In this document: piece after piece, positions 1-64,000 of the stretch
Numbering within the stretch: position 1 is the stretch's first letter
Layout of the letters: every line of letters begins with the position of its first letter
Source of the DNA: Advenella kashmirensis W13003
GTDB lineage: Bacteria > Pseudomonadota > Gammaproteobacteria > Burkholderiales > Burkholderiaceae_B
Direction of reading: 5' to 3'
DNA length: 64,000 nucleotides
Assembly (NCBI RefSeq): GCF_000506985.1
Contig: NZ_KI650982.1
Coordinates: forward strand, 62,001 to 126,000
The notes under the pieces: model-generated
The model's database searches: none
Seen by the model: only the letters and a program-made list of their open reading frames with translations
Told to the model about the DNA's origin: nothing
Made by a program: the position numbers and the translations under genes

Positions 1-744
1 GGGAAGATTGTGATAATAGCCATTACGGCACGGTTTGGTCCCGCAGAATTTGCGCATATCGGCCATGGCCTCTGCTTGCTTGACCCAGGCGGCCAGAGAG
101 TCAAGAACCGGCACCCCGTCGACCTCCGAGACTTTATTTTGGGCCAGCAATATATTCAAGGGTGCTTCGCCCGGAATGATCACTTCCGCTCCTTTGGCGA
201 TGAGTTCGCGTGCAGACTGGCGAAAGCGTTCGATAAGGACGTGGGGGTCCTGAAAAGCATCCAGGACGTCATTGAAGGTGAATCCTACAGGCATCGCTCC
301 CGCAAAACGCGCTGCCAGCCCGTGTACCGACGCGTTCTGGGAGATGAGATCATCGAAATCATCGATAAATACCAGCACGCCGAATTTTCTTCCGAGCATG
401 CAGGCAGTCAACATTGCCGACTCCCCGTAACCCACGACGGGAATATCCACCAGGCCGCGAATTTCTCGCAGCGCCGGATCAGGCAAGGTGCTGATCGCAA
501 ACACATCATATCCCTGGCGCTGTGCCTCTACTGCAGCTGTCATGAATTGCAATCCATGAATATACTGTAGCGGTGCATGTCGTATATCGGATCCTGGGTA
601 ATTCGTTCTGTATGTTCCAGGAACCATACCGTGCAGATCAATTGTCGTATCCGGTCGGGCAATGCGTTTGAAGTGCTTCATCAATGCGTCATGATAGACG
701 CCTAATTCGTCCAATACCGTAAAACTTTGATGCCAGATTTTCAT
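1..744 (-). CDS. Asp/Glu/hydantoin racemase-family protein (C-terminus cut by window edge)
   Basis: Reading leftward from an ATG at 744, the frame stays open to base 1, so the C-terminus lies outside the window. The roughly 248 visible residues begin MKIWHQSFTVLD and show the two-lobed pattern of the aspartate/glutamate/hydantoin racemase superfamily: an AISTLPDP segment near residue 85, GYGESAMLTACMLG near 105-118, a FGVLVFID strand, and IIPGEAP near residue 188. Family members normally carry a catalytic Cys in each lobe. Here the first position reads Ser/Thr and the second Glu, so racemisation by the two-Cys mechanism is doubtful. A Bug gene lies just upstream on the same strand (41-base gap), so the two may form an operon for an organic acid. 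The family call is fairly secure; the reaction is unknown. Confidence 0.72.
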   Translation of the reverse strand, partial: MKIWHQSFTVLDELGVYHDALMKHFKRIARPDTTIDLHGMVPGTYRTNYPGSDIRHAPLQYIHGLQFMTAAVEAQRQGYDVFAISTLPDPALREIRGLVDIPVVGYGESAMLTACMLGRKFGVLVFIDDFDDLISQNASVHGLAARFAGAMPVGFTFNDVLDAFQDPHVLIERFRQSARELIAKGAEVIIPGEAPLNILLAQNKVSEVDGVPVLDSLAAWVKQAEAMADMRKFCGTKPCRNGYYHNLP

Positions 745-785
745 AAATACACCGAAATTTGAATGATTAAAACAAGCGCTTTTAT

Positions 786-1781
786 TTAATTCACTTGTAC
801 TTTTGCACTATGAACAACATCCGCCCATTTTTTGACCTCGGCCTGGAAAAAATCCTGAAACTGCGTGTCGGACGAGGCCACTGGCTCGGCGCCCACGCTA
901 CGCAGCGTCGCGCTGACCTGCGACGTTTTGACAGCATCTACTGCAGCCCGATTCAACGTGGACACGACAGATGCTGGCGTACCGGCAGGCACAAACAAAC
1001 CAAACCATGACGTTGCGTCGTAATCTGTCACTCCTTGCTCATCAAGCGTGGGAATATCGGGAGCAACGGTAGACCGCCTTTTACTGCTGACAGCCAGCGC
1101 ACGCAATTTTCCGGCCTTGATCAGCGGTAGCGTTGTAATGATGTTATCGAAAATCATCGGGACCTGGCCACCCAGAACATCGGCCATCGCGGGTGCAGCT
1201 CCCCGATATGGGACGTGCGTCAGTTTGATTCTCGCTCGGCTTGCAAGCAATTCGGTAAAAAGGTGAGCGCCGGATCCATTGCCGGCACTGGCATAATAAA
1301 TGCGATTTTCGGTATCCGTTTTTTTGCCGGCGCTTATCAAGTCCGCGACAGACTGAATTGAAGAGGATGGATTCACAACAAGCAAGAATGGTGCAGACGC
1401 CAGCTCGGACACAGGAACAAGGTCTTTTGAAGGATCATAACTGAGCGTCTTGTACAGGCTGCCATTAATTGCAAGTGAAATCGTGCCGAATAAAATGGTA
1501 TACCCGTCCGGAGCGGCTTTGGCTACGGTATCGGACGCGATATTGCTCGCAGCGCCCGGCTTGTTTTCAACTATGATCGGTTGCTTAAGTTGCAATGACA
1601 TTTTCTCCGCAACTGCACGGGCCGCCACGTCAGAAGCACCACCAGCCGGAAATCCCACAACAAGTCTTATTGGCCTGTCGGGAAATTCGGCCAGCGCCAA
1701 CCCAGGCGCAATCGCTCCAAGCGCCAACAAAATCGCTGTCAAGGAAAAAATCATACGGGATTTTTCTGTCATTAATTTCAT
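786..1781 (-). CDS. Bug/TctC-family periplasmic solute-binding protein
   Basis: This is a tripartite tricarboxylate-type binding protein. A signal peptide (hydrophobic run SLTAILLALGAIAPGLALA) precedes the mature start FPDRPIRLVVGFPAGGASD, the first ligand-binding loop of the family. VENKPGA, PDGYTILFG and VPYRGAAPA follow in the usual order, and the length is normal. I chose the ATG at 1781, which has a GGATGAG stretch upstream; a GTG at 1793 and an ATG at 1772 are alternatives. It faces another Bug gene across a promoter gap and is followed by the racemase-like gene. The ligand is probably a carboxylate, but it cannot be read from sequence. No TctA/TctB membrane partner is nearby. Confidence 0.93.
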   Translation of the reverse strand: MKLMTEKSRMIFSLTAILLALGAIAPGLALAEFPDRPIRLVVGFPAGGASDVAARAVAEKMSLQLKQPIIVENKPGAASNIASDTVAKAAPDGYTILFGTISLAINGSLYKTLSYDPSKDLVPVSELASAPFLLVVNPSSSIQSVADLISAGKKTDTENRIYYASAGNGSGAHLFTELLASRARIKLTHVPYRGAAPAMADVLGGQVPMIFDNIITTLPLIKAGKLRALAVSSKRRSTVAPDIPTLDEQGVTDYDATSWFGLFVPAGTPASVVSTLNRAAVDAVKTSQVSATLRSVGAEPVASSDTQFQDFFQAEVKKWADVVHSAKVQVN

Positions 1782-1871
1782 TGTCTCATCCACATTGTCT
1801 TATTCAAGATAACGGTAGCTCTCATTCTGCACTCTCCGGCGTAAATAGAACATAGAACAATATTGAAGAGA

Positions 1872-1892
1872 CTATTCATTAAAGTTGAATAG
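1872..1892. promoter_or_regulatory. LysR-type operator candidate 1 (divergent Bug promoter)
   Basis: The inverted repeat CTATTCA-N7-TGAATAG contains TCA-N7-TGA, which matches the T-N11-A geometry of LysR-type boxes. It lies in the 374-base gap between two divergent Bug genes. A near copy lies 131 bases away. The rest of the gap is AT-rich and I see no gene in it. Confidence 0.55.
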
Positions 1893-2002
1893 CTTGCACA
1901 TTGGCGCGAATCTCTGCTACGTTGGCATTCGAGTGCCTCTATTTATCACTACCAAGCAATCTGCTTGCCGGATCAGGTCTGTTCATGCCTGGCTCTTGCC
2001 GT

Positions 2003-2021
2003 TATTCATATAAATTGAATG
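2003..2021. promoter_or_regulatory. LysR-type operator candidate 2 (divergent Bug promoter)
   Basis: TATTCA-N7-TGAAT repeats the arms and spacing of the site at 1872-1892, again with TCA-N7-TGA. It is nearer the rightward Bug gene at 2156. Two copies of one dyad in one divergent promoter suggest paired binding by one regulator, plausibly the LysR protein encoded at 3202. Confidence 0.5.
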
Positions 2022-2155
2022 CCATGTTCACTCACAGCCTATTGTCATAATCATATAGACGGCGCACGCTATCGCTGTTTAACGTCATGCGCACGGGTCA
2101 TTACAGTAAGACGCTTTCAACGGCCAAGGGCCGAATATAAATATGGAGACAAGCC

Positions 2156-3163
2156 ATGAATACTTATTACTCGCTCACCAGCAACCGTGTACTTCTTGCT
2201 GCTGCGCTGGTCGCCGCGATGGGCGCCTATCCAGCCATCCCGGCTCACGCTGCCGATAGCGACACGCCATTCCCCAATCATGCCATCCACCTCATCGTAC
2301 CGTTCTCTGCAGGAGGTGGCACCGACATCCTGGCCCGCCTGTTCGCCAAATCCATTTCCCAGGACTTGGGTCAACCCGTCGTTGTGGACAATGTTGCCGG
2401 CGCGGGTGGAATCATCGGTGCCCAACAACTGGCGCGTGCCCCCGCTGATGGGTATACATTAATGTTCGGGACCCCGGGTACGATTCAAATCAATCCGGCG
2501 ATCAAGCCCGTACAGTATGATCCCTACAAAGACTTTGCTGCGGTTTCGCAATTTTCCGATAGCCCCATGGTATTGGTCGTGAATGCCAAAACTCCCTGGA
2601 AGTCTGTTTCTGACATCATCCAGGCCGCCCGGGCCAAACCGGCATCCATCAATTTCGGAAGCGCGGGGGTTGGCTCAATATCGCATCTTAGCGCTGAGAT
2701 GTTCGAGTTCTTAGCCGATGTCAAACTGACTCACGTTCCCTATCGTGGTACGGCGCCGGCAATCACCGATCTTCGTGCCGGTCTCTTGCAACTGCAGGTC
2801 GAAAACATGCCGGCTGTGTTCGAACTGATTAAAAACGGACAAGTGCGTGCGCTGGCTGTGGGCACCAAGGAACGTTCATCGTTTCTGCCGGATCTACCCA
2901 CCATGGAACAGGCCGGCGTACCAAACTATGTGTCGACATCCTGGACGGGACTATTCGCGCCGGCAGCCACTCCGCCCGGCGTGCTTAAAAGATTGGAACA
3001 AGCCGCGATGGCGGCAGCAAAAGAGCCGGATGTACTGAAGGCGCTAAAGGAACTGGGAGCACAGCCGGTGGGAAGCGACTCGGCGGCATTTGGTACAATG
3101 CTGAAAAACAACCAGCCGCTTATCGATAAAACAATCAAGGCCGCGGGTCTGGCGAAGAGCTGA
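2156..3163 (+). CDS. Bug/TctC-family periplasmic solute-binding protein
   Basis: The protein has 335 residues with a signal peptide ending near AIPAHA. The mature part carries FPNHAIHLIVPFSAGGGTD, VVDNVAGAGG, PADGYTLMFG and THVPYRGTAPA, the standard order of Bug motifs. The ATG at 2156 follows an AT-rich leader with a GGAGACAAGCC ribosome-binding site. The gene is divergent from the Bug gene at 786-1781 and is followed after 38 bases by a LysR gene, so expression is probably tied to that regulator. The ligand is not predictable. Confidence 0.94.
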   Translation: MNTYYSLTSNRVLLAAALVAAMGAYPAIPAHAADSDTPFPNHAIHLIVPFSAGGGTDILARLFAKSISQDLGQPVVVDNVAGAGGIIGAQQLARAPADGYTLMFGTPGTIQINPAIKPVQYDPYKDFAAVSQFSDSPMVLVVNAKTPWKSVSDIIQAARAKPASINFGSAGVGSISHLSAEMFEFLADVKLTHVPYRGTAPAITDLRAGLLQLQVENMPAVFELIKNGQVRALAVGTKERSSFLPDLPTMEQAGVPNYVSTSWTGLFAPAATPPGVLKRLEQAAMAAAKEPDVLKALKELGAQPVGSDSAAFGTMLKNNQPLIDKTIKAAGLAKS

Positions 3164-3201
3164 TATTGGGGCAAGACCCGTGCCATGCAATAGAGACATA
3201 C

Positions 3202-4176
3202 ATGACAACGCTCGACAAAAACAACGGCACGAAACTGAACCTGCTTTGGGCCATGGAAGTATTCGTGCGTGTTGCCGAATCCGGAGGATTCGCACGTGCT
3301 GCCGAGTCGCTTGATCTGGCCAATCCCACCGTGACCGCCTGCATGCGCAAGCTTGAAGTGCACCTGGGCGTCACACTTATCAATCGCAATACGCGGTTTA
3401 TCTCGCTGACAGAACCAGGCAAACGTTATTTCCAGCACTGCAAGGATATTCTTGAAGCCGTTGCCCTGGCCGAGACAGATGTCGAATCCCGGCTGAAAGA
3501 GTTAAGCGGCACGCTGACGATAGAAATGCCCATTGCGATTGGCCAGGCATTAATCTGTCCGGCCCTTAACGAATTTGCCGCACGCAATCCCAGGCTTTCG
3601 GTAGCGGTCACACTGACCAACCAGCCCCGCAGCGTGGTCCAATATGGCATCGATGCTGCCATTCGGATGGACGAAATCAGGGAAATAGATCTGATTGCCC
3701 GGCCGCTTTGTCAGGCGCGATTCATTCTTTGCGGTTCTCCCGGCCTGGTACGCTCTCTGCCGCAACATCCGGCCGATCTCGATCCCCGGGCCTGCCTTGG
3801 ACTGATACGCGAGGATCCGCGTGCAATTGTGCCATGGTCGTTGCAGCATGGTACGGAGCGTGTTGAAGTACGTCCACGAGGACCGCTGCACTTCAATAGC
3901 AGTGAAGCGTTGATCGGAGCGGCGCTGGCGGGCACGGGGCTGGTCAGGGTGGCCGATTTGTTCGCAAACACACATCTGCAGACTGGCGATCTCGTCACAT
4001 ATTGCCCGCAATGGGATGCGGGGCTGCAATCATTTTATGTGGTCACTCCGCGTGCACGCGCCCTGCCGGGCAAAGTGCGTGCCTTCATCGATTTTCTGCT
4101 CGATACGCTGAAAGCCTGGCCGTCTCCGCAGGCATGGCGGCAAGTACCCGTGCGATCACCCGCTCGCGGCGGCTGA
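3202..4176 (+). CDS. LysR-family transcriptional regulator
   Basis: This is a LysR-type regulator of about 324 residues. The N-terminal winged helix-turn-helix reads AMEVFVRVAESGGFARAAES, then LANPTVTACMRKLEVHLG, and a periplasmic-binding-protein-like effector domain follows. I chose the ATG at 3202 (MTTLDKNN); an upstream start at 3166 would add 12 residues not typical of the family. The helix-turn-helix is of the CrgA/DsdC-like group (AMEVFVRV start). It is co-directional with the Bug gene just upstream and with the CMD-like gene downstream. The dyads at 1872 and 2003 are plausible targets. Confidence 0.9.
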   Translation: MTTLDKNNGTKLNLLWAMEVFVRVAESGGFARAAESLDLANPTVTACMRKLEVHLGVTLINRNTRFISLTEPGKRYFQHCKDILEAVALAETDVESRLKELSGTLTIEMPIAIGQALICPALNEFAARNPRLSVAVTLTNQPRSVVQYGIDAAIRMDEIREIDLIARPLCQARFILCGSPGLVRSLPQHPADLDPRACLGLIREDPRAIVPWSLQHGTERVEVRPRGPLHFNSSEALIGAALAGTGLVRVADLFANTHLQTGDLVTYCPQWDAGLQSFYVVTPRARALPGKVRAFIDFLLDTLKAWPSPQAWRQVPVRSPARGG

Positions 4177-4211
4177 CGATTCACTGACATATCCATGATA
4201 AAGGAAAACGC

Positions 4212-4982
4212 ATGACCTCATCCACGGATCTTCCCCCCGTCCAGGCTTTGACGGGCGGCAGACTGGCCACAACCGCAGAACTCATTGCACGTTTAGAAGA
4301 ATTTCGCGAGCGCCGGGGCTATGTCAACCCGCAACAGGGTCCGATGGCTGCGGCATTGCCCGGTGTATTTGACGGCTATCGAGTATTCTACAAAGCGCTG
4401 GTCCTGGATGAGAAGCATCTGTCGCCGTTAGAAAAAGAATTTGTCTGGCTTGTATTGCTGTGTGTCGCCAGTGAACTGGGAACACACCACCTGAAACTTT
4501 TCTTTGATCACGGAGGCACCGATTCACAGGCGCTGGCCGCCTTTCGCCTGGCTGCCTGGGTCAAGGGTACTGACGCCTATACATTTGTCGATGAAAACTG
4601 GCAACCCTATTTCCCCAGGCTGTCTTCGCGGCAAGCTTATCTGGACGGCGTGAACTCGCTCATCGCGGGTTTTGACGATGTCACTTCGACGTGGGCTCAC
4701 CTCGCGCTATTGTCGGCACAAAGCGGCGCGAAATCGAAATGGGGTGTCGCAGCCGAACTGCATGCATGCTATGAACTGGGCATCCCGGAAGCCAGCATGG
4801 CAGAGGCCATGAGCGTGGCGCTTTGGCCTTGCGGCGCCAACGCTTTTCATGATGCCGCAGGCGTCTGGCTGGAGATGGTCAGGTCTGGCCAGGTGAATGC
4901 CTCGCAACAATTCAAAGCGTGGGCGGCCATGCCCAGCCAGGACGGGCTTGATCTTAAAATACAATCAAAAGAATCAAGCTGA
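4212..4982 (+). CDS. Carboxymuconolactone decarboxylase (CMD)/AhpD-like protein
   Basis: This 256-residue, mostly helical protein appears to hold two CMD-like halves. The first contains LSPLEKEFVWLVLLCVASELGTHHLK and the second WGVAAELHACYELGIPEASMAEAM. Both resemble the CMD helix pattern in which the chain runs from a catalytic helix into an AG-rich turn. The AhpD redox pair (ExxCxxxC) is absent, so it is unlikely to be a peroxidase. It starts at an ATG after AAAGGAAAACGC and follows the LysR gene after 35 bases, so co-transcription is likely. The substrate is unknown. Assignment to the CMD superfamily is probable, not certain. Confidence 0.6.
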   Translation: MTSSTDLPPVQALTGGRLATTAELIARLEEFRERRGYVNPQQGPMAAALPGVFDGYRVFYKALVLDEKHLSPLEKEFVWLVLLCVASELGTHHLKLFFDHGGTDSQALAAFRLAAWVKGTDAYTFVDENWQPYFPRLSSRQAYLDGVNSLIAGFDDVTSTWAHLALLSAQSGAKSKWGVAAELHACYELGIPEASMAEAMSVALWPCGANAFHDAAGVWLEMVRSGQVNASQQFKAWAAMPSQDGLDLKIQSKESS

Positions 4983-4987
4983 TACCG

Positions 4988-5476
4988 TCATCCAGCGTTC
5001 ACATGCGCAGTTGACGCCATCACCGACGAGCAAGCCAGCGCCGCCTCTTTGCCCTTGACCGTGAAATGCTCAAAGAAAAAGCGATGCTGTTTTTCATCTT
5101 CAAACAGTTCAATTGGCGTCAGTACGCAAGACAACACCGGTATGCGCGTTTCAAGTTGAACCTGCATCAGTCCCGAAATCACCGCCTGGGCGACAAACTC
5201 ATGGCGATAGAGGCCGCCGTTGACCACAAACCCTGCCGCAACCACCGCCGCGTAGCGTCCGCTTTCCGCCAGCAGCTTGGCGCGCAAGGGAATTTCGAAA
5301 GCACCCGGCACATTGATAACGTCCACATTGGACGGATCATGACCAAGGCGAGACATTTCCTGCAGAAACGACAGCCTTGCCTGTCCGACGATATCGCCGT
5401 GCCAGCCGGCCTCAATGAACGCAACACGGTCCGGCGTCTGCCCCGTTGCAGATTGATGAGTAGTTTTGGTAAGCAT
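4988..5476 (-). CDS. ribH: 6,7-dimethyl-8-ribityllumazine synthase, type II (RibH2-like)
   Basis: Lumazine synthase joins 5-amino-6-ribitylaminouracil to dihydroxybutanone phosphate in riboflavin synthesis. The protein has 162 residues and shows VPGAFEIPLRAKLLAESG, then VVAAGFVVNGGLYRHEFVAQAV, and GLMQVQLETRIPVLSCVLTP, the substrate-site segments of the family. The FVAQAV and FFFEHFTVKGKEAA wording is that of the RibH2 (decameric) type known from rhizobia and Brucella, not the classical RibH1. The ATG at 5476 follows an AGGAG site; an upstream in-frame start is not needed. No other rib gene is near. The leader carries an FMN riboswitch, and a hairpin covers the ribosome-binding site. Confidence 0.93.
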   Translation of the reverse strand: MLTKTTHQSATGQTPDRVAFIEAGWHGDIVGQARLSFLQEMSRLGHDPSNVDVINVPGAFEIPLRAKLLAESGRYAAVVAAGFVVNGGLYRHEFVAQAVISGLMQVQLETRIPVLSCVLTPIELFEDEKQHRFFFEHFTVKGKEAALACSSVMASTAHVNAG

Positions 5477-5485
5477 GATGAAACT

Positions 5486-5513
5486 CCTGTTTTCGTAAAC
5501 ATATAAAAACAGG
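5486..5513 (-). promoter_or_regulatory. Hairpin covering the ribH ribosome-binding site
   Basis: In the leader RNA, CCTGTTTT pairs with AAAACAGG across a 12-base loop. The right arm overlaps the AGGAG Shine-Dalgarno element placed just before the ribH ATG. This is the kind of sequestor expected for translational control by the upstream FMN riboswitch. The structure is read from sequence; its function is inferred. Confidence 0.6.
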
Positions 5514-5650
5514 GCATGGATAGACAGGACATGCCAGACGCACACGTCAAGGTTTTGCGGCCGGGCCGAAAACCATGAACAGACGGTTCAATGCGAACCG
5601 ACGCAACTGACGCGATCATCAGGCAGGCTGGGCCAGCCCAGCGATATCCC

Positions 5651-5811
5651 GCTCTCTCTTTATCCGGACTATGACCGTCGGCCCTGGAATCACACCAGGT
5701 CTGCTGACCTTGCCGGCGCATGTGAGAAATGGCACGCTGGCAAGCGCTCGCGGGCTAGGCGTCTGTTGACGCCATTACCGCCGGTGGGGAATTGCACCCC
5801 GCCCTGAGAAC
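5651..5811 (-). promoter_or_regulatory. FMN riboswitch (RFN element) upstream of ribH
   Basis: On the minus strand the conserved RFN blocks occur in order: CAGGGCGGGGTGCAATTCCC, then CACCGGCGGTAA, AGCCCGCGAGCG, a variable arm, then GATTCCAGGGCCGACGGT and ATAGTCCGGATAAAGAGAG. The closing stem P1 can form between GTTCTC (5806-5811) and GAGAGC (5651-5656). The element binds FMN and normally shuts off riboflavin genes. A 174-base linker separates it from the ribH start; the linker also contains a small stem of CGGTTC/GAACCG. No U-rich terminator is obvious, so translation control is more likely than termination. Confidence 0.96.
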
Positions 5812-5820
5812 GTGCGGCTT

Positions 5821-5840
5821 GTCTTCGATCAGCCGAAGAC
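5821..5840. terminator. Small hairpin just before the FMN riboswitch
   Basis: GTCTTCG-ATCAGC-CGAAGAC is a perfect 7-bp stem with a 6-base loop. It lies between the ligJ-like gene cluster and the RFN element. It has no T-run, so it is a weak terminator candidate or part of the ribH leader. Confidence 0.3.
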
Positions 5841-5874
5841 GGATCCGCAGCGGGAGTGTAACACAAGGTCACAG

Positions 5875-6078
5875 TCAATGACCGTACCCGGCCCGGTCTG
5901 CTTCAGGAAGACTTTGACTGTTGCTTACTGCTCTGCCATCAGAATCTGGATTACTTCTTCTGATCTCGCTGAGAACATCCCTTGCGGCGAAAACGAGTAT
6001 CAGGATAGCTGACGCGGTGACGACGGATACTCGCCAACGCGTGATTTTACTGCGTCCCGCTGAAAATCCCGTACTCAT
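5875..6078 (-). CDS. Possible small single-pass membrane protein, unrecognised
   Basis: This is a 67-codon frame whose ATG overlaps the stop of the ligJ-like gene (ATGA), the usual layout for translational coupling. The predicted peptide has a basic N-terminus (SAGRSKITRWR), one hydrophobic stretch (VSVVTASAILILVFAA) and a hydrophilic tail. I recognise no family. The overlap and membrane-like segment favour a real gene, but the frame is short and may be chance, so treat it as tentative. Confidence 0.28.
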   Translation of the reverse strand: MSTGFSAGRSKITRWRVSVVTASAILILVFAARDVLSEIRRSNPDSDGRAVSNSQSLPEADRAGYGH

Positions 6079-7103
6079 TCCGGCCTATTGATTTGTATAT
6101 GCTTGCGTAACCGATCAAACACCCGCAGCGCGTTCTCGCCCATTATCCGTGCGCGCGCCTGCGCCGGCAGCCAGTCGACTGCATCGATATATCGCTTCGT
6201 ATCGTCATAGTTGAATCCCGTCTGCGGATCCACGCCCTTGACGGCTCCGATAATTTCAGACGCAAACAGGATATTTTGATCCGGTATGACCTTGAGCAAC
6301 AACTCGATCCCGGGCTGATGATAGACGCAAGTATCAAAAAACACATTCTCCAGCAGTGTGTCCAGAGGCGGCCTTCCCATATTCTGGGCAAGACCACGAT
6401 ACCGCCCCCAATGATATGGCACCGCCCCGCCACCATGCGGAATAATGAATTTGAGGGTCGGGAAATCACGAAACAGATCTGAATCAACAAACTGCATGAA
6501 CGCCGTCGTATCACCATTCAGATAGTGTGCTCCGGTGAAATGAAAATTGGGATTGCAGGAGCAGCTCGTGTGTATCATCGCCGGAACGTTCAGCTCGACC
6601 AGTTTTTCATAGAGCGGATACCAATACCTGTCGGTCATGGGAGGGTCTCTCCAGTATCCGTCAGTCGGATCCGGATTTATATTACAACCCACGAAACCCA
6701 ATTGCTCCACGCATCGTACAAGCTCCGGTATGCAATTGGCAGGACCCACGCCGGGTGACTGGGGCAATTGGCATACGCCTGCCAGCCGGTGCGGATACAG
6801 TTGCACGGCACGGTAGATGAGATCATTACAATGCCCGCTCCAGAGCTCGCTGGTGCGGGCATCGCCGACATGATGCGCCATTCCGCCAGCCCGCGGCGAA
6901 AACAGCGTCAGATCAATGCCACGCTCCGCCTGGATTCTGAGCTGGTTATCCTCGAGCGACTCCCGGATTTCGTCGTCGCTGATCTGCAATACGGGTTCGT
7001 CTCGTCTTATTTGAGCGTCGCTCAGTGTATCAATCTGCCACTGCCGGAATGCCTCCAGGGCCCGAGGTGCTGTTGTATAGTGTCCATGACAATCAATAAT
7101 CAT
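6075..7103 (-). CDS. ligJ: 4-oxalomesaconate hydratase, LigJ type (amidohydrolase family)
   Basis: The enzyme hydrates 4-oxalomesaconate to 4-carboxy-4-hydroxy-2-oxoadipate in the protocatechuate 4,5-cleavage and gallate pathways. The sequence reads closely like Sphingobium LigJ along its length. It has the metal-binding DCHGHYTT (His6, His8), IPAMIHTSCSCN (His178), IPHGGGAVPYHWGR (His223) and FASEIIGAV (Glu283). I chose the ATG at 7103, which makes the protein start MIIDCHGHY as in homologues; the frame extends to 7157, only 7 bases after the Bug stop, but neither start has a clear ribosome-binding site. It follows a Bug gene, so the Bug probably captures a pathway acid. No ring-cleavage dioxygenase is in the window. 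Confidence 0.88.
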   Translation of the reverse strand: MIIDCHGHYTTAPRALEAFRQWQIDTLSDAQIRRDEPVLQISDDEIRESLEDNQLRIQAERGIDLTLFSPRAGGMAHHVGDARTSELWSGHCNDLIYRAVQLYPHRLAGVCQLPQSPGVGPANCIPELVRCVEQLGFVGCNINPDPTDGYWRDPPMTDRYWYPLYEKLVELNVPAMIHTSCSCNPNFHFTGAHYLNGDTTAFMQFVDSDLFRDFPTLKFIIPHGGGAVPYHWGRYRGLAQNMGRPPLDTLLENVFFDTCVYHQPGIELLLKVIPDQNILFASEIIGAVKGVDPQTGFNYDDTKRYIDAVDWLPAQARARIMGENALRVFDRLRKHIQINRPE

Positions 7104-7164
7104 ACTGAATCCAGTTTCCAGACCAAAGCGGGCATGCCCGCCCGCACAATTAGCCATAGTCAGA

Positions 7165-8148
7165 TCAATTAACCTGAATATTGGCTTCTTTCACGACCCG
7201 CGTCCATTTTTGAACCTGTTCGCTATAAAACGTGTTGAACTGCTCGACCGTCCCACCGCCAATGACAATTGCCATTTGCTGCAGCTTATGCTGTACGTCG
7301 GTGTCTTTCAGGGCAGTGTTGATATATCTGTTGAGCGCCAGAACCACCTCCGAAGGGGTCGCTTTGGGAACAGCGAAGCCCCACCAGACTTTAGCTTCGA
7401 GATCAGGGTAACCCAGCTCTTTGGCTGTTGGCACATCCGGCAATTGTGCGATGCGCTTATCGCTGTCGACCATGAGCGCGCGCAGCTTGTGGCCTTCCAC
7501 CTGGGGAACGGCTTCCAGAGGGTTCAGAAACATGAACGAGACCCGACCGGAAACGAGATCCAGTTTTGCCGGTGACCCGCCTTTGTATGGAACATGCAGC
7601 ATATCGGTATGGGTGGTGATTTTCAGCAGCTCAGAGGCCAGATGCGGTGCGCTGCCACTGCCCGAAGTTGCAAACGAAACGGCCCCCGGCTTTGCCTTGG
7701 CTGCATCCAGCAGGTCACTGAACGTCTTGAAAGGTGAATTCTGGCTGACCACAAGAATCAGAGGCGCATATCCGACATAGGCCACCGGTGCAAGATCATC
7801 AACTTCGTTAAAAGACCGTCTGGGATAGACGGCCGGATTGGTCGCCAGGCCGTTGGCGCCGATCAGTATGGTGTAGCCGTCCGCCGCAGCTCTGACCACT
7901 GCTTCCGTGCCGATATTGCCGTTAGCACCTGCTCTGTTTTCCACGATGACCGGTTTGCCGGTTTGCTCACTGATACTGCCGGCAAAAATCCGCCCGAGCG
8001 TATCGACGGCTCCCCCAGGGGGAAACGGAACGACCAGTGTAATTGGCTTTTCCGGATAGGCAGCCTGTGCCGGGATGGCAATAAACCACCAGAGCGCACC
8101 CAGGCTGCACGCCACCACACTGACGATTCTCAAAATGATGATATTCAT
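7165..8148 (-). CDS. Bug/TctC-family periplasmic solute-binding protein
   Basis: The protein has 327 residues with a signal peptide (SVVACSLGALWWFIAIPAQA) cleaved before AYPEKPITLVVPFPPGG. VENRAGANG, ADGYTILIG and LHVPYKGGSPA follow. The ATG is preceded by AGGAGACTAGCTC. It is the first gene of a leftward operon with the ligJ-like gene (stop to start 61 bases with the ATG at 7103). A perfect 18-bp inverted repeat lies 46 bases upstream of its start, a probable regulatory element. The ligand is unknown; a 4-oxalomesaconate-pathway acid is an inference from context. Confidence 0.93.
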   Translation of the reverse strand: MNIIILRIVSVVACSLGALWWFIAIPAQAAYPEKPITLVVPFPPGGAVDTLGRIFAGSISEQTGKPVIVENRAGANGNIGTEAVVRAAADGYTILIGANGLATNPAVYPRRSFNEVDDLAPVAYVGYAPLILVVSQNSPFKTFSDLLDAAKAKPGAVSFATSGSGSAPHLASELLKITTHTDMLHVPYKGGSPAKLDLVSGRVSFMFLNPLEAVPQVEGHKLRALMVDSDKRIAQLPDVPTAKELGYPDLEAKVWWGFAVPKATPSEVVLALNRYINTALKDTDVQHKLQQMAIVIGGGTVEQFNTFYSEQVQKWTRVVKEANIQVN

Positions 8149-8194
8149 GAGCTAGTCTCCTGTCTTTTTTAATGTTCGAGAATGCCTGCTACCA

Positions 8195-8237
8195 GTTGCA
8201 TGGTGATGACGCCCGCTATGCGTCATCACCATGCAAC
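8195..8237. repeat. Perfect 18-bp inverted repeat, 7-base loop
   Basis: GTTGCATGGTGATGACGC (8195-8212) is followed by CCGCTAT and then its exact reverse complement (8220-8237). It lies between the LysR gene stop (8365) and the Bug start (8148), both leftward. No T-run follows on either strand, so a simple terminator is unlikely. It may be an attenuator, a binding site or an mRNA-stability hairpin. Confidence 0.8.
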
Positions 8238-8364
8238 CATGCTAATCGCAGTCCTGTTCGCTGAAAAGCAACATTTCTGACTACCTGCTATTCCTGAAAT
8301 GAATATCCGGAAACCGCTTTTTCTTCTATCGTTTGGCGCCGCAGAACAGGCAGGAAACCGGACG

Positions 8365-9273
8365 TCAATCGCCCTTATAGGAGTGTGTCTCAACGATCTC
8401 CTGCAGTAATTCGCCCGTGCACTCAAGCAGTGCGGTGCGAGGGCGTTCCGCCGAGGTAGCCATTGCCAGCACGCTGATCATGTGAGGCGCCGTAATACGG
8501 CGCATAAGGAGGTGCTCGCGCGCGTCGCTGATGGCGACAGCATGCTTTGTCGCAATGGCGTATCCCTCGTTTTGGGAAACCAACTGCACGATGGTTGCCA
8601 CAGCATCAATTTCCAGTGCAATCGTCGGTTTGAGTGCCATGGTCGCCAGTCTGGTTTCAATGAGCATGCGCAATGGATGCGGGCGACGGGGAATAATAAG
8701 TGGCAAATCAGCAATCTTACGCAAGGCAATCGTGGGCCCGAGGCTGCGAGCATCAGATTTTTTGCGCGCCAGCAGAACAAGGGTATCTTCGCGCAAAGGT
8801 CGTATGTCCAGACTTGACGATGGAAGCGGATCATGTAAAAGCGCAATATCGATTCGTCCGGCCTGCAACCACTCATACAAATGAATGGTCAGTCCTTCGG
8901 TCACACACAAATGGGCGTTGGGGTATCGTCGCCTGAACGCCTGGATAAATGGAATGCTTAATGAACGGGCTGCAGCATAGGGCATCCCAAGCGTGACGCT
9001 TCCCAGCGGACAGTCCCTGGCATCCTCTACATCGTGACGCGCATGTTCAAATTGCATTTGAATTGTACGCCCATGCACCAACAGTCGTTTGCCTGCCTCT
9101 GTCAGGCTGACACCACGTCCATTTCGATAGAATAATGTCTGCCTGAGTTCCACCTCAAGACGCCTGACCTGGCGGCTCAGGGCTGACTGCCCGACGCCAA
9201 GCACCATCGCGGCCTGGGTAAAGCTGCCCAATTCTGCGACGCAGATAAAACACTCCAGTTGCCGCAAGTCCAT
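8365..9273 (-). CDS. LysR-family transcriptional regulator
   Basis: The protein has 302 residues. The start MDLRQLECFICVAELGSFTQAA and GVGQSALSRQVRRLEVEL give the LysR winged helix; an effector-binding domain with GSVTLGMPYAAARSL follows. It is divergent from the CoA-transferase operon beginning at 9427 (gap 153 bases) and is also upstream of the Bug-ligJ pair on the same strand. Its most likely target is the divergent operon, through the dyad at 9371-9385. The effector is unknown. Confidence 0.92.
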   Translation of the reverse strand: MDLRQLECFICVAELGSFTQAAMVLGVGQSALSRQVRRLEVELRQTLFYRNGRGVSLTEAGKRLLVHGRTIQMQFEHARHDVEDARDCPLGSVTLGMPYAAARSLSIPFIQAFRRRYPNAHLCVTEGLTIHLYEWLQAGRIDIALLHDPLPSSSLDIRPLREDTLVLLARKKSDARSLGPTIALRKIADLPLIIPRRPHPLRMLIETRLATMALKPTIALEIDAVATIVQLVSQNEGYAIATKHAVAISDAREHLLMRRITAPHMISVLAMATSAERPRTALLECTGELLQEIVETHSYKGD

Positions 9274-9370
9274 TCCATGCCCCCTTAGTGCGCAATGACA
9301 TGTGAATGGTTATAACACCAACATGAAATAACCGGTTAATACGTATTCAGTATCATACAATCTATTTTTA

Positions 9371-9385
9371 ATATTGGACTAATAT
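9371..9385. promoter_or_regulatory. LysR-type operator candidate upstream of CoA-transferase operon
   Basis: ATATT-GGACT-AATAT is a 15-base dyad holding the 13-mer TATT-N5-AATA, a T-N11-A box. It sits about 42 bases before the ATG at 9427, in the gap between the LysR gene and the operon. A wider GGTTAT...ATAACC repeat (9308-9333) lies further upstream in the same gap. Confidence 0.45.
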
Positions 9386-9426
9386 CATTCTTCTCTCATA
9401 TGCTGTCTGCAAACAGGAACAGGCAT

Positions 9427-10653
9427 ATGAATGACAGAAAACCACCCACCTCATCCGCGCTTTCAGGCATCAAAATCGTCGACTTGACGTCCGTCATTTT
9501 CGGCCCCTATGCCTCGCTGGTTCTGGCCGATTACGGAGCCGAGGTCATCAAGGTAGAATCGCTCCAGGGAGACTCTACAAGATACACGGGCCCCGCCTAC
9601 CAGGAAGGTTTGTCGGCCGTTTTTCTCGGCGCCAACAGAAACAAGAAAAGTATTGCGATTGACATCAAAACGCCGGAAGGACTGATGATCCTGCAACGAC
9701 TGCTGGAAGATGCAGATGTCTTTATGCACAGTATCAGACCCCAGAAATTAAAAAAGCTCGGACTGGATCCCGCTACGCTGACTCAACATGCGCCAGGACT
9801 GATCTATGCAGCGCTGCTTGGATATGGATCAAAGGGGAGCTATAGCGGCATGCCCGCATATGACGACATTATTCAGGGCTTAAGCGGCATTCCGGAACTG
9901 ATGCACAAGCAGTCCGGCGCAATACGCTACCTGCCCATTATTGCTGCCGATAAAACCTGCGCACTGACAGCGGCCCATGCAATTCTGGCCGCGCTCTTCC
10001 AGCGGGAACGGGATGGCCGGGGGCAGGTCGTCGAAGTCCCGATGTTCGAATCGATGGTCTCGTACGTGCTGCTTGAACATTTGTATGGCCGACATTTGGC
10101 AGACAAAGACCTCGACGCCGGTTATGTACGTGTGCTTTCAGAGTGGCGGCGTCCTTATCAGACGACCGATGGCCATATTTGCATGATGCCTTATACCGAT
10201 GAACATTGGCGGCGCTTTTTCACCTGTTCAGGAAACCCCGGACGGGCTGAAGACCCCAAATTCCAAAGCATTGCCGCACGTACTCAAAATATAAACCAAT
10301 TGTATGAGCTTACGGGCAGCATCGTAAAAGCACATTCGACCGCTCATTGGCTACAGTTTTGCCAGGAGCAGGAAATTCCGGCTGCCCGAGTCAATACGCT
10401 GAACGAGCTGGAGCGGGATCCGCATCTGCAGTCAGCCGGTTTCTTTTCTGAACTCATGGATCAGGGCCATCGATATCGTTTTACAGGCAATCCGGTTACG
10501 CTGTCCAACTCCAAGGTCACTGTCAAAATGCCGCCCCGGCTTGGTGAAAACACAGTTGAAATTCTCAGTGCACTTGGCTATTCAAATCAGAAAATCAATG
10601 ATCTATGCAGGCAACACGTTATCAAGGATGCCGGGCAAACCACATATGCATAA
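9427..10653 (+). CDS. Class III CoA-transferase (CaiB/BaiF/Frc family)
   Basis: The enzyme moves CoA between carboxylic acids by an Asp-linked anhydride. The sequence has LSGIKIVDLTSVIFGPYAS at the start, LADYGAEVIKVE, and the catalytic Asp in AYDDIIQ (about residue 146). The ATG at 9427 has AGGA 8-10 bases upstream and gives the usual length (408 residues); a start at 9400 would add nine residues. It opens a six-gene operon (13-base gap to the hot-dog gene, 9 bases between the dehydrogenases), so it likely activates the acid substrate degraded by the following enzymes. The CoA donor and acceptor are unknown. Confidence 0.93.
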   Translation: MNDRKPPTSSALSGIKIVDLTSVIFGPYASLVLADYGAEVIKVESLQGDSTRYTGPAYQEGLSAVFLGANRNKKSIAIDIKTPEGLMILQRLLEDADVFMHSIRPQKLKKLGLDPATLTQHAPGLIYAALLGYGSKGSYSGMPAYDDIIQGLSGIPELMHKQSGAIRYLPIIAADKTCALTAAHAILAALFQRERDGRGQVVEVPMFESMVSYVLLEHLYGRHLADKDLDAGYVRVLSEWRRPYQTTDGHICMMPYTDEHWRRFFTCSGNPGRAEDPKFQSIAARTQNINQLYELTGSIVKAHSTAHWLQFCQEQEIPAARVNTLNELERDPHLQSAGFFSELMDQGHRYRFTGNPVTLSNSKVTVKMPPRLGENTVEILSALGYSNQKINDLCRQHVIKDAGQTTYA

Positions 10654-10666
10654 ACGGGAGAACAGG

Positions 10667-11134
10667 ATGCAACAAAGCGAACGCAAAATACTGGGTATGG
10701 GCTTCTACTGGCAGGATCTGGAAGTCGGCCAGACATTCGTCACATTCAAGCGAACGATTACCGAAACCGACATCATCAATTTCATCAGTTGTACCGGCAT
10801 GCTTGAAACCATCTTCATAGACAAGACGTTTGATGCCGGAGCCATTGCCGGCAGACCCGTGCCCGGCGCCCTCACCTACGGCATTATCGAAGGCATACTC
10901 ATGCAATCCATGGTTCAGGGAACGGGCCTGGCTCTGCTTGAAGTTCATAAAAAAATGCTGGCGCCGGTCGTAGCAGGCGATACCGTGCACGCCGAAGTCG
11001 AAGTCAGCAGCGTCACGCCGACCAGCAAAGGAAACCGTGCCGTGGTGGACACCCATGTGGACATCAGGAACCAGAACAACACAATTGTCATCAGCTACGA
11101 CGTCAAACGCATGCTGGCTGGAAGACCGCAATAA
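10667..11134 (+). CDS. MaoC-like hot-dog protein lacking the hydratase motif
   Basis: This is a 155-residue hot-dog-fold protein of the MaoC/hydratase superfamily (QDLEVGQTFVTFKRTITETD at the N-terminus, APVVAGDTVHAEVEVSSVTPT in the second half). The usual hydratase-2 motif (S-G-D-x-N-P-[LIV]-H) should lie at ISCTGMLETIFID, but the Asp and His are missing. It may be a divergent hydratase using other residues, a thioesterase, or a partner. The start is ATG 10667 with GGGAGAACAGG upstream. Its place between CoA-transferase and dehydrogenases shows it works in the same acyl-CoA pathway. Confidence 0.75.
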   Translation: MQQSERKILGMGFYWQDLEVGQTFVTFKRTITETDIINFISCTGMLETIFIDKTFDAGAIAGRPVPGALTYGIIEGILMQSMVQGTGLALLEVHKKMLAPVVAGDTVHAEVEVSSVTPTSKGNRAVVDTHVDIRNQNNTIVISYDVKRMLAGRPQ

Positions 11135-11172
11135 ACGGCCATGATCAATATGACAAAAGCACCGGACCACGT

Positions 11173-12324
11173 ATGCTGACCGACTTCAAAATAGCCCATC
11201 TGCCCGAAGAGGATGAACACCTGCGACAGGAAATCCGGGCGTTTGTCAAAACCCATACACAGCATATGTCCGCATTTGACCGAGCCCGCTCCTGGATGGG
11301 CTTTGATGCCGGATTCAGCAAAAAACTCGCACAACAGGGCTGGCTCGGACTGACACTTCCGGAACAATATGGCGGTGCAAACAAAGGATATTACACACGG
11401 TATGTAGTCTCCGAAGAACTGCTTGGGGCAGGCGCGCCCGTATCCGCCCACTGGATTGCCGATAGACAGAGCGGTCCGCTCATTCTGCGCTATGGCAACG
11501 AATCCCAGCGCGAATATTATTTACCGAAAATCTGTCGGGCCGAGGCCTTTTTTTGCATCGGCATGAGTGAACCGGACTCCGGATCCGATCTGGCCAGCAT
11601 TCGCAGCCGCGCCGTCAGGACCGGCACCGGCTGGGTGCTGAACGGCAGCAAAATCTGGACCACCAACGCGCATCGCTCGCACTACATGATCGCGCTGGTG
11701 CGCACCAGCGGCGAACCGGACGATAAACATAAGGGGCTGTCGCAGTTCATTATTGATCTGGCCGCGCCGGGGGTAACGGTGCATCCAATCCGCGACCTGG
11801 CGGGTGACGAACATTTTTCCGAGGTCTTTTTTTCCGACGTACAGCTTGACGGACAAGCGTTGATCGGCACCGAGGGCGCAGGCTGGGAGCAGGTCAATGC
11901 AGAACTGGCGTTTGAGCGCAGCGGATCGGAACGTCTTTATTCAAGCATGGCCCTGGTTGAATGTTTTATCCAGGAGTGCCGCAGCCAGGGATGGGACAGT
12001 CCGGCGATACGCGCAACAGTAGGCGCGATCACTGCCCGGTTGGCAGTACTGCGCATGATGTCGCTCTCGGTCACAGGCAAACTGGCCGAAGGGGAACACC
12101 CTGCCCTGGAGGCCACGCTGGTTAAAGACTACGGCACCACGCTTGAACAGGACATCCCGAAAATGATCGACACATGCCTGGGCGAGTGTCCCGATTACCA
12201 GCCCTCCATTGAACTCGTCAATACGCTGTCTTTTGTCGGGCAGATTTGTCCCAGCTATTCGCTGCGTGGCGGCACGCGTGAAATACTGAGGGGCATTATC
12301 GCTCGTGGCCTGGGTTTGCGCTAA
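11173..12324 (+). CDS. Acyl-CoA dehydrogenase (full-length)
   Basis: This 383-residue flavoprotein introduces an alpha,beta double bond into an acyl-CoA thioester. It has FFCIGMSEPDSGSDLASI (flavin-site segment), GSKIWTTNAH, and the C-terminal GGTREILRGIIARGLG signature. The gene starts at an ATG 38 bases after the hot-dog gene and is followed after 9 bases by a second, shorter dehydrogenase-like gene. Such pairs in which only one partner has a full set of motifs occur in heteromeric acyl-CoA dehydrogenases of steroid and other branched side-chain pathways, so the two may act as a complex. The substrate is unknown. Confidence 0.93.
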   Translation: MLTDFKIAHLPEEDEHLRQEIRAFVKTHTQHMSAFDRARSWMGFDAGFSKKLAQQGWLGLTLPEQYGGANKGYYTRYVVSEELLGAGAPVSAHWIADRQSGPLILRYGNESQREYYLPKICRAEAFFCIGMSEPDSGSDLASIRSRAVRTGTGWVLNGSKIWTTNAHRSHYMIALVRTSGEPDDKHKGLSQFIIDLAAPGVTVHPIRDLAGDEHFSEVFFSDVQLDGQALIGTEGAGWEQVNAELAFERSGSERLYSSMALVECFIQECRSQGWDSPAIRATVGAITARLAVLRMMSLSVTGKLAEGEHPALEATLVKDYGTTLEQDIPKMIDTCLGECPDYQPSIELVNTLSFVGQICPSYSLRGGTREILRGIIARGLGLR

Positions 12325-12333
12325 GGAATGTGA

Positions 12334-13362
12334 ATGGATTCATTAATTGAAGATGCCCTTAAAGACCTGTTTGGTCAACTAACCAAACCTTCGCAGAATA
12401 CGGTCACCAGCAAGGAACAGCGCGACGCGATAGCGGATGAAATACAGGCCGGCGGCTTTACCGATCTGCTCCTGCCACAAGAGGCCGCAGGTACTGGCAT
12501 AACGCTTTTCGAAGCGATCCCCTTGCTCAAGCTGGAAGGCTTTTACAACCTGCCGGTGCCATTTGCACAGACCGTCGTTACGCGAGCATGGGCGCATAGG
12601 CACAACATCGCACTTCCGGAAGGCATGACAGGATACGCAGCCATTGCATCAAAACCGGACGCACGGCGGCGGTCTGCCACTTTGCATAAAGCGTGGTACG
12701 GCGACTGGGCACATATGCTGGTTGTGAACGGGAACGAATGTTATCTGGCGAGCAGCGGTACAGCTCAGGTGCAGTACCAATACGAGGGAAACCTGTTCGC
12801 CGCCATTTCCTGGCCTGACGAGAGCCTGGAGCGTCTTGAAGTCGGCCAGCAGGCCGCGGCGGAATTATCCCGGCTTTGTATATTTTCCATGGCGGCAACA
12901 ATCGTGGGCGCCATGGAAAAGGCGTTTGAAATGACAGTGGAATATGCAGGCGAGCGTAAACAATTCGGCCGACCTGTGAGCAAATTCCAGGCAGTACAAC
13001 ATCAGATCAGCGAAATGTCGGAACATGTCTGCGCTGCAGGTATGGCGTTGCAAATGGCCGGTGAAACAGGAAGCGCTGTGCTGGCCGCGCCGGCAGCCGA
13101 ACCGCTTGCCATTGCCCAATATCAGATCGCACATATTTCTGATCGGATTGCCGATATTGCGCACGCGGTTCATGGCGCTATCGGTATCAGCCAGGACTAC
13201 CCCCTGCACCACTACACCCGCAGAATCCGGGAGTGCAAATCCTGCTATGGGTCCAGTCATTATTGGGCCGCCCTCATCGGTGACCGCATATTGAACAGGC
13301 ATCAGGATACGTTGCTGTCCGCGCTCACGCAGGCGCAGCCCGGCCGTCAACCACATCAATAG
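12334..13362 (+). CDS. Acyl-CoA dehydrogenase-like protein (short partner)
   Basis: At 342 residues this is shorter than a usual acyl-CoA dehydrogenase. The C-terminal half is clear (VEYAGERKQFGRPVSKFQAVQHQISEM, then GISQDYPLHHYTRRIRECKSCYG), while the N-terminal flavin-site segments are weak. It starts 9 bases after the full-length dehydrogenase, which favours co-translation and an alpha-beta heteromer. The gap to the following Bug gene is 34 bases. The alternative is a second independent enzyme. The family is secure; whether it is catalytic is unclear. Confidence 0.88.
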   Translation: MDSLIEDALKDLFGQLTKPSQNTVTSKEQRDAIADEIQAGGFTDLLLPQEAAGTGITLFEAIPLLKLEGFYNLPVPFAQTVVTRAWAHRHNIALPEGMTGYAAIASKPDARRRSATLHKAWYGDWAHMLVVNGNECYLASSGTAQVQYQYEGNLFAAISWPDESLERLEVGQQAAAELSRLCIFSMAATIVGAMEKAFEMTVEYAGERKQFGRPVSKFQAVQHQISEMSEHVCAAGMALQMAGETGSAVLAAPAAEPLAIAQYQIAHISDRIADIAHAVHGAIGISQDYPLHHYTRRIRECKSCYGSSHYWAALIGDRILNRHQDTLLSALTQAQPGRQPHQ

Positions 13363-13396
13363 AAGAAGCGCCCCTACCCTCTGGAGGAGACAAATC

Positions 13397-14386
13397 ATGT
13401 ATTTGCAAGACGTCAAAAGAAGCGGCACCACCTTGCTGTTGGGTGCCATCCTGAGTTGCGTGTCCGGTCTTGCCTTCGCAAGCGACGATCATGCGTGGCC
13501 GGAAAAACCGGTCACCATGGTTGTACCGTTTCCTGCCGGCGGGCCAACCGACATTGTGGCGCGGCAGATGGCCAAACAGCTTTCACAGCAACTTGGCCAG
13601 CCATTCGTGGTGGAAAATCGTGGCGGGGCCAATGCAACGATCGGCATGCAACACGTCGCCACAGCCAAACCGGACGGCTATACCATTCTGTACAACACCT
13701 CCTCCATCGCATTGAGTCCCGCGCTATACAAGAACCTGTCATACGATCCCATCACTGCATTCGACCCCGTTTCGACCACGGCAAATGTGCCATTGGTCGT
13801 ACTGGTCAATCCTCGCCTGCCCGTCGATACGCTGAGCGAACTCAAGGCGCATATCAAGACGCACAAGACTACTTACGCGTCCGGCGGCATGGGCAACATC
13901 ACTCACCTGGGTGGTTTTTTGCTTAACAAAAACCTTCAGATCAACGCACTGCATGTGCCCTATAAAGGCAGTGCGCCAGCGCTGGTCGACGTTATGGGTG
14001 GCCAGGTGGACTACATGGTGAACACGCTGAACGATTCTCTCCCGGCGATCCGGGGCAAGAAAGTCCGGATATTGGCGATTGCAAGCCTGCGCCGCAACGA
14101 AGCCTTACTGCCCGACGTGCCGACGGTTGACGAGGCCGGTCTCAAGAATTTCGAAATCGGCGCATGGCAAGGTGTCGTTGTACCCAGGGGCACTCCAAAA
14201 CCGGTTATCGACAAACTGAACCAGACGATTCGTAACACCCTGAATCGTGCCGATTTCAAAGCAACCTTGCAGGAACAGGGAACGGAGGCGCTTGGTTCGA
14301 CGCCCGAGGCTTATCGCGAATTCATCGGAAAGGAAACCGAACGCTGGAAACAGGTTGTGCAGGACGCGGGGGTCACGTCCAGTTAA
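13397..14386 (+). CDS. Bug/TctC-family periplasmic solute-binding protein
   Basis: The protein has 329 residues with a signal peptide (TTLLLGAILSCVSGLAFA). AWPEKPVTMVVPFPAGGPTD, VVENRGGANA, PDGYTILYN and LHVPYKGSAPA follow. The ATG is preceded by CTGGAGGAGACAAATC, a strong site. It lies within the CoA-transferase/dehydrogenase operon and 72 bases before a second Bug gene, so the pair may bind two related acids or be recent duplicates. The ligand is unknown. Confidence 0.94.
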   Translation: MYLQDVKRSGTTLLLGAILSCVSGLAFASDDHAWPEKPVTMVVPFPAGGPTDIVARQMAKQLSQQLGQPFVVENRGGANATIGMQHVATAKPDGYTILYNTSSIALSPALYKNLSYDPITAFDPVSTTANVPLVVLVNPRLPVDTLSELKAHIKTHKTTYASGGMGNITHLGGFLLNKNLQINALHVPYKGSAPALVDVMGGQVDYMVNTLNDSLPAIRGKKVRILAIASLRRNEALLPDVPTVDEAGLKNFEIGAWQGVVVPRGTPKPVIDKLNQTIRNTLNRADFKATLQEQGTEALGSTPEAYREFIGKETERWKQVVQDAGVTSS

Positions 14387-14458
14387 ACGCTGACAGTTAC
14401 AACCGATACGACGCCTATCTACCCGCATCACACATAAAAACAGCGCACTGGAGACAAC

Positions 14459-15430
14459 ATGAAAAGACCATTATCAATCGTCCTTTGTACGGCGGTCTCG
14501 CTTTTTGGACTGATCGCACCGGCCACAGGCTGGGCGGCCTACCCCGACAAACCTATCAAAATGATTGTATCCTTCCCGCCGGGTAGCGGAACTGATACCA
14601 ACGCACGCTATGCTGCAAAAAAAATGTCTGAGAAGCTGGGCGTACCGGTGCTGGTGGAAAACAAGCCCGGGGCAAACAGTTTTATCGCCGCTGAAGCCGT
14701 CGCCAATGCAAAGCCCGATGGGTACACGCTTCTATTCGCCAGCAATTCGCCGGTGGCGACCAATGTCGCCATGTTCAAATCTCTTCCCTATGATCCTGTC
14801 AAGGGCCTCACACCGCTGGCTAAACTGAGTTTTGGCGCAATGGGTGTCGCAGTTAACGCTTCTTCCTCCTACTCCTCTATCGCTGAGCTGGTCTCCCAGG
14901 CAAAACTCAATCCGGGGAAAATGAACTACGGCAGCGGGAGCGCTTCCTACAGGATTGCAACTGAGTTATTCCTGTCCATGGCCGGGATCGCGGCCAAGCA
15001 AATCCCATACAAAGGCGCGGCGCCGGCGCTGACCGATCTTGCCTCAGGCCAGGTCGATTTCGTTTTTGCCGACTATGGCGCGATATTGCCGCTGGCCAAT
15101 GCGGGTAAAGTCCGGATTATCGCCGTCACGGGCACGGACAGGCTCGCAACGGCGCCGGACATTCCGACACTGAAAGAACTCGGTTATCCAGACTATTACA
15201 TGGTCAACTGGACGGCAGCCTTCGGTCCCGCCGGGCTTCCCGCACAGATCACGAACACACTCGCCGCTACGCTGGAGGACATTTACAAGACGGATGATGC
15301 CAAAGCATTTCTGGCCCGGATCAACTGGGAAGCCTTCCCCGGGGGCGCACAAGATCTGGCGCGCTTTCAGCGCACAGAAATACAGCGCTGGTCTGCTGCG
15401 GCCGAACAGGCAGGCATACCCAAACAGTAA
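14459..15430 (+). CDS. Bug/TctC-family periplasmic solute-binding protein
   Basis: The protein has 323 residues with a signal peptide (TAVSLFGLIAPATGWAA). AYPDKPIKMIVSFPPGSGTD is the first loop (GSGTD in place of the usual GG-x-x-D). VENKPGANSFIA, PDGYTLLFA and IPYKGAAPA follow. It ends the six-gene operon and is followed by a hairpin at 15434-15457. Divergence from the preceding Bug in the first loop suggests a different ligand, though this is inference. Confidence 0.93.
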   Translation: MKRPLSIVLCTAVSLFGLIAPATGWAAYPDKPIKMIVSFPPGSGTDTNARYAAKKMSEKLGVPVLVENKPGANSFIAAEAVANAKPDGYTLLFASNSPVATNVAMFKSLPYDPVKGLTPLAKLSFGAMGVAVNASSSYSSIAELVSQAKLNPGKMNYGSGSASYRIATELFLSMAGIAAKQIPYKGAAPALTDLASGQVDFVFADYGAILPLANAGKVRIIAVTGTDRLATAPDIPTLKELGYPDYYMVNWTAAFGPAGLPAQITNTLAATLEDIYKTDDAKAFLARINWEAFPGGAQDLARFQRTEIQRWSAAAEQAGIPKQ

Positions 15431-15433
15431 ATT

Positions 15434-15457
15434 GATCCTTGCGGCCGCAGAAGGATC
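15434..15457 (+). terminator. Hairpin after the Bug operon
   Basis: GATCCTT (15434-15440) pairs with AAGGATC (15451-15457) across a 10-base loop containing GCGGCCGC, itself a palindrome. It lies just past the stop of the last operon gene. Only a weak T-rich tail follows, so termination is plausible but not certain. Confidence 0.45.
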
Positions 15458-15543
15458 GGTTACTTTGATAGAATGACCCATGCCGTGACCGGATTGCCTT
15501 GTCGGCAGGTTTTCTACATTTGTGATTATCTGGACTCCCTAAA

Positions 15544-16437
15544 TTGGAACTGCGCCGTATCAGACATTTTGTCGTGCTCGCCGAAACGCTGAATTTTCAT
15601 AAGGCAGCCGAAAAACTCCATATTGCACAACCTCCGCTTTCTGTTTCCATACAAAAGCTTGAGGCCGAATTGGGGGTGATTCTGTTTGACCGCAATTCCA
15701 AAGGTGTCGCACTCACTACTGAAGGCGCCCGAATATTGGCCTTGTCGGTGCGTTTATTGCAGGCAGCCGAACAGGTTGAACAGACTGCGCTGGAAATCCG
15801 GGAGGGCACGAACGGATCACTGCGAATCGGAATTGTCGGCTCGACCACCCAGCAACTGTTCCAGAAACTGGTTTCAGCGTTTCGTGCCGCCTACCCCAAG
15901 ATTGAAATTTCGATTCATGAGGCTACGTCGACCCAAATCGTTGAGGCGGTGAGTTCAGGAAAACTAGACATCGGTCTGATCCGTACGCCAATACTGACGA
16001 GCCTGGATGTCAATATGCAGGTTCTTGAGAATGATTATTTTATTTTAGCGATGCCCGAAGGCCATGCACTGGGCAGTCGCCCAATCAGGCTCAATGAACT
16101 GGCACAGATGCCATTCATCGTCTATTCGCCTGAACATGCGCGTGGCCTGCACTACGCCATGATGGCGGCATGTCAGTCTGCCGGTTTTTCGCCAAAGACC
16201 TCCCAAATCGCCGTCCAGGTTCAAACCGTTCTATCTCTGGTTGAGAGCCACTTTGGCCTGGCGCTGGTCCCGTCGGTTATGGCAAACATCAACCGCTACC
16301 GGATCACTTATAGAAAGCTCGAAGACGAGTCAGCAATCAAGCGCATCGGCTACGGGCTGGTGTACAAGCAGGATACCGAATCCATGGCCACGTCACGATT
16401 TCGAGCCCTGGCCTCGGACATGTCGGTTCGCACCTGA
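15544..16437 (+). CDS. LysR-family transcriptional regulator (TTG start)
   Basis: The protein has 297 residues. It opens MELRRIRHFVVLAETLNFHKAAEKLHIAQPPLSVSIQKLE, the classical LysR helix-turn-helix, and the effector domain follows. The start is TTG at 15544 (AAATTGGAACTG), chosen because the family's N-terminus begins there. A second LysR gene follows after 107 bases. Either may control the preceding Bug operon or the Bug operon at 17657. The leader carries ACATTTGTGATT (15516-15527), which recurs before the Bug gene at 17657. Confidence 0.9.
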   Translation: MELRRIRHFVVLAETLNFHKAAEKLHIAQPPLSVSIQKLEAELGVILFDRNSKGVALTTEGARILALSVRLLQAAEQVEQTALEIREGTNGSLRIGIVGSTTQQLFQKLVSAFRAAYPKIEISIHEATSTQIVEAVSSGKLDIGLIRTPILTSLDVNMQVLENDYFILAMPEGHALGSRPIRLNELAQMPFIVYSPEHARGLHYAMMAACQSAGFSPKTSQIAVQVQTVLSLVESHFGLALVPSVMANINRYRITYRKLEDESAIKRIGYGLVYKQDTESMATSRFRALASDMSVRT

Positions 16438-16544
16438 CCGTTGTGCACGGACCTTGGACACCATTGCAGCGAACCGATACAATAGTCGATCCTGCCACCC
16501 TTTGACGCCCCTGCCCCGATGCCACGGTCAACGACGAATCGAAC

Positions 16545-17465
16545 ATGAACCTTTCTCTGCGCCAGATGAGAGCCTTTGCCGCCCTGGCAAGTATGCGCAA
16601 TTTCACGCGGGCAGCCGAACATTGCTGCATTACGCAGTCGGCCTTCAGCGCATTAATCCTCAATCTGGAAAGGGACCTGAATGCGAAGCTGTTTTCACGG
16701 AATACGCGAAATGTAGAGTTGACGGCCGAAGGCGAAGTATTTCTGAACATTGTCAACCATCTTATGCCGGAAACCGAGCGCGCGCTCTCGGAAATGCAAG
16801 ACCATGTATCCAGGCGTAAGGGACGGGTTGCGATCGCCGCATTGCCTACGATCTTTTCTGCACTCCTGCCCGACATTATCGCCACTTTTATTAATAAGTA
16901 TCCAGGCATCGAACTGATTGTTGAAGACGTCTCAAACACTTCCTGCCTGGAACTCGTCAGATTGCGGAAAGTTGATTTTGCACTATGCGCCTCTGCCGAG
17001 CCCGGTGCTGACCTTATTATCGAAAAACTGGCGTCCGATACCTTTTATTTCGTATGTCAATCGACCCACCCCCTGGCAAACAGGAAGCGTCTGGCCATCA
17101 TCGAACTGCTGCCTCACCCGATCATTGTGTTCGAGACCGCCAGCAGTATCCGCCAGCACCTGGACGCTTCCGTTTATCCTAAGCAATGGATCAAAGTGCT
17201 TCAGGTGAACAATCTTGCCACCGCCGCCGGGCTTGTCGGCGCCGGCATCGGCCCCACTATTGTCCCCCTTCTCGGTTTATGCCAATTCGATCTGAATATA
17301 TTGCGCGCAATTCCCGTTACATTACCCATTAACGAACGGGATATTTGTCTGTTGCGACGCAAGGACGCAACCGAATCGATTGCCGCTCAGGAATTCATCC
17401 GCCTGTTGCGGGCCCGCCTGGCCCGCGAGGTGAGCCTGCTGGCCTCGCGTCACCCCGGCAGTTAA
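16545..17465 (+). CDS. LysR-family transcriptional regulator
   Basis: The protein has 306 residues, with MNLSLRQMRAFAALASMRNFTRAAEHCCITQSAFSALILNLE as the DNA-binding region and a LysR substrate domain after it. The start is an ATG 107 bases after the previous LysR gene. It is co-directional with the downstream Bug-MR-DapA operon, and the T-N11-A dyad at 17544-17566 lies in the gap to that operon, which makes this regulator a good candidate for its control. Confidence 0.92.
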   Translation: MNLSLRQMRAFAALASMRNFTRAAEHCCITQSAFSALILNLERDLNAKLFSRNTRNVELTAEGEVFLNIVNHLMPETERALSEMQDHVSRRKGRVAIAALPTIFSALLPDIIATFINKYPGIELIVEDVSNTSCLELVRLRKVDFALCASAEPGADLIIEKLASDTFYFVCQSTHPLANRKRLAIIELLPHPIIVFETASSIRQHLDASVYPKQWIKVLQVNNLATAAGLVGAGIGPTIVPLLGLCQFDLNILRAIPVTLPINERDICLLRRKDATESIAAQEFIRLLRARLAREVSLLASRHPGS

Positions 17466-17521
17466 ACAAGCTCTGTCCCAGCCCACGCTTCATCTTCGCA
17501 CTGCTGCAAGCAGGCCGCATC

Positions 17522-17537
17522 AATCACATTTGTGATT
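17522..17537. promoter_or_regulatory. Palindrome upstream of the Bug-MR-DapA operon
   Basis: AATCACA-TT-TGTGATT is a perfect 16-base palindrome. Twelve of its bases (ACATTTGTGATT) recur at 15516-15527, just before the TTG of the LysR gene at 15544, hinting at one regulator binding both promoters. It is outward-facing compared with the CRP half-site order, so CRP is not implied. Confidence 0.4.
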
Positions 17538-17543
17538 TCGTTT

Positions 17544-17566
17544 ATTAATCGTTTTTATCGATTAAT
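17544..17566. promoter_or_regulatory. LysR-type operator before the Bug-MR-DapA operon
   Basis: ATTAATCG-TTTTTAT-CGATTAAT is a perfect 8-bp inverted repeat with a 7-base spacer; the core TCG-N7-CGA gives T-N11-A. It lies about 90 bases before the Bug ATG at 17657, in a 191-base gap after the LysR gene. Confidence 0.6.
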
Positions 17567-17656
17567 TTACAAAAACAATCCATATATTAGCTAACTTGCC
17601 CGGGGTAGACTGCATAAAAAAACTATAACTGCCTACATCCAACAGGAGACCTAATC

Positions 17657-18628
17657 ATGATCCGATTCGCCAAGCTGATGCAAACGGCCGTCCTGGCCGC
17701 GATGTCAGTCATCACGTTTAACGCCGTTGCCGACGAGTACCCAAGCAAGCCGGTACGTATTACCGTCGGCATGGCGCCGGGCGGCTCCAATGACACCATT
17801 GCACGCCTGATCTCGTCCGAGCTGTCCGAAAAAATGGGCAAGTCATTTGTGGTGGAAAACAAACCCGGGGCAAACAGCACCATCGCCACCAGCGAATTGA
17901 AACGGTCCAAGCCGGACGGTTATCAGCTGATGCTGGTGATTTCATCACATGTGACCAACACCATGCTCTACCCTGATCTGAACTACAAGCTGGATGACTT
18001 CAAGCCGGTTGCGCTTATTGCCGAGACGCCGTTCGTGCTCGTGGCCAATCCGAATTTCAAGCCCGATACGCTGGCGCAATTCATTGCCCTGGCCAAATCA
18101 GGCGAACAGAAAATAGACTTCGGCACCCCCGGCCTTGGCTCTACGCAACATATTGCGATGGAGTTGATGGATCAAATGGCCGGAATCAAAATGAACCATG
18201 TCCCCTACAAAGGCGGCGCACCCGCCCAGACGGATCTGCTGGGCGGTGTGATACCCGTTATTTTCGCCACGCCGACCCAAAGCCTGCCTTTTATCCAGAA
18301 GAAACAGCTGAAGGCAATCGCGGTTACGTCAAAAAAACGGCTCGCCCAGCTTCCTGAGGTTCCGACCTTCGATGAGGCCGGGCTCCCCGGCTACGACGCC
18401 AATGTATGGTTTGGCATCATTGCCCCCAAGGATACGCCCGATTCAATCGTCCAGACGCTCAATAAAGAGATCAACGGTATCGTGCAGAGCGACAAAATCC
18501 GCAAGCGCCTTGAAGACCTGGGGCTCACGCCGATCGACAGCACGACACAGGTTTTCCAGACATTGCTGGATCAGGAGCAGAAAAAATGGCGCGATGTCAT
18601 TAAGAAAGCAAACATTCAATTTCAATGA
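17657..18628 (+). CDS. Bug/TctC-family periplasmic solute-binding protein
   Basis: The protein has 323 residues with a signal peptide (TAVLAAMSVITFNAVA). The mature start DEYPSKPVRITVGMAPGGSND has Asn before the loop Asp. VENKPGANSTIA, PDGYQLMLV and HVPYKGGAPA follow. The ATG follows AACAGGAGACCTAATC. It is followed after 39 bases by an enolase-superfamily gene, so its ligand is probably the acid substrate handled by that enzyme and the DapA-like lyase. Confidence 0.93.
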   Translation: MIRFAKLMQTAVLAAMSVITFNAVADEYPSKPVRITVGMAPGGSNDTIARLISSELSEKMGKSFVVENKPGANSTIATSELKRSKPDGYQLMLVISSHVTNTMLYPDLNYKLDDFKPVALIAETPFVLVANPNFKPDTLAQFIALAKSGEQKIDFGTPGLGSTQHIAMELMDQMAGIKMNHVPYKGGAPAQTDLLGGVIPVIFATPTQSLPFIQKKQLKAIAVTSKKRLAQLPEVPTFDEAGLPGYDANVWFGIIAPKDTPDSIVQTLNKEINGIVQSDKIRKRLEDLGLTPIDSTTQVFQTLLDQEQKKWRDVIKKANIQFQ

Positions 18629-18667
18629 TTTTTTACCCCTTGTCAATTATCAGGAGCTTTGTATCCC

Positions 18668-19816
18668 ATGCCAGTTATTGCATCCGTTTCCGTCTGTATC
18701 GCGCGCGTTCCTCTTGCCGCACCGGTCACCTTTTCCACACGCCGGGTGACCGCAAGGGAATATTGTCTTGTTCGCATTCGTTCCACCGACGGCGTCGAAG
18801 GGCTGGGCTATTGCTACGCAGTCAATAGTGCCGGCCGCCTGCTCTCCGTTGCTGTGACCGATCTGCTGGCGGCCCGGCTGGTCGGCCAGGATTCCCACAG
18901 GGTGGAGGGCTTGTGGGCGGAAATGTATCAGGAAGCGTTGCTGGTCGGCCGAACCGGCGCAGTCATGCGCGCCCTCTCGGCTTTGGATACAGCGTTATGG
19001 GATCTGAACGCCCGGTCCGCAAAGCTCCCGCTGTATCGATTTCTGGGTGCAAAAGCCCTGGATCGGGTACCTGGCTATGCGAGTGGTGGCTATTATCTGC
19101 CAGGCAAAACAACAGAGGATCTCGCCCGGGAGATGGCAGGCCATGTGCAGGATGGGTTCAAGGCGGTAAAAATCAAAGTCGGACTTGAAAGCATCGCAAA
19201 CGAACGGAAACGAATGGCGGCGGTCCGCGAAGCCATCGGCGACGACACGCGCCTGATGCTTGATGCCAATAATGCCTGGAAAGATTTGCCGACCGCGCTC
19301 GAATACCTGCGGTGCTTCGAGCCGTTCAACCCGTTCTGGATCGAAGAACCCTTCTCACCGGACGATCTGGATAATCACGTTCGGCTGGCGCGCGCGACCC
19401 CGGTCACTGTGGCAACAGGCGAGGTTGAAGCGGGCAGATGGCGCTTCAAGGATTTGATTGCGCTGGAGGCCACGACCCTGCTGCAGACGGATGCGACCGT
19501 GTGCGGCGGCATCACCGAGTGGCGACGGATTGCCGCCACGGCGGCCAGCCACGGGATCATGGTGGAACCTCATGCCTGGCATGACGTTCATATCCATTTG
19601 GTGGCAAGCACCCCCAATACCACTTATGTCGAATGGATGCCCGACGATCACATCGTCAATTTCCGCAAAGTTATTGACCGTCAACTGGTTGCAGACGACG
19701 GCGATCTTCTGCTGCCCCAGGGCGAGGGGCTGGGATTTCAGTTTGACGACGCAGCCATCGAACAGTATGGTGTGATCTATCCCGGGGAACAAAACAGATG
19801 GATAACCATCGAATAA
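18668..19816 (+). CDS. Enolase-superfamily enzyme, mandelate racemase/muconate lactonizing type
   Basis: These enzymes abstract a proton alpha to a carboxylate and then racemise, dehydrate or lactonise. The protein has about 382 residues. Visible active-site elements are VKIKVG (Lys168-x-Lys170), MLDANNAW (Asp199), WIEEPF (Glu226), VATGEV (Glu252) and VEPHAWHDVHIH (His about 302). This set fits the MR subgroup with Lys-x-Lys and His-Asp dyads and three metal ligands. The ATG at 18668 has CAGGAG 11 bases before it; the frame opens at a TTG 9 bases earlier. Pairing with a DapA-like gene suggests a sugar-acid dehydratase, but the substrate is not known. Confidence 0.9.
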   Translation: MPVIASVSVCIARVPLAAPVTFSTRRVTAREYCLVRIRSTDGVEGLGYCYAVNSAGRLLSVAVTDLLAARLVGQDSHRVEGLWAEMYQEALLVGRTGAVMRALSALDTALWDLNARSAKLPLYRFLGAKALDRVPGYASGGYYLPGKTTEDLAREMAGHVQDGFKAVKIKVGLESIANERKRMAAVREAIGDDTRLMLDANNAWKDLPTALEYLRCFEPFNPFWIEEPFSPDDLDNHVRLARATPVTVATGEVEAGRWRFKDLIALEATTLLQTDATVCGGITEWRRIAATAASHGIMVEPHAWHDVHIHLVASTPNTTYVEWMPDDHIVNFRKVIDRQLVADDGDLLLPQGEGLGFQFDDAAIEQYGVIYPGEQNRWITIE

Positions 19817-19951
19817 ACCTCGCGCCGTAACAATGCGACAATATAGACTGCCTGGCATGCGTTATGATTACAGTTGCATTCACGCTGCCTTAGCGCTTGA
19901 CCCTGTCGCATCACGGTTTTGTACCGACCCACACTCAGCCTAACAGGAGAC

Positions 19952-20869
19952 ATGATGTCAGAACGTATTAAGGGTGTGTTATCACCCGTTGTTACGCCCT
20001 TTAGGGAAGACTTGAGCGTAGACCTTCCGCGCTTTATCGATCAATGCAAGTGGCTGCAATCGAACCAGATCGGCCTGGCCTTTCTGGGTACGAACTCGGA
20101 AGCCAATTCTCTTTCGCCGCAGGAGCGGCTTGAGATGATCGAAGCACTCGTTCAGGCTGGTTTGAACCCCAAAGGGATGATGCCGGGAACCGGGGGATGT
20201 GATTTGCCTTCGACGGTGCGTCTGACGCAACGCGCAGTTGAACTGGGTTGTGCAGGTGTACTGATGCTGCCGCCGTTTTACTATAAAGGCGTGTCCGACG
20301 AAGGACTTTATCGCTACTTCTCCGAAGTCATACAGCGCGTCGCGGACGACCGCCTGAAGATCTATTTGTATCATATTCCGCCCGTCGCCCAGGTCGGCAT
20401 CACCTTGCCTTTGATCGAGCGGTTGCTCAAGTCTTATCCTTCTGTCATTGCAGGTGTCAAAGACTCTTCTGGAGACTGGCAAAATACGCAAGCCATGCTT
20501 GAACGTTTCGGTCCGCAGGGCTTCGATGTTTTTGCGGGAAGCGAAACGTTCCTGTTGCAGACGTTGCGAGGCGGCGGCGCCGGCTGCATCAGCGCAACAG
20601 CAAATGTCAACGCTGTCGCCATTCATGGGCTGTATCAGAACTGGAAAGGACCGGATGCAGATGCCCAGCAAAGGGGACTGGACAGGATACGCCAGATCTT
20701 CCAAAGCTTCCCCATGATCCCTGCGCTCAAGTCGGCTATCGCCCACTGGAGTTCGAACGACGACTGGCTCCGGCTGCGACCGCCTCTGACGCAACTGAGT
20801 CCCGACCAGCATCGTGATTTGATACAACAACTGGAAGCCGCGGGATTCAGCATCACCGGTTTGAGGTAA
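19952..20869 (+). CDS. DapA/dihydrodipicolinate synthase-family lyase
   Basis: This is a class I aldolase-type TIM barrel of about 305 residues. The family Tyr is in LYHIPP (Tyr140) and the Schiff-base Lys is in GVKDSSGDW (Lys170); GTNSEANSLS replaces the usual GTTGE. True DapA is normally unlinked to Bug genes, so an oxo-acid aldolase or dehydratase acting after the enolase-family enzyme is more likely, for example on a 2-keto-3-deoxy acid. The ATG at 19952 follows AACAGGAGAC. The gene lies 135 bases after the MR-type gene and ends this operon. The specific reaction is inferred. Confidence 0.88.
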   Translation: MMSERIKGVLSPVVTPFREDLSVDLPRFIDQCKWLQSNQIGLAFLGTNSEANSLSPQERLEMIEALVQAGLNPKGMMPGTGGCDLPSTVRLTQRAVELGCAGVLMLPPFYYKGVSDEGLYRYFSEVIQRVADDRLKIYLYHIPPVAQVGITLPLIERLLKSYPSVIAGVKDSSGDWQNTQAMLERFGPQGFDVFAGSETFLLQTLRGGGAGCISATANVNAVAIHGLYQNWKGPDADAQQRGLDRIRQIFQSFPMIPALKSAIAHWSSNDDWLRLRPPLTQLSPDQHRDLIQQLEAAGFSITGLR

Positions 20870-20949
20870 CTGCGGTATGAACGCTGCCCTGCAACTGACG
20901 TACGCATAAAAGATGCATAACGTCCGTTACCGGGCAGCAAACCCGAGAA

Positions 20950-22449
20950 TCAGGCTTCGCCCTCACCCGCCGCGGGCTCCGGCGCCTGGCCCGAACGGAC
21001 TTTTTCTTCGATACGGCGACCAACGTCGGCATCAATACTTTTCCAGTAATCAAACGCACGCTCCAGCACCGGACTACGTACGCCCCCCAGCAGGCTTCCG
21101 GCCACCTGTTCGATCAGCGCACTGCGCTGCGCGTCGTTGAATACATCGCGCACTAGCGTGCCGGGTTGGCCGAAATCATCATCTTCGGGATGCAAGGTAT
21201 ACGCTTGACGCACCATATCGCCGTCAGCTTCCCAACCATCTTCCGTCTTGCCAGTTTCATCGGCCCATGGGCGACCACCGCTGTTGGGCACATAAACGGG
21301 CGCATTTCCACTGTGTTCATAAGCCATCTGGCCATCAAACATATACGTGTTGACAGGCACTTTGGGCCGATTGACCGGCAGTTGATGGAAATTCGTACCA
21401 ATACGATTGCGCTGTGCATCGTTGTAGGCAAAGGCACGGCCAAGCAGCATTTTATCGGGCGACAGCCCAATACCGGGCACGATATTGCCCGGCGAAAACG
21501 CAGCCTGTTCAATCTGGGCGAAGAAATTTTCCGGATTGCGGTTCAGCGTCATGGTGCCCACTTTGATCAGCGGGTAATCTTTATGCGACCAGGTTTTGGT
21601 CAGATCAAAGGGATTGAAGCGATAATTTTTTGCATCTGCATACGGCATAACCTGTACAGACAAGATCCAGCTTGGGTGCTCGCCTCGGGCGATGGCATCG
21701 AACAGATCACGTCTGTGAAAGTCGGCATCCTTGCCGGCCATCTCGGATGCCTCGGCGTTATTGAAAAACGCCATGCCCTGATTGGTATGGAAATGATATT
21801 TCACCCAGAATTTCTCGCCGGCGGCATTGACCCACATATAAGTATGTGACCCGTAGCCATTCATATGGCGCCAGGTCCTTGGCAGGCCTCGCTCCCCCAT
21901 CAAATAGGTAACCTGGTGCGCGGTCTCGGGGTTATTGGTCCAGAAATCCCACTGCATGTGATTATCCCGAAGCCCCGAATCGGGCAGGCGCTTCTGGCTG
22001 CGGATAAAATGCGGGAACTTCATCGGGTCGCGCACAAAAAATACCGGCGTGTTATTGCCTACCAGATCATAATTGCCCTCGTCGGTATAGAACTTCAAAG
22101 AGAAACCGCGTACATCGCGCCACGTATCGGGGCTGCCCGCTTCCCCGGCAACGGTAGAGAACCGTGCCAGCATCTCGGTCTTACAGGCTTTCTGAAAAAG
22201 TGCGGCTTTAGTGTACTTGGACACATCTTCCGTGGTTTCGAAAACACCAAATGCACCGGCTCCCTTGGCGTGCGGCTGGCGTTCAGGCACCTTTTCACGA
22301 TTAAAATGCGCCATCTGCTCCAGGAAATGCACATCATGAAGCAGAATGGGACCGTTAGCTCCGACAGTGAGCGAATTGCGATCGCTTTGCGCCGGTGCGC
22401 CTGCTCCGGTTGTAGAACCCGACGCTGTTTTGTTGTTCGAATCACTCAT
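20950..22449 (-). CDS. katA: Haem catalase (KatA-type, small subunit)
   Basis: The enzyme splits hydrogen peroxide. The 499-residue protein shows the catalytic His in [10 protein letters not shown] (His60), [13 protein letters not shown], the distal Asn region and the haem-ligand Tyr in [15 protein letters not shown] (about residue 340). The ATG at 22449 has AAGGAG upstream and matches clade-3 catalases; a longer frame runs to 22767 but would overlap the divergent reductase. The tail is acidic ([10 protein letters not shown]). No regulator is adjacent; I do not see a clear OxyR box in the 150-base gap. Confidence 0.96.
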
Positions 22450-22599
22450 GACAATTTCTCCTTGCAACGTGTTAGGCAAGTACGCAGACAATAATCGTAC
22501 CTGCATCCTCAATATAGAACATTTATGCTTGGCATGGGTCAGTCTATCCGGTCTATGTGTCACAATGATTGAATTGGAACGTTTATCAAGGTTAATGCA

Positions 22600-23595
22600 A
22601 TGGGACTTCTCGTCGACGGCAAGTGGCATGATCAATGGTATGACACTAAAAAAACGGGAGGCCGTTTTGTTCGCGGCGACGCCCAGTTCCGGAACTGGGT
22701 CACGCCAGATGGCCGCGCAGGCGCGAGCGGTAAAGACGGCTTCAAGGCACAGGCAGGTCGCTACCACTTGTATGTTTCGCTGGCCTGCCCCTGGGCCAAC
22801 CGCACATTAATCCTGCGCGCACTCAAGGGGCTGGAGCAAATGATCAGTGTCTCGGTCGTCAACCCCTATATGGGCGAAAATGGCTGGACTTTCCAGCCGG
22901 GACCGGGCGTCGTTGCAGACCCGGTAGGCCACGCCGATTTTCTTTATCAGATCTATCAGAGAGCCCAATCCGACTATAGCGGCCGTGTCACCGTACCTGT
23001 CCTGTGGGATCTGGAGCGCAATACAATTGTGAACAATGAATCTGCAGAAATCATCCGCATGCTCAACTCTGCATTCGACAGCATTGGTGCGACACCCGGA
23101 GACTATTCGCCCGCAGCACTTTTACCGGGCATTGACAAGGTGAACACGCAAATTTACGACAATATCAATAATGGTGTCTACAAGACCGGCTTTGCGACGG
23201 ACCAGGCTGTTTACGAAAAAGAAGTAAGCAATGTATTTGCCGCACTGGATGAGTTGGAAATCAAGTTGGGGAAACAACGTTTCCTGCTGGGCGATACGGT
23301 GACTGAAGCCGATTGGCGGCTGTTCACCACACTGATCCGCTTTGACCCGGTATATCACGGTCATTTCAAATGCAATCTTCGCCGTCTGGTCGACTATCCG
23401 AATCTGTGGAGTTACACCCGCGAACTATATCAATGGCCGAAAGTCGCCTCGACAATCAACTTTGATCATATCAAACAGCACTATTATCGAAGCCATCACA
23501 CCATCAATCCGAACGGAATCGTTCCCTTGGGGCCGGTCCTGGACCTGGACCGCGAACCCGATCGGACTCTCGAAAATGCCGACGACCCGCTATAA
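22600..23595 (+). CDS. Glutathionyl-hydroquinone reductase (Xi-class GST, YqjG family)
   Basis: The family uses a Cys to remove glutathione from glutathionyl-hydroquinones formed when quinones react with glutathione. The 331-residue sequence has the characteristic [10 protein letters not shown] (Cys63), [11 protein letters not shown], and a GST C-terminal domain with [21 protein letters not shown]. The ATG is at 22600. It is divergent from the catalase, so the two may share oxidative-stress control. Homologues are often near aromatic-compound genes, as here. Confidence 0.95.
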
Positions 23596-23597
23596 AA

Positions 23598-24848
23598 TCA
23601 GCGGTTCGCCGGTACACCGCGCACTGGCCTTCTTAATACGATGTACGCGACAATGCCAACCGACAATACAATGGCAGACATCAAAAATGCAGACGTAAAA
23701 ATATCGCCGTCCTGCAGCCGGAAAATATCATGCGCTTTTCCCGAGATCCATTGCATGAACGACGCGCCCATGAAGAGCGATGTGTTGAACAACGCGATCG
23801 CCCTGCCCTGCAAGTGCTGCGGATAAACTTCCTTGGCATCCGCCAGTTGCCAGACCGTATTGCAGGCTGCAATGGCAATGACAACGATAGAAAGAATGCT
23901 GACCCATAATTGTTGGCTATACGCAAGCACCACAAAACCGACCACCAGAATCCACGGCTCGATGCACAGATACCGGTACCGCTTTCCCGGGCCAGGGTCC
24001 AGGCGCCCGAACAGCATTGGACTGAATACTGAAATAATCGATAACAACAAAGCCAGATTGCCTGCAAATACCAGACTGACCTGATGACGTTCAACCAGCA
24101 GCGGCCCCAGCCACAATCCGCGCAGGGTCAGAAACGCAGCATAGATCACGAATACCAGCGCAAGAATGCCTGGTGTTTCGCGGATTTGCAGCAGGGATTT
24201 ATAGCCGGAAATGGAACGAACCGCCGTGACTGCTTTCTGCTTTATGCTAAGCGCTGCGGAATCGGATTTTTCATCAACATTGCGCACACCAAAGAAAATC
24301 AGCAACCAGGTGAGAAAACTTAACACGGCCAAAATGTAAAAGCAGCTGCGCCAGCCAAGGTGCTCAACCAGCCAGGCCGTCGGTGTCGATGTGAAAACCA
24401 GCCCGAGGCTACCCGAACCCAGTGCAAAGGCATACATCATGGAAAATTGCTTGCCGGTGAAGTGTCGCGCCATCAGCACGATGCACACAAGGAATGCCGG
24501 TGCACAACCGAAGCCGATCAGAATCTGCCCCCACTGCAACATCGCCGGCGTCACCGCCGCAGCAGACAATACTGCCCCAATGACCGAAAACGGCGAAATG
24601 GCCAATATCGTTTTGCGTATTCCAAAATTGTCGATCAATAGGCCGATCAACAGTTGCAAACCGCCGAAGGCAATATGAAAGGAACCAATCACTCCGGCAA
24701 GCCGGTCGCTATTGAGCATGAATTCGGTTTTGAGCGGCACCGACAGAATGCCCCCCATGGTGCGGTAGGCCTGACTCAATATGAACCCGGACAGCAGAAA
24801 ATAAAGCATGAGTTTGACTTTATTTATTGGAATTGCCTGCGTATTCAA
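23598..24848 (-). CDS. Major facilitator superfamily transporter
   Basis: This polytopic protein of about 416 residues has some 12 hydrophobic segments; MLYFLLSGFILSQAYRTMGGI is the first, and FALGSGSLGLVFTSTPTAWL is a mid-region segment. The frame is open to a GTG at 24902, but I prefer the TTG at 24848, which has GAGG six bases upstream; an ATG at 24809 lacks a site. It converges with the reductase gene and follows a LysR gene on the same strand (107-base gap). The substrate is not recognisable. Confidence 0.85.
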   Translation of the reverse strand: MNTQAIPINKVKLMLYFLLSGFILSQAYRTMGGILSVPLKTEFMLNSDRLAGVIGSFHIAFGGLQLLIGLLIDNFGIRKTILAISPFSVIGAVLSAAAVTPAMLQWGQILIGFGCAPAFLVCIVLMARHFTGKQFSMMYAFALGSGSLGLVFTSTPTAWLVEHLGWRSCFYILAVLSFLTWLLIFFGVRNVDEKSDSAALSIKQKAVTAVRSISGYKSLLQIRETPGILALVFVIYAAFLTLRGLWLGPLLVERHQVSLVFAGNLALLLSIISVFSPMLFGRLDPGPGKRYRYLCIEPWILVVGFVVLAYSQQLWVSILSIVVIAIAACNTVWQLADAKEVYPQHLQGRAIALFNTSLFMGASFMQWISGKAHDIFRLQDGDIFTSAFLMSAIVLSVGIVAYIVLRRPVRGVPANR

Positions 24849-24955
24849 CGGATGCCTCGGATCGGGTTTGTAAAAATAATGAGAGGTTCGATTGTAGCGC
24901 ACTGCGTCTTATGAGTTATGCACAACAAGATTTCGCGGCGGTCTTGCCTTCCACT

Positions 24956-25879
24956 TTAAAGGCGGCTTTGATTCTCGGACTCAATCGGCATGGTCATCTG
25001 AGCGCTCATTTCAACCAGATCACGCATCACCTGCAACGTGAGTTTCGAATGACTTTGGCCTTTCAATGTGAAAATACCGATCTGACGATTGGGCGCGCCC
25101 TTGAGTGTCAATATACGCAAATCCTCTTTGATGAAGGGCCGAGCCGCCGACAGGGGCAGCAAGGCCATGCCACACCCGGCTCGCACAAACTGGGAAATGG
25201 TGTTTAAATCCCGCAGTGCAAACGCGGGTGTGAACGTCGCCCCACGTTCAGAGAAATACTGGTCGACACCCGCCCGGGTGCTGGTACCCTCCGGCATGGA
25301 AATAATCGGCAGCGCCGCCAGCCCCTCTATGTCCCAGCGTTTGAGCGGCACCGCGACATCGGGCCGGTGCATCAGCACAAAGGGCTCCACAAACAGTTTG
25401 GTGAAGCGCAAGCCATCGACGGTGTTTTCTCTTGCCGCCAGGACAATATCGACTTTTCTGTCATAAAGCAGTTCCATGGCCTCGTTGGCGATCAGATCAA
25501 AGACCTGCACCTGCGCCTGCGGATTCGTCTTGCCCAGCGTGCGGATCAGTCTGGGCAAGAGCGTTGCGGCCAGCGTCGGCAAGGCGGCAATGGCCATGCG
25601 CTGATTGCGCAAGCGGACCATCTGCTCGAAATTGTTCAATCCTGTCTGGTAGCCGGAAACAACCTTGCGGGCCACCTCCAGTAGCGCCTGGCCGTCCCGG
25701 GTCAGGCCCACATGCCGGGTACTGCGCTCGAAAAGTCGAACGCCCACGCTCTCTTCAATCGTCCTGACCAGTTTGCTCAGCGTTGGCTGGGTCATATGCA
25801 ATTGGTCTGCGGCTTTGTGAAAACTCAATGAATCGGCCAGTGTTACAAAAATATGCAGATGCCTTGGAGATAGATTCAT
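24956..25879 (-). CDS. LysR-family transcriptional regulator
   Basis: The protein has 307 residues (MNLSPRHLHIFVTLADSLSFHKAADQLHMTQPTLSKLVRTIE), a standard LysR DNA-binding domain plus effector domain (AALPTLAATLLPRLIRTL). It is divergent from the SDR-SDR-CMD-Bug operon beginning at 25973 (93-base gap), which it most likely controls through the inverted repeat at 25895-25918. It is also just upstream of the MFS gene, so a role there is possible. Confidence 0.92.
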   Translation of the reverse strand: MNLSPRHLHIFVTLADSLSFHKAADQLHMTQPTLSKLVRTIEESVGVRLFERSTRHVGLTRDGQALLEVARKVVSGYQTGLNNFEQMVRLRNQRMAIAALPTLAATLLPRLIRTLGKTNPQAQVQVFDLIANEAMELLYDRKVDIVLAARENTVDGLRFTKLFVEPFVLMHRPDVAVPLKRWDIEGLAALPIISMPEGTSTRAGVDQYFSERGATFTPAFALRDLNTISQFVRAGCGMALLPLSAARPFIKEDLRILTLKGAPNRQIGIFTLKGQSHSKLTLQVMRDLVEMSAQMTMPIESENQSRL

Positions 25880-25894
25880 GCCTTTTCTCTATCA

Positions 25895-25918
25895 AATAAG
25901 TAAAAAAAAGAACTTATT
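25895..25918. promoter_or_regulatory. Inverted repeat between LysR and the SDR operon
   Basis: AATAAGT and ACTTATT form a perfect 7-bp repeat with an A-rich 10-base spacer. The arms lie in the divergent promoter. It is a plausible regulator site though not of the T-N11-A form. Confidence 0.4.
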
Positions 25919-25972
25919 CTTTTGTCGTCTCAAGTGTAACCTTGATCCTGTACAGATAAAACAGGTGAACAT

Positions 25973-26767
25973 ATGCTAAGACTGGATAACAAAGTAGCCC
26001 TGGTGACAGGTTGCGGGACAATGGAAAGCGGCTGGGGCAATGGCAAGGCGACTGCCGTGATGCTGGCCAGACAGGGTGCGACCGTTTATGGATGCGACCT
26101 GAATCAGGAAGCGGCAGAACGAACGCGCGATATTATTCTGGAAGAAGGCGGCGCCGCGACCGTGCAGCCCTGCGACGTAACCCAGTCCGCCCAGGTCGCC
26201 GACATGGTCGCCAACTGCATTGCACAGTACGGCCGCATCGATATTCTGGTCAATAACGTGGGCCGCTCAGAACCCGGCGATCCGGTCACCATGGACGAAG
26301 CGGTCTGGCATGAGCAATTACAGGTCAATCTCACCTCTGCTTTCCTGTGTTGCAAGCACGTTATTCCCATCATGGAAGCCCAGGAAGGCGGCTCGATTAT
26401 CAATATGTCTTCTGTCGCCGGCCTGCGTTACGTGGGAAAACCGCAAGTGGCCTATGCAGCGGCAAAGGCGGCCCTGATGCAAATGACCACGACTACAGCC
26501 GTCATTTATGCGAAAAAAAATATCCGGCTTAACTCAGTCGTGCCCGGATTGATGTTCACTCCCCTGGTTGAGCGCCTGGCAAAAAAATATGCAGGCGGCG
26601 ATTATGAAGCCTTCGTTGCTCACCGCCACGGCCAGGTGCCGATGGGGCGCATGGGCGATGCCTGGGATATTGCGCACGCCGTCCTTTTTCTGGCCAGTGA
26701 TGAAAGTCGCTACATCACGGCCCAACAGATCGTGGTCGACGGCGGCGTGACCATGACCACCCCTTAA
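25973..26767 (+). CDS. Short-chain dehydrogenase/reductase
   Basis: The 264-residue NAD(P)-dependent oxidoreductase has a Rossmann TGCGTMESGWGNG variant (longer glycine loop than TGxxxGIG), VNNVGRSEP, and the catalytic Ser147/Tyr161/Lys165 in SVAGLRYVGKPQVAYAAAK. A second SDR with the same unusual loop starts 15 bases later, so they look like a duplicated pair. The substrate is unknown; the linked CMD and Bug genes point to an acid or lactone. Confidence 0.93.
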   Translation: MLRLDNKVALVTGCGTMESGWGNGKATAVMLARQGATVYGCDLNQEAAERTRDIILEEGGAATVQPCDVTQSAQVADMVANCIAQYGRIDILVNNVGRSEPGDPVTMDEAVWHEQLQVNLTSAFLCCKHVIPIMEAQEGGSIINMSSVAGLRYVGKPQVAYAAAKAALMQMTTTTAVIYAKKNIRLNSVVPGLMFTPLVERLAKKYAGGDYEAFVAHRHGQVPMGRMGDAWDIAHAVLFLASDESRYITAQQIVVDGGVTMTTP

Positions 26768-26782
26768 CTGTCGGAGACTGGT

Positions 26783-27592
26783 GTGACACAGTTCAAAGGC
26801 CGTGTAAACGGTAAAGTCGCGATTGTGACGGGGGCCGGAAGCGTCGGCGCAGGCTGGGGCAATGGCCGCGCCACGGCGGTTAGGCTGGCCCAGGAAGGTG
26901 CGATCGTCGTTGCGGTAGACCGGGATCTGGACGCCATGCAGGAAACCCGGCAATTGGCAGGTGAACATGCCGACGCCATCGCGCCGACTACGTGCGATGT
27001 AACAGATGATAACGCCGTGCAGGCGCTGGCGCACGCCACCCAGCAGAAATACGGTCGCATTGATATTCTGGTCAACAATGTGGGTGCCCCCGTGCCAGGC
27101 GGCCCCACTACGCTGACCCTGGCACAATGGCAGGCGCAACTTGATCTGAATTTGAGCAGCGTGTTTCTGACATGCCGGCATGTATTGCCCATTATGCAAT
27201 CGCAAGAGAGCGGCGCGATTGTCAATGTGGCGTCAACCTCAGGCATTCGGTGGACGGGTGCTGCCCAGATCGCGTATGCGTCTGCCAAAGCCGGCGTCAT
27301 TCAGTTTGGCCGTGTAGCCGCTGTCGAGCATGCACCCAGTGGCATTCGCGTCAATACCGTCGTCCCCGGCCAACTTCATACGCCCCTGGTGGATGCCTTC
27401 CTGGCACGGGATCAGGCCGATGGGGACACATCGGCGCTGCTTGCGCGTCGCCAGGCGAGAATTCCGTTACCATTCACCGGCGATGGACGCGATACGGCAA
27501 ATGCCATCCTTTTCTTGGCTTCGGATGAAGCCCGTTTTATCACCGGAACAGAATTGGTCGTAGACGGAGGCATGAGCGCGCGTTGCGACTGA
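26783..27592 (+). CDS. Short-chain dehydrogenase/reductase (GTG start)
   Basis: The 269-residue SDR has TGAGSVGAGWGNG, NNVGAPVPGG and STSGIRWTGAAQIAYASAK. The start is GTG at 26783 with CGGAGACTG upstream. Its extended glycine loop and overall wording resemble the SDR at 25973, consistent with tandem duplication. It is followed after 39 bases by the CMD-family gene. Its product may act in sequence with the neighbour or differ in stereochemistry. Confidence 0.92.
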   Translation: MTQFKGRVNGKVAIVTGAGSVGAGWGNGRATAVRLAQEGAIVVAVDRDLDAMQETRQLAGEHADAIAPTTCDVTDDNAVQALAHATQQKYGRIDILVNNVGAPVPGGPTTLTLAQWQAQLDLNLSSVFLTCRHVLPIMQSQESGAIVNVASTSGIRWTGAAQIAYASAKAGVIQFGRVAAVEHAPSGIRVNTVVPGQLHTPLVDAFLARDQADGDTSALLARRQARIPLPFTGDGRDTANAILFLASDEARFITGTELVVDGGMSARCD

Positions 27593-27631
27593 ATGATTCC
27601 CCCATTATTTCAAACCTGATAAGGAGCCACA

Positions 27632-28144
27632 ATGGCAAGAATACCCTATGCAACACTAAATCGGCCGGAAACCGCCGAGCTGGAAAAACGCATCACGAAA
27701 GAGCGTGGAGAAATATTTCATCTGTATGGAATGCTGCTCAATAGCCCTCCCATTGCCGAAGGCTGGCTGAATTTTCTGACTGCAGTTCGCCAGAAAAGCT
27801 CACTCGCAGCCGATGTGCGGGAGTTGCTGATCATGCGCGTGGCCGTCCTGAACGAAGCGGACTACGAGTTTGCGCAACACATGCCATTTGCCATTCGAGC
27901 AGGCTATACGCAGTCTCAGATGGAGCAGTTGCGGGAAAACAGGCTACAGGATTTCAGCGATCGGGATAAAGCGGCCCTGGCATACTGCGACGCCATGACA
28001 CGCCAGATCCGCGTACCCGATGAAACATTTGAGGCAATTCGACCTTATTTCAATGAACAGGAACTGGTGGAAGTCACCGCCACCATCGCCGCCTACAACA
28101 TGGTTTCCCGCTTCCTGGAGGCGCTACAGATCGACCATGATTAA
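27632..28144 (+). CDS. Carboxymuconolactone decarboxylase-family protein
   Basis: The 170-residue CMD-fold protein has LAADVRELLIMRVAVLNEADYEFAQHMPFAIRAG, the family helix-turn in which an ExxYxxxxH pattern replaces the AhpD CxxC pair. It likely acts on a lactone or carboxylated ring compound made by the SDRs, but no reaction is known. The ATG follows AAGGAGCCACA. It is followed after 42 bases by a Bug gene, closing the operon. Confidence 0.85.
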   Translation: MARIPYATLNRPETAELEKRITKERGEIFHLYGMLLNSPPIAEGWLNFLTAVRQKSSLAADVRELLIMRVAVLNEADYEFAQHMPFAIRAGYTQSQMEQLRENRLQDFSDRDKAALAYCDAMTRQIRVPDETFEAIRPYFNEQELVEVTATIAAYNMVSRFLEALQIDHD

Positions 28145-28186
28145 TCAAGACAGGTAAATCCTGGCACAATAACGAGGAGACAAAAG

Positions 28187-29164
28187 ATGAACACAATATT
28201 CAAAGGCTGGAAAACAGCCATCGCATTGCTCTGCGGCGCGTTCATGATGCATTCGGCTGCGGCGCAGGAATCCTTTCCGAAAGAGCCGATCCAGTTGGTC
28301 ATTCCCTTCGCCCCTGGCGATACGGATAAAATGTTGCGCCCCATCGCAGACCGGATGCGCGACACCCTGGGACAGCCCGTCGTCCTGCAATACAAACCTG
28401 GTGCAGGCGGTGGCGTCGGTGCCGGTCAGGTCGCCAACGCCAAGCCGGACGGCTATACACTGGTGGGCAGCTCACCCGGTGCATTGGTGATCGTGCCACT
28501 TGCAAACAAAGAAATCAAATATGAAACGGAATCCTTCGCGCCGATTGCCGCGTTCTCGAAAGGCGCATTTTTGCTCCTGGTACCGGCTGACTCTCCTTAT
28601 AAAACGCTGGACGATCTGGTCAAGGCCGCAAAGCAAAAGCCAGGTACGATCACCTACGGCAGTTCGGGAACAATGGGTATCACCCATTTGCTGACCGAAA
28701 TTTTTTCAAAAAATGCTAAAGTGCAGCTCATGCATGTTCCCTATCAGGGAAGTACACCGGCAGTGGTCGATTTGCTGGGTAAGGAAATTGACATGGCGAC
28801 CGCAGCAATCGCACCGGCGCTGGGTTATGTGAAGGCCGGCAGATTGCGGGCACTGGCCGTCATCAGCGATCGTCGCACCGCCCTTTTGCCCGATGTACCG
28901 ACGACGGCAGAGTTGGGTTATGGCGTGAACAGTCCCGCACTCTACGGTATTGTGGCGCCCAAGGGAACTCCAAAAGACAGGATTGACGCCATCTACCAGG
29001 CAGCAAAAAAAGCCGTTGCCTCGCATAAAGATGAAATCACCAAAAATCTGGCCACACTGGGCGCAGAAGTGCAATTGCTGGATCCCGAAGCCTATGCCGC
29101 CTATTTGCAGGAACAGAAAACGATGTTTGCAGAGGCGATCGACGGATTGACGATCGGAAAATGA
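28187..29164 (+). CDS. Bug/TctC-family periplasmic solute-binding protein (altered loop)
   Basis: The protein has 325 residues with a signal peptide (ALLCGAFMMHSAAAQ). The first binding loop reads IPFAPGDTDKML, with one Gly of the usual PGGxxD missing, so ligand contacts may differ. QYKPGAGGGVG, PDGYTLVGS and MHVPYQGSTPA are normal. The ATG follows GAGGAGACAAAAG. It is the last gene of the SDR-CMD operon and converges with the IclR gene. Confidence 0.92.
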   Translation: MNTIFKGWKTAIALLCGAFMMHSAAAQESFPKEPIQLVIPFAPGDTDKMLRPIADRMRDTLGQPVVLQYKPGAGGGVGAGQVANAKPDGYTLVGSSPGALVIVPLANKEIKYETESFAPIAAFSKGAFLLLVPADSPYKTLDDLVKAAKQKPGTITYGSSGTMGITHLLTEIFSKNAKVQLMHVPYQGSTPAVVDLLGKEIDMATAAIAPALGYVKAGRLRALAVISDRRTALLPDVPTTAELGYGVNSPALYGIVAPKGTPKDRIDAIYQAAKKAVASHKDEITKNLATLGAEVQLLDPEAYAAYLQEQKTMFAEAIDGLTIGK

Positions 29165-29198
29165 GGGTGCGGCATCTGCCGGGCCGATCGCTGTTGCA

Positions 29199-29975
29199 TC
29201 ATTCTTCGGCCTCAAGCAGTGCTGCGGCAAGACCCAGCAAAACCGGACTGAGTTCCTTTTCAATCTCCGCCGGATCCCTCTGGGTATTGACACTGACATT
29301 CAAAACATGAACAGGATGAAACTGGTAGCGTAGCGGTGTTGCCAGTGCGATCACATTGGGCTGCCACGAAGCCAGGCAGTAGCCTGACTTCTGAACCTGC
29401 CTGACCGATCTGAGAATATCCCCCTCCAGCGACGCCCAGTCCGCATGACGCCGAAGATGCAGCCGCTGCAACAGCGCACGTTGTTCTGTGAGTGAAAGAC
29501 TGGCCAGATAAGCGCGTCCAAGCGAAGTCAGTTCAATCGGCACGCGCTGGCCGGCGACCACATTGCGCAGTGACACCTTTTTATTGAAGCGCACTGATTC
29601 CAGATAGACCATCTCGTCCCCGTCAATGGTGGCAATACCCACATTGATTTTGTGCGTTTGGGCCACGCGTTGCATCAGGGGTGCAGCACTTTTCAGCACG
29701 GCAGAAGCCGAGCGCATTGCGTGTGCAAAACTGAGCAATGGAGCCGCCAGCCGATAGGCCCGCTCTCGTGCATCGTATTCCAGCATACCGGTGCGCACCA
29801 GTGTTTGCGTCAGGCGGCTGACCGTGGCCGGTGCAATGCCGGTACGTTCGCTCAATTCGCTGTTCCCGATCAAATCGGCCCCTGGACGAAAAGCCCGCAG
29901 AATATCAATTCCGCGTTCCAGCGATCTGTTTTGTGCCGGTCGTGCCAGACGTTGTTGCGCCGAATTTTTCGTCAT
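29199..29975 (-). CDS. IclR-family transcriptional regulator
   Basis: The 258-residue protein has an N-terminal winged helix (SLERGIDILRAFRPGADLIGNSELSERTGIAPATVSRLTQTL) and the IclR effector domain (VPIELTSLGRAYLASLS). It is divergent from the Bug-ECH-synthetase operon at 30125 with a 149-base gap that holds a strong imperfect inverted repeat. IclR proteins in such positions commonly control aromatic or organic-acid catabolism in response to the substrate or its intermediate. Confidence 0.93.
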   Translation of the reverse strand: MTKNSAQQRLARPAQNRSLERGIDILRAFRPGADLIGNSELSERTGIAPATVSRLTQTLVRTGMLEYDARERAYRLAAPLLSFAHAMRSASAVLKSAAPLMQRVAQTHKINVGIATIDGDEMVYLESVRFNKKVSLRNVVAGQRVPIELTSLGRAYLASLSLTEQRALLQRLHLRRHADWASLEGDILRSVRQVQKSGYCLASWQPNVIALATPLRYQFHPVHVLNVSVNTQRDPAEIEKELSPVLLGLAAALLEAEE

Positions 29976-30016
29976 CTGTCCCTGCCTGTATTTCCATCTA
30001 GTGAAATTGTCGTATT

Positions 30017-30051
30017 ACGTTTGTGCAGTTTACCGCATAAACTGCAAACGT
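30017..30051. promoter_or_regulatory. Imperfect inverted repeat, IclR operator candidate
   Basis: ACGTTTGTGCAGTTTA (30017-30032) and TAAACTGCAAACGT (30038-30051) are complementary apart from a two-base bulge, with a 5-base spacer. The dyad is midway between the divergent IclR and Bug genes, the expected place for an IclR operator. Confidence 0.55.
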
Positions 30052-30124
30052 CATATTCAAGCGCATACGCCAGTAAGACGAACGTGCAACTACCCTTCAG
30101 ACAGACAAAATAACAGGAGAGACA

Positions 30125-31126
30125 ATGATACAGATTACGATATCCAAACGCTGGCGACAAACGATCCGTGCGACGCTTTTCACGATCACGGGACTTGCGT
30201 CGCTCGTGCCCGTTTCCGCAACGTACGCGGCATACCCGGAACGCCCTATCCGGCTGATCGTGCCATTCGCACCGGGCGGCGGTACGGACATGATTTCCCG
30301 GCTGATCGCCGAAGGCATGAGTAAAGACCTGCACCAGACCATCATTGTTGAAAACAAGCCGGGCGCCGGCACTACCATCGGCTCAGACGAAGTGGCACGT
30401 GCCAAGCCTGACGGATACACGCTGCTGATGGCGACCTTTGCCCATGTCGTCAATCCCTATTTGCATCCCAAACTACCCTACGATACCGACAAGGCTTTTG
30501 CTGCGATCAGCATGATCGGTCATTCCCCTAACGTACTGGTCGTCAAACCGGACAGCCCGATCAAATCGGTGAAAGCGTTGATCGAAGCGGCAAAACAGAA
30601 GCCGGGGACACTCACCTACGCTTCTCAAGGCGTTGGCACCTCAGCGCATCTGGCCGGCGAAATGCTGGAGTCCCTGGCCAAAGTAAACATGTCCCATGTC
30701 CCCTACCGGGGTGCGGGCCCTGCGCTCAATGATCTGCTGGGTGGTCATGTCGACATGATGTTCGGGACGGCCGCAGCGGTCGGTCCGTCACTGGAAGCGG
30801 GCACCTTGCGCGCCCTGGGCGTGACCTCCGCAGAGCGTTCTCCCAAGTTGCCCGACATTCCGACCATTGCCGAAAGCGGTGTGCCGGATTACGTTCTGGA
30901 CGCCTGGTACGGCCTGTATGCCCCGGCAGGCACGCCTGCTGATGTCATTGAAAAACTCAACGCAGCTGCACACAAGGCGGCCAATGATGAAACGTTCCGT
31001 GCGAAAGTTCAGGGCGAAGGCCTTGTCATCTCGACCGGTACGCCAAAAGACCTGGATGACTATATCAAAGGCGAGCAAGCACGCTGGAAAAAGGTGATTT
31101 CCGCCAGCAATATCACACTCGACTAG
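30125..31126 (+). CDS. Bug/TctC-family periplasmic solute-binding protein
   Basis: The protein has 333 residues with a signal peptide (TLFTITGLASLVPVSATYAA). It shows AYPERPIRLIVPFAPGGGTD, VENKPGAGTTIG, PDGYTLLMA and SHVPYRGAGPA. The ATG at 30125 follows AACAGGAGAGACA. It opens an operon with an enoyl-CoA-hydratase-family protein and an acyl-CoA synthetase, so it should capture the acid that the synthetase activates. Confidence 0.94.
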   Translation: MIQITISKRWRQTIRATLFTITGLASLVPVSATYAAYPERPIRLIVPFAPGGGTDMISRLIAEGMSKDLHQTIIVENKPGAGTTIGSDEVARAKPDGYTLLMATFAHVVNPYLHPKLPYDTDKAFAAISMIGHSPNVLVVKPDSPIKSVKALIEAAKQKPGTLTYASQGVGTSAHLAGEMLESLAKVNMSHVPYRGAGPALNDLLGGHVDMMFGTAAAVGPSLEAGTLRALGVTSAERSPKLPDIPTIAESGVPDYVLDAWYGLYAPAGTPADVIEKLNAAAHKAANDETFRAKVQGEGLVISTGTPKDLDDYIKGEQARWKKVISASNITLD

Positions 31127-31154
31127 AACCCACCCATAAAAGGAATTGAAGAAA

Positions 31155-31979
31155 ATGAAAAATGCCCTGATCAACGTTGAGGTGCATGCCGGTATTGCAA
31201 CCGTGTTTTTGAACCGCCCCGAGAAGCGCAATGCCATGAGCGACGATATGCGTACCGAATTCATACGGGTTCTGGAAGACATTGCAGCGGACAACACGAT
31301 TCGTGCACTGGTGCTGACAGGCAACGGCAAAGGTTTCTGCGCGGGCGGCGACGTTGCCGGCATGCAGCGACGCATGGACGCCCCTGCGGGCGAAGTCGCG
31401 ATGAATGGATGGAGCCGGCAACAACGGGTCCATCATGCGGTCGCACTGCTGCATACGATGCCTAAACCGACCATTGCCGCCGTCAACGGCGCCGCATCAG
31501 GACTGGGCGCTGACACAGCCATGAGTTGCGATTTTATTGTTGCTTCGGATGCCGCGACATTCACCTGGTCGTATATCAACCGTGGCCTGATTCCGGACGG
31601 CGGCGGCATGTATTTTTTGCCACGGCGTATCGGTCTGCCCAAAGCCAAGGAACTCATATTCAGCGGACGCACTGTCAAGGCAGAAGAAGCACTGGCTTTG
31701 GGAATCGCCGATCGAACCACCTCACCGGATGCGTTGCTGAGCGATGCTCAACAATGGGCACGAGAACTGAGCGCCGGTTCCGGTACAGCACTTGCGCTGG
31801 GCAAAACCATTCTGAACCAGACATTCGAGCTGACGGCTACCGAGGCATTCGCGCAGGGCAGCCAGGCTCAGGGGATCTGTTATACCAGCACCGAGCACCG
31901 TGAATCGGTAAAAGCCTTTCTCGCAAAAATGGCGGATAAAAAAACAGCCTCATCCACGGAGCACAAGCAGCAATCATGA
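31155..31979 (+). CDS. Enoyl-CoA hydratase/isomerase-family protein
   Basis: This crotonase-fold protein of 274 residues has GKGFCAGGDVAGM and NGAASGLGADTAMSCDF. At the two Glu positions of true hydratases it carries Asp (GADTAM) and a Tyr (SYINRG), and the next turn reads IPDGGG. The set resembles isomerase or hydrolase-type crotonases (PaaG-like IPDxGG), so hydration of enoyl-CoA is uncertain. The ATG at 31155 has AAAAGGAATTG upstream; an in-frame TTG at 31146 is not preferred. Its stop overlaps the next start by four bases. Confidence 0.88.
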   Translation: MKNALINVEVHAGIATVFLNRPEKRNAMSDDMRTEFIRVLEDIAADNTIRALVLTGNGKGFCAGGDVAGMQRRMDAPAGEVAMNGWSRQQRVHHAVALLHTMPKPTIAAVNGAASGLGADTAMSCDFIVASDAATFTWSYINRGLIPDGGGMYFLPRRIGLPKAKELIFSGRTVKAEEALALGIADRTTSPDALLSDAQQWARELSAGSGTALALGKTILNQTFELTATEAFAQGSQAQGICYTSTEHRESVKAFLAKMADKKTASSTEHKQQS

Positions 31980-34063
31980 ATGCAATATCACGCCTGATTC
32001 AACCGCGCAGCGTTGCCATCATCGGTGCCTCGGCCGATCTGCAGAAAACGGCCGGCCGGCCCCTGTCCTATTTGCAAAAACATGGCTTTGAAGGCGCTAT
32101 TTACCCGGTCAACCCGCGGGTCTCGCATATAGGGGATGTGCCTTGTTATCCCGATATCGATGCCATCCCCGGCGTTCCGGATGTGGCGATCGTGCTGCTG
32201 GGCGCAGGGCGCGCGCAGCAGGCAGTGGCCGAACTTGCCAGCAAAGGTACCGGCGCCGCCATTGTGCTGGCCAGCGGGTATTCAGAGGCCGGAGAAGACG
32301 GACAGCGGCTGCAGCAACAGTTGCGCGAGGCAGCCGGTCCGATGCGCATATTAGGCCCCAATACCATCGGCCTGGTCAACCTGACAGACAATATTCCCTT
32401 GTCGGCAAGCGGCGCACTGGAAATGGATCATTTTCCGGCCGGTTCCCTGGGCGTGGTATCGCAAAGCGGCGGCATTCTGGGGGCCCTGCTCTCACGCGCC
32501 GCAGCGCGCGGCGTCGGCATGTCCAAGCTGATTTCCACCAGCAATGAAGTGGATCTGGAACTGGCCGATTTCATCGACTACCTGGTCGATGATGACGCGA
32601 CGCGCGTCATCGCGCTTTATATTGAAGCCATTCGCCATCCGCAGAAATTCCGCGCTGCCGCTCTGCGTGCACGACTTGCGGGCAAACCCATCGTCGCGTT
32701 CAAAATCGGTCGATCCGAAGCAGGCGCCCAGGCGGCGGTTTCCCATACCGGCGCACTGGCTGGCCAGGATACCATGTACGATGCACTGTTCAGGCAGACC
32801 GGCGTCATACGGGCCCAGCGATTTACGGATTTGCTGGACATGCCGAGTGCACTTGCAACAGGCAGAACACTGCACGGCAGGCGCATCGCGATTCTGACCT
32901 CGACAGGTGGCGCGGGAACCCTTGTTTCAGACAGTCTGGGCGTGGCCGATTTCGAGACCCCTGCACCGGGTGTCGAAACGTCATCCACCTTGCGCGCGTT
33001 GCAGACAGGCATGCCGGCAGCCCTGGATCGCAATCCGGTTGACGTCACGCTGGCGGGTTTACAACCGGACTTGTTGCGCGGTGCGATTCGCGCTCTCGCT
33101 GACAGCAGCGATTACGATGCGCTTATCATGGTCGTGGGCTCGTCCAGTCTTGCGCAACCCGAGCTCATGGCAAATGCCATTGACGATTGCCTGCCTCACA
33201 CGAACAAACCCATTCTTGCTTTTGTCAGCCCGCATGCGCCCAATGTCGCGTGCCTGTTGAACCAGCGAGGCATTCCGGCTTTTATGGAGCCCGAAAGCTG
33301 CGCCGTTGCTCTCGATGCCCTGTGGCAGACTAAAGACGGGCTGCCATCAGAGAGCACGAATGCCGAAAGAATCGACGTCGCCCTGGCCGACCTTCCCCAC
33401 GGTTCCCTGAACGAAGCACAAGCCAAAGCATTGTTTGCACGCTTTGGCATTCCGGGTGTGCGCGAAACCATCGTATCCACGCCAACCCAAGCGCAAGAAG
33501 CAGCGCAGGCACTCGGCAGCCGCGTGGTATTGAAAATTGTATCCGCTGACATTCTGCATAAAAGCGATGTCGGTGGCGTGGCGGTGGGCATCGCACCACA
33601 GCAGGTTTCCGATCGCATTGTTCAAATGCAAAAGGAAGTCAGCCTAAAGGCAGGGGTGTGCCCCGACCAGTTTCTTGTTCAGGAAATGGTCACCGACGGC
33701 GTCGAGCTGATTCTGGGCTTTCATCGTGACGCGTTGGGCAGCGCCATTCTGCTGGGCATGGGTGGCGTGACAGCGGAACTGCTGAAAGACACCAGCATGC
33801 GTCTGCTGCCCACGCATGGAGGCCTGAACCTGGACGATGCCTATAGCCTGATGCGTGATCTGCGTACCTGGCCCTTACTGGATGGTTATCGCGGCAGGAT
33901 AAAAGCGGACCAGAAGGCGCTGGCACAAGCCATCGTGGCGTTTTCAAATATGGTGGCCGATCTCGGTGACAAACTCACCGTCGCCGAAATCAATCCGCTG
34001 TTTGTGCTTCCAGAAGGCCAGGGGGTGAAAGCGGCGGATGGGATTGCGATTCTATCTGAATAA
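31976..34063 (+). CDS. Acyl-CoA synthetase, ADP-forming (fused alpha-beta)
   Basis: The 695-residue enzyme makes an acyl-CoA from acid, CoA and ATP through a phosphohistidine. In order: CoA-binding domain (SVAIIGASADLQKTAGRP), ligase/His region (AAVSHTGALAG), then an ATP-grasp part (VVLKIVSADILHKSDVGGVAVG). Fused enzymes of this type include FerA, the feruloyl-CoA synthetase of Sphingobium, and acetate-CoA ligases. The ATG overlaps the preceding gene. With a Bug protein and a crotonase it could initiate side-chain breakdown of an aromatic or organic acid; the substrate is unknown. A hairpin follows the stop. Confidence 0.93.
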   Translation: MNAISRLIQPRSVAIIGASADLQKTAGRPLSYLQKHGFEGAIYPVNPRVSHIGDVPCYPDIDAIPGVPDVAIVLLGAGRAQQAVAELASKGTGAAIVLASGYSEAGEDGQRLQQQLREAAGPMRILGPNTIGLVNLTDNIPLSASGALEMDHFPAGSLGVVSQSGGILGALLSRAAARGVGMSKLISTSNEVDLELADFIDYLVDDDATRVIALYIEAIRHPQKFRAAALRARLAGKPIVAFKIGRSEAGAQAAVSHTGALAGQDTMYDALFRQTGVIRAQRFTDLLDMPSALATGRTLHGRRIAILTSTGGAGTLVSDSLGVADFETPAPGVETSSTLRALQTGMPAALDRNPVDVTLAGLQPDLLRGAIRALADSSDYDALIMVVGSSSLAQPELMANAIDDCLPHTNKPILAFVSPHAPNVACLLNQRGIPAFMEPESCAVALDALWQTKDGLPSESTNAERIDVALADLPHGSLNEAQAKALFARFGIPGVRETIVSTPTQAQEAAQALGSRVVLKIVSADILHKSDVGGVAVGIAPQQVSDRIVQMQKEVSLKAGVCPDQFLVQEMVTDGVELILGFHRDALGSAILLGMGGVTAELLKDTSMRLLPTHGGLNLDDAYSLMRDLRTWPLLDGYRGRIKADQKALAQAIVAFSNMVADLGDKLTVAEINPLFVLPEGQGVKAADGIAILSE

Positions 34064-34084
34064 ATATCACAGATGTGTACCGGA

Positions 34085-34110
34085 TGCAGGGGATGAATTA
34101 CCCCCCTGCA
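34085..34110. terminator. Hairpin between convergent genes
   Basis: TGCAGGGG pairs with CCCCTGCA over a 10-base loop between the synthetase and the leftward reductase gene. It has no long T-run, so it may be a weak bidirectional terminator. Confidence 0.45.
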
Positions 34111-34121
34111 GCAGTGCCTCA

Positions 34122-35117
34122 TTACAGATCAAGTACCAGTAACTGGCTTTTCGCCCTGGATACGCACGCAGTCAAATATTCACTTTGCTCTTGCGCGTCC
34201 AGAATGTAATCCTGGTGATCGACTTCTCCTTCCAGATATCGGACTTTACATGTCCCGCATAAACCCGATACACAGGACGTTTCAAGCTGAATACCGGCTT
34301 CGGCCAGGGCGTCAATAAGACTTGTTTCTGCCGGCACGGTAATGGTCTGCCCTGTGCTGGCGATTCGGACACTGAAACTGCCATCGCCTGTCGAGCTCGA
34401 GTCAGCACGACTGCTGCCATTACTGTCGGCCACCGGTGCCTTGAAGTATTCACAATGCACGGCGCCGCCTGGCCAATTCTGAGTAGCGTTTGAACACGCG
34501 CTCATAAATCCGGGCGGGCCACAAAAATACACATGGGTTCCGTTTTCCGGCCTGCTCAGCAACGCTGCAATATTCAATCCCTGAGCCGGGTCTCCATTAT
34601 CGAAGTGAAAATGGATATTCTCACGCCCGCCAAAACTGTCCAGGAACGCAACGCAGGATTGATTTTTTGCACAGTAATGCAGTTCATACTCGGTTCCTGT
34701 CCTGTCGAGCTCGTGAATCATCGACTTCAAAGGTGTAATGCCGATTCCGCCGGCAAGAAGGATCGCTTTTCTGGCATCCGGCGCCAGCGCAAAGTGATTG
34801 CGCGGAACACTGACCTTGACGATATCCTGTACATGGACAGATTCATGCAGGGACTTTGACCCCCCCTGCCCGTCTTCCGACTTCAGTACGGCAATCACAT
34901 ACCGCTTTCGTTCTGACGGATCATTGCAAAGCGAATATTGCCGCACAAGCCCTGGCTGAATATGAATATCCAGATGGGCGCCGGCAGAAAACACCGGCAG
35001 GTCTTCGCCTTCGGGATGGACCAGCTCATATGAATTGATGCCGGCTGCCTCGTAGCGAATCTGCCTGACCAGCAGCGACAGCGTTGATGCCATCTGGTTA
35101 ACTGAATGGGTCTCCAT
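34122..35117 (-). CDS. Oxygenase reductase, phthalate dioxygenase reductase-type
   Basis: This electron-transfer flavoprotein feeds a Rieske oxygenase. Domain order is flavin-binding barrel (RQYSLCND), NAD-binding (ILLAGGIGITPLKSMIHEL) and a C-terminal plant-type 2Fe-2S domain (CVSGLCGTC, then a fourth Cys in LTACVSRA), which is the class IA order of phthalate dioxygenase reductase. I use the ATG at 35117; a start at 35093 is possible. It follows the Rieske gene after 77 bases on the same strand, so they form the two-component enzyme. The length (about 331) is normal. Confidence 0.93.
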   Translation of the reverse strand: METHSVNQMASTLSLLVRQIRYEAAGINSYELVHPEGEDLPVFSAGAHLDIHIQPGLVRQYSLCNDPSERKRYVIAVLKSEDGQGGSKSLHESVHVQDIVKVSVPRNHFALAPDARKAILLAGGIGITPLKSMIHELDRTGTEYELHYCAKNQSCVAFLDSFGGRENIHFHFDNGDPAQGLNIAALLSRPENGTHVYFCGPPGFMSACSNATQNWPGGAVHCEYFKAPVADSNGSSRADSSSTGDGSFSVRIASTGQTITVPAETSLIDALAEAGIQLETSCVSGLCGTCKVRYLEGEVDHQDYILDAQEQSEYLTACVSRAKSQLLVLDL

Positions 35118-35194
35118 CTTCACACCTTTTTACCATCATTAAACTGCGTTCGTACAGTGTTCCGGCGGACGCCATGCCACCGGAACATTCAGGC

Positions 35195-36754
35195 TTACTG
35201 ACCGCCGTAAGTTTGTTTTGCCGATTGCTCCAGCAACTCCATTTTCTCGCGCACGAAGTCTGCCCGATCGGCCCCTTTATGCTTGTCGCTTTCGGTCAGA
35301 ATGGCAACGATCTGTTTGGCAACGAAGCGTCGCTGCGCCACCTCATCCTCTACCGTGGCGGCTTCAGGCAAATCGAACACATTTCCCGAGCAATAGCTGT
35401 TGGGTGTCCCGGCAGACTCAAGCAGCCAGTCGCGGAACCCGTCAGGCGATGCCGCAGGATTTTTGCCCCGAATGGCATCACGCAGCATTTTCCTGAACAT
35501 ATACAGACCTGCGTCAAATTTTGTCGGATTTTCCAGCGCGTGGACCGCAATCGGACGCTGACTGATGATCGCCTCGTAATCGCCGGGCGCATACTGGCAT
35601 TCTTTGTAATTGGCGCGTTCCCGATGATTCGGCGGAATCGGCGGCATATCTTCCAGTTTATATTTGCCGAAGCGTTCAGGACGTCGCATGGCCACCTGCC
35701 CCTCCAGAAAATCAATGGTTTCATAGCCGACCATTCCTTTATCGCCCACGCCCCGCGTATCAATGCCCGGTCCCATGACACGCCATCCGATCATTTTTGC
35801 ATTTTCGTCATCGACCGGCACGGTCCAGCGAATAATATGAAAACGGCTGAACAGTTTCTTTTTCGACCCGTCTTCAGATGTGTAGGCGTGCAGGCTCAAA
35901 TTGGGCAGAACCTGATGCTGTACCCGAATGAAGAGGCGATCCTTGTCGACGCGCCGCGCGCCCGAGCAGGCCAGGCTACGCCCCTGATGCACAGGAATAA
36001 ACTGCATATCCGGCGGCACTTCCATGGAAGCGGCACCCACTTCATCAAATGTCGTTCCCTGATAGTGGCCATCGACCACGTTGCGGGCCGCATGCAAGGC
36101 CATCGTGTGGTAATTGTCCGCAGCGTTATCCTGAACCTGCAGCCAGTTGCAATGCTGGAAATTGCTGAAGGGCACCAATTCGTCACCTTCGGCTACCGTG
36201 AAGTTGCCTTCCCATTCGGGAAAAGGCGGCTCTTTTTCGGGCGGCCCCATATAGGCAAAAATCAGGCCATTGCGTTCAACCGCTTTATAGGCGCCCTGCT
36301 GGATCGAGCAGGCAAATTTTTCCGCTTCCTTTTCTTCGCCTTTCGGAAACGGCGCGTGCAGACAGGTGCCATCGACATCGAAGACCATGCCGTGATAGCA
36401 GCACATAATGCCATGTTCCTGGATGGCACCATATTCAAGCGACGCGCCCCGGTGCGCGCAGTGCGCATGCAGCAGGCCAATGCGACCGCTGCCATCTTTG
36501 AAGGCGACCAGTTCCTCTCCAAGTATCTTCAAAAAACGCGGGGTGTCTGTCAGCTCCATCGCCATGCAGACGGGATGCCAGAAACCACGCATATATTCGC
36601 CCATGGGCGTGCCCGGACCCACTTCTGTCAGTTCGGGATCATGCCCCGGGATCTTGTTGGTGTAGTAACCGCCATAAGGGATCAATTTCTTCGTGACGCC
36701 CCCCGATGTTCCGGTGCTTCTGCCCTGCTCGGCTTTATCCATTGGTTTGTTCAT
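35195..36754 (-). CDS. Rieske 2Fe-2S aromatic ring-hydroxylating oxygenase, large subunit
   Basis: The 519-residue protein has the Rieske ligands Cys99/His101 and Cys118/His121 (CAHRG and CCYHG). The mononuclear-iron His216/His221 lie in ADNYHTMALHAAR with a nearby Asp. At 519 residues it is longer than typical phthalate or vanillate oxygenases (about 350-460). With the adjacent reductase it should insert oxygen into, or demethylate, an aromatic acid. A GntR gene is divergent, and an MFS carrier and class II aldolase lie beyond; isophthalate- or phthalate-like substrates are an inference. The ATG is preceded by GAGGAAGACAGG. Confidence 0.93.
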   Translation of the reverse strand: MNKPMDKAEQGRSTGTSGGVTKKLIPYGGYYTNKIPGHDPELTEVGPGTPMGEYMRGFWHPVCMAMELTDTPRFLKILGEELVAFKDGSGRIGLLHAHCAHRGASLEYGAIQEHGIMCCYHGMVFDVDGTCLHAPFPKGEEKEAEKFACSIQQGAYKAVERNGLIFAYMGPPEKEPPFPEWEGNFTVAEGDELVPFSNFQHCNWLQVQDNAADNYHTMALHAARNVVDGHYQGTTFDEVGAASMEVPPDMQFIPVHQGRSLACSGARRVDKDRLFIRVQHQVLPNLSLHAYTSEDGSKKKLFSRFHIIRWTVPVDDENAKMIGWRVMGPGIDTRGVGDKGMVGYETIDFLEGQVAMRRPERFGKYKLEDMPPIPPNHRERANYKECQYAPGDYEAIISQRPIAVHALENPTKFDAGLYMFRKMLRDAIRGKNPAASPDGFRDWLLESAGTPNSYCSGNVFDLPEAATVEDEVAQRRFVAKQIVAILTESDKHKGADRADFVREKMELLEQSAKQTYGGQ

Positions 36755-36834
36755 GTCCTGTCTTCCTCGTGAAGTGTGGTAAATGCCACCCCCTTGCTTT
36801 GAGGGTGTGTTGAGAATTTAATGTATACTGAACT

Positions 36835-36849
36835 CTGTATACAAAGAAT
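36835..36849. promoter_or_regulatory. GntR operator candidate, copy 1
   Basis: CTGTATACAAAGAAT repeats the core TGTATACA and AGAAT tail seen again at 36900-36914. Both lie in the divergent promoter between the Rieske gene and the GntR gene. Confidence 0.6.
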
Positions 36850-36898
36850 AAAGCGTCACAATCTGCCTGTACATATGGGTAAACCCTTAAATTTGTAT

Positions 36899-36914
36899 TC
36901 TGTATACAGAGAAT
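36899..36914. promoter_or_regulatory. GntR operator candidate, copy 2
   Basis: The perfect 12-base palindrome TCTGTATACAGA is followed by GAAT. The spacing between the two copies is 65 bases. FCD-type GntR operators often read TGTATACA, so this pair probably binds the protein encoded at 37017. Confidence 0.65.
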
Positions 36915-37016
36915 GCTCTACAATTTGTAAAGGCCCTGTCACTGCCCTGCCGCTTTTACCCCTGGCCGCCCCGGTCTGGCCGGTAAGTGATTAACGAAAG
37001 GTATTGAAAATCCAGC

Positions 37017-37703
37017 ATGACTACAAAATTGATGAAAATCCAAACCCGTCCCGATTACGTCGAGGAAGTCTATAAAGCACTTCTTGACGCCATCAGCGAC
37101 GGCAGCCTGGCACCGGGCGCGCGTATCACGCAGGAAGAGATCGCTGAACAAATGGCGGTCTCCCGCTCCCCTGTCCTGCAGGCGTTACGCCTGCTCAAGA
37201 AAGACGGCTTCATTCAGGACGCGCCGGGACGCGGCATTCTTGTCTCGCCCCTGGATCCGGACTGGACGGGCAAACTGTATGAAATCCGGGGCGCACTCGA
37301 TATGCTGGCCGTGCGTCTTGCTGCCGAACGCAAGGAAACAATCGATCCTGAACTGATTATCAATGGCCGCCTGGCATCCCAAAGCGGCGTGGTCAAAGAT
37401 CTGATCGATACCGATATCGCCTTTCATACCGCAATCTATGAGGCTTCGGGCAACCCTCTTATCGCCGGCAGCGCGCTGGTCCACTGGAATCATCTCAGAC
37501 GTGTCATGGGTGCCGTACTGCAATCTTCCGCTCAGCGGCAATCCATCTGGGACGAACACGAGGCCATTGCCAATGCCATCGCGGCCGGAGACAGCAAACG
37601 GGCGGTTGAACTGACCGACTCTCACACCAGCCGCGCCCGGGTCAATCTGGTGAAACGGTTGAGCGAAGTACTGAAGCAGCAGGCTGATCACGAAACAGCG
37701 TAA
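37017..37703 (+). CDS. GntR-family regulator with FCD effector domain
   Basis: The 228-residue regulator has an N-terminal winged helix (ARITQEEIAEQMAVSRSPVLQALRLLKKDGFI) and an all-helical FCD domain (DLIDTDIAFHTAIYEASGN and, near the end, WDEHEAIANAIAAGD). These bind small carboxylates and usually repress aromatic-acid genes until ligand is present. It is divergent from the Rieske gene across a gap with two matching palindromic operators. No strong ribosome-binding site precedes the ATG. Confidence 0.93.
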   Translation: MTTKLMKIQTRPDYVEEVYKALLDAISDGSLAPGARITQEEIAEQMAVSRSPVLQALRLLKKDGFIQDAPGRGILVSPLDPDWTGKLYEIRGALDMLAVRLAAERKETIDPELIINGRLASQSGVVKDLIDTDIAFHTAIYEASGNPLIAGSALVHWNHLRRVMGAVLQSSAQRQSIWDEHEAIANAIAAGDSKRAVELTDSHTSRARVNLVKRLSEVLKQQADHETA

Positions 37704-37726
37704 ACAGCCTGCCTGCTATCAATGGA

Positions 37727-39100
37727 TCATGCTTCGGCCCCCAGCATTTTTGAACGCGCCGCCGCACTTTCCGTATCTGTGCCGGGCACAGATACCTTTT
37801 TAATGTTAACCATTCGTGCCGGCACGGCAAATACCAACGCACTCCCGATCAACATGCTGATTGCCAGGCCATAGACACCGCCACCGGTTGCACCTGTGTG
37901 CGTCTGAAACCAGCCGATCAGATACGGGCTGACCACACCTGAAATACTGCCCACAGAATTGGCCAGGGCGATACCCGCAGCGGCGGCCGCCCCGCCCAGA
38001 ATCGCCGGCGGCAACACCCAGAACTGCGAGATGGTTGTCATGACGCCCATGGTTCCGATGGTCAGAGCAACAATAGCGAACGCCGGATTATGAGCAAAAA
38101 TCACACTGGCGCACAGGCTCAGCGCACCGACAATGCCTGGAACGGCCAGATGCCATCGACGCTCTCCCTTAGCATCGGACCGCCTGCTGACGACGACCAT
38201 GGCAATGGTCGCTGCGGCATAGGGTACTGCGGTAAGCAGTCCGATATTAAGTGGATCGTTTATTCCCGTTGCCTTGATTAAAGACGGCAACCAAAAGCTC
38301 ACGCCATACAGCCCCATGGTGAAACAGAAATAAATGCCGCTCATCAGCCAGATTTTCGGGTCCAGCAATCCGTCTTTGACCGAATGCAATTGATGTCCCT
38401 GTTTGTCCGCATCCAGGTTCGACGAGATCACTTGTTTTTCGGCTGCGTTCAGCCACTTGGCATCCGAGACCCGGTCATCCAGATAAAAGAAAGCAACGAC
38501 ACCAATCAAAACAGTTGGAATGCCTTCCAGCACAAAGAGCCACTGCCAGCCGGATAAGCCATGCACACCGGCCATGCCATTCAGTATCCAGCCTGACAAG
38601 GGACCGCCAATGACCCCGGACATCGGTATACCGGTAAGAAACAACGCGGTCACTTTACTTCTGCGCGAAGAAGGAAACCAATAGGTCAGGTACAGCAAAA
38701 TCGCGGGAATAAAGCCCGCTTCGGCAACGCCCAGCAAAAATCGCAGAATGTAGAAACTGGTCGGCGTTGTGACGAACATCATACACGCCGACAAGGCGCC
38801 CCATGTCACCATGATCCGGGCGATCCAGCGTCTTGCCCCGACACGCAGCAGGACCAGATTGCTGGGTACTTCGAACAGCAAATAGCCGACAAAAAATATG
38901 CCCGCGCCCAGTCCATATATTTCTTCACTGAACGACAGATCATTCAGCATTTGCAGTTTTGCAAAACTGACGTTGATGCGATCCAGATACGCGCACATAT
39001 AGCACAAAAACAGAAAAGGCAATAACCGCCACATCACTTTTCGATATAACCCTGCCTCATTCGGAACAACACGTTGTCCCACAGCGTCTTCAGTCTGCAT
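37727..39100 (-). CDS. MFS transporter, anion:cation symporter family
   Basis: This 12-segment carrier of about 457 residues shows LPFLFLCYMCAYLDRINVSF (segment 1 with the D-R-x-N motif of the family) and LPPAILGGAAAAAGIALANS. The anion:cation symporter family includes phthalate, tartrate and hexuronate carriers, so import of an aromatic or organic acid is likely. The ATG at 39100 follows GGTGGAGACAATC. It is downstream of the class II aldolase gene (108-base gap), probably one transcript. Confidence 0.92.
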   Translation of the reverse strand: MQTEDAVGQRVVPNEAGLYRKVMWRLLPFLFLCYMCAYLDRINVSFAKLQMLNDLSFSEEIYGLGAGIFFVGYLLFEVPSNLVLLRVGARRWIARIMVTWGALSACMMFVTTPTSFYILRFLLGVAEAGFIPAILLYLTYWFPSSRRSKVTALFLTGIPMSGVIGGPLSGWILNGMAGVHGLSGWQWLFVLEGIPTVLIGVVAFFYLDDRVSDAKWLNAAEKQVISSNLDADKQGHQLHSVKDGLLDPKIWLMSGIYFCFTMGLYGVSFWLPSLIKATGINDPLNIGLLTAVPYAAATIAMVVVSRRSDAKGERRWHLAVPGIVGALSLCASVIFAHNPAFAIVALTIGTMGVMTTISQFWVLPPAILGGAAAAAGIALANSVGSISGVVSPYLIGWFQTHTGATGGGVYGLAISMLIGSALVFAVPARMVNIKKVSVPGTDTESAAARSKMLGAEA

Positions 39101-39208
39101 GATTGTCTCCACCACAAAATGGGTTTAAATGGTCGACCTGATTTTTCAGGTTCGATGTCCCTTGGCGTTTATCAGGCGCGCAAGGAACGACTCAACGTCA
39201 AAACATCT

Positions 39209-40048
39209 TCAATCAAACATATCCGGCTGCGTCGCGACCAACTGATCCCAGATCGTCTGGAAATGCAACCAGCCTATGTACTCGCTGCCTACATGTTCAC
39301 GACTGTAGCGAGCACGCTCAGGCGTGACCAGCCGGGGAGTTTGGCCTGTTGCTTCAATCATCAATTGCTGCTGGCAACAACGCTCCAGCGCAATGAACCA
39401 GAAGGCCGCGGCCTCGATGCTGTGCCGGCTGGCAGTGAGCAAACCATGGTTCTGATGAATTGCCGCTTTCACGCCGGCAAATGCATTGGCCACTTTATGG
39501 CCGGCCTTGACCTCCACGGCAACCTGACCTGCCTCATCCCCGATCACAACATGATCTTCAAAAAAGGCGGCTGCATCCTGGCTGATGGGAGCCAGCGGTT
39601 TTCCAAGCGCGGCAAACGCGGTACCGTAAACGGTATGGGCATGACACATGGCCACAATATCCTGATGCTGTTCGTGCACGGCTGCGTGCAATACAAAGCC
39701 TGCCCGATTGATCGCGTGGGTACCCTCAACGACCTTACCGGTGTGATCCGCCAGAATCAGGTTCGACACTTTTACCTGCGAAAAGTGAATCGCCATCGGG
39801 TTCGTCCAATACAGACCCGGATTTTCGGGATCGCGGATCGTGAGATGACCCGCGAACCCATAATCGTAGCCCTGCAGCGCGAATGCGCGACATGCCGCGA
39901 CCAGGCGCTCTTTCAGATGCTGGCGATGTGCAGACACGCTCGCAAACTGAGGCAGTTCCGGAAAGATCAATCCTTTTTGTTCCGGTTGGTAAATAGAGAC
40001 ACGACCTTCATCAAGTACGATGCCGGTTTTTTCAAGTACAGCTGCCAT
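39209..40048 (-). CDS. Class II aldolase/adducin-family decarboxylase-like protein
   Basis: The 279-residue protein has the metal-binding CHAHTVYG and HQNHGLL histidines of the class II aldolase fold, with FAGHLTIRDP at the phosphate-loop position. PhtC of Arthrobacter, a dihydroxyphthalate decarboxylase, is in this family, so with a Rieske oxygenase nearby a decarboxylase role is plausible. An aldolase is the alternative. The ATG is preceded by AGCAGGAGAAACCCCC. It is divergent from the GcvA-like LysR gene. Confidence 0.88.
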   Translation of the reverse strand: MAAVLEKTGIVLDEGRVSIYQPEQKGLIFPELPQFASVSAHRQHLKERLVAACRAFALQGYDYGFAGHLTIRDPENPGLYWTNPMAIHFSQVKVSNLILADHTGKVVEGTHAINRAGFVLHAAVHEQHQDIVAMCHAHTVYGTAFAALGKPLAPISQDAAAFFEDHVVIGDEAGQVAVEVKAGHKVANAFAGVKAAIHQNHGLLTASRHSIEAAAFWFIALERCCQQQLMIEATGQTPRLVTPERARYSREHVGSEYIGWLHFQTIWDQLVATQPDMFD

Positions 40049-40134
40049 GGGGGTTTCTCCTGCTGAGATAGTGAAATGGATGGTTGAACGCCCTCATCGT
40101 CCCACGCAGGCTGACCCTTGACAAACGATAGTTC

Positions 40135-40161
40135 TTCATGGAATCATGAATGTGATTCATG
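40135..40161. promoter_or_regulatory. Overlapping palindromes, LysR operator candidate
   Basis: TTCATG-N4-CATGAA (40135-40150) overlaps CATGAAT-GTG-ATTCATG (40145-40161). The second contains TGAA-N5-TTCA, a T-N11-A box. They lie between the divergent aldolase-MFS and LysR genes, close to the LysR start. Confidence 0.6.
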
Positions 40162-40174
40162 GATAACCAGAAAG

Positions 40175-41089
40175 ATGAGAAATATCCCCAACTTCGCCCT
40201 GCTGCGGGCATTCGAATCAGCCGCCCGGTTAAAAAGCTTTACGCTTGCCGCCCATGAGCTGCACCTGACCCAGTCCGCAATCAGTCATCAGGTTCGCAAA
40301 CTTGAAGATTATTTTGGCAGTGCCCTGTTCGTTCGCCAGAACCGCCGCGTGGAGTTAACACTGGAAGGCCAGCGATTGCTGGATAGCCTTTCGCGGATAT
40401 TTGATGTGATTGAAGCGGCCTGTGCCGAAGTCTCGCTTGCCCCCAAGGCGCAAGTGCTGGCTTTATATTGCGCACCCAGTCTCGCAGTCAAATGGCTCGG
40501 GCCGAAACTTCCCCAATTCATGAAAGCGCATCCTGATATCACAATCCGCCTGACAACCGGCGCCGGGCAGGTTGACCTGACCCGCATGCGAGAACTGGAT
40601 ATGTCGATCTGCTATGGCACGATGTCAGAACGAGCCGGTATCATTAATAAGCCGCTTGGCACAGAACGCAATGTGCCCTTCTGTTCCCCAAAGCTGATCA
40701 CGCCGGGTGTTGACCCCGGAAAACTGATCAAAGAACAGGTGTTGATCGACTCTCAATTGAATAATGTAACGTGGGCCCGTTGGTTCAAGTTGAATAATCT
40801 GCGTTTGCCCGCTCGCCCTCGCCCCTCTTTTGACCGGGCGGCGATGTCCGTCTCTGCAGCAACCGACGGCATGGGCATCGCACTGGAAAGCACACGCCTG
40901 GCCGAGCGTGAGCTGGAACGCGGCGATTTGGTTGAACTGGGAAAAGGCATGTTCAAAGAAATGGATGTGGTCACGCACACCGTTTCCTGGCGCGCCAACG
41001 AAAACCAGGTGGCGAAAATTCGTATTTTCAGGCAATGGTTGTATCAAGTGGCGAATGTCGAGCCAGACAGTATGAACGAGCGCAAATAG
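40175..41089 (+). CDS. LysR-family regulator, GcvA-like
   Basis: The protein has about 304 residues. It opens MRNIPNFALLRAFESAARLKSFTLAAHELHLTQSAISHQVRKLEDYFG, the typical GcvA-type start, so I chose ATG 40175 over the frame start at 40118. An effector domain follows. It is divergent from the class II aldolase-MFS operon, its probable target, with overlapping palindromes in the gap. Confidence 0.92.
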   Translation: MRNIPNFALLRAFESAARLKSFTLAAHELHLTQSAISHQVRKLEDYFGSALFVRQNRRVELTLEGQRLLDSLSRIFDVIEAACAEVSLAPKAQVLALYCAPSLAVKWLGPKLPQFMKAHPDITIRLTTGAGQVDLTRMRELDMSICYGTMSERAGIINKPLGTERNVPFCSPKLITPGVDPGKLIKEQVLIDSQLNNVTWARWFKLNNLRLPARPRPSFDRAAMSVSAATDGMGIALESTRLAERELERGDLVELGKGMFKEMDVVTHTVSWRANENQVAKIRIFRQWLYQVANVEPDSMNERK

Positions 41090-41128
41090 GCCAGCGCGCT
41101 GCGCAATAGTATCTGCATCCGTCACCGT

Positions 41129-41773
41129 CTAAGGAAACAGCACCCGCTCCTGCCCTTCTTCCCAGGGCACGTATTTTTCCATCACCTGTTCAAATAAATC
41201 AGATCCCTTCCACTCTTCGAGCCATCGCAGCACTTGCGGCCACGGTTGCGCCTGGAACCATGCAAGATCCGTGTGCGCATACTGGCGCACAAAAGGCAGG
41301 ATCGCCATATCTGCCAAAGCCGGATGGTCGCCGGAAAGACAGGGCCGGCACGCCAATTGCCGTTCGAGTTCCATCAGCCAGCCAGCCGCCTGATCACGAT
41401 GCATGAGACCATCCGGCAGATCGTAACGTTGTGGGTACTTATAACGATCAAGATGGTGTTTGAACACTTGCTCGCAGGTTTCGATGAGCGACAGCATATC
41501 AGGCAGTGAACTGTCTGTCGGTGCCAGCCATGCATGCGGGTCGTTCCGGCGCAATGCCCATAACATGATCTCCAGACTCTGTTCGATCACTTGCCCATCA
41601 GCCAGAATCAGGACCGGCACGGTCCCTTTGGGAGACGCAGCGAGCATGGGCGCCGGTTTACTGCGCAACACGATTTCACGCAGCTCACAGGTCGTGCCGC
41701 TGGCGGCAAGTGCAAGTCTGGCCCGCATGGCGTACGGGCAGCGTCGGAAGGAATACAGGATGGGATAAGACAT
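41129..41773 (-). CDS. Glutathione S-transferase-family protein
   Basis: The protein has about 214 residues. The thioredoxin-fold N-domain begins MSYPILYSFRRCPYAMRARLAL, with a Cys in the RRCPYA position as in Omega/YfcF-like classes, and a helical C-domain follows (WLMELERQL, ADMAILPFVRQYAH). I chose the ATG at 41773; the frame continues upstream without homology. It stands alone between a LysR gene and the SorAB-type genes. The substrate is unknown. Confidence 0.9.
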   Translation of the reverse strand: MSYPILYSFRRCPYAMRARLALAASGTTCELREIVLRSKPAPMLAASPKGTVPVLILADGQVIEQSLEIMLWALRRNDPHAWLAPTDSSLPDMLSLIETCEQVFKHHLDRYKYPQRYDLPDGLMHRDQAAGWLMELERQLACRPCLSGDHPALADMAILPFVRQYAHTDLAWFQAQPWPQVLRWLEEWKGSDLFEQVMEKYVPWEEGQERVLFP

Positions 41774-41871
41774 AAATGTGGCAAAGTAAAATGGCGATGC
41801 CCGTCGCACAAGCTTGCGGAGCACGCACCAATGACTCTATCACATCCGGCCATCACAGATGAACCGATGTC

Positions 41872-42276
41872 TTATTTTTTGACGCTGTCACCTTCCGCGG
41901 GGGTTTTGAGTTTGGCCATCGCCTTTTCATAATCGGCGTGTGCTGCGGCCCGATCCTGACCTCCGTATTCAACGCTCAGATACTCCACGACAGCCGGGAT
42001 CATCTCGTCTGTCACTGGCGCCTTGTAGACATCTTTCATTTTATGAATGGTGGCATTCCAGTAGGCGGGCGAAGACTTCGGAGGCTGCGACGATGCGTAT
42101 TGAGAGGAGTGACACATCAGGCAAAGCCCGCTGGCGATCTTGTAACCGGGCAGGTCGCTTTTCTTGTAGCCACCAGTCTCTTGCGGAAATTCGACGCCGG
42201 CCGCCATCGCTGCCACAGGCAGCAGCGTACAGCCGTAAACAACACAATGCAGCAATTGTTTATGCAGATATTTCAT
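41872..42276 (-). CDS. sorB: Monohaem c-type cytochrome, SorB-like subunit
   Basis: The 134-residue protein has a signal peptide (VVYGCTLLPVAAMAAG) and a haem site CLMCH. It follows the SorA-like gene after 11 bases on the same strand, the order of sulfite:cytochrome c oxidoreductase operons, so it should take electrons from the molybdenum subunit in the periplasm. The ATG at 42276 follows GAGCGGCCAA; the frame reaches 42444 without a good start. SorB is assigned by context more than by sequence. Confidence 0.8.
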   Translation of the reverse strand: MKYLHKQLLHCVVYGCTLLPVAAMAAGVEFPQETGGYKKSDLPGYKIASGLCLMCHSSQYASSQPPKSSPAYWNATIHKMKDVYKAPVTDEMIPAVVEYLSVEYGGQDRAAAHADYEKAMAKLKTPAEGDSVKK

Positions 42277-42287
42277 TTGGCCGCTCC

Positions 42288-43529
42288 TTATGCCGCAGTC
42301 ACGCGAATCTGTTCGATACGGTTCATGCGATAGCCGGAAGGATTCCAGTTGGCCTGCATGGGCTGAGTCTCGCCTTTCTGGTTGGTTGCCCGAACCATCA
42401 ATTTCGTTTCGCCTTTGGTCTGGGGTGTAAATTCGCTGGTCCATTCACGGAACGAATATTTGCTGATTTCATCGCCCAGTTTGGTATCGGACCATTGCTT
42501 GCCGCCATCGGTTGAAATTTGCACGGCTTTGATACCCGATCCGCCATCAAAGGCGATACCGCGAAGCGCCTGCGGCTTGCCCACCTGCACTTGCGTGCCG
42601 TCAGCTACGTTTGTAATAAAGGAACGAACCGAGAACCGTTCAATGGGAATGGTTTTTTCAGGCGTTTCACCCGGTTTGACGCAATGACATTCGTTATCGG
42701 GAATTCTGTAGGCCTTGCTCATCCAGAATCCGTCGAAAACTTCATCCATGACATGAATATCATTCAGATGTTTGACCCAGTAGGTGCCGTAATAGCCCGG
42801 CACGATCAGACGCAGGGGGTAGCCGTTGAGTAGCGGCAAATCCTCATCGTTCATGGACCAGGCCAGCATCACCTCGCCATCCATACCGTGATCAATATCC
42901 AGCGCCTTGATGAAATCCGGACCGTCCGGTACCGGCGGATGATCCAGCCCGTTGAAGGCAACCTGCTTTGCAGAACCCGCTACACCAGCCAGTTCCAGCA
43001 CATCTTTCAACGCAACGCCCTTCCATTTTGCGTTGCCCATGGCACCGTGTGCCAATTGTCCGCCGTTGATGCGCGGCTCGAAAAAACCGCGGCTGTTCCC
43101 CGAGCATTGATGGACCGCAGTGATTTCTCGGGCTGGCAACTTTTTCAAATCGTCAAGCGTCAGCTCAAGGGGTTTGCTGACAGAGCCATGCACTTTCAGG
43201 CGATACGTTTTCAGATCGACTTCTGTGGGAATACCGCTCCAGTGATAACGCACGAAAAACGCGTCATTGGGCGTGATCAACCCGTCATTGAAAACAGAAA
43301 ATGGCGTTTCCAGTTGCGGTGGACGATTGGTCAGCACAATAAGCGGACGCTTGCCGGGAAAGGCTTCGAGTACGCGCTCGCCGTTGCCAAAAGGCAATGT
43401 GATGGTCTCTTTGTCCGCCGCTGCAAAGGCAGTCGGCCACGTCAGACCAGACCACAAGCCGACCCCCGCGTAGCCGGCCGTTTTCAGAAAGCGCCTTCTG
43501 GCATCCTTGGTATGTGCAAAGTCTCGCAT
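42288..43529 (-). CDS. sorA: Molybdopterin sulfite dehydrogenase, SorA-like
   Basis: The enzyme oxidises sulfite to sulfate in the periplasm. The 413-residue protein starts with a Tat-type signal (ARRRFLKTAGYAGVG). Its molybdenum-ligand Cys is Cys142 in AVHQCSGNSRGFFEP, and the sulfite-oxidase fold is shown by GNAKWKGVALKDVLELAG and the C-terminal dimer domain. It is first in the operon, 11 bases before the SorB-like cytochrome. The start is the ATG at 43529 after GGGAAGAGAC. Its close relatives include the general sulfite/sulfoxide oxidoreductase group, so exact substrate is less certain. Confidence 0.9.
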   Translation of the reverse strand: MRDFAHTKDARRRFLKTAGYAGVGLWSGLTWPTAFAAADKETITLPFGNGERVLEAFPGKRPLIVLTNRPPQLETPFSVFNDGLITPNDAFFVRYHWSGIPTEVDLKTYRLKVHGSVSKPLELTLDDLKKLPAREITAVHQCSGNSRGFFEPRINGGQLAHGAMGNAKWKGVALKDVLELAGVAGSAKQVAFNGLDHPPVPDGPDFIKALDIDHGMDGEVMLAWSMNDEDLPLLNGYPLRLIVPGYYGTYWVKHLNDIHVMDEVFDGFWMSKAYRIPDNECHCVKPGETPEKTIPIERFSVRSFITNVADGTQVQVGKPQALRGIAFDGGSGIKAVQISTDGGKQWSDTKLGDEISKYSFREWTSEFTPQTKGETKLMVRATNQKGETQPMQANWNPSGYRMNRIEQIRVTAA

Positions 43530-43840
43530 GTCTCTTCCCTGTTTTCATCGGCACGCCGTGAACGTTCAGGCTAAACCAATGCTTCCTGATTATTACGTTT
43601 GTCATAGCGGCATCACAACAATATTGCTTCTTATATTACTACATGCAATTAACTTATCCTAGTTCCAGTTAAAGATTTTTATTATGCCAATTGTGATTAC
43701 ATTAAGCTGAACAAAACCAGTCCCAATAAACAGGAAATGCCGAAGAGTACGCAACTGTCCGGCATCGAAAATATAGATTTAAGCAGTCATGATCCGTGCA
43801 AGACTGCTTCTGCACAAGAGCATTCAGCCATTAGCAAGCA
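43530..43840. other. Intergenic region, AT-rich, no gene seen
   Basis: This 311-base gap lies upstream of sorA on the minus strand and after the PepSY gene. It is clearly richer in A and T than its neighbours. No frame shows coding character. It should hold the sorA promoter, but I see no confident operator. Confidence 0.5.
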
Positions 43841-44167
43841 TCAGCGATGTTGTCGATCGAATTGCCGGTGGGCATATGGTCCATGCGATTTCTCGCGCTC
43901 CATATGCAGGATTTTTCCGCTGCGCGCGTCCACATCTACCTGCACCAGCGACCTGGCCTGTCTGACATCTACGCTATAGGCGCGGCGTCCCTTATAGTGA
44001 TCGGGCTCTGCCTTGTAGGCCTTTCCTCCGACCGCTCTTTCCGCAATGCGCATGGCCTGTGCCGGGGACACATCTGAACGGTGTCCGCCCTGATAGGCCA
44101 ATGCCTGAGTAACAGGCGCTGCTGCGACAAGCAAACCAATCATGCTGGCAGTGATAAATTTTTTCAT
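43841..44167 (-). CDS. Small periplasmic PepSY-domain protein
   Basis: The 108-residue protein has a signal peptide (MKKFITASMIGLLVAAAPVT) and one PepSY-like repeat (SPAQAMRIAERAVGGKAYKAE, then YSVDVRQARSLVQVDVDARSG). PepSY modules inhibit proteases or sense envelope state. The ATG at 44167 follows TCAAGGTGAGATC; the longer frame to 44191 is less likely. The C-terminus is His/Arg-rich. It is not linked to another gene. Confidence 0.75.
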   Translation of the reverse strand: MKKFITASMIGLLVAAAPVTQALAYQGGHRSDVSPAQAMRIAERAVGGKAYKAEPDHYKGRRAYSVDVRQARSLVQVDVDARSGKILHMEREKSHGPYAHRQFDRQHR

Positions 44168-44229
44168 GATCTCACCTTGAGAAAGTCCCAAAAAAGTCGG
44201 GCAGAAAATTCACCTTGATTTTTCTGCAA

Positions 44230-44248
44230 ATGCGGGCATGTCCCGCAT
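44230..44248. repeat. Small hairpin
   Basis: ATGCGGG-CATGT-CCCGCAT lies upstream of the PepSY gene on its strand. The 293-base gap up to tilS otherwise shows no gene. Confidence 0.35.
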
Positions 44249-44418
44249 CCGGCTTTAATATAATCACAAAAAAAATGGCCAGATTATTTTGAAAAGCACT
44301 GACACAACTGAGCATGACGAGAAACACACTGCAGTCATATGCACGAAGACGGTCATTGCCAGTCAGGCAAAAATCCTTCTTTGCACCCGCGAGCTGAACC
44401 GTAGCTTAATTACAAGAA

Positions 44419-44449
44419 GAGATCGATGAAAGACGAGATCGATGAAAGA
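44419..44449 (+). repeat. Tandem 15-bp direct repeat
   Basis: GAGATCGATGAAAGA occurs at 44419-44433 and again at 44435-44449, a 16-base period. It lies just beyond the 3' end of tilS. It looks like a short slippage duplication. Confidence 0.7.
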
Positions 44450-44460
44450 AGAAATCAGCG

Positions 44461-45504
44461 TTATACGCCATCATTCATTTGCAACTGCACCTGCCCTTGC
44501 CGACACACAATATGACAACCTTGATGCTGCAGCAGGATATTGCGATCGTGGCCAAGCGCATGTACTTCCCGTAACTGACGCAGCCACTGATTCAACCGCG
44601 CTTCGGTTGGCATGGCAATATGCTGTCGTCGCAACCATTGGCGCAACACGTTCGCCTGACGATGCCGGGGCAGTTCGCGCCAGCGGGCCAGCGAAAAGGA
44701 CAAGCCGTTCGGTGTGAGCTGACAGTGCGCCAGATCCAGTTCTCCCAGATCCTGCAGCAACAGTGTGTTCTCAGACATAACCCGTGCATGTCGCAGCAGA
44801 TTGCCCTGCCACTGCGGCCAACGGGTATTCAGGACAGGCGTGAGCAGAGTCCTGACTGCCGCCCGGGTGTATTTGGCATCAAGATTGGTCGGGTCCAGGA
44901 CCGGAATCCATCCGGTCTGTGCCTCATAACCGGCAGCCGCCGCCAGAATCCGGCTGCGCTCAACGTCGAGCCAGGGCCGGTACAACTGCAATGCGCCGCG
45001 CTGCGTTTGCGCGGCCATGCCGCTCATGCCCTGCACCCCCGCTCCGCGCAATAGACGCAGCAAGACGGTTTCGGCCTGATCATCACGATGATGAGCAAGC
45101 AGGATATGGTGACAATGATTGTCCTGCGACCAGCGTTGCCAGGCGTCGTACCGAGCCTGGCGTGCGGCCGCTTCAGTGCCTTTGCCCGTACCGGATGCGA
45201 CCGTGACCGGCAAAAGATGAAAGGCGACTCCAAGGTCGCGTGCCAGTTGCGCCGTATGTGCGGCCCACGCATCGGCATCGGCCAGCAAGCCGTGATGCAC
45301 GTGTACAGCCTGTACTGTTTGTTGCGTTTGAGCGGCAAGCTGCGCCGCCGCGACCAGCAGCATCGCCGAATCGGCGCCGCCACTGACTCCGATGGCAATA
45401 TCGGCAGAATCGATCGCGGTCATCGCCGCCAGCAGCGGTTGCAGAAGACGGCTGTCCTCTAGCGGACTGGCAAACGGCAAGGCGGACTTATTTATCCTGG
45501 ACAC
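44461..45504 (-). CDS. tilS: tRNA(Ile)-lysidine synthase
   Basis: TilS changes the wobble C34 of tRNA-Ile(CAU) to lysidine, so that it reads AUA. The PP-loop [15 protein letters not shown] and the later [23 protein letters not shown] (substrate-binding His cluster) identify it, and an ADP-ribose-like C-terminal part follows. The start is uncertain: I use a GTG at 45504 that overlaps accA, while an ATG at 45555 overlaps it by 68 bases and a TTG at 45480 is free of it. Essential in bacteria. It is co-directional with accA. Confidence 0.9.
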
Positions 45505-46447
45505 GACCGTAGGACATGAGTCGCTCCAGACGTTTGTCCAGCAGCTCGTCGACATCCATGCCAGAGACCTGGCGCAACGCTTCGGATAGTGAACGCTTCA
45601 GTGTTTTTGCCATGCTGATGGCATCACGCTGGGCGCCGCCGACAGGCTCGGGCACCACTTTATCGATCAGACCCAGTTCCAGCAGGCGAGGCGCAGTAAT
45701 GGCCAGCGCTTCAGCCGCCACCGGCGCCTTGTCGGCACTGCGCCACAAAATAGAAGCACAGCCTTCCGGTGAAATAACGCCATAGGTGGAGTACTGCAGC
45801 ATTTGCACGACATCGCCCACGGCAATGGCCAGGGCACCGCCCGATCCGCCTTCGCCGATAATGGTCGCGATAATGGGAACGCGCAACTCCGCCATGGCGT
45901 ACAGATTATGTCCGATGGCTTCGGACTGTCCGCGTTCTTCCGCACCGATGCCCGGGTAGGCACCCGGCGTGTCTACAAATGTAAAGACCGGTAATTCAAA
46001 TTTTTCAGCCAGACGCATCAGGCGCAGGGCCTTGCGATAACCCTCAGGACGCGGCATCCCGAAATTGCGCTTGGCCCGCTCTTTGGTGTCGCGTCCCTTC
46101 TGATGGCCGATCACCATGCAGGGTTCGCCGGAAAAACGGGCCAGCCCGCCCACGATGGACAGATCGTCTTCGTACATGCGGTCGCCATGCAGTTCATGAA
46201 AATCGGTAAAGATTTCGCGAACGTAGTCCATGGTATAGGGACGCTGCGGATGCCGGGCCACCAGGGCGGTTTGCCACGGGGTCAGCTTGGAATAAATCGT
46301 GTTGGTCAGACTTTCGCTTTTTTGCTGCAGCCTGGTGATTTCTTCGGAAATATCGACTGCTGAATCAGAGGAAACATGACGCAACTGCTCGATCTTCTGT
46401 TCGAGCTCTGCAATTGGTTCTTCAAATTCTAAAAAAGTAAATTTCAT
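45488..46447 (-). CDS. accA: Acetyl-CoA carboxylase carboxyltransferase subunit alpha
   Basis: AccA and AccD transfer carboxyl from biotin to acetyl-CoA in fatty-acid synthesis. The 319-residue sequence begins [22 protein letters not shown] and has [21 protein letters not shown] and [15 protein letters not shown], the carboxyltransferase core. The ATG at 46447 is the family start; the open frame upstream to 46636 is not homologous. It is followed by tilS with an overlap. Confidence 0.97.
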
Positions 46448-46484
46448 AGTTGTCTTGTCATGAATGTTTTCACGTGTACTTAAC

Positions 46485-47120
46485 TTAAGCGACCTTTTCC
46501 AGGCTACGCCATAAGTACCATGTTGCCACTGTCCGCCACGGTTGCCATGATTGTGCCACTTCACGAACCTCGTAACGTGAGACGGGTTCGCCGCTGAAAT
46601 AATGTTCCGAGATCGCCTTAAGCAGACCCGGGTCATCGATGGGCAGGATATCGGGTCTGTGCAAATTGAAAATCAGGAACATTTCCGCCGTCCAGCGAGA
46701 AATCCCCCGAATGGCGCACAACTCCGTGATGATGTCTTCGTCGTCCATTTTAGACCATTTCAGCGGATTTACTTTACGCTCGTTGAAATGATTCGCCAAA
46801 TCCAGAATATATTCGGTTTTTCGTTTGGACAGCCCGGCTCCCCGCCATTGGGCCTCATTGTATTCAAGAACGGCGGCAGGAGACGGCCGATGGCCGCAAA
46901 GCTGGGTGAAATTTTTCCAGAGCTGGTCTGCCGTTTTTGTGGCGATCTGCTGGCCGATTATGGCGCGCGCCAGTGTTACGAACGCTGTTTTATTGGTCGC
47001 CAGCCATAAATTGGGGTAAGCCGGTATGATTTTTCGCAGAATACGATCTTTTTTGATCAGATACGTGACCGCTTCATCCCAGTACTCGGGTTTGACGGCC
47101 GCTGGTGCAACAGATGACAT
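46485..47120 (-). CDS. DNA glycosylase, HhH-GPD family (3-methyladenine type)
   Basis: This base-excision repair enzyme has about 211 residues. The helix-hairpin-helix reads [20 protein letters not shown] and the catalytic Asp is in [14 protein letters not shown], as in AlkA-type glycosylases. There is no 4Fe-4S cluster motif, so MutY or Nth is excluded. The ATG at 47120 follows AGGGGAAGAC, 11 bases after the cysS stop, so it is probably co-transcribed with cysS. Confidence 0.92.
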
Positions 47121-47131
47121 GTCTTCCCCTA

Positions 47132-48592
47132 TCAGGCGCGACGCCACTGCGTCAGCCCACCTGGTTTATCCTCTAGTTCCACCCCATGTTCTTTGAGCTG
47201 GGCCCGGATCTGATCCGCTTTTTCAAACTGGCGCGCCTGTTTGGCTTCGCTGCGCTGCGCAATCAGCGTTTCAATATCCGATTCGCTCAATACGCCCGCG
47301 GTGGATGGCTGACCGTCCCGTTTAATGTAACGTGTCGGCGACTGCAAATACTGTTGCGGGTCCTGTCCCAGCAAGCCCAGCACGGCGCCCAGGGCACGAA
47401 TGCGGCCACTAATCGCGGCGCTGTTCTGGCGATTGGCTTCGGTCACCATATCGAACAGGACGGCAATAGCGCCAGCCGTATTGAAGTCATCGTCCATTGC
47501 CGCCTTGAATGACTGCTCATATTCCTGAGACCAGTCGATGGAGGCAGGGACATCCAGCCCGGTATTGTTGAACGTTTGGTATATACGATCCAGTGCCGCC
47601 TGTGCATTGTACAGATTGTCCGGCGTAAAATTCTGCGGACTGCGGTAATGGTTGCGTACCACGAAAAAACGCAGCATTTCTGCTTCACGCACATTCACCT
47701 GATAGTCGGGCGCAGCCGGATCGGGCTGACTGCTGACGGTATCGCGGATCGTGCGGAAATTGCCCAGCGATTTGGACATTTTCTCGTCGTCCACCATCAG
47801 CGGGCCGCAATGCATCCACACATTGGCCAGCTGGCCGCCATAGGCACCTTCCGACTGCGCAATTTCGTTTTCATGATGCGGAAATTTCAGATCGGGACCG
47901 CCGCCATGAATATCCAGCGGTTGCCCCAGCAGCTCGCGACTCATGGCCGAGCATTCAATATGCCAGCCGGGGCGGCCACGCCCATAGGGTGAATCCCATA
48001 CCGAATCGGCGGGCTCATCAGGCTTGGCGGCCTTCCACAGGACGAAATCCAGCGGATCACGCTTGCCATCCGATACCGCCACGCGATTGCCTGCGCGCAG
48101 GTCATCCAGGACTTTGCCGGACAACTTGCCGTAGCCGGCAAAGCTGCGCACTGCATAATTGACATCGCCATCAGGCGTTTGATAGGCCAGATCCTTGTCC
48201 TGCAAATCCCGGATAATTTGCAACATACCCGGAATATGCATGGTCGCACGAGGCTCCTGGTCGGGCGCCTGTACGCCCAGTGCACGCTCATCTGCATGCA
48301 TGGCGTCGGTATAAAAAGACGTAACTGCATGTAAGGGCTGATTGAGCGAGACGGCCTTGTTGATGATTTTGTCGTCGATATCGGTAATGTTTCTGACGTA
48401 ATCAACCTGATATCCACTTTGACGCAGCCACCGCTGGACAATATCGAAACTGACCAGCATACGGGCATGGCCAAGATGGCAGAAGTCATAGACTGTCATG
48501 CCGCAAACGTACATCCGCACTTTACCGGGTTCGACCGTAACAAAAGGCGCTTTGGCGCGGGAAAGGGAATTGAATATTTGCATGGCGGACAT
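47132..48592 (-). CDS. cysS: Cysteinyl-tRNA synthetase
   Basis: The 486-residue class I synthetase shows the HIGH motif [15 protein letters not shown], and zinc ligands including the N-terminal Cys of VCGMTVYD. The C-terminal domain ends [18 protein letters not shown]. It is full length. The start is an ATG at 48592, with a second at 48583 equally possible. It heads the leftward block with the glycosylase, accA and tilS. Confidence 0.97.
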
Positions 48593-48776
48593 AAAAAACC
48601 GGACTTGCCTGCAGTCGGAATTGACCGATGCAGCAAAGAAAATAGGCGTAGTGGGTTAGGGTTGAGACGTCTTTCGCCCAACTAAGGCTAAAATACGAAC
48701 GTGTAAGTATAGCAAGTCCTCGTTAACGGCTGCTTGCACTTGAAGGTTTTCTTTCACGATTTTCTGGATTAGCGCT

Positions 48777-49481
48777 GTGAAACTCAAAGTCATTCACCGT
48801 TCGCTGGCGGTGTGCGCCCTGTGCCTGTTGCCAGCGCTGCCAACCCTGGCCCAGCCGGCAAGCCCCGCCTATCAGGCCGACAATCAACACGCCGGCAACG
48901 GCATCCCCTCGCCCATGTACAGTCAGGATGATGCCGCCAATGCGCGCGAACCCGGCTGGCAGGGATTGGCAAATGTGCTGAAAAAGCTGGAGCCTTCGGT
49001 CGATACCTCCATTCCCGAAACGGCATCGCAGGCGGCCTCCCGCCTGAGCAACATGATCGCCCAGGGCCAGGCAGCCCGGGCGCTCCAGGAAATCGAGCGG
49101 CGCCAGAACGCCAATGACCGCATTACGGCGCCTGCGACCGACGTCCAGATGCTGTTCCTGAAAGGTCGCGCGCTGGCTGCGCTTGGTCGCAACGAGGAGG
49201 CCATGACCGTCTATCGCGGCATGACCTCCAGCTATCCGGAACTGGCCGAACCCTGGAATAACATGGCTGCACTTTATCTGCAGGCGGGGCTGACCGATCC
49301 GGCCTACGAGGCGCTGAAAACAGCACTTTCAATCAATCCCCGCTACGGGGTTGCATTACGCAACATGGGTATGGTGCAATTGATCCAGTCCCGAAATGCC
49401 TTTGCGCAGGCCGCCCAACAGGGCATTCCCGACGCCAGCCGGCAGGCGCAGGCTCTCGGACGCATTATCGAAGGAAAATAA
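48777..49481 (+). CDS. Tetratricopeptide-repeat protein with signal peptide (GTG start)
   Basis: The 234-residue protein has a signal peptide ([14 protein letters not shown]) and a TPR region: [61 protein letters not shown]-like units of about 34 residues near the C-terminus. It is predicted periplasmic or lipoprotein-like, with a role in envelope assembly unknown. The start is GTG at 48777, since the frame has no earlier ATG with homology. The stop is five bases before the cyclophilin gene, so they are probably one operon. Confidence 0.85.
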
Positions 49482-49486
49482 ACGCA

Positions 49487-50113
49487 ATGCCCAATTTTGC
49501 ATTTTTACGCCGCATTGCCGGCTTCACCCTGGGAACCGTTTTGTCGGTCGCAGCCCTGCAGGCGGCACAGGCCGCACCCACTTCAACCAAAAAGGAAACA
49601 TCCATGAGTCAACCACAGGTCAAACTGCAAACCAATCAGGGCGATATCGTTCTGGAGCTGAATGCCGAGAAAGCACCGGTTACCACAGAAAATTTTCTGA
49701 AATACGTCAATAACGGTTTCTTTGACAACCTGATCTTCCACCGCGTCATCAAGGGCTTCATGATCCAGGGTGGCGGCTTTGACGTGGATATGAAACAGAA
49801 AGCGACTGAAGCGCCGATCAAGAACGAAGCCGACAACGGTCTGAAAAACGACAAATATACTATCGCCATGGCACGCACCAACGATCCCGAATCGGCCACG
49901 GCGCAGTTTTTTATCAATGCCAAGGACAACGATTTCCTGAACTTTTCTGCACCGACAGCCCAAGGCTGGGGTTATGCCGTTTTTGGTAAAGTGGTCCAGG
50001 GACAGGATGTAGTCGACAAAATCGAAGGCGTCAAGACAGGTAATCGCGGCTTCCACCAGGACGTGCCTGTTGAACCCGTCATCATCGAAAAAGCCAGCGT
50101 TGTCGAAAACTGA
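49487..50113 (+). CDS. Peptidyl-prolyl cis-trans isomerase, cyclophilin type, with signal peptide
   Basis: Cyclophilins isomerise Xaa-Pro bonds. The domain is clear from [15 protein letters not shown] and [15 protein letters not shown] (bacterial PpiA/PpiB). The 208-residue product begins with a signal-like segment ([18 protein letters not shown]). A second ATG at 49604, preceded by AAAAAGGAAACATCC, would give a cytoplasmic form starting [13 protein letters not shown], where PpiB proteins begin. The lpxH frame overlaps its 3' end by 44 bases. Confidence 0.95.
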
Positions 50114-50927
50114 TTACACACTGCCCGGTACTGTCTGGGTCGCATCAGATATACATCTGGCGCGGCAGGTCCCCGAAACCTGCCGCGTTTTCTATGCCTT
50201 TCTGGCCCAGGCGGCGGCGCACGCCGATGCGCTTATTCTGGCGGGCGATATTTTTGATGCCTGGATCGGCGACGATGCCGCGATCCGGATGCCCGAACCC
50301 TGGCTGCAACAGGCCATCGAGCACCTGTCGGAAACGGCAAAAACCATTCCGGTTTATATAGGTCATGGCAATCGCGATTTTCTAATGGGTCCGGAACTGG
50401 CAGGAAAAATCGGTGCAACATTGATGGCCGAATCGGCCCTGTTTCACACCGATGCCGGCCCTGTTCATATCAGTCATGGCGATGAACTGTGCACGCACGA
50501 CGTGTCTTTCCAGCGATTTCGCAAACTCTCCCGGCACCCGCTGGTACGCGGCCTGTTCCTGGCCCTGCCCTTGCGGCTGCGCCGCACGATCGCCCGTCGT
50601 GCCCGCAAGACCAGCATGCATGCACATGGCACCAAGCCCATGTATCTGATGGATGTGGCCCATGAGGCAGTATCGGCTGTATTCAGGCAACATCCTGCAC
50701 TGGTGCATATGGTGCACGGCCATACCCATAAACCCAAATGCCATCAATTCGAGGATCAGGGCACGCAGCGCTGCCGCTGGGTACTGCCCGATTGGGAATG
50801 GGACCACCCCCCCTTTCGTGGCGGGTATCTGTCGATCAGTTCATCCGGCATTCAAATGCATCACTTTGCTGCGCCTGAAGCCGGTCAGAATCCATCGACA
50901 ACGCCAGCATCGCCAGCCGCGGCCTGA
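50070..50927 (+). CDS. lpxH: UDP-2,3-diacylglucosamine hydrolase
   Basis: LpxH cleaves the pyrophosphate of UDP-2,3-diacylglucosamine in lipid A synthesis. The metallophosphatase ligands are all present: [37 protein letters not shown] and VHGHTHKPK. The start is unclear: a TTG at 50070 with AGGA eight bases upstream (used here), or a TTG at 50100; no ATG fits. The gene overlaps the end of the cyclophilin gene by 44 bases. The C-terminal tail is variable. Confidence 0.94.
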
Positions 50928-50984
50928 CCGGCTGCCACGCCGGCTTGGTGAAGCTGCACCACGTGTTACGCCAGGCTGCCCTGA

Positions 50985-51785
50985 CTAACGTCCCTGAAAC
51001 AGGGGCTTGCGTTTTTCCCTGAATGCCTTGCTGCCTTCCCGATAGTCTTCGGTCATGCCCATTTCCCGCTGCAGCTCGATTTCCAGATCCAGCTGTTGCT
51101 GCAGGGTGTTGTCGGCGCTCGCATACAACGCGTGTTTGGTCGCGGCCATCGCCCGGGTCGCCCCTGTCGTCAGCTGGGTGTGAACTGTCTGTATCTGTGA
51201 TTGCAACTGGTCGTCTGCAATACACTTCCAGATCATGCCCCACTGCTCGGCCTGCTCGGCAGATACCGGCTCAGCCAGCAAGGCGGCCCCCATGGCGCGC
51301 TGGGTTCCGACCAGGCGCGGCAGAAAATGCGTGGAACCGGCGTCGGGTACCAGACTGATTTTAGCGAACGCCTGAATGAAGCGGGCAGACTGCACGGCAA
51401 AAACCAGATCGCAGGCCAGGGCCAGGCTCATGCCCGCCCCTGCCGCTACGCCGTTGACAAAACAAACGACAGGTGCTGGCAGGGCACGCAAGCGTGTAAT
51501 AAGCGGCTTGTAATTCTTTTCAAGCGCTTCGCCCAAATCCCGGAACTGCCCCGGCTCCAGAGGCTGGCGCTCGCCCAGATCCTGGCCGGCGCAAAAACCG
51601 CGACCGGCACCTGTCAGAATCACACCACGCAGATCGGCGCGCGATTCCAGAAAATCCATAGCCTCGCGCAGTTCGTCATGCATCTGCTGGGTAAAACTGT
51701 TGAGCCGGTCTGGCCTGTTGAGCGTGATGTATCCAACCCCATCCCGATAGTCAAACAGAATGGCCTCAAAAACTTTTTTTTCCAC
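50985..51785 (-). CDS. paaG: Enoyl-CoA hydratase/isomerase, PaaG-like
   Basis: PaaG isomerises ring-epoxyphenylacetyl-CoA to oxepin-CoA. The sequence reads like E. coli PaaG: GRGFCAGQDLGER, NGVAAGAGMSLALACDL, KISLVPDAGSTHFLPRLVG and QWGMIWKCI. I prefer the GTG at 51785, with GGGGAG eight bases upstream; a TTG at 51809 is also in frame. It is a single leftward gene, with no other paa genes visible. A general enoyl-CoA isomerase role is the alternative. Confidence 0.88.
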   Translation of the reverse strand: MEKKVFEAILFDYRDGVGYITLNRPDRLNSFTQQMHDELREAMDFLESRADLRGVILTGAGRGFCAGQDLGERQPLEPGQFRDLGEALEKNYKPLITRLRALPAPVVCFVNGVAAGAGMSLALACDLVFAVQSARFIQAFAKISLVPDAGSTHFLPRLVGTQRAMGAALLAEPVSAEQAEQWGMIWKCIADDQLQSQIQTVHTQLTTGATRAMAATKHALYASADNTLQQQLDLEIELQREMGMTEDYREGSKAFREKRKPLFQGR

Positions 51786-51917
51786 TGCGGCACTCCCCAA
51801 TAATTTCAAACAAACCGACCCCGATATTGCTGACGGCTATCTCGTGCCCGTCATGATACCGATTTTTGGACAGTCAGGCGCGGGCAAACGAGCCTGCACG
51901 ACTGCAATATCACTATA

Positions 51918-51937
51918 AATTGCCGCTGCCGGCAATT
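51918..51937. repeat. Hairpin between paaG and DUF35 genes
   Basis: AATTGCCG-CTGC-CGGCAATT is a perfect 8-bp stem with a 4-base loop, in the 319-base gap between the divergent genes. There is no T-run. The rest of the gap contains no gene; CTGTAT (52067-52072) and ATACAG (52090-52095) form a loose dyad before the DUF35 start. Confidence 0.55.
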
Positions 51938-52104
51938 CTGTATTCCCAAAGCCCCCCTTCATCGGGACTGGTCACGACGGCCGGCCTGAGGGAAAACGTG
52001 AGTTAAGTGTGTCTGAAGTAATCCTTCTGAAAAAACAGATTGTCAATCCTGTCTGCAGAAACAATACTGTATGACGATACACATATTCGATACAGGAATA
52101 AGCC

Positions 52105-52503
52105 ATGACCGTAAGCAATCAGACGCTGGAGACCGGCGCAGAAAAGTATTATCAAACGCAGTTGCAGGCCGGTGCGTTTACCATTCAACGTTGCGGCGAC
52201 TGTGACAAAAGCATCTTTTACCCGCGCATGGTCTGCCCGCATTGCGGCAGCGATGATCTGCAATGGTATACGCCGTCAGGCAAAGGCACGGTGTACTCGG
52301 TCACCGTGGTCCGCAATAAACCTGAAAACGGGGGTGATCACAACGTGGCCCTGATCGATCTTGAGGAAGGCCCGCGCATGATGAGCCGCGTGCAGGATAT
52401 TGCCCCGGGAGAGGTACGCATCGGACAGTCTGTCGTTGCCTGCATCCAGCGTACCGGCGACGAGGCATTACTGGTCTTTGTTCCAGCAGGAGACAAGGCA
52501 TGA
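52105..52503 (+). CDS. DUF35 (OB-fold and zinc-ribbon) protein
   Basis: The 132-residue acyl-CoA-associated protein has a rubredoxin-like zinc ribbon (CGDCDKSIFYPRMVCPHCGS) and an OB-fold (GKGTVYSVTVVRNKPENGG). Such proteins pair with thiolase-like enzymes; in ChsH2/Ltp2-type aldolases the DUF35 partner is needed for activity. Its stop overlaps the following thiolase-like gene start by four bases, so they are likely subunits of one enzyme. Confidence 0.9.
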   Translation: MTVSNQTLETGAEKYYQTQLQAGAFTIQRCGDCDKSIFYPRMVCPHCGSDDLQWYTPSGKGTVYSVTVVRNKPENGGDHNVALIDLEEGPRMMSRVQDIAPGEVRIGQSVVACIQRTGDEALLVFVPAGDKA

Positions 52504-53672
52504 TTGATCCCAAACTTCGCGGCGCAACCGCCATTGTCGGGGTCGGACATGCCGGCCTGGGTCTGGCCGAAGGCTATACGGAAATGGAGATCCTTGTGCA
52601 GGCTGCAACACGAGCCGTGCGCGATGCGGGCCTGACCATGCAGGATATCGACGGCATCGCCACGGCCAGCGTATCGTCCACCATGTGGGTCATGCCGGTC
52701 ATTGAGCATCTGGGTATCAGGCCCACCTTCATCGACAACACCATGGTGGGCGGCTCCAGCTTTGTTGCCCACCTGATGCCGGCCATTCAGGCCCTGGTGT
52801 CGGGCCAGTGCAATGCGGTCCTCGTCTGCTACGGCAGTACCCAGCGCAGCTCAACGGTTAACCGCGCCGCCATTGGCAAGATGCGTCGCATGATGGATCC
52901 GCAGCCTCACGAAACGCCATACGAGCCGTTAAGCCCTCTGAGTTCCTATGCCCTCGCAGCCGCGCGACATATGCACCAATACGGCACAACGCGCGAGCAA
53001 CTGGCCGAGGTTGCGGTAGCTGCCCGGGAGTGGGCCCGGCTTAACCCCGAAGCCTCGATGCGTGATCCCCTTACGATCGACCAGGTGCTATCGTCGCGCA
53101 TGGTTTCCGATCCGCTGACCGTGCGCGACTGTTGTCTGGTCAGCGACGGCGCGGGTGCCTATGTACTGGTGCGTGCCGATCGCGCTAAAACACTCCGGCA
53201 AAAACCCGTTTATGTATTGGGCAATTCGACTGCTGTGTGGAATCGCCAGATCTCGTCCATGGACGATCTGACCGTGACTGCTGCCCGGCAGTCAGGAAAA
53301 ATTGCATATGAAATGGCCGGCGTCAAACCCGCCGATATCGATGTGGCCGAAGTGTATGACGCGTTCACCATCAATACGATTCTGTTTATGGAAGACCTTG
53401 GATTTTGCAAAAAAGGAGAAGGCGGAGACTTTGTGAGCAAAGGCGGCATTGCCCCCGGCGGGCACTTGCCTGTCAACACCAACGGCGGCGGGCTTTCCTG
53501 CGTGCATCCGGGCATGTACGGAATGTTCATTCTGATCGAAGCGGTCAGGCAATTGCGCGGCCAGGGCGATGCGCGCCAGGTCGCCGACGCACAGCTGGCC
53601 CTGGTCCACGGCAATGGCGGCACCCTGTCGAGCCAGTCCACCGCCATTCTGGGCACTGAAGCCACGTTATGA
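52500..53672 (+). CDS. Thiolase-superfamily protein without the usual nucleophilic Cys
   Basis: The 390-residue protein resembles SCP2-type thiolases (IVGVGHAGLGLAEG, EVYDAFTINTILFMEDLGF, GGHLPVNTNGGGLSCVHPGMYG). At the usual acyl-enzyme Cys position it reads NTMVGGSSF, with no Cys. Known relatives of this kind, such as Ltp2, are retro-aldolases acting with a DUF35 partner. The translational overlap with the DUF35 gene supports that role. A CoA-transferase pair follows after 22 bases. The substrate is unknown. Confidence 0.88.
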   Translation: MIDPKLRGATAIVGVGHAGLGLAEGYTEMEILVQAATRAVRDAGLTMQDIDGIATASVSSTMWVMPVIEHLGIRPTFIDNTMVGGSSFVAHLMPAIQALVSGQCNAVLVCYGSTQRSSTVNRAAIGKMRRMMDPQPHETPYEPLSPLSSYALAAARHMHQYGTTREQLAEVAVAAREWARLNPEASMRDPLTIDQVLSSRMVSDPLTVRDCCLVSDGAGAYVLVRADRAKTLRQKPVYVLGNSTAVWNRQISSMDDLTVTAARQSGKIAYEMAGVKPADIDVAEVYDAFTINTILFMEDLGFCKKGEGGDFVSKGGIAPGGHLPVNTNGGGLSCVHPGMYGMFILIEAVRQLRGQGDARQVADAQLALVHGNGGTLSSQSTAILGTEATL

Positions 53673-53694
53673 CCCCTTCCAATACAGGACAAAG

Positions 53695-54369
53695 ATGATA
53701 AACAAAATTCTTGAAACGCATGAAGCCGCATTAAGCCAGATTCCCGACGGGGCATCCATTATGGTCGGCGGTTTCGGTGACTCGGGTATTCCATTTGAAA
53801 TGCTGACCAGTCTTGCTCATATGGGCACGCGCAATCTGACGATCATCAGCAACAATGCAGGAACACGCGAAGTGGGTATCGCAGGTCTGATCAAAAACGG
53901 TCAGGTCAGAAAAATTATCTGCTCGCACCCTCGTCCTCCGCAATCGGATATTTTTGCACAGGCGTTTCGCGCAGGACAGGTTGAACTGGAATGTACTCCC
54001 CAGGGCACGCTGGCCGAAAGGATGCGTGCTGCCGGCGCCGGCATGGGTCCGTTTTTTACGCCGACCGGGTATGGTACGCGTGTCGCGGAAAACAAAGAAG
54101 TGCGCGTGGTCAACGGCATTGGTTACGTGCTCGAAGAGCCTTTGCACGCCGATTTTGCGCTGGTGCGCGCCCATCTGGGCGATCGCTGGGGCAACCTGAC
54201 CTATCGCTGGGCCGCGAGGAACTTCAATCCGGTCATGTGCACGGCCGCAAGGCACGCCATCGCGCAGGTAGACAAAATCGTCGAACTGGGCGACATCCAT
54301 CCGGAGCAGGTGATGACGCCGGGTATTTTCGTTAAAAGCATTGTCCTTGCAGGAGCGCAACATGGCTGA
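53695..54369 (+). CDS. 3-oxoacid CoA-transferase subunit A
   Basis: This is the first subunit of a class I CoA-transferase (PcaI/ScoA type, 224 residues). The CoA-binding GGFGDSGIP and ISNNAGTREVGIAGLIKNGQV are clear. The ATG at 53695 has CAGGAC upstream; the open frame to 53569 lies inside the thiolase gene. It overlaps subunit B by eight bases. It transfers CoA between succinyl-CoA (or another donor) and an acid, likely the product of the DUF35-thiolase step. Confidence 0.93.
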   Translation: MINKILETHEAALSQIPDGASIMVGGFGDSGIPFEMLTSLAHMGTRNLTIISNNAGTREVGIAGLIKNGQVRKIICSHPRPPQSDIFAQAFRAGQVELECTPQGTLAERMRAAGAGMGPFFTPTGYGTRVAENKEVRVVNGIGYVLEEPLHADFALVRAHLGDRWGNLTYRWAARNFNPVMCTAARHAIAQVDKIVELGDIHPEQVMTPGIFVKSIVLAGAQHG

Positions 54370-55072
54370 TTACACCCGTCTTGACAGAGAACAGATCGCC
54401 AGACTGGTCGCCAACAGCCTGCCCGATGGCGCCTATGTCAATCTGGGTATCGGCATGCCTACGACCGTGGCCGATTATTTGCCGGCCGACCGGGAAATCA
54501 TCCTGCACAGCGAAAACGGTATTCTGGGCATGGGGCGCAGTGCGATTGACCACGAAATTGACACTGACATCATCAACGCCAGTCGCAAGCCCATTGTATT
54601 GTTACAGGGCGCATCCATTACCGAACATACCAATTCATTTGCCATGATGCGCGGTGGCCATCTGGACTACTCTATTCTGGGCGGTTTCCAGGTGGCGGAA
54701 AACGGCGATCTGGCAAACTGGATTACCGATGCCCCGAACGCCATTGCCGCCATCGGCGGCGCGATGGACCTGGCAGTCGGCGCCAAACAGGTGCTGGTCA
54801 TGATGGAGCATACCACCAAGACAGGCGAGCCCAAACTGCTGCGTTCCTGCACCTATCCCTTGACCGGAGCCGGGGTGGTTGATTTTGTCTATACGGATCT
54901 GGCAATCATCGAAGTCAAAGAGAGCCGATTCCTGATCCGTGCCATGGTGCAAGGGCTGACGCAACAGCAACTACAGGCCCTGAGCGAGGCGACACTGCAT
55001 ATGGACGAGCCCTGCGCGACCATTGCCGTAGACGACGCCGGACAACCGTTTTTCAAGGAGGAGACGCAATGA
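54362..55072 (+). CDS. 3-oxoacid CoA-transferase subunit B
   Basis: The second subunit has 236 residues. The catalytic Glu is in ILHSENGILGMG, and LGIGMPTTVADYLP is the oxyanion region. It starts at the ATG at 54362, just before the stop of subunit A, after GCAGGAGCGCAAC. It overlaps the following Bug gene by four bases (ATGA), so the operon is tightly coupled. Confidence 0.94.
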   Translation: MADYTRLDREQIARLVANSLPDGAYVNLGIGMPTTVADYLPADREIILHSENGILGMGRSAIDHEIDTDIINASRKPIVLLQGASITEHTNSFAMMRGGHLDYSILGGFQVAENGDLANWITDAPNAIAAIGGAMDLAVGAKQVLVMMEHTTKTGEPKLLRSCTYPLTGAGVVDFVYTDLAIIEVKESRFLIRAMVQGLTQQQLQALSEATLHMDEPCATIAVDDAGQPFFKEETQ

Positions 55073-56067
55073 CTATAAAATGGATCAAATTGCGGCAAGG
55101 CATGCTGCGCAGCGCATCGGCGCTGGGACTCGGACTGGCCATCGGGCTGACGGCAGCCGGCAGCGCCCAGGCCTTTCCCGACAAACCCATCACCCTGCTG
55201 ATACCCTATCCGCCGGGCGGAAGCGCCGATCTGCTGGCGCGACCGATAGCCGCCCAAATGCAGAAAACCATCAAGCAGCCGGTCGTGCTTGAATATCGTC
55301 CCGGCGCTGGCGGCACCATTGCCACCGCGCAACTGGCCCGGGCCAAACCCGACGGCTATACCGTTCTGATGGTGCTGGCAGCGCATGCCATCAATCCAAG
55401 CATGTATAAATCTTTGCCCTATGATACGGAAAAGGATTTCGCACCGGTCTCGGTACTGGCAACCTTGCCCATGCTGGTGGCTGCGGCCAAACAGACACCC
55501 GTCAATACGACGCAGGAATTGATCGACTATGCCCGCGCCAATCCAGACAAGCTGACCTTTGCCTCTGCCGGTAACGGCAACACCAGTCATCTGGCCGCCG
55601 AGCTGTTCAAAAGCGCTACCCATACCAAAATGATTCATGTGCCCTACAAAGGCAGCGGGCCGGCTGTCGTCGCCATGCTGTCGGGCGAGGTGTCGCTGAT
55701 GTTCGACAGTATTTCGACTTCCCTGCCCCATGTGAAGGCAGGCAAACTAAAAGGCATTGCGGTCACCGGCAGCAAACGCTCCGCCGTTCTTCCCGATGTG
55801 CCGACGGTTGCCGAATCCGGCGTACCGGGCTTCGAAGTCAACGGCTGGTATGGCATCCTCGCGCCTGCCGGAACGCCGGACAGCGTGATCAGGGATCTGA
55901 ACAAAGCTTTTAACGATGCAGCGCGAACCCCTGCGGTCAGCAAGCAGCTCACCCAGTACGGTTACGAAATAGAAGGCTCCACCCCTGGAGCGTTTTCCAG
56001 TCTGATAGCAACTGAAATAAAAAAATGGAAAACAGCGGTCGACCAGTCGGGGGCCCGCATCGAATAG
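55069..56067 (+). CDS. Bug/TctC-family periplasmic solute-binding protein
   Basis: The protein has 332 residues with a signal peptide (LGLGLAIGLTAAGSAQA). It shows FPDKPITLLIPYPPGGSAD, EYRPGAGGTIA, PDGYTVLMV and HVPYKGSGPA. It overlaps subunit B of the CoA-transferase by four bases (ATGA), translationally tying import to CoA transfer. A second Bug gene follows after 75 bases. Confidence 0.94.
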   Translation: MTIKWIKLRQGMLRSASALGLGLAIGLTAAGSAQAFPDKPITLLIPYPPGGSADLLARPIAAQMQKTIKQPVVLEYRPGAGGTIATAQLARAKPDGYTVLMVLAAHAINPSMYKSLPYDTEKDFAPVSVLATLPMLVAAAKQTPVNTTQELIDYARANPDKLTFASAGNGNTSHLAAELFKSATHTKMIHVPYKGSGPAVVAMLSGEVSLMFDSISTSLPHVKAGKLKGIAVTGSKRSAVLPDVPTVAESGVPGFEVNGWYGILAPAGTPDSVIRDLNKAFNDAARTPAVSKQLTQYGYEIEGSTPGAFSSLIATEIKKWKTAVDQSGARIE

Positions 56068-56142
56068 AAACTGAACCATGCACGGGATACGCAACACACA
56101 CCACTGTGTCTCGCGCCTCATGAACAGAATAATGGAGACTGT

Positions 56143-57111
56143 ATGTCAAAACGATACCTGCGTTTCATCCCACTGCTGTTCTTTCCCGTGCTCGGCCATG
56201 CCGCCGATACATGGCCCGACAAACCCGTCAAACTCGTCGTCGGCTATGCCGCTGGCGGACCGGTAGACACGGCAGCCCGCCAATTTGCCAGGTTTTTTGG
56301 CGATCAGATCGGCCAGCCTGTCGTCGTTGAAAACAAAGCAGGTGCAAGCGGTATTATCGCAGCTGAAAATGTGGCGCGTGCAGCGCCCGATGGCAGCGTA
56401 CTCTATTTCCTGGCAAGTCCGACACTGACGATCACCCCACACATCCAGAAAGGCATATCAATCAATAAAGACCGCGACTTCCGCTATTTGGGCAATCTGG
56501 TCGAATATACCAACGTGCTGGTGATCAACAACAATCTGAAGGTAAACAGCATTGGTGAATTGATCGATTATGCCAAAGCCAATCCGGGCGCCCTGTCTTT
56601 TGGCTCAGCCGGCGTCGGTTCGTCCAACCAATTATCGGCCGAGCTTCTGAAACAGCGCACCGGCACGCAAATGCTGCATGTTCCCTATCGTGGCAACGCC
56701 CCGGCCATGATTGACGTTATCGGCGGTAAAACGTCAATGATGTTTGACATTACCGGAACGGCAGTCAATTACATCAATAGCGGCAAAGTACGCGCGCTGG
56801 CAGTGACATCCAAAGAACGCAATCGCGCACTGCCCAATGTACCGTCTATGTCGGAAGCCGGTATCAAAGACTATGATGTCACGGGCTGGTACGGCATTGT
56901 CGGCCCGGCAAAATTAAGCGATGCGACTGCCGGACGCATTGAACAGGCGCTCAAGACGGTATCCGATATGCCCGAATATCGTAAGCAAATGGAAAAAGTG
57001 GGCTATACCATTTCCCTGCGCAGCGGGCGCGATCTGAAATCGCGTATCGACAAGGAATATGTGCTGTGGCAGGAAGTGACAGAAAAGGCGGGGATCAAGA
57101 CGGGTCAATAG
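56143..57111 (+). CDS. Bug/TctC-family periplasmic solute-binding protein
   Basis: The protein has 322 residues with a short signal peptide (IPLLFFPVLGHAAD). The mature start WPDKPVKLVVGYAAGGPVD, VENKAGASGIIA and LHVPYRGNAPA are typical. It carries PDGSVLYFL where most family members read PDGYT. The ATG is preceded by AATGGAGACTGT. It ends the DUF35-thiolase-CoA-transferase operon and converges with another Bug gene at 57207. Confidence 0.93.
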   Translation: MSKRYLRFIPLLFFPVLGHAADTWPDKPVKLVVGYAAGGPVDTAARQFARFFGDQIGQPVVVENKAGASGIIAAENVARAAPDGSVLYFLASPTLTITPHIQKGISINKDRDFRYLGNLVEYTNVLVINNNLKVNSIGELIDYAKANPGALSFGSAGVGSSNQLSAELLKQRTGTQMLHVPYRGNAPAMIDVIGGKTSMMFDITGTAVNYINSGKVRALAVTSKERNRALPNVPSMSEAGIKDYDVTGWYGIVGPAKLSDATAGRIEQALKTVSDMPEYRKQMEKVGYTISLRSGRDLKSRIDKEYVLWQEVTEKAGIKTGQ

Positions 57112-57206
57112 GCCGGCCGGCATCAATACGACGCTGTTGACAGGCAGCGCAATCCGATACGATCGGCAGCGCAGGACTTGCCGCCATACGCTGCCTGCCC
57201 GGGCAA

Positions 57207-58205
57207 TCAGCCCTGGATGGTGATTTTTGCATCCGCGATCGTTTTATGCCACTTGGCAATTTCAGCCCGTAAAAACCCGCCGAACGCATCCGGTGTCATG
57301 GGAATGGGCTCTGAACCGCTGCGATGCATTTTCTCAATGACCGCTTTGTCTTTCAGTTGGGCATTGATGTTTTCATTGAGCGTGTTCACGATATCCGCAG
57401 GTGTACCCGCTGGTGCAAAAAGCCCGCTCCAGGAATACGCCTCGTAGCCCGGCAGTCCTTCATCGGCAATCGGTGGTACGTCAGGCGCCAGCGCCGAGCG
57501 CTGCGGATTGCCAATGCCCAATGCAACCACCCTGCCCGATTTCATAAAAGGCAGCGCAGACGTGGCATCGGCGAACATCAATTGCACTTGTCCGCCTACC
57601 AGATCCTGTACCGCAGGCGCACTTCCCTTGTAAGGCACATGCTGCAGGCTGATATCGGCCATACTGGCGAACAGCGCGCCAGCCAGGTGAGTGCCGCCGC
57701 CCGTTCCTGACGAACTATAGGCAATCTTGCCGGGCTGCGCTTTGGCCAGCGCGATCAATTCCCTGACCGATGACACCTTCAGAGAGGGATGGGCAATCAG
57801 AATAATGGGAAACCGCGCGACGCCACCCACCGGCACAAAGTCTTTTTCGATATCGTAGTCCAGCGCGCTGTTCAGACTGGGTAAAATGGCGTGGTGAATG
57901 GCCGCGAAAAAATAATGATAACCATCGGGCCTGGCTTTGGCCGACAGCCGGGCACCCAAAATGCCACCCGCACCCGCCCGATTGTCAATGACTGCAGTCT
58001 GTCCCCATTGGCGGGACATACCTTCGGTCACAATACGGGCAGCGGTGTCGACCGGGCCGCCTGGTGCAAAGGGCACAATAAAATTGACCGGCTGTGCCGG
58101 CCAAGTCGCAGCAAAAGCGCTGAAAGGTCCCAGTCCATAGGATGCGGCCGCGCCATACAGCATGGATTTGAGCAGTTTCCTGCGTTGTATCATTTCAGTT
58201 GTCAA
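57207..58205 (-). CDS. Bug/TctC-family protein with a Tat-like signal (TTG start)
   Basis: The start is TTG at 58205 with AAGGAG six bases before it. The N-terminus reads TTEMIQRRKLLKSMLYGAAA, with the RR-x-L-L-K pattern of Tat signals, unusual because Bug proteins are normally Sec-exported. The mature part is normal: WPAQPVNFIVPFAPGGPVD, DNRAGAGG and QHVPYKGSAPA. The frame continues upstream to 58352 and would add about 50 unlike residues. It follows the LysR gene on the same strand (222-base gap, no other gene visible). Confidence 0.9.
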   Translation of the reverse strand: MTTEMIQRRKLLKSMLYGAAASYGLGPFSAFAATWPAQPVNFIVPFAPGGPVDTAARIVTEGMSRQWGQTAVIDNRAGAGGILGARLSAKARPDGYHYFFAAIHHAILPSLNSALDYDIEKDFVPVGGVARFPIILIAHPSLKVSSVRELIALAKAQPGKIAYSSSGTGGGTHLAGALFASMADISLQHVPYKGSAPAVQDLVGGQVQLMFADATSALPFMKSGRVVALGIGNPQRSALAPDVPPIADEGLPGYEAYSWSGLFAPAGTPADIVNTLNENINAQLKDKAVIEKMHRSGSEPIPMTPDAFGGFLRAEIAKWHKTIADAKITIQG

Positions 58206-58427
58206 AACAGTCTCCTTGTCTGGCCATGCTCGTAACGGCATGACTCTATTGGTTATTGCATTCTCAATTATGCCGCGAGACCGGGCCAGGCCGGTTTTTA
58301 ATCCATGAAGGAGTCCCTCAGCCAGGCCGAAGTCAGACCGCAAGCTCAGCATTATGGACAGCAGGCCAAGGGTTATGTTTTGCAGTTGCTTTATTCCGGC
58401 GCGTTTTGCAGTTACCCTGTCCCGTCG

Positions 58428-59336
58428 CTAGCGGGCGTGCAGGCGACGCGACACGTCCAGCAGATGGCTGATGAATTTTTCTGCGTAAGCCGGCAGATCG
58501 CGCCCGGCAAGACGACAGATATTGCGTTCGCGATCTGCCCATTCGTCGGTGAGTTTCAGAATATGCAGCCGGGGCGCCCGGCTGTAGGCGCGCGCGCATT
58601 CGATCGGCACAATCGCCAGGCCAATCCCGGCATCGACCATGCGACATACCGCCTCGAAACTGCCGACATGGACACGCTGGTGCAAACGCTTTCCCAGCTT
58701 GTATGCCTTGTCATCCAGAAAAGTCTGAATGGCGCTTTCCGGGTTGATTCCGATAAACTGATATTGATCGATCAATGCTTCAAATGCAATATCCTGACGC
58801 TGCGCCAGTGGATGTGCCAGATCGGTCACCACGACCAGCTCGTCCCGAAACAGCGGCAACACGTCCATGCCATCCAGATTGACATTGCTGGATACAATGC
58901 CGATGTCGACCGATCCGCCGCGCACGGCCGAGACAATTTCCTTGGACAGTTTTTCTTCCAGTTCGATATCGATATCGGGATTTTCAGCCAGGAACGTGGA
59001 CAGGGCTTCGGACATGAAGGAGTGCGTCGCGGCGGTATTGGCCATGATGCGCAACTTGCCCTTGATCCCGCTGGAAAACGGCTGCAGCTCCGCGTGCATG
59101 CACTCCAGCTGCTGAAACACGCCCTTGGCATATTTCAGAAATACCTCGCCGGCCGGGGTAACGCTCACGCCCGTGACCTGACGAATCAGCAGTCGCACCT
59201 TGAGCGAGTCTTCCAGGTTTTTGATCCGCGCACTGGCCGCAGGCAGCGACAGGAAAGATTTTTCTGCGGCCTTGGTCAGATTGGACACTTCGCCAATATG
59301 AATGAACAGTCTCAGATCGGTCAGGTCATAGCGCAT
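58428..59336 (-). CDS. LysR-family transcriptional regulator
   Basis: The protein has 302 residues (MRYDLTDLRLFIHIGEVSNLTKAAEKSFLSLPAASARIKNLE), a complete LysR protein. It is divergent from the SDR-hydratase pair (gap 156 bases), its likely target, and upstream of the Bug gene at 57207. A GGCCA-TTT-TGGCC dyad (59385-59397) lies in the gap. Confidence 0.92.
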   Translation of the reverse strand: MRYDLTDLRLFIHIGEVSNLTKAAEKSFLSLPAASARIKNLEDSLKVRLLIRQVTGVSVTPAGEVFLKYAKGVFQQLECMHAELQPFSSGIKGKLRIMANTAATHSFMSEALSTFLAENPDIDIELEEKLSKEIVSAVRGGSVDIGIVSSNVNLDGMDVLPLFRDELVVVTDLAHPLAQRQDIAFEALIDQYQFIGINPESAIQTFLDDKAYKLGKRLHQRVHVGSFEAVCRMVDAGIGLAIVPIECARAYSRAPRLHILKLTDEWADRERNICRLAGRDLPAYAEKFISHLLDVSRRLHAR

Positions 59337-59492
59337 CTTAAGCTTTCACGAAGGGGGTAATTGAGAAAAATGAACAGTGCCATCGGCCATTTTGGCCTAT
59401 GATGAAATACCACAGCAATAGATCATAATCCCTAACGGTGCCGGCTGGCCGCCATGAGGGTCGAACCCGCGAAATTGACAGGAGTAAAACGG

Positions 59493-60407
59493 ATGGGCGC
59501 AATAGCAGAAGGAAAAGTAGTCATCGTAACCGGCGCAGGCGGCGGGATCGGCAAAGAGATCGCCCTGGCGTACGCCCGCGCCGGTGCCAAAGTGATCGTG
59601 AATGATATCGGTGTATCGCTCAGTGGTCAGGGCGCCAATGATGGCCCCGCCCATGCGGTGGTCGATGACATTATCGCCGCAGGCGGCACAGCTGCCCCCA
59701 GCACCGACAGCGTTGCCGGCTATGAGTCGGCCAGCAAGATTGTACAGGCGGCCATGGACCATTTCGGTCGCATCGACATCGTAGTCAATAATGCAGGTAA
59801 TTTGCGCGACCGTCTGTTTCATAAAATGAACGAGGAAGAATGGCGTCAGGTGATTGATGTGCATCTGCACGGCACGTTTTTTGTAAGCCGCGCGGCCGCC
59901 CCCTATTTTCGCGAGCAGGAATCCGGAGCCTACGTGCATATGACCTCTACCTCGGGCCTGATCGGCAATTTTGGCCAGGCCAACTATTCGGCCGCCAAAC
60001 TGGGCATCGCTGCCCTGTCCAAGTCTATCGCTCTTGACATGTCCCGCTACAACGTCCGGTCCAACTGCATCGCACCGTTTGCCTGGAGCCGCATGACCAG
60101 TTCCATTCCCGCTGAAACTCCCGAAGAAAAAGCACGGGTGCAAAAACTGCAAAAAATGGAAACGCATAAAGTAGCGCCCATGGCCGTCTACCTGGGTAGC
60201 GATGCCGCGAGCCAAGTCACGGGCCAGATTTTTGGGGTGCGCGCCAACGAAATTTTGCTGTTCAGCCAACCGCGCCCGGTCCGTTCAGTGCATATGTCCG
60301 ACGGCTGGACCCCCGAGCTGATCGGGCAGATTGCCATTCCTGCCATGCAGGGCCAGTTCCACAAGCTCGAGCGCTCACCTGATGTGATCAATTGGGATCC
60401 CATCTGA
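59493..60407 (+). CDS. SDR-family dehydrogenase, HSD17B4-like
   Basis: The 304-residue oxidoreductase has TGAGGGIGKEIALAYARAG, IVVNNAGNLRDRLF, and the catalytic Ser/Tyr/Lys in TSTSGLIGNFGQANYSAAK. Its start is the ATG at 59493 with GACAGGAG upstream (TTGACAGGAGTAAAACGG); the frame opens at 59454. It is like the 3-hydroxyacyl-CoA dehydrogenase part of eukaryotic multifunctional protein 2. The hydratase gene follows after 17 bases, so the pair probably does successive beta-oxidation steps on a CoA-bound acid. Confidence 0.92.
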   Translation: MGAIAEGKVVIVTGAGGGIGKEIALAYARAGAKVIVNDIGVSLSGQGANDGPAHAVVDDIIAAGGTAAPSTDSVAGYESASKIVQAAMDHFGRIDIVVNNAGNLRDRLFHKMNEEEWRQVIDVHLHGTFFVSRAAAPYFREQESGAYVHMTSTSGLIGNFGQANYSAAKLGIAALSKSIALDMSRYNVRSNCIAPFAWSRMTSSIPAETPEEKARVQKLQKMETHKVAPMAVYLGSDAASQVTGQIFGVRANEILLFSQPRPVRSVHMSDGWTPELIGQIAIPAMQGQFHKLERSPDVINWDPI

Positions 60408-60424
60408 CGACAGGAGACAGACGT

Positions 60425-61285
60425 ATGCCCCTGGACTACGAGCGAATTAAAAACTGGACTTTTGCCGATACGCGCCATGAATACGCCCGGCGTGACAGCA
60501 TATTGTATGCGCTGGGAATCGGTCTGGGCGCTGACCCGGTGGACCCATTTCAACTGCAATATGTCTACGAAAAAGACCTGCATGCCTTCCCGACGATGAG
60601 CAGTATCCTGTGCTATCCGGGGTTCTGGATGCAGGATGCGGCCACCGGCATCAACTGGGTCAAACTGGTTCACGGCGAGCAGCGCAGCACCTGGCACCGG
60701 CCGCTGGCAGCCGAAGGCGTGCTGACCGGCAGAACGCATATTTCGCATGTCATAGACAAGGGCGCCGACAAGGGCGCACTGGTGATTGCCGAACGCAATA
60801 TGTATGATGAAGACAATACCCTTGTTGCCACCATACAGCAGACCACCTTCTGCCGGGCCGATGGCGGCTTCGGCACAGGCGACAGCCCTCCTGCCGCCCT
60901 GCCTGCCGTACCGCAGCGGGACCCCGACCTGCAGGATGAAATCGCCGTGGCGCCAAACGCGGCTATTCTATACCGTCTCAATGCCGATCCCAATCCCTTG
61001 CATATCGACCCGCAGACCGCTGCGGCTGCCGGTTTCGAGCGCCCGATTCTGCACGGGCTGAGCACCTACGGCCATGTTGCCAGGGCGGTGGTGCAACATT
61101 GTTGCGACCAGGACCCGGCCCGGCTGTTTCGTTTTGATGCCCGGTTTTCAGCGCCGGTCTATCCGGGCGAGACACTGGTGTGCGATATCTGGCGGGACGG
61201 CCCGCAAGATATCCATTTCCAGGCGCGCGTCAGGGAGCGAAACGTGACGGTGCTCAGCCACGGCTATGCCGCATTGCGGACATAA
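60425..61285 (+). CDS. MaoC-family enoyl-CoA hydratase 2
   Basis: The 286-residue protein has two hot-dog units; the C-terminal one has the hydratase-2 motif LYRLNADPNPLHID (Asp and His present). It hydrates 2-enoyl-CoA to (R)-3-hydroxyacyl-CoA, and pairs with the SDR as in MFE-2. The ATG at 60425 follows GACAGGAGACAGACGT. It ends at a clear intrinsic terminator shared with uppP. Confidence 0.93.
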   Translation: MPLDYERIKNWTFADTRHEYARRDSILYALGIGLGADPVDPFQLQYVYEKDLHAFPTMSSILCYPGFWMQDAATGINWVKLVHGEQRSTWHRPLAAEGVLTGRTHISHVIDKGADKGALVIAERNMYDEDNTLVATIQQTTFCRADGGFGTGDSPPAALPAVPQRDPDLQDEIAVAPNAAILYRLNADPNPLHIDPQTAAAAGFERPILHGLSTYGHVARAVVQHCCDQDPARLFRFDARFSAPVYPGETLVCDIWRDGPQDIHFQARVRERNVTVLSHGYAALRT

Positions 61286-61311
61286 AAAATGCCGGTCGCA
61301 ACCGGCATTTT
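61286..61311. terminator. Bidirectional intrinsic terminator
   Basis: AAAATGCCGGT and ACCGGCATTTT form a perfect 11-bp stem with a CGCA loop between convergent genes. The minus-strand copy ends in a run of six T, and the plus strand has four, so it should stop both transcripts. Confidence 0.9.
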
Positions 61312-61340
61312 CAATAACATCAGCGTAGCCGCAAGGTGGG

Positions 61341-62195
61341 CTAGGCCATCTGGTTCCAGGCCCACATCGCAACGATGAGGCCAAATACGATGCGATACCA
61401 GCCAAAGGGCCGATAGGATGCGCTGGACAGAAAACGCATGAGGGCGCGAACCACCAGCAACGCACTGACATAGGCAGCAATAAAACCCAGTACGACCGCC
61501 AACAAGTTGCTTTGGGTCAATTCTCCGCCATGCTTGTACAAGCTCAATACCGTTGCGGCAATCATGGTCGGCATGGCCAGGAAGAAGGAAAATTCGGTCG
61601 CCGTCTTGCGGTGAATGCCGGCCATCATGCCCGAAATAATCGTGGCTCCTGAGCGAGAGGTGCCTGGTATCATGGCCAGACACTGAGCGAAGCCCACCAC
61701 CAGCGCCTGCTTCCAGGTAATATCCTCCAGGCGTTGCACCTGATGGGCCAGTTCGTGATCCTGCAACGTGGTGTGCTTGGCCATTGTAGGCCGCCGCTCA
61801 ACCCACAACATGATGATACCGCCGACGACAAGCGTGAAGGCATAAATCATGAACTTGCCATCAAGCAGCCGGTTGATCTGGTTAATCAGCAGCAAGCCAA
61901 TGATGGCAGCCGGCAAAAAGGCAATGATCAAATTGAGCGTAAAGCGCTGCTCGGTCCGGTTGCCCGTGAACGTACCCACAATGACTTCCCGCAGCCGCTG
62001 CCGATAGAGCCACATGACCGCCAGGATAGAACCCAGCTGAATCACGATTTCATAAACCTTGAATTGCCCGGAGTCGAATCCGATCCAGTCGCCCAGAATC
62101 AGCAAATGAGCCGTGCTGGAGATCGGCAAAAACTCGGTTACGCCCTCAACCACGCCCAGCACGATGGCTTTAAACAGATACCACACTTGATCCAT
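61341..62195 (-). CDS. uppP: Undecaprenyl-diphosphatase (UppP/BacA)
   Basis: This membrane enzyme recycles the C55 carrier lipid for peptidoglycan synthesis. The 284-residue protein has VVEGVTEFLPISSTAHLLI and PGTSRSGATIISGM, the family's active-site motifs (Glu, Ser/Thr, Arg), with several hydrophobic segments. The ATG is at 62195 (MDQVWYLFKAIVLG). It lies 28 bases after suhB and is probably co-transcribed with it. Confidence 0.96.
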   Translation of the reverse strand: MDQVWYLFKAIVLGVVEGVTEFLPISSTAHLLILGDWIGFDSGQFKVYEIVIQLGSILAVMWLYRQRLREVIVGTFTGNRTEQRFTLNLIIAFLPAAIIGLLLINQINRLLDGKFMIYAFTLVVGGIIMLWVERRPTMAKHTTLQDHELAHQVQRLEDITWKQALVVGFAQCLAMIPGTSRSGATIISGMMAGIHRKTATEFSFFLAMPTMIAATVLSLYKHGGELTQSNLLAVVLGFIAAYVSALLVVRALMRFLSSASYRPFGWYRIVFGLIVAMWAWNQMA

Positions 62196-62223
62196 AACAG
62201 CTGCTCCGAACGGGGCTTAAAGC

Positions 62224-63018
62224 TTACTGCTTCAGCGAAATTAGCATTTGGGTGAAGATTTTGGGACTGGCTGCCAGCACATTGCCGGTCTTCTGCCACG
62301 TCTGTTCCCCTTCGAAGTCTGCAATGAGGCCACCCGCTTCCAGAACCAGCAGGCTGCCTGCCGCCAGGTCCCAGGGTTTCAGGTGCACGCCGCAATAGCC
62401 ATCGAAACGTCCGGTGGCAACATAGGCCAGTTCCAGCACCGTCGCGCCCAGCCGACGAAAACCGGAGCATTCGTCTACCAGGCCGTAATACCGTTCTGCG
62501 CCGGTGCGATTCGAACCGGAAACGGATGGAAAACGACCGGCGATCAGGGCGTCGGAAAAGCGCGTGCGGCTGCCGACGCGCACGCGCCGGTCATTCAGGA
62601 AGGCGCCACCGCCCCGGGTGGCCGTGAACATTTCATTGCGCGCAGGGTCATAGACGACCGCCTGCGTGACCACGCCTTTGTGCAGCAGCGCGATGGAGAC
62701 TGCATAATTGGGAAAGCCGTGGACGAAATTGGTGGTGCCGTCCAGCGGATCAATCACCCACTGGTACTCGGGCATTTCATTTTCCTTGTCCTTGGGACCG
62801 GGAATATGGCCGGACTCTTCGCCCAGAAACGCATGGTCCGGATAAGCCTCGCGCAACACCTCGATGATCGCCTGTTCTGCATTGCGATCGATTTCGGTAA
62901 CATAATCGTTTGGTCCCTTGCGTGCAACCTGGACTTTATCCAGATCGAGACTGCCACGATTGATAATGGAGCCGGCACGGCGGGCAGCGCGTACGGCAAT
63001 GGTGAGCATGGGGTGCAT
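62224..63018 (-). CDS. suhB: Inositol-1-monophosphatase (SuhB)
   Basis: The 264-residue metal-dependent phosphatase has the metal ligands in FLGEESG and IDPLDGTTNFVHGFP, and WDLAAGSLLVLEAGG near the C-terminus. SuhB also acts with NusA/NusB in rRNA transcription in E. coli. The ATG at 63018 is the family start. It is divergent from trmJ across 111 bases. Confidence 0.96.
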   Translation of the reverse strand: MHPMLTIAVRAARRAGSIINRGSLDLDKVQVARKGPNDYVTEIDRNAEQAIIEVLREAYPDHAFLGEESGHIPGPKDKENEMPEYQWVIDPLDGTTNFVHGFPNYAVSIALLHKGVVTQAVVYDPARNEMFTATRGGGAFLNDRRVRVGSRTRFSDALIAGRFPSVSGSNRTGAERYYGLVDECSGFRRLGATVLELAYVATGRFDGYCGVHLKPWDLAAGSLLVLEAGGLIADFEGEQTWQKTGNVLAASPKIFTQMLISLKQ

Positions 63019-63129
63019 AACTATCCAGACTTCGGTTGAGTAGTAAAATACGCATTTTAATGGACATTAAAGCAGACTTCTGCAAATCCATTGGTTTGTG
63101 TCCATATTCATGCCGTTCGAAGGAATATT

Positions 63130-64000
63130 ATGTCACCGTTGCATACCCGGGTCCGTTTTATCATGGTGTCCCCCACCCACCCAGGCAATGTAGGCGCTGC
63201 CGCCAGGGCCATCAAAAACATGGGGTTTGGCGAGCTGGTACTGGTTCGCCCGCGGGATCCGGACATTCTGGGCAATGACGAAGCCCGAGCGCTGGCCAGT
63301 GGCGCAACCGATATCCTGGACAGCGCCCGCATCGCCCCCGATCTTGACGCGGCGCTGACAGGCAGTACCCTGGCCTTTGCCCTCACGGCCCGCAGCCGCG
63401 ACATGGGACCGCCGTCGCTGGATATCCGCCAGACAGCACAATTATCCCGCACGCATCTGCATAATCACGCCAATACCCGTATTGCAATTGTGCTCGGCAC
63501 AGAGCGGACCGGCCTGGAAAATGACGATATCAGCCGTTGCCATCGCATTTGCCATATCCCGGCCAACCCGACATACAGCTCGCTCAACGTTTCCCAGGCC
63601 CTGCTGCTGGCCGCCTGGGAATTGAACTATGCCTTGCAGGCCCCCGTGGCATCCCACCAGGCTGCACCAACAGCAGACAGCCCTGCGGTGTCACCTCCTG
63701 CTGCAGCGACAGTAGACAGCAGCCCCGCACACATGCATCCGGCCCTGGCCCGGCTCGCTTCACTGGCGACCGACCCGGCGGCGCCGGCTTTGCCTGACCG
63801 CGACTATGCGCCTGCGGAAAAAGTCGAGGCCTTTATCAATCATTGGGAGAGTGCGCTGATCGGGATTGATTTTCTGAACCCGAATCATCCGAAAAAACTG
63901 ATGCCGCGCATGCGCTATATGTTTACCCGCATTCATATGACACAGGAAGAAGTGGATATGATGCGCGGTGTGTGCACCAATATTCTGAAGACCGTCTATC
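63130..64000 (+). CDS. trmJ: tRNA (cytidine/uridine-2'-O-)-methyltransferase TrmJ (cut by window edge)
   Basis: TrmJ methylates the ribose at position 32 of tRNAs. The SPOUT fold is shown by IMVSPTHPGNVGAAARAIKN at the start, VLGTERTGLENDDIS and NPTYSSLNVSQALLLAAWEL (knot and S-adenosylmethionine site). An Ala/Pro-rich linker follows, then a C-terminal region with VDMMRGVCTNILK. The ATG at 63130 follows GGAATATT. The frame is open to the last base, so the C-terminus is outside the window. SuhB-TrmJ divergent order is common in related bacteria. Confidence 0.95.
   Translation, partial: MSPLHTRVRFIMVSPTHPGNVGAAARAIKNMGFGELVLVRPRDPDILGNDEARALASGATDILDSARIAPDLDAALTGSTLAFALTARSRDMGPPSLDIRQTAQLSRTHLHNHANTRIAIVLGTERTGLENDDISRCHRICHIPANPTYSSLNVSQALLLAAWELNYALQAPVASHQAAPTADSPAVSPPAAATVDSSPAHMHPALARLASLATDPAAPALPDRDYAPAEKVEAFINHWESALIGIDFLNPNHPKKLMPRMRYMFTRIHMTQEEVDMMRGVCTNILKTVY

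What the first reader, a model, noticed from the sequence alone, without database searches (positions are those of the whole stretch)
4988..5811. Isolated RibH2-type ribH under an FMN riboswitch with a hairpin over the start
A complete RFN element precedes a single ribH with no other riboflavin gene nearby, and CCTGTTTT/AAAACAGG covers AGGAG before the ATG. The enzyme wording is RibH2-type, usually a second copy elsewhere in the genome. An extra, FMN-controlled lumazine synthase suggests a supplementary flavin supply, perhaps for flavoenzymes of aromatic degradation, though that link is inference.
Basis: partly seen in the sequence, partly recalled or inferred. Interest (0 to 1): 0.72.

Follow-up and report, generated by a model that had tools for sequence, protein, structure and literature searches.

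The report
Second lumazine synthase under FMN riboswitch
A bacterium carries a spare copy of a vitamin B2-making enzyme behind an RNA switch that senses the vitamin's active form, an arrangement already known from many other bacteria.

Summary
A complete FMN riboswitch (RF00050, 101.9 bits, window 5815-5647 minus) precedes one gene, ribH2 (5476-4988), a type II lumazine synthase. It is the only FMN riboswitch found in the genome; the gene is the second of two ribH, the other lying beside ribBA on another contig. The hairpin CCTGTTTT/AAAACAGG pairs AGG of the Shine-Dalgarno AGGAG, beats shuffles (6 of 2000) and recurs with compensated changes.

The arrangement is known: RFN precedes ribH2 in 79 of 80 named-genome loci and 20 of 21 RibH2-bearing family genomes; papers describe it in Brucella, rhizobia and Pseudomonas syringae.

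Likely mechanism (switching inferred): with little FMN, the aptamer's CAGGGC pairs GCCCTG and frees the start site; with FMN bound, that strand returns to the Shine-Dalgarno hairpin.

The aromatic-degradation link is not supported: no orthologous catabolic neighbour is conserved even in congeners.

Side result: among 55 riboswitch-bearing genomes of 151 searched, the switch sits on ribB (35) or ribH2 (20), never both. An ordinary member of a known kind.

The parts
5855..5863 (-). Probable extended -10 promoter element TGTTACACT; TGCTACAAT in four close relatives, so a start of transcription near 5848 (inferred)
   Evidence: Alignment of the upstream region in 7 genomes; the simple sigma-70 scan found no promoter
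5647..5815 (-). FMN riboswitch aptamer (RFN element, RF00050)
   Evidence: cmscan 101.9 bits, E 1.6e-22, full model; only one found in the genome
5801..5806 (-). CAGGGC of the aptamer core (last base of P1 and the junction after it), proposed partner of the antisequestor
   Evidence: structure line; position; complementarity across relatives
5510..5515 (-). GCCCTG, proposed shared strand: pairs CAGGGC of the aptamer (ON) or, by its CCTG, the SD side (OFF)
   Evidence: 82 of 98 ribH2 leaders hold GCCCTG against 3.8 expected from shuffles
5506..5513 (-). 5' arm CCTGTTTT of the sequestor hairpin
5486..5493 (-). 3' arm AAAACAGG of the sequestor hairpin, covering AGG of the Shine-Dalgarno
   Evidence: hairpin region folds at -10.4 kcal/mol
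5484..5488 (-). Shine-Dalgarno AGGAG, 7 nt before the ATG
4988..5476 (-). ribH2, 6,7-dimethyl-8-ribityllumazine synthase type II, 162 aa
   Evidence: NF009084 216.6 bits, PF00885 117.4 bits, tree, PDB 2obx/1t13/1di0

Best explanation
A single-gene feedback unit: an FMN riboswitch controls translation of a spare type II lumazine synthase (RibH2), while the rest of the riboflavin pathway, with its own RibH1, runs without a riboswitch. When FMN is low the aptamer does not close; its core strand CAGGGC can then pair with GCCCTG about 290 nt downstream, the SD hairpin cannot form, and RibH2 is made, adding capacity at the lumazine step. When FMN is high the aptamer closes, GCCCTG is released and its CCTG pairs the CAGG of the Shine-Dalgarno side, shutting translation off. 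Shown here: the sequence parts, their conservation, the second gene copy, the absence of other FMN riboswitches in the genome. Inferred: FMN binding, the direction of switching, enzyme activity, and that the lumazine step gains from the extra copy.
For: RFN full-length, one per genome. RibH2 assignment (27 RibH2 and 9 RibH1 rows on two sides of a 100/100 branch). RFN upstream of ribH2 in 79 of 80 named loci and 20 of 21 family genomes that have RibH2. SD hairpin: 82 of 93 leaders with AGG near the start have a Watson-Crick stem of 6 or more that includes it, 2.5 expected; compensated G-C to A-U change (CCTATTT/AAATAGG) in 6 leaders L019, L032, L090, L099, L100, L101. Antisequestor: GCCCTG in 82 of 98 ribH2 leaders (3.8 expected) and in 32 of 35 ribB leaders of the family (2.7 expected); in Oxalicibacterium (L037, L050) the aptamer reads CGGGGC and the platform GCCCC. 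The unconstrained fold and the fold with CAGGGC-GCCCTG forced have -140.2 and -136.6 kcal/mol, and forcing raises the unpaired probability of the first two SD bases from 0.05 and 0.00 to 0.76 and 0.58. Published parallels: B. abortus RibH2 with RFN, both RibH active in vivo (PMC2828483, passages); S. meliloti ribH2 (PMC2573895, one table row).
Against: No FMN binding or expression data. 11 of the 93 leaders lack the SD stem (L005, L013, L022, L024, L051, L055, L067, L070, L075, L102, L104), and 5 more of the 98 leaders were left out of that count for having no AGG near the start. L013 has GCCCTA without a compensating change in the arm. Of 5 leaders with CGGGGC in the aptamer 2 show GCCCC, 1 keeps GCCCTG (G-U) and 2 have no GCCC[TC]. 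The 4 ribE leaders have no GCCCTG. The unconstrained fold does not reproduce the textbook aptamer, and with the antisequestor forced the third SD base stays mostly paired (unpaired 0.19) and the fourth becomes less free (0.85 to 0.31), so the fold supports opening of the SD only in part. Leaders are related, mostly Pseudomonas, so counts are not independent.
Confidence: 0.85

Rival explanations
1. RibH2 here is a supply line for flavoenzymes of the catabolic genes that surround it, and FMN control meets their demand.
For: The window holds acyl-CoA dehydrogenase-like and other catabolic genes by reading of the translations. PF03401-like receptor and CoA-transferase-like genes, of the same kinds but not close orthologues, also lie within about 10 kb of ribH2 in G071.
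Against: At over 45% identity no window gene but ribH2 lies near ribH2 in four loci of close relatives; the neighbour methyltransferase-like gene of these relatives is on contig C2 of this genome; only one RFN in the window, before ribH2; the RFN-ribH2 unit recurs in Pseudomonas, Collimonas and others, and no catabolic neighbour family was shared widely.
Confidence: 0.06
2. The switch acts mainly on transcription, by Rho-dependent termination in the untranslated leader when FMN is bound, with SD masking as the trigger.
For: The E. coli ribB switch acts at both levels (PMC9885008, passages, citing Pedrolli 2015). The leader is about 370 nt (start inferred); the terminator scan shows two sites, both upstream of the aptamer, none between aptamer and start.
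Against: Not testable from sequence; the conserved element is the SD hairpin itself.
Confidence: 0.25
3. RibH2 serves a special flavin pool (for secretion, or for a partner protein) rather than bulk supply.
For: In S. meliloti RibH1 and RibH2 both interact with the formamidase BrbF of a second riboflavin branch, and a role in flavin secretion is suggested (PMC9478397, passages). In Brucella RibH2, not RibH1, matters in the host (PMC2828483, passages).
Against: No widely shared neighbour suggests a partner. BrbF was not searched for in this genome.
Confidence: 0.12
4. The hairpin is a chance inverted repeat and the leader is no longer a working switch.
For: The hairpin is short and A-T rich in its inner half.
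Against: 6 of 2000 shuffles; identical arms in 7 aligned leaders while the middle of the leader drifts; compensated changes.
Confidence: 0.02

Closest known systems
RFN-controlled ribH2 of Brucella abortus and of rhizobia (Bonomi et al. 2010, PMC2828483; S. meliloti ribH2 in PMC2573895)
   Same: Stand-alone type II lumazine synthase gene, RFN upstream, second to a ribH1 in a riboflavin operon; the paper states this for Rhizobium, Sinorhizobium, Mesorhizobium, Bradyrhizobium, Pseudomonas syringae pv. tomato and others (passages read).
   Different: Different host lineage (an Advenella-like betaproteobacterium by the RibH2 tree, inference); platform with an SD hairpin next to the start, which the four Mesorhizobium leaders seen here lack.
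FMN riboswitch before stand-alone ribB (E. coli ribB; ribB of 35 genomes of this family)
   Same: Same aptamer family; GCCCTG downstream in 32 of the family's 35 ribB leaders; one FMN-controlled gene per genome in E. coli (PMC9885008, passages).
   Different: Target is ribH2, not ribB; here the SD hairpin uses the CCTG of the GCCCTG strand itself, while several of the family's ribB leaders show a separate GAAACG/CGTTTC pairing (8 of 35 printed, by eye).
RFN-ribH2-ribE unit of two relatives (G013, G080)
   Same: Same leader type and ribH2, same sequestor arms.
   Different: A riboflavin synthase gene follows ribH2 after 4 and 5 nt and seems to be that genome's only ribE (two Lum_binding matches per genome, the best one in this gene); in the window ribH2 is alone.

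Membership tests
FMN riboswitch (RF00050) | Covariance-model score above the curated gathering score over the full aptamer | tested here: met
   101.9 bits against 66.2, model 1-138 of 138
FMN riboswitch (RF00050) | Upstream of a riboflavin gene with an expression platform | tested here: met
   ribH2 follows; SD-sequestering hairpin here and in 82 of 93 leaders counted
FMN riboswitch (RF00050) | Binds FMN and changes expression | not testable with these tools
   Needs probing or reporters
RibH2 (type II lumazine synthase) | Sequence placement with type II and not type I enzymes | tested here: met
   NF009084 above its cut-off; 27 RibH2 and 9 RibH1 rows split by a 100/100 branch, with a warning of long branches; best PDB hits 2obx, 1t13, 1di0
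RibH2 (type II lumazine synthase) | Active-site tryptophan (W22 in Brucella RibH2, PMC2828483) | tested here: met
   The only Trp, W25, aligns with the only Trp of the matched stretch of 1t13; that this is the paper's W22 is inferred, since it is residue 20 in the chain's own count
RibH2 (type II lumazine synthase) | Decameric assembly | not tested
   No structure was predicted
RibH2 (type II lumazine synthase) | Second gene beside a ribH1 | tested here: met
   Two matches, C1 and C4
Flavin supply unit of a catabolic cluster | Conserved linkage with catabolic flavoenzyme genes | tested here: not met
   the last with limited sensitivity

The most novel reading that the evidence does not exclude
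In this bacterial family the FMN riboswitch is a one-valve system: each riboswitch-bearing genome places its switch either on an extra ribB or on ribH2 (35 and 20 of the 55 found among 151 genomes, never both; four of the ribH2 genomes have a further one on ribE); and in the ribH2 type the valve works by mimicry, one GCCCTG strand being contested by the aptamer's own CAGGGC and the look-alike CAGG of the Shine-Dalgarno.
Probability: 0.33. Interest if true: 0.35.

Novelty: new member of a known kind. Interest (0 to 1): 0.2.

Why it matters
It adds a clean betaproteobacterial example of a published arrangement. The comparative set gives a compact expression platform with covariation, useful for planning switch tests, and the either-ribB-or-ribH2 pattern raises a testable question: does feedback at either the ribB or the lumazine step suffice to govern flavin supply. 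It is unlikely to surprise a specialist.

Tried and rejected
Aromatic-degradation link: rejected for lack of conserved neighbours. One search is weak as a negative: its ORF picker took the longest ORFs of 100 aa or more and recovered ribH2 itself under 12 of 16 genus labels; it did join PF03401-like receptors of the window and of two loci of the genus, a permease-like gene of Collimonas and Glaciimonas, and a dehydrogenase-like gene of Pseudomonas and genus g14. A move of ribH2 as a lone cassette inside this genome: around C2:823358 only the methyltransferase-like gene is shared with the relatives, apart from a repeat-rich gene of G134, so no such claim is made. 'Riboswitch marks the second copy' as a general rule: it fits the 35 ribB genomes (all have 2 or more PF00926 matches, against 4 of the other 116) and ribH2, but not ribE, where the RFN stands before what seems the only ribE (G074, G097, G117, G136) or before ribH2 followed by it (G013, G080) (one gene per genome inferred from two Lum_binding matches). 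Promoter scan: no sigma-70 match; the -10 rests on an alignment of 7. Plasmids: 128 PLSDB records hold a relative, all under 60% identity, 91 of them Pantoea; not pursued.

Counts and rows dropped: the RFN family search used stricter filters that can lose weak matches, and the 151 genomes are a sample of the family; 99 of 101 loci had an RFN; L038 gave no start, leaving 98 leaders; one search used the 93 of them with AGG within 18 nt of the start. Tree: 45 loci were asked for and 36 rows found; L091, L092, L096, L105 and the named loci L007, L014, L022, L027, L078 (Pseudomonas and Marinobacterium) fell out because my motif missed them. RFN targets: best tblastn hits for 45 RFNs, position next to ribH2 for the other 14. 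The 2002 paper of Vitreschak et al., where by my recall the sequestor model for proteobacterial RFN leaders is described, is not held and was not read. No paper naming the one-valve pattern in this family was seen in the listings of searches, which cover open-licence papers only; the general form (single FMN-controlled gene, ribB or ribH2) is in PMC3766115 (passages). PMC4418817 and PMC10012899 were seen as passages.

Full report
What is there. On the minus strand, in reading order: a conserved extended -10 (TGTTACACT, 5863-5855), the RFN element (5815-5647), a platform of 170 nt, a Shine-Dalgarno AGGAG (5488-5484) and ribH2 (ATG 5476, end 4988). The RFN is a full-length RF00050 match and the only one in the genome. 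The protein is a lumazine synthase of the RibH2 kind: NF009084 216.6 bits over a cut-off of 160, PF00885, nearest solved chains 2obx, 1t13 and 1di0, and a place among 27 RibH2 rows against 9 RibH1 rows across a 100/100 branch. In that tree its nearest rows are three genomes of its own genus and Advenella sp. S44 (fork 94/82), so the genome is probably an Advenella or near it (inference).

The rest of the pathway. DMRL synthase has two matches, this one and ribH1 on contig C1, where ribBA, ribH1, a nusB-like and a thiL-like ORF follow one another (names by reading the translations; ribB part confirmed by PF00926). RibD and ribE are neighbours on C3, ribF is on C6. PF00926 has one match. None of these has an RFN. 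So the gene is extra and alone under FMN control.

The hairpin. CCTGTTTT (5513-5506) and AAAACAGG (5493-5486) form 8 Watson-Crick pairs around a 12-nt loop; the 3' arm takes AGG of the SD. In 2000 dinucleotide shuffles of the stretch before the SD 6 reach that stem. In seven aligned leaders (own, L004, L085-L089) the arms stay while the middle of the platform drifts. Of 98 leaders, 93 have AGG near the start; 82 of these have such a stem of 6 or more pairs, 2.5 expected. Six leaders (L019, L032, L090, L099, L100, L101) carry CCTATTT with AAATAGG, a change on both sides; Noviherbaspirillum has both forms (L032, L044), which suggests more than one event. L013 breaks the pattern. Eleven of the 93 have no such stem, among them four Mesorhizobium, three Marinobacterium and one Dongia locus, whose platforms share CCTGATTC instead.

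The switching strand. GCCCTG, overlapping the 5' arm by CCTG, is complementary to CAGGGC at the aptamer's entry. It is present in 82 of 98 ribH2 leaders (3.8 expected), in 32 of 35 ribB leaders (2.7 expected) and in 0 of 4 ribE leaders. Two Oxalicibacterium leaders change both sides (CGGGGC with GCCCC); three others with CGGGGC do not. The aptamer's CAGGGC and the SD's CAGG thus compete for the same strand. Energies of the two folds differ by 3.6 kcal/mol in a rough calculation, in which forcing the long-range pairing frees the first two SD bases but not the third. The model agrees with what is written about E. coli ribB: a sequester loop with FMN, an anti-sequester loop without (PMC9885008, passages).

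How common. Among 80 RibH2 loci of named genomes, 79 have an RFN upstream; Paraburkholderia tagetis (L066) does not. Among 151 genomes of the family, 21 have a RibH2 (over 130 bits), 20 with RFN upstream; G036 is the exception. Both exceptions sit on long branches, 0.60 and 0.95. Three of the seven genus members searched (G040, G115, G150) show neither RibH2 nor RFN.

One switch, two alternative sites. The 55 RFN-bearing genomes hold 59 RFNs: 35 before ribB, 20 before ribH2, 4 before ribE (with positions). No genome has RFN on both ribB and ribH2. All 35 RFN-ribB genomes have at least two PF00926 matches, 4 of the other 116 do (G032, G060, G063, G096). G036 has RFN-ribB and a RibH2 without RFN. 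Relatedness of these genomes was not corrected for. Sun et al. 2013 already state that most Proteobacteria have a single FMN-controlled biosynthesis gene, ribB or ribH2 (PMC3766115, passages), and the Aeromonas work shows the ribB form beside a ribBA operon (PMC10012899, passages).

Neighbourhood. Around ribH2 the window holds PF03401 receptors, a LysR regulator, an amidohydrolase and a carboxymuconolactone decarboxylase match below its cut-off (21.6 of 23 bits). No window gene but ribH2 is found at over 45% identity near ribH2 in four loci of close relatives; receptors of the same family do occur near it in the genus. In G013 and G080 the next gene is ribE, 4 and 5 nt on. The gene is best seen as a self-contained unit that keeps its switch in different surroundings.

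Verdict. Confirmed observation, correct reading of an extra lumazine synthase placed under an FMN riboswitch, unsupported catabolic link. Published for Brucella, rhizobia and P. syringae and listed for S. meliloti. New member of a known kind, low interest.

Noticed in passing
L163 (G013) 9218-10514 and L164 (G080) 9103-10466: RFN-ribH2-ribE unit in which ribE seems to be the genome's only riboflavin synthase gene, so there the switch would control an essential step.
   Followed up: partly
L115, L118, L120, L123 (G074, G097, G117, G136): Four genomes of one genus carry two FMN riboswitches, one before ribE and one before ribH2; the ribE leaders lack GCCCTG and probably use another platform.
   Followed up: partly
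L066 and L103: The two RibH2 genes without an RFN have long branches (0.60 and 0.95) in the tree, as if loss of the switch went with faster change; L104, which has an RFN, is also long (0.72).
   Followed up: no
window 786-1793, 2156-3163, 7165-8148 and further: Several tripartite tricarboxylate receptor genes in the window (PF03401 for the two tested; the others by reading), next to LysR regulators and CoA-linked catabolic genes.
   Followed up: no
G000:C1:1475706-1476266: A second RibD_C domain match (82.4 bits, 224-aa frame) besides ribD.
   Followed up: no
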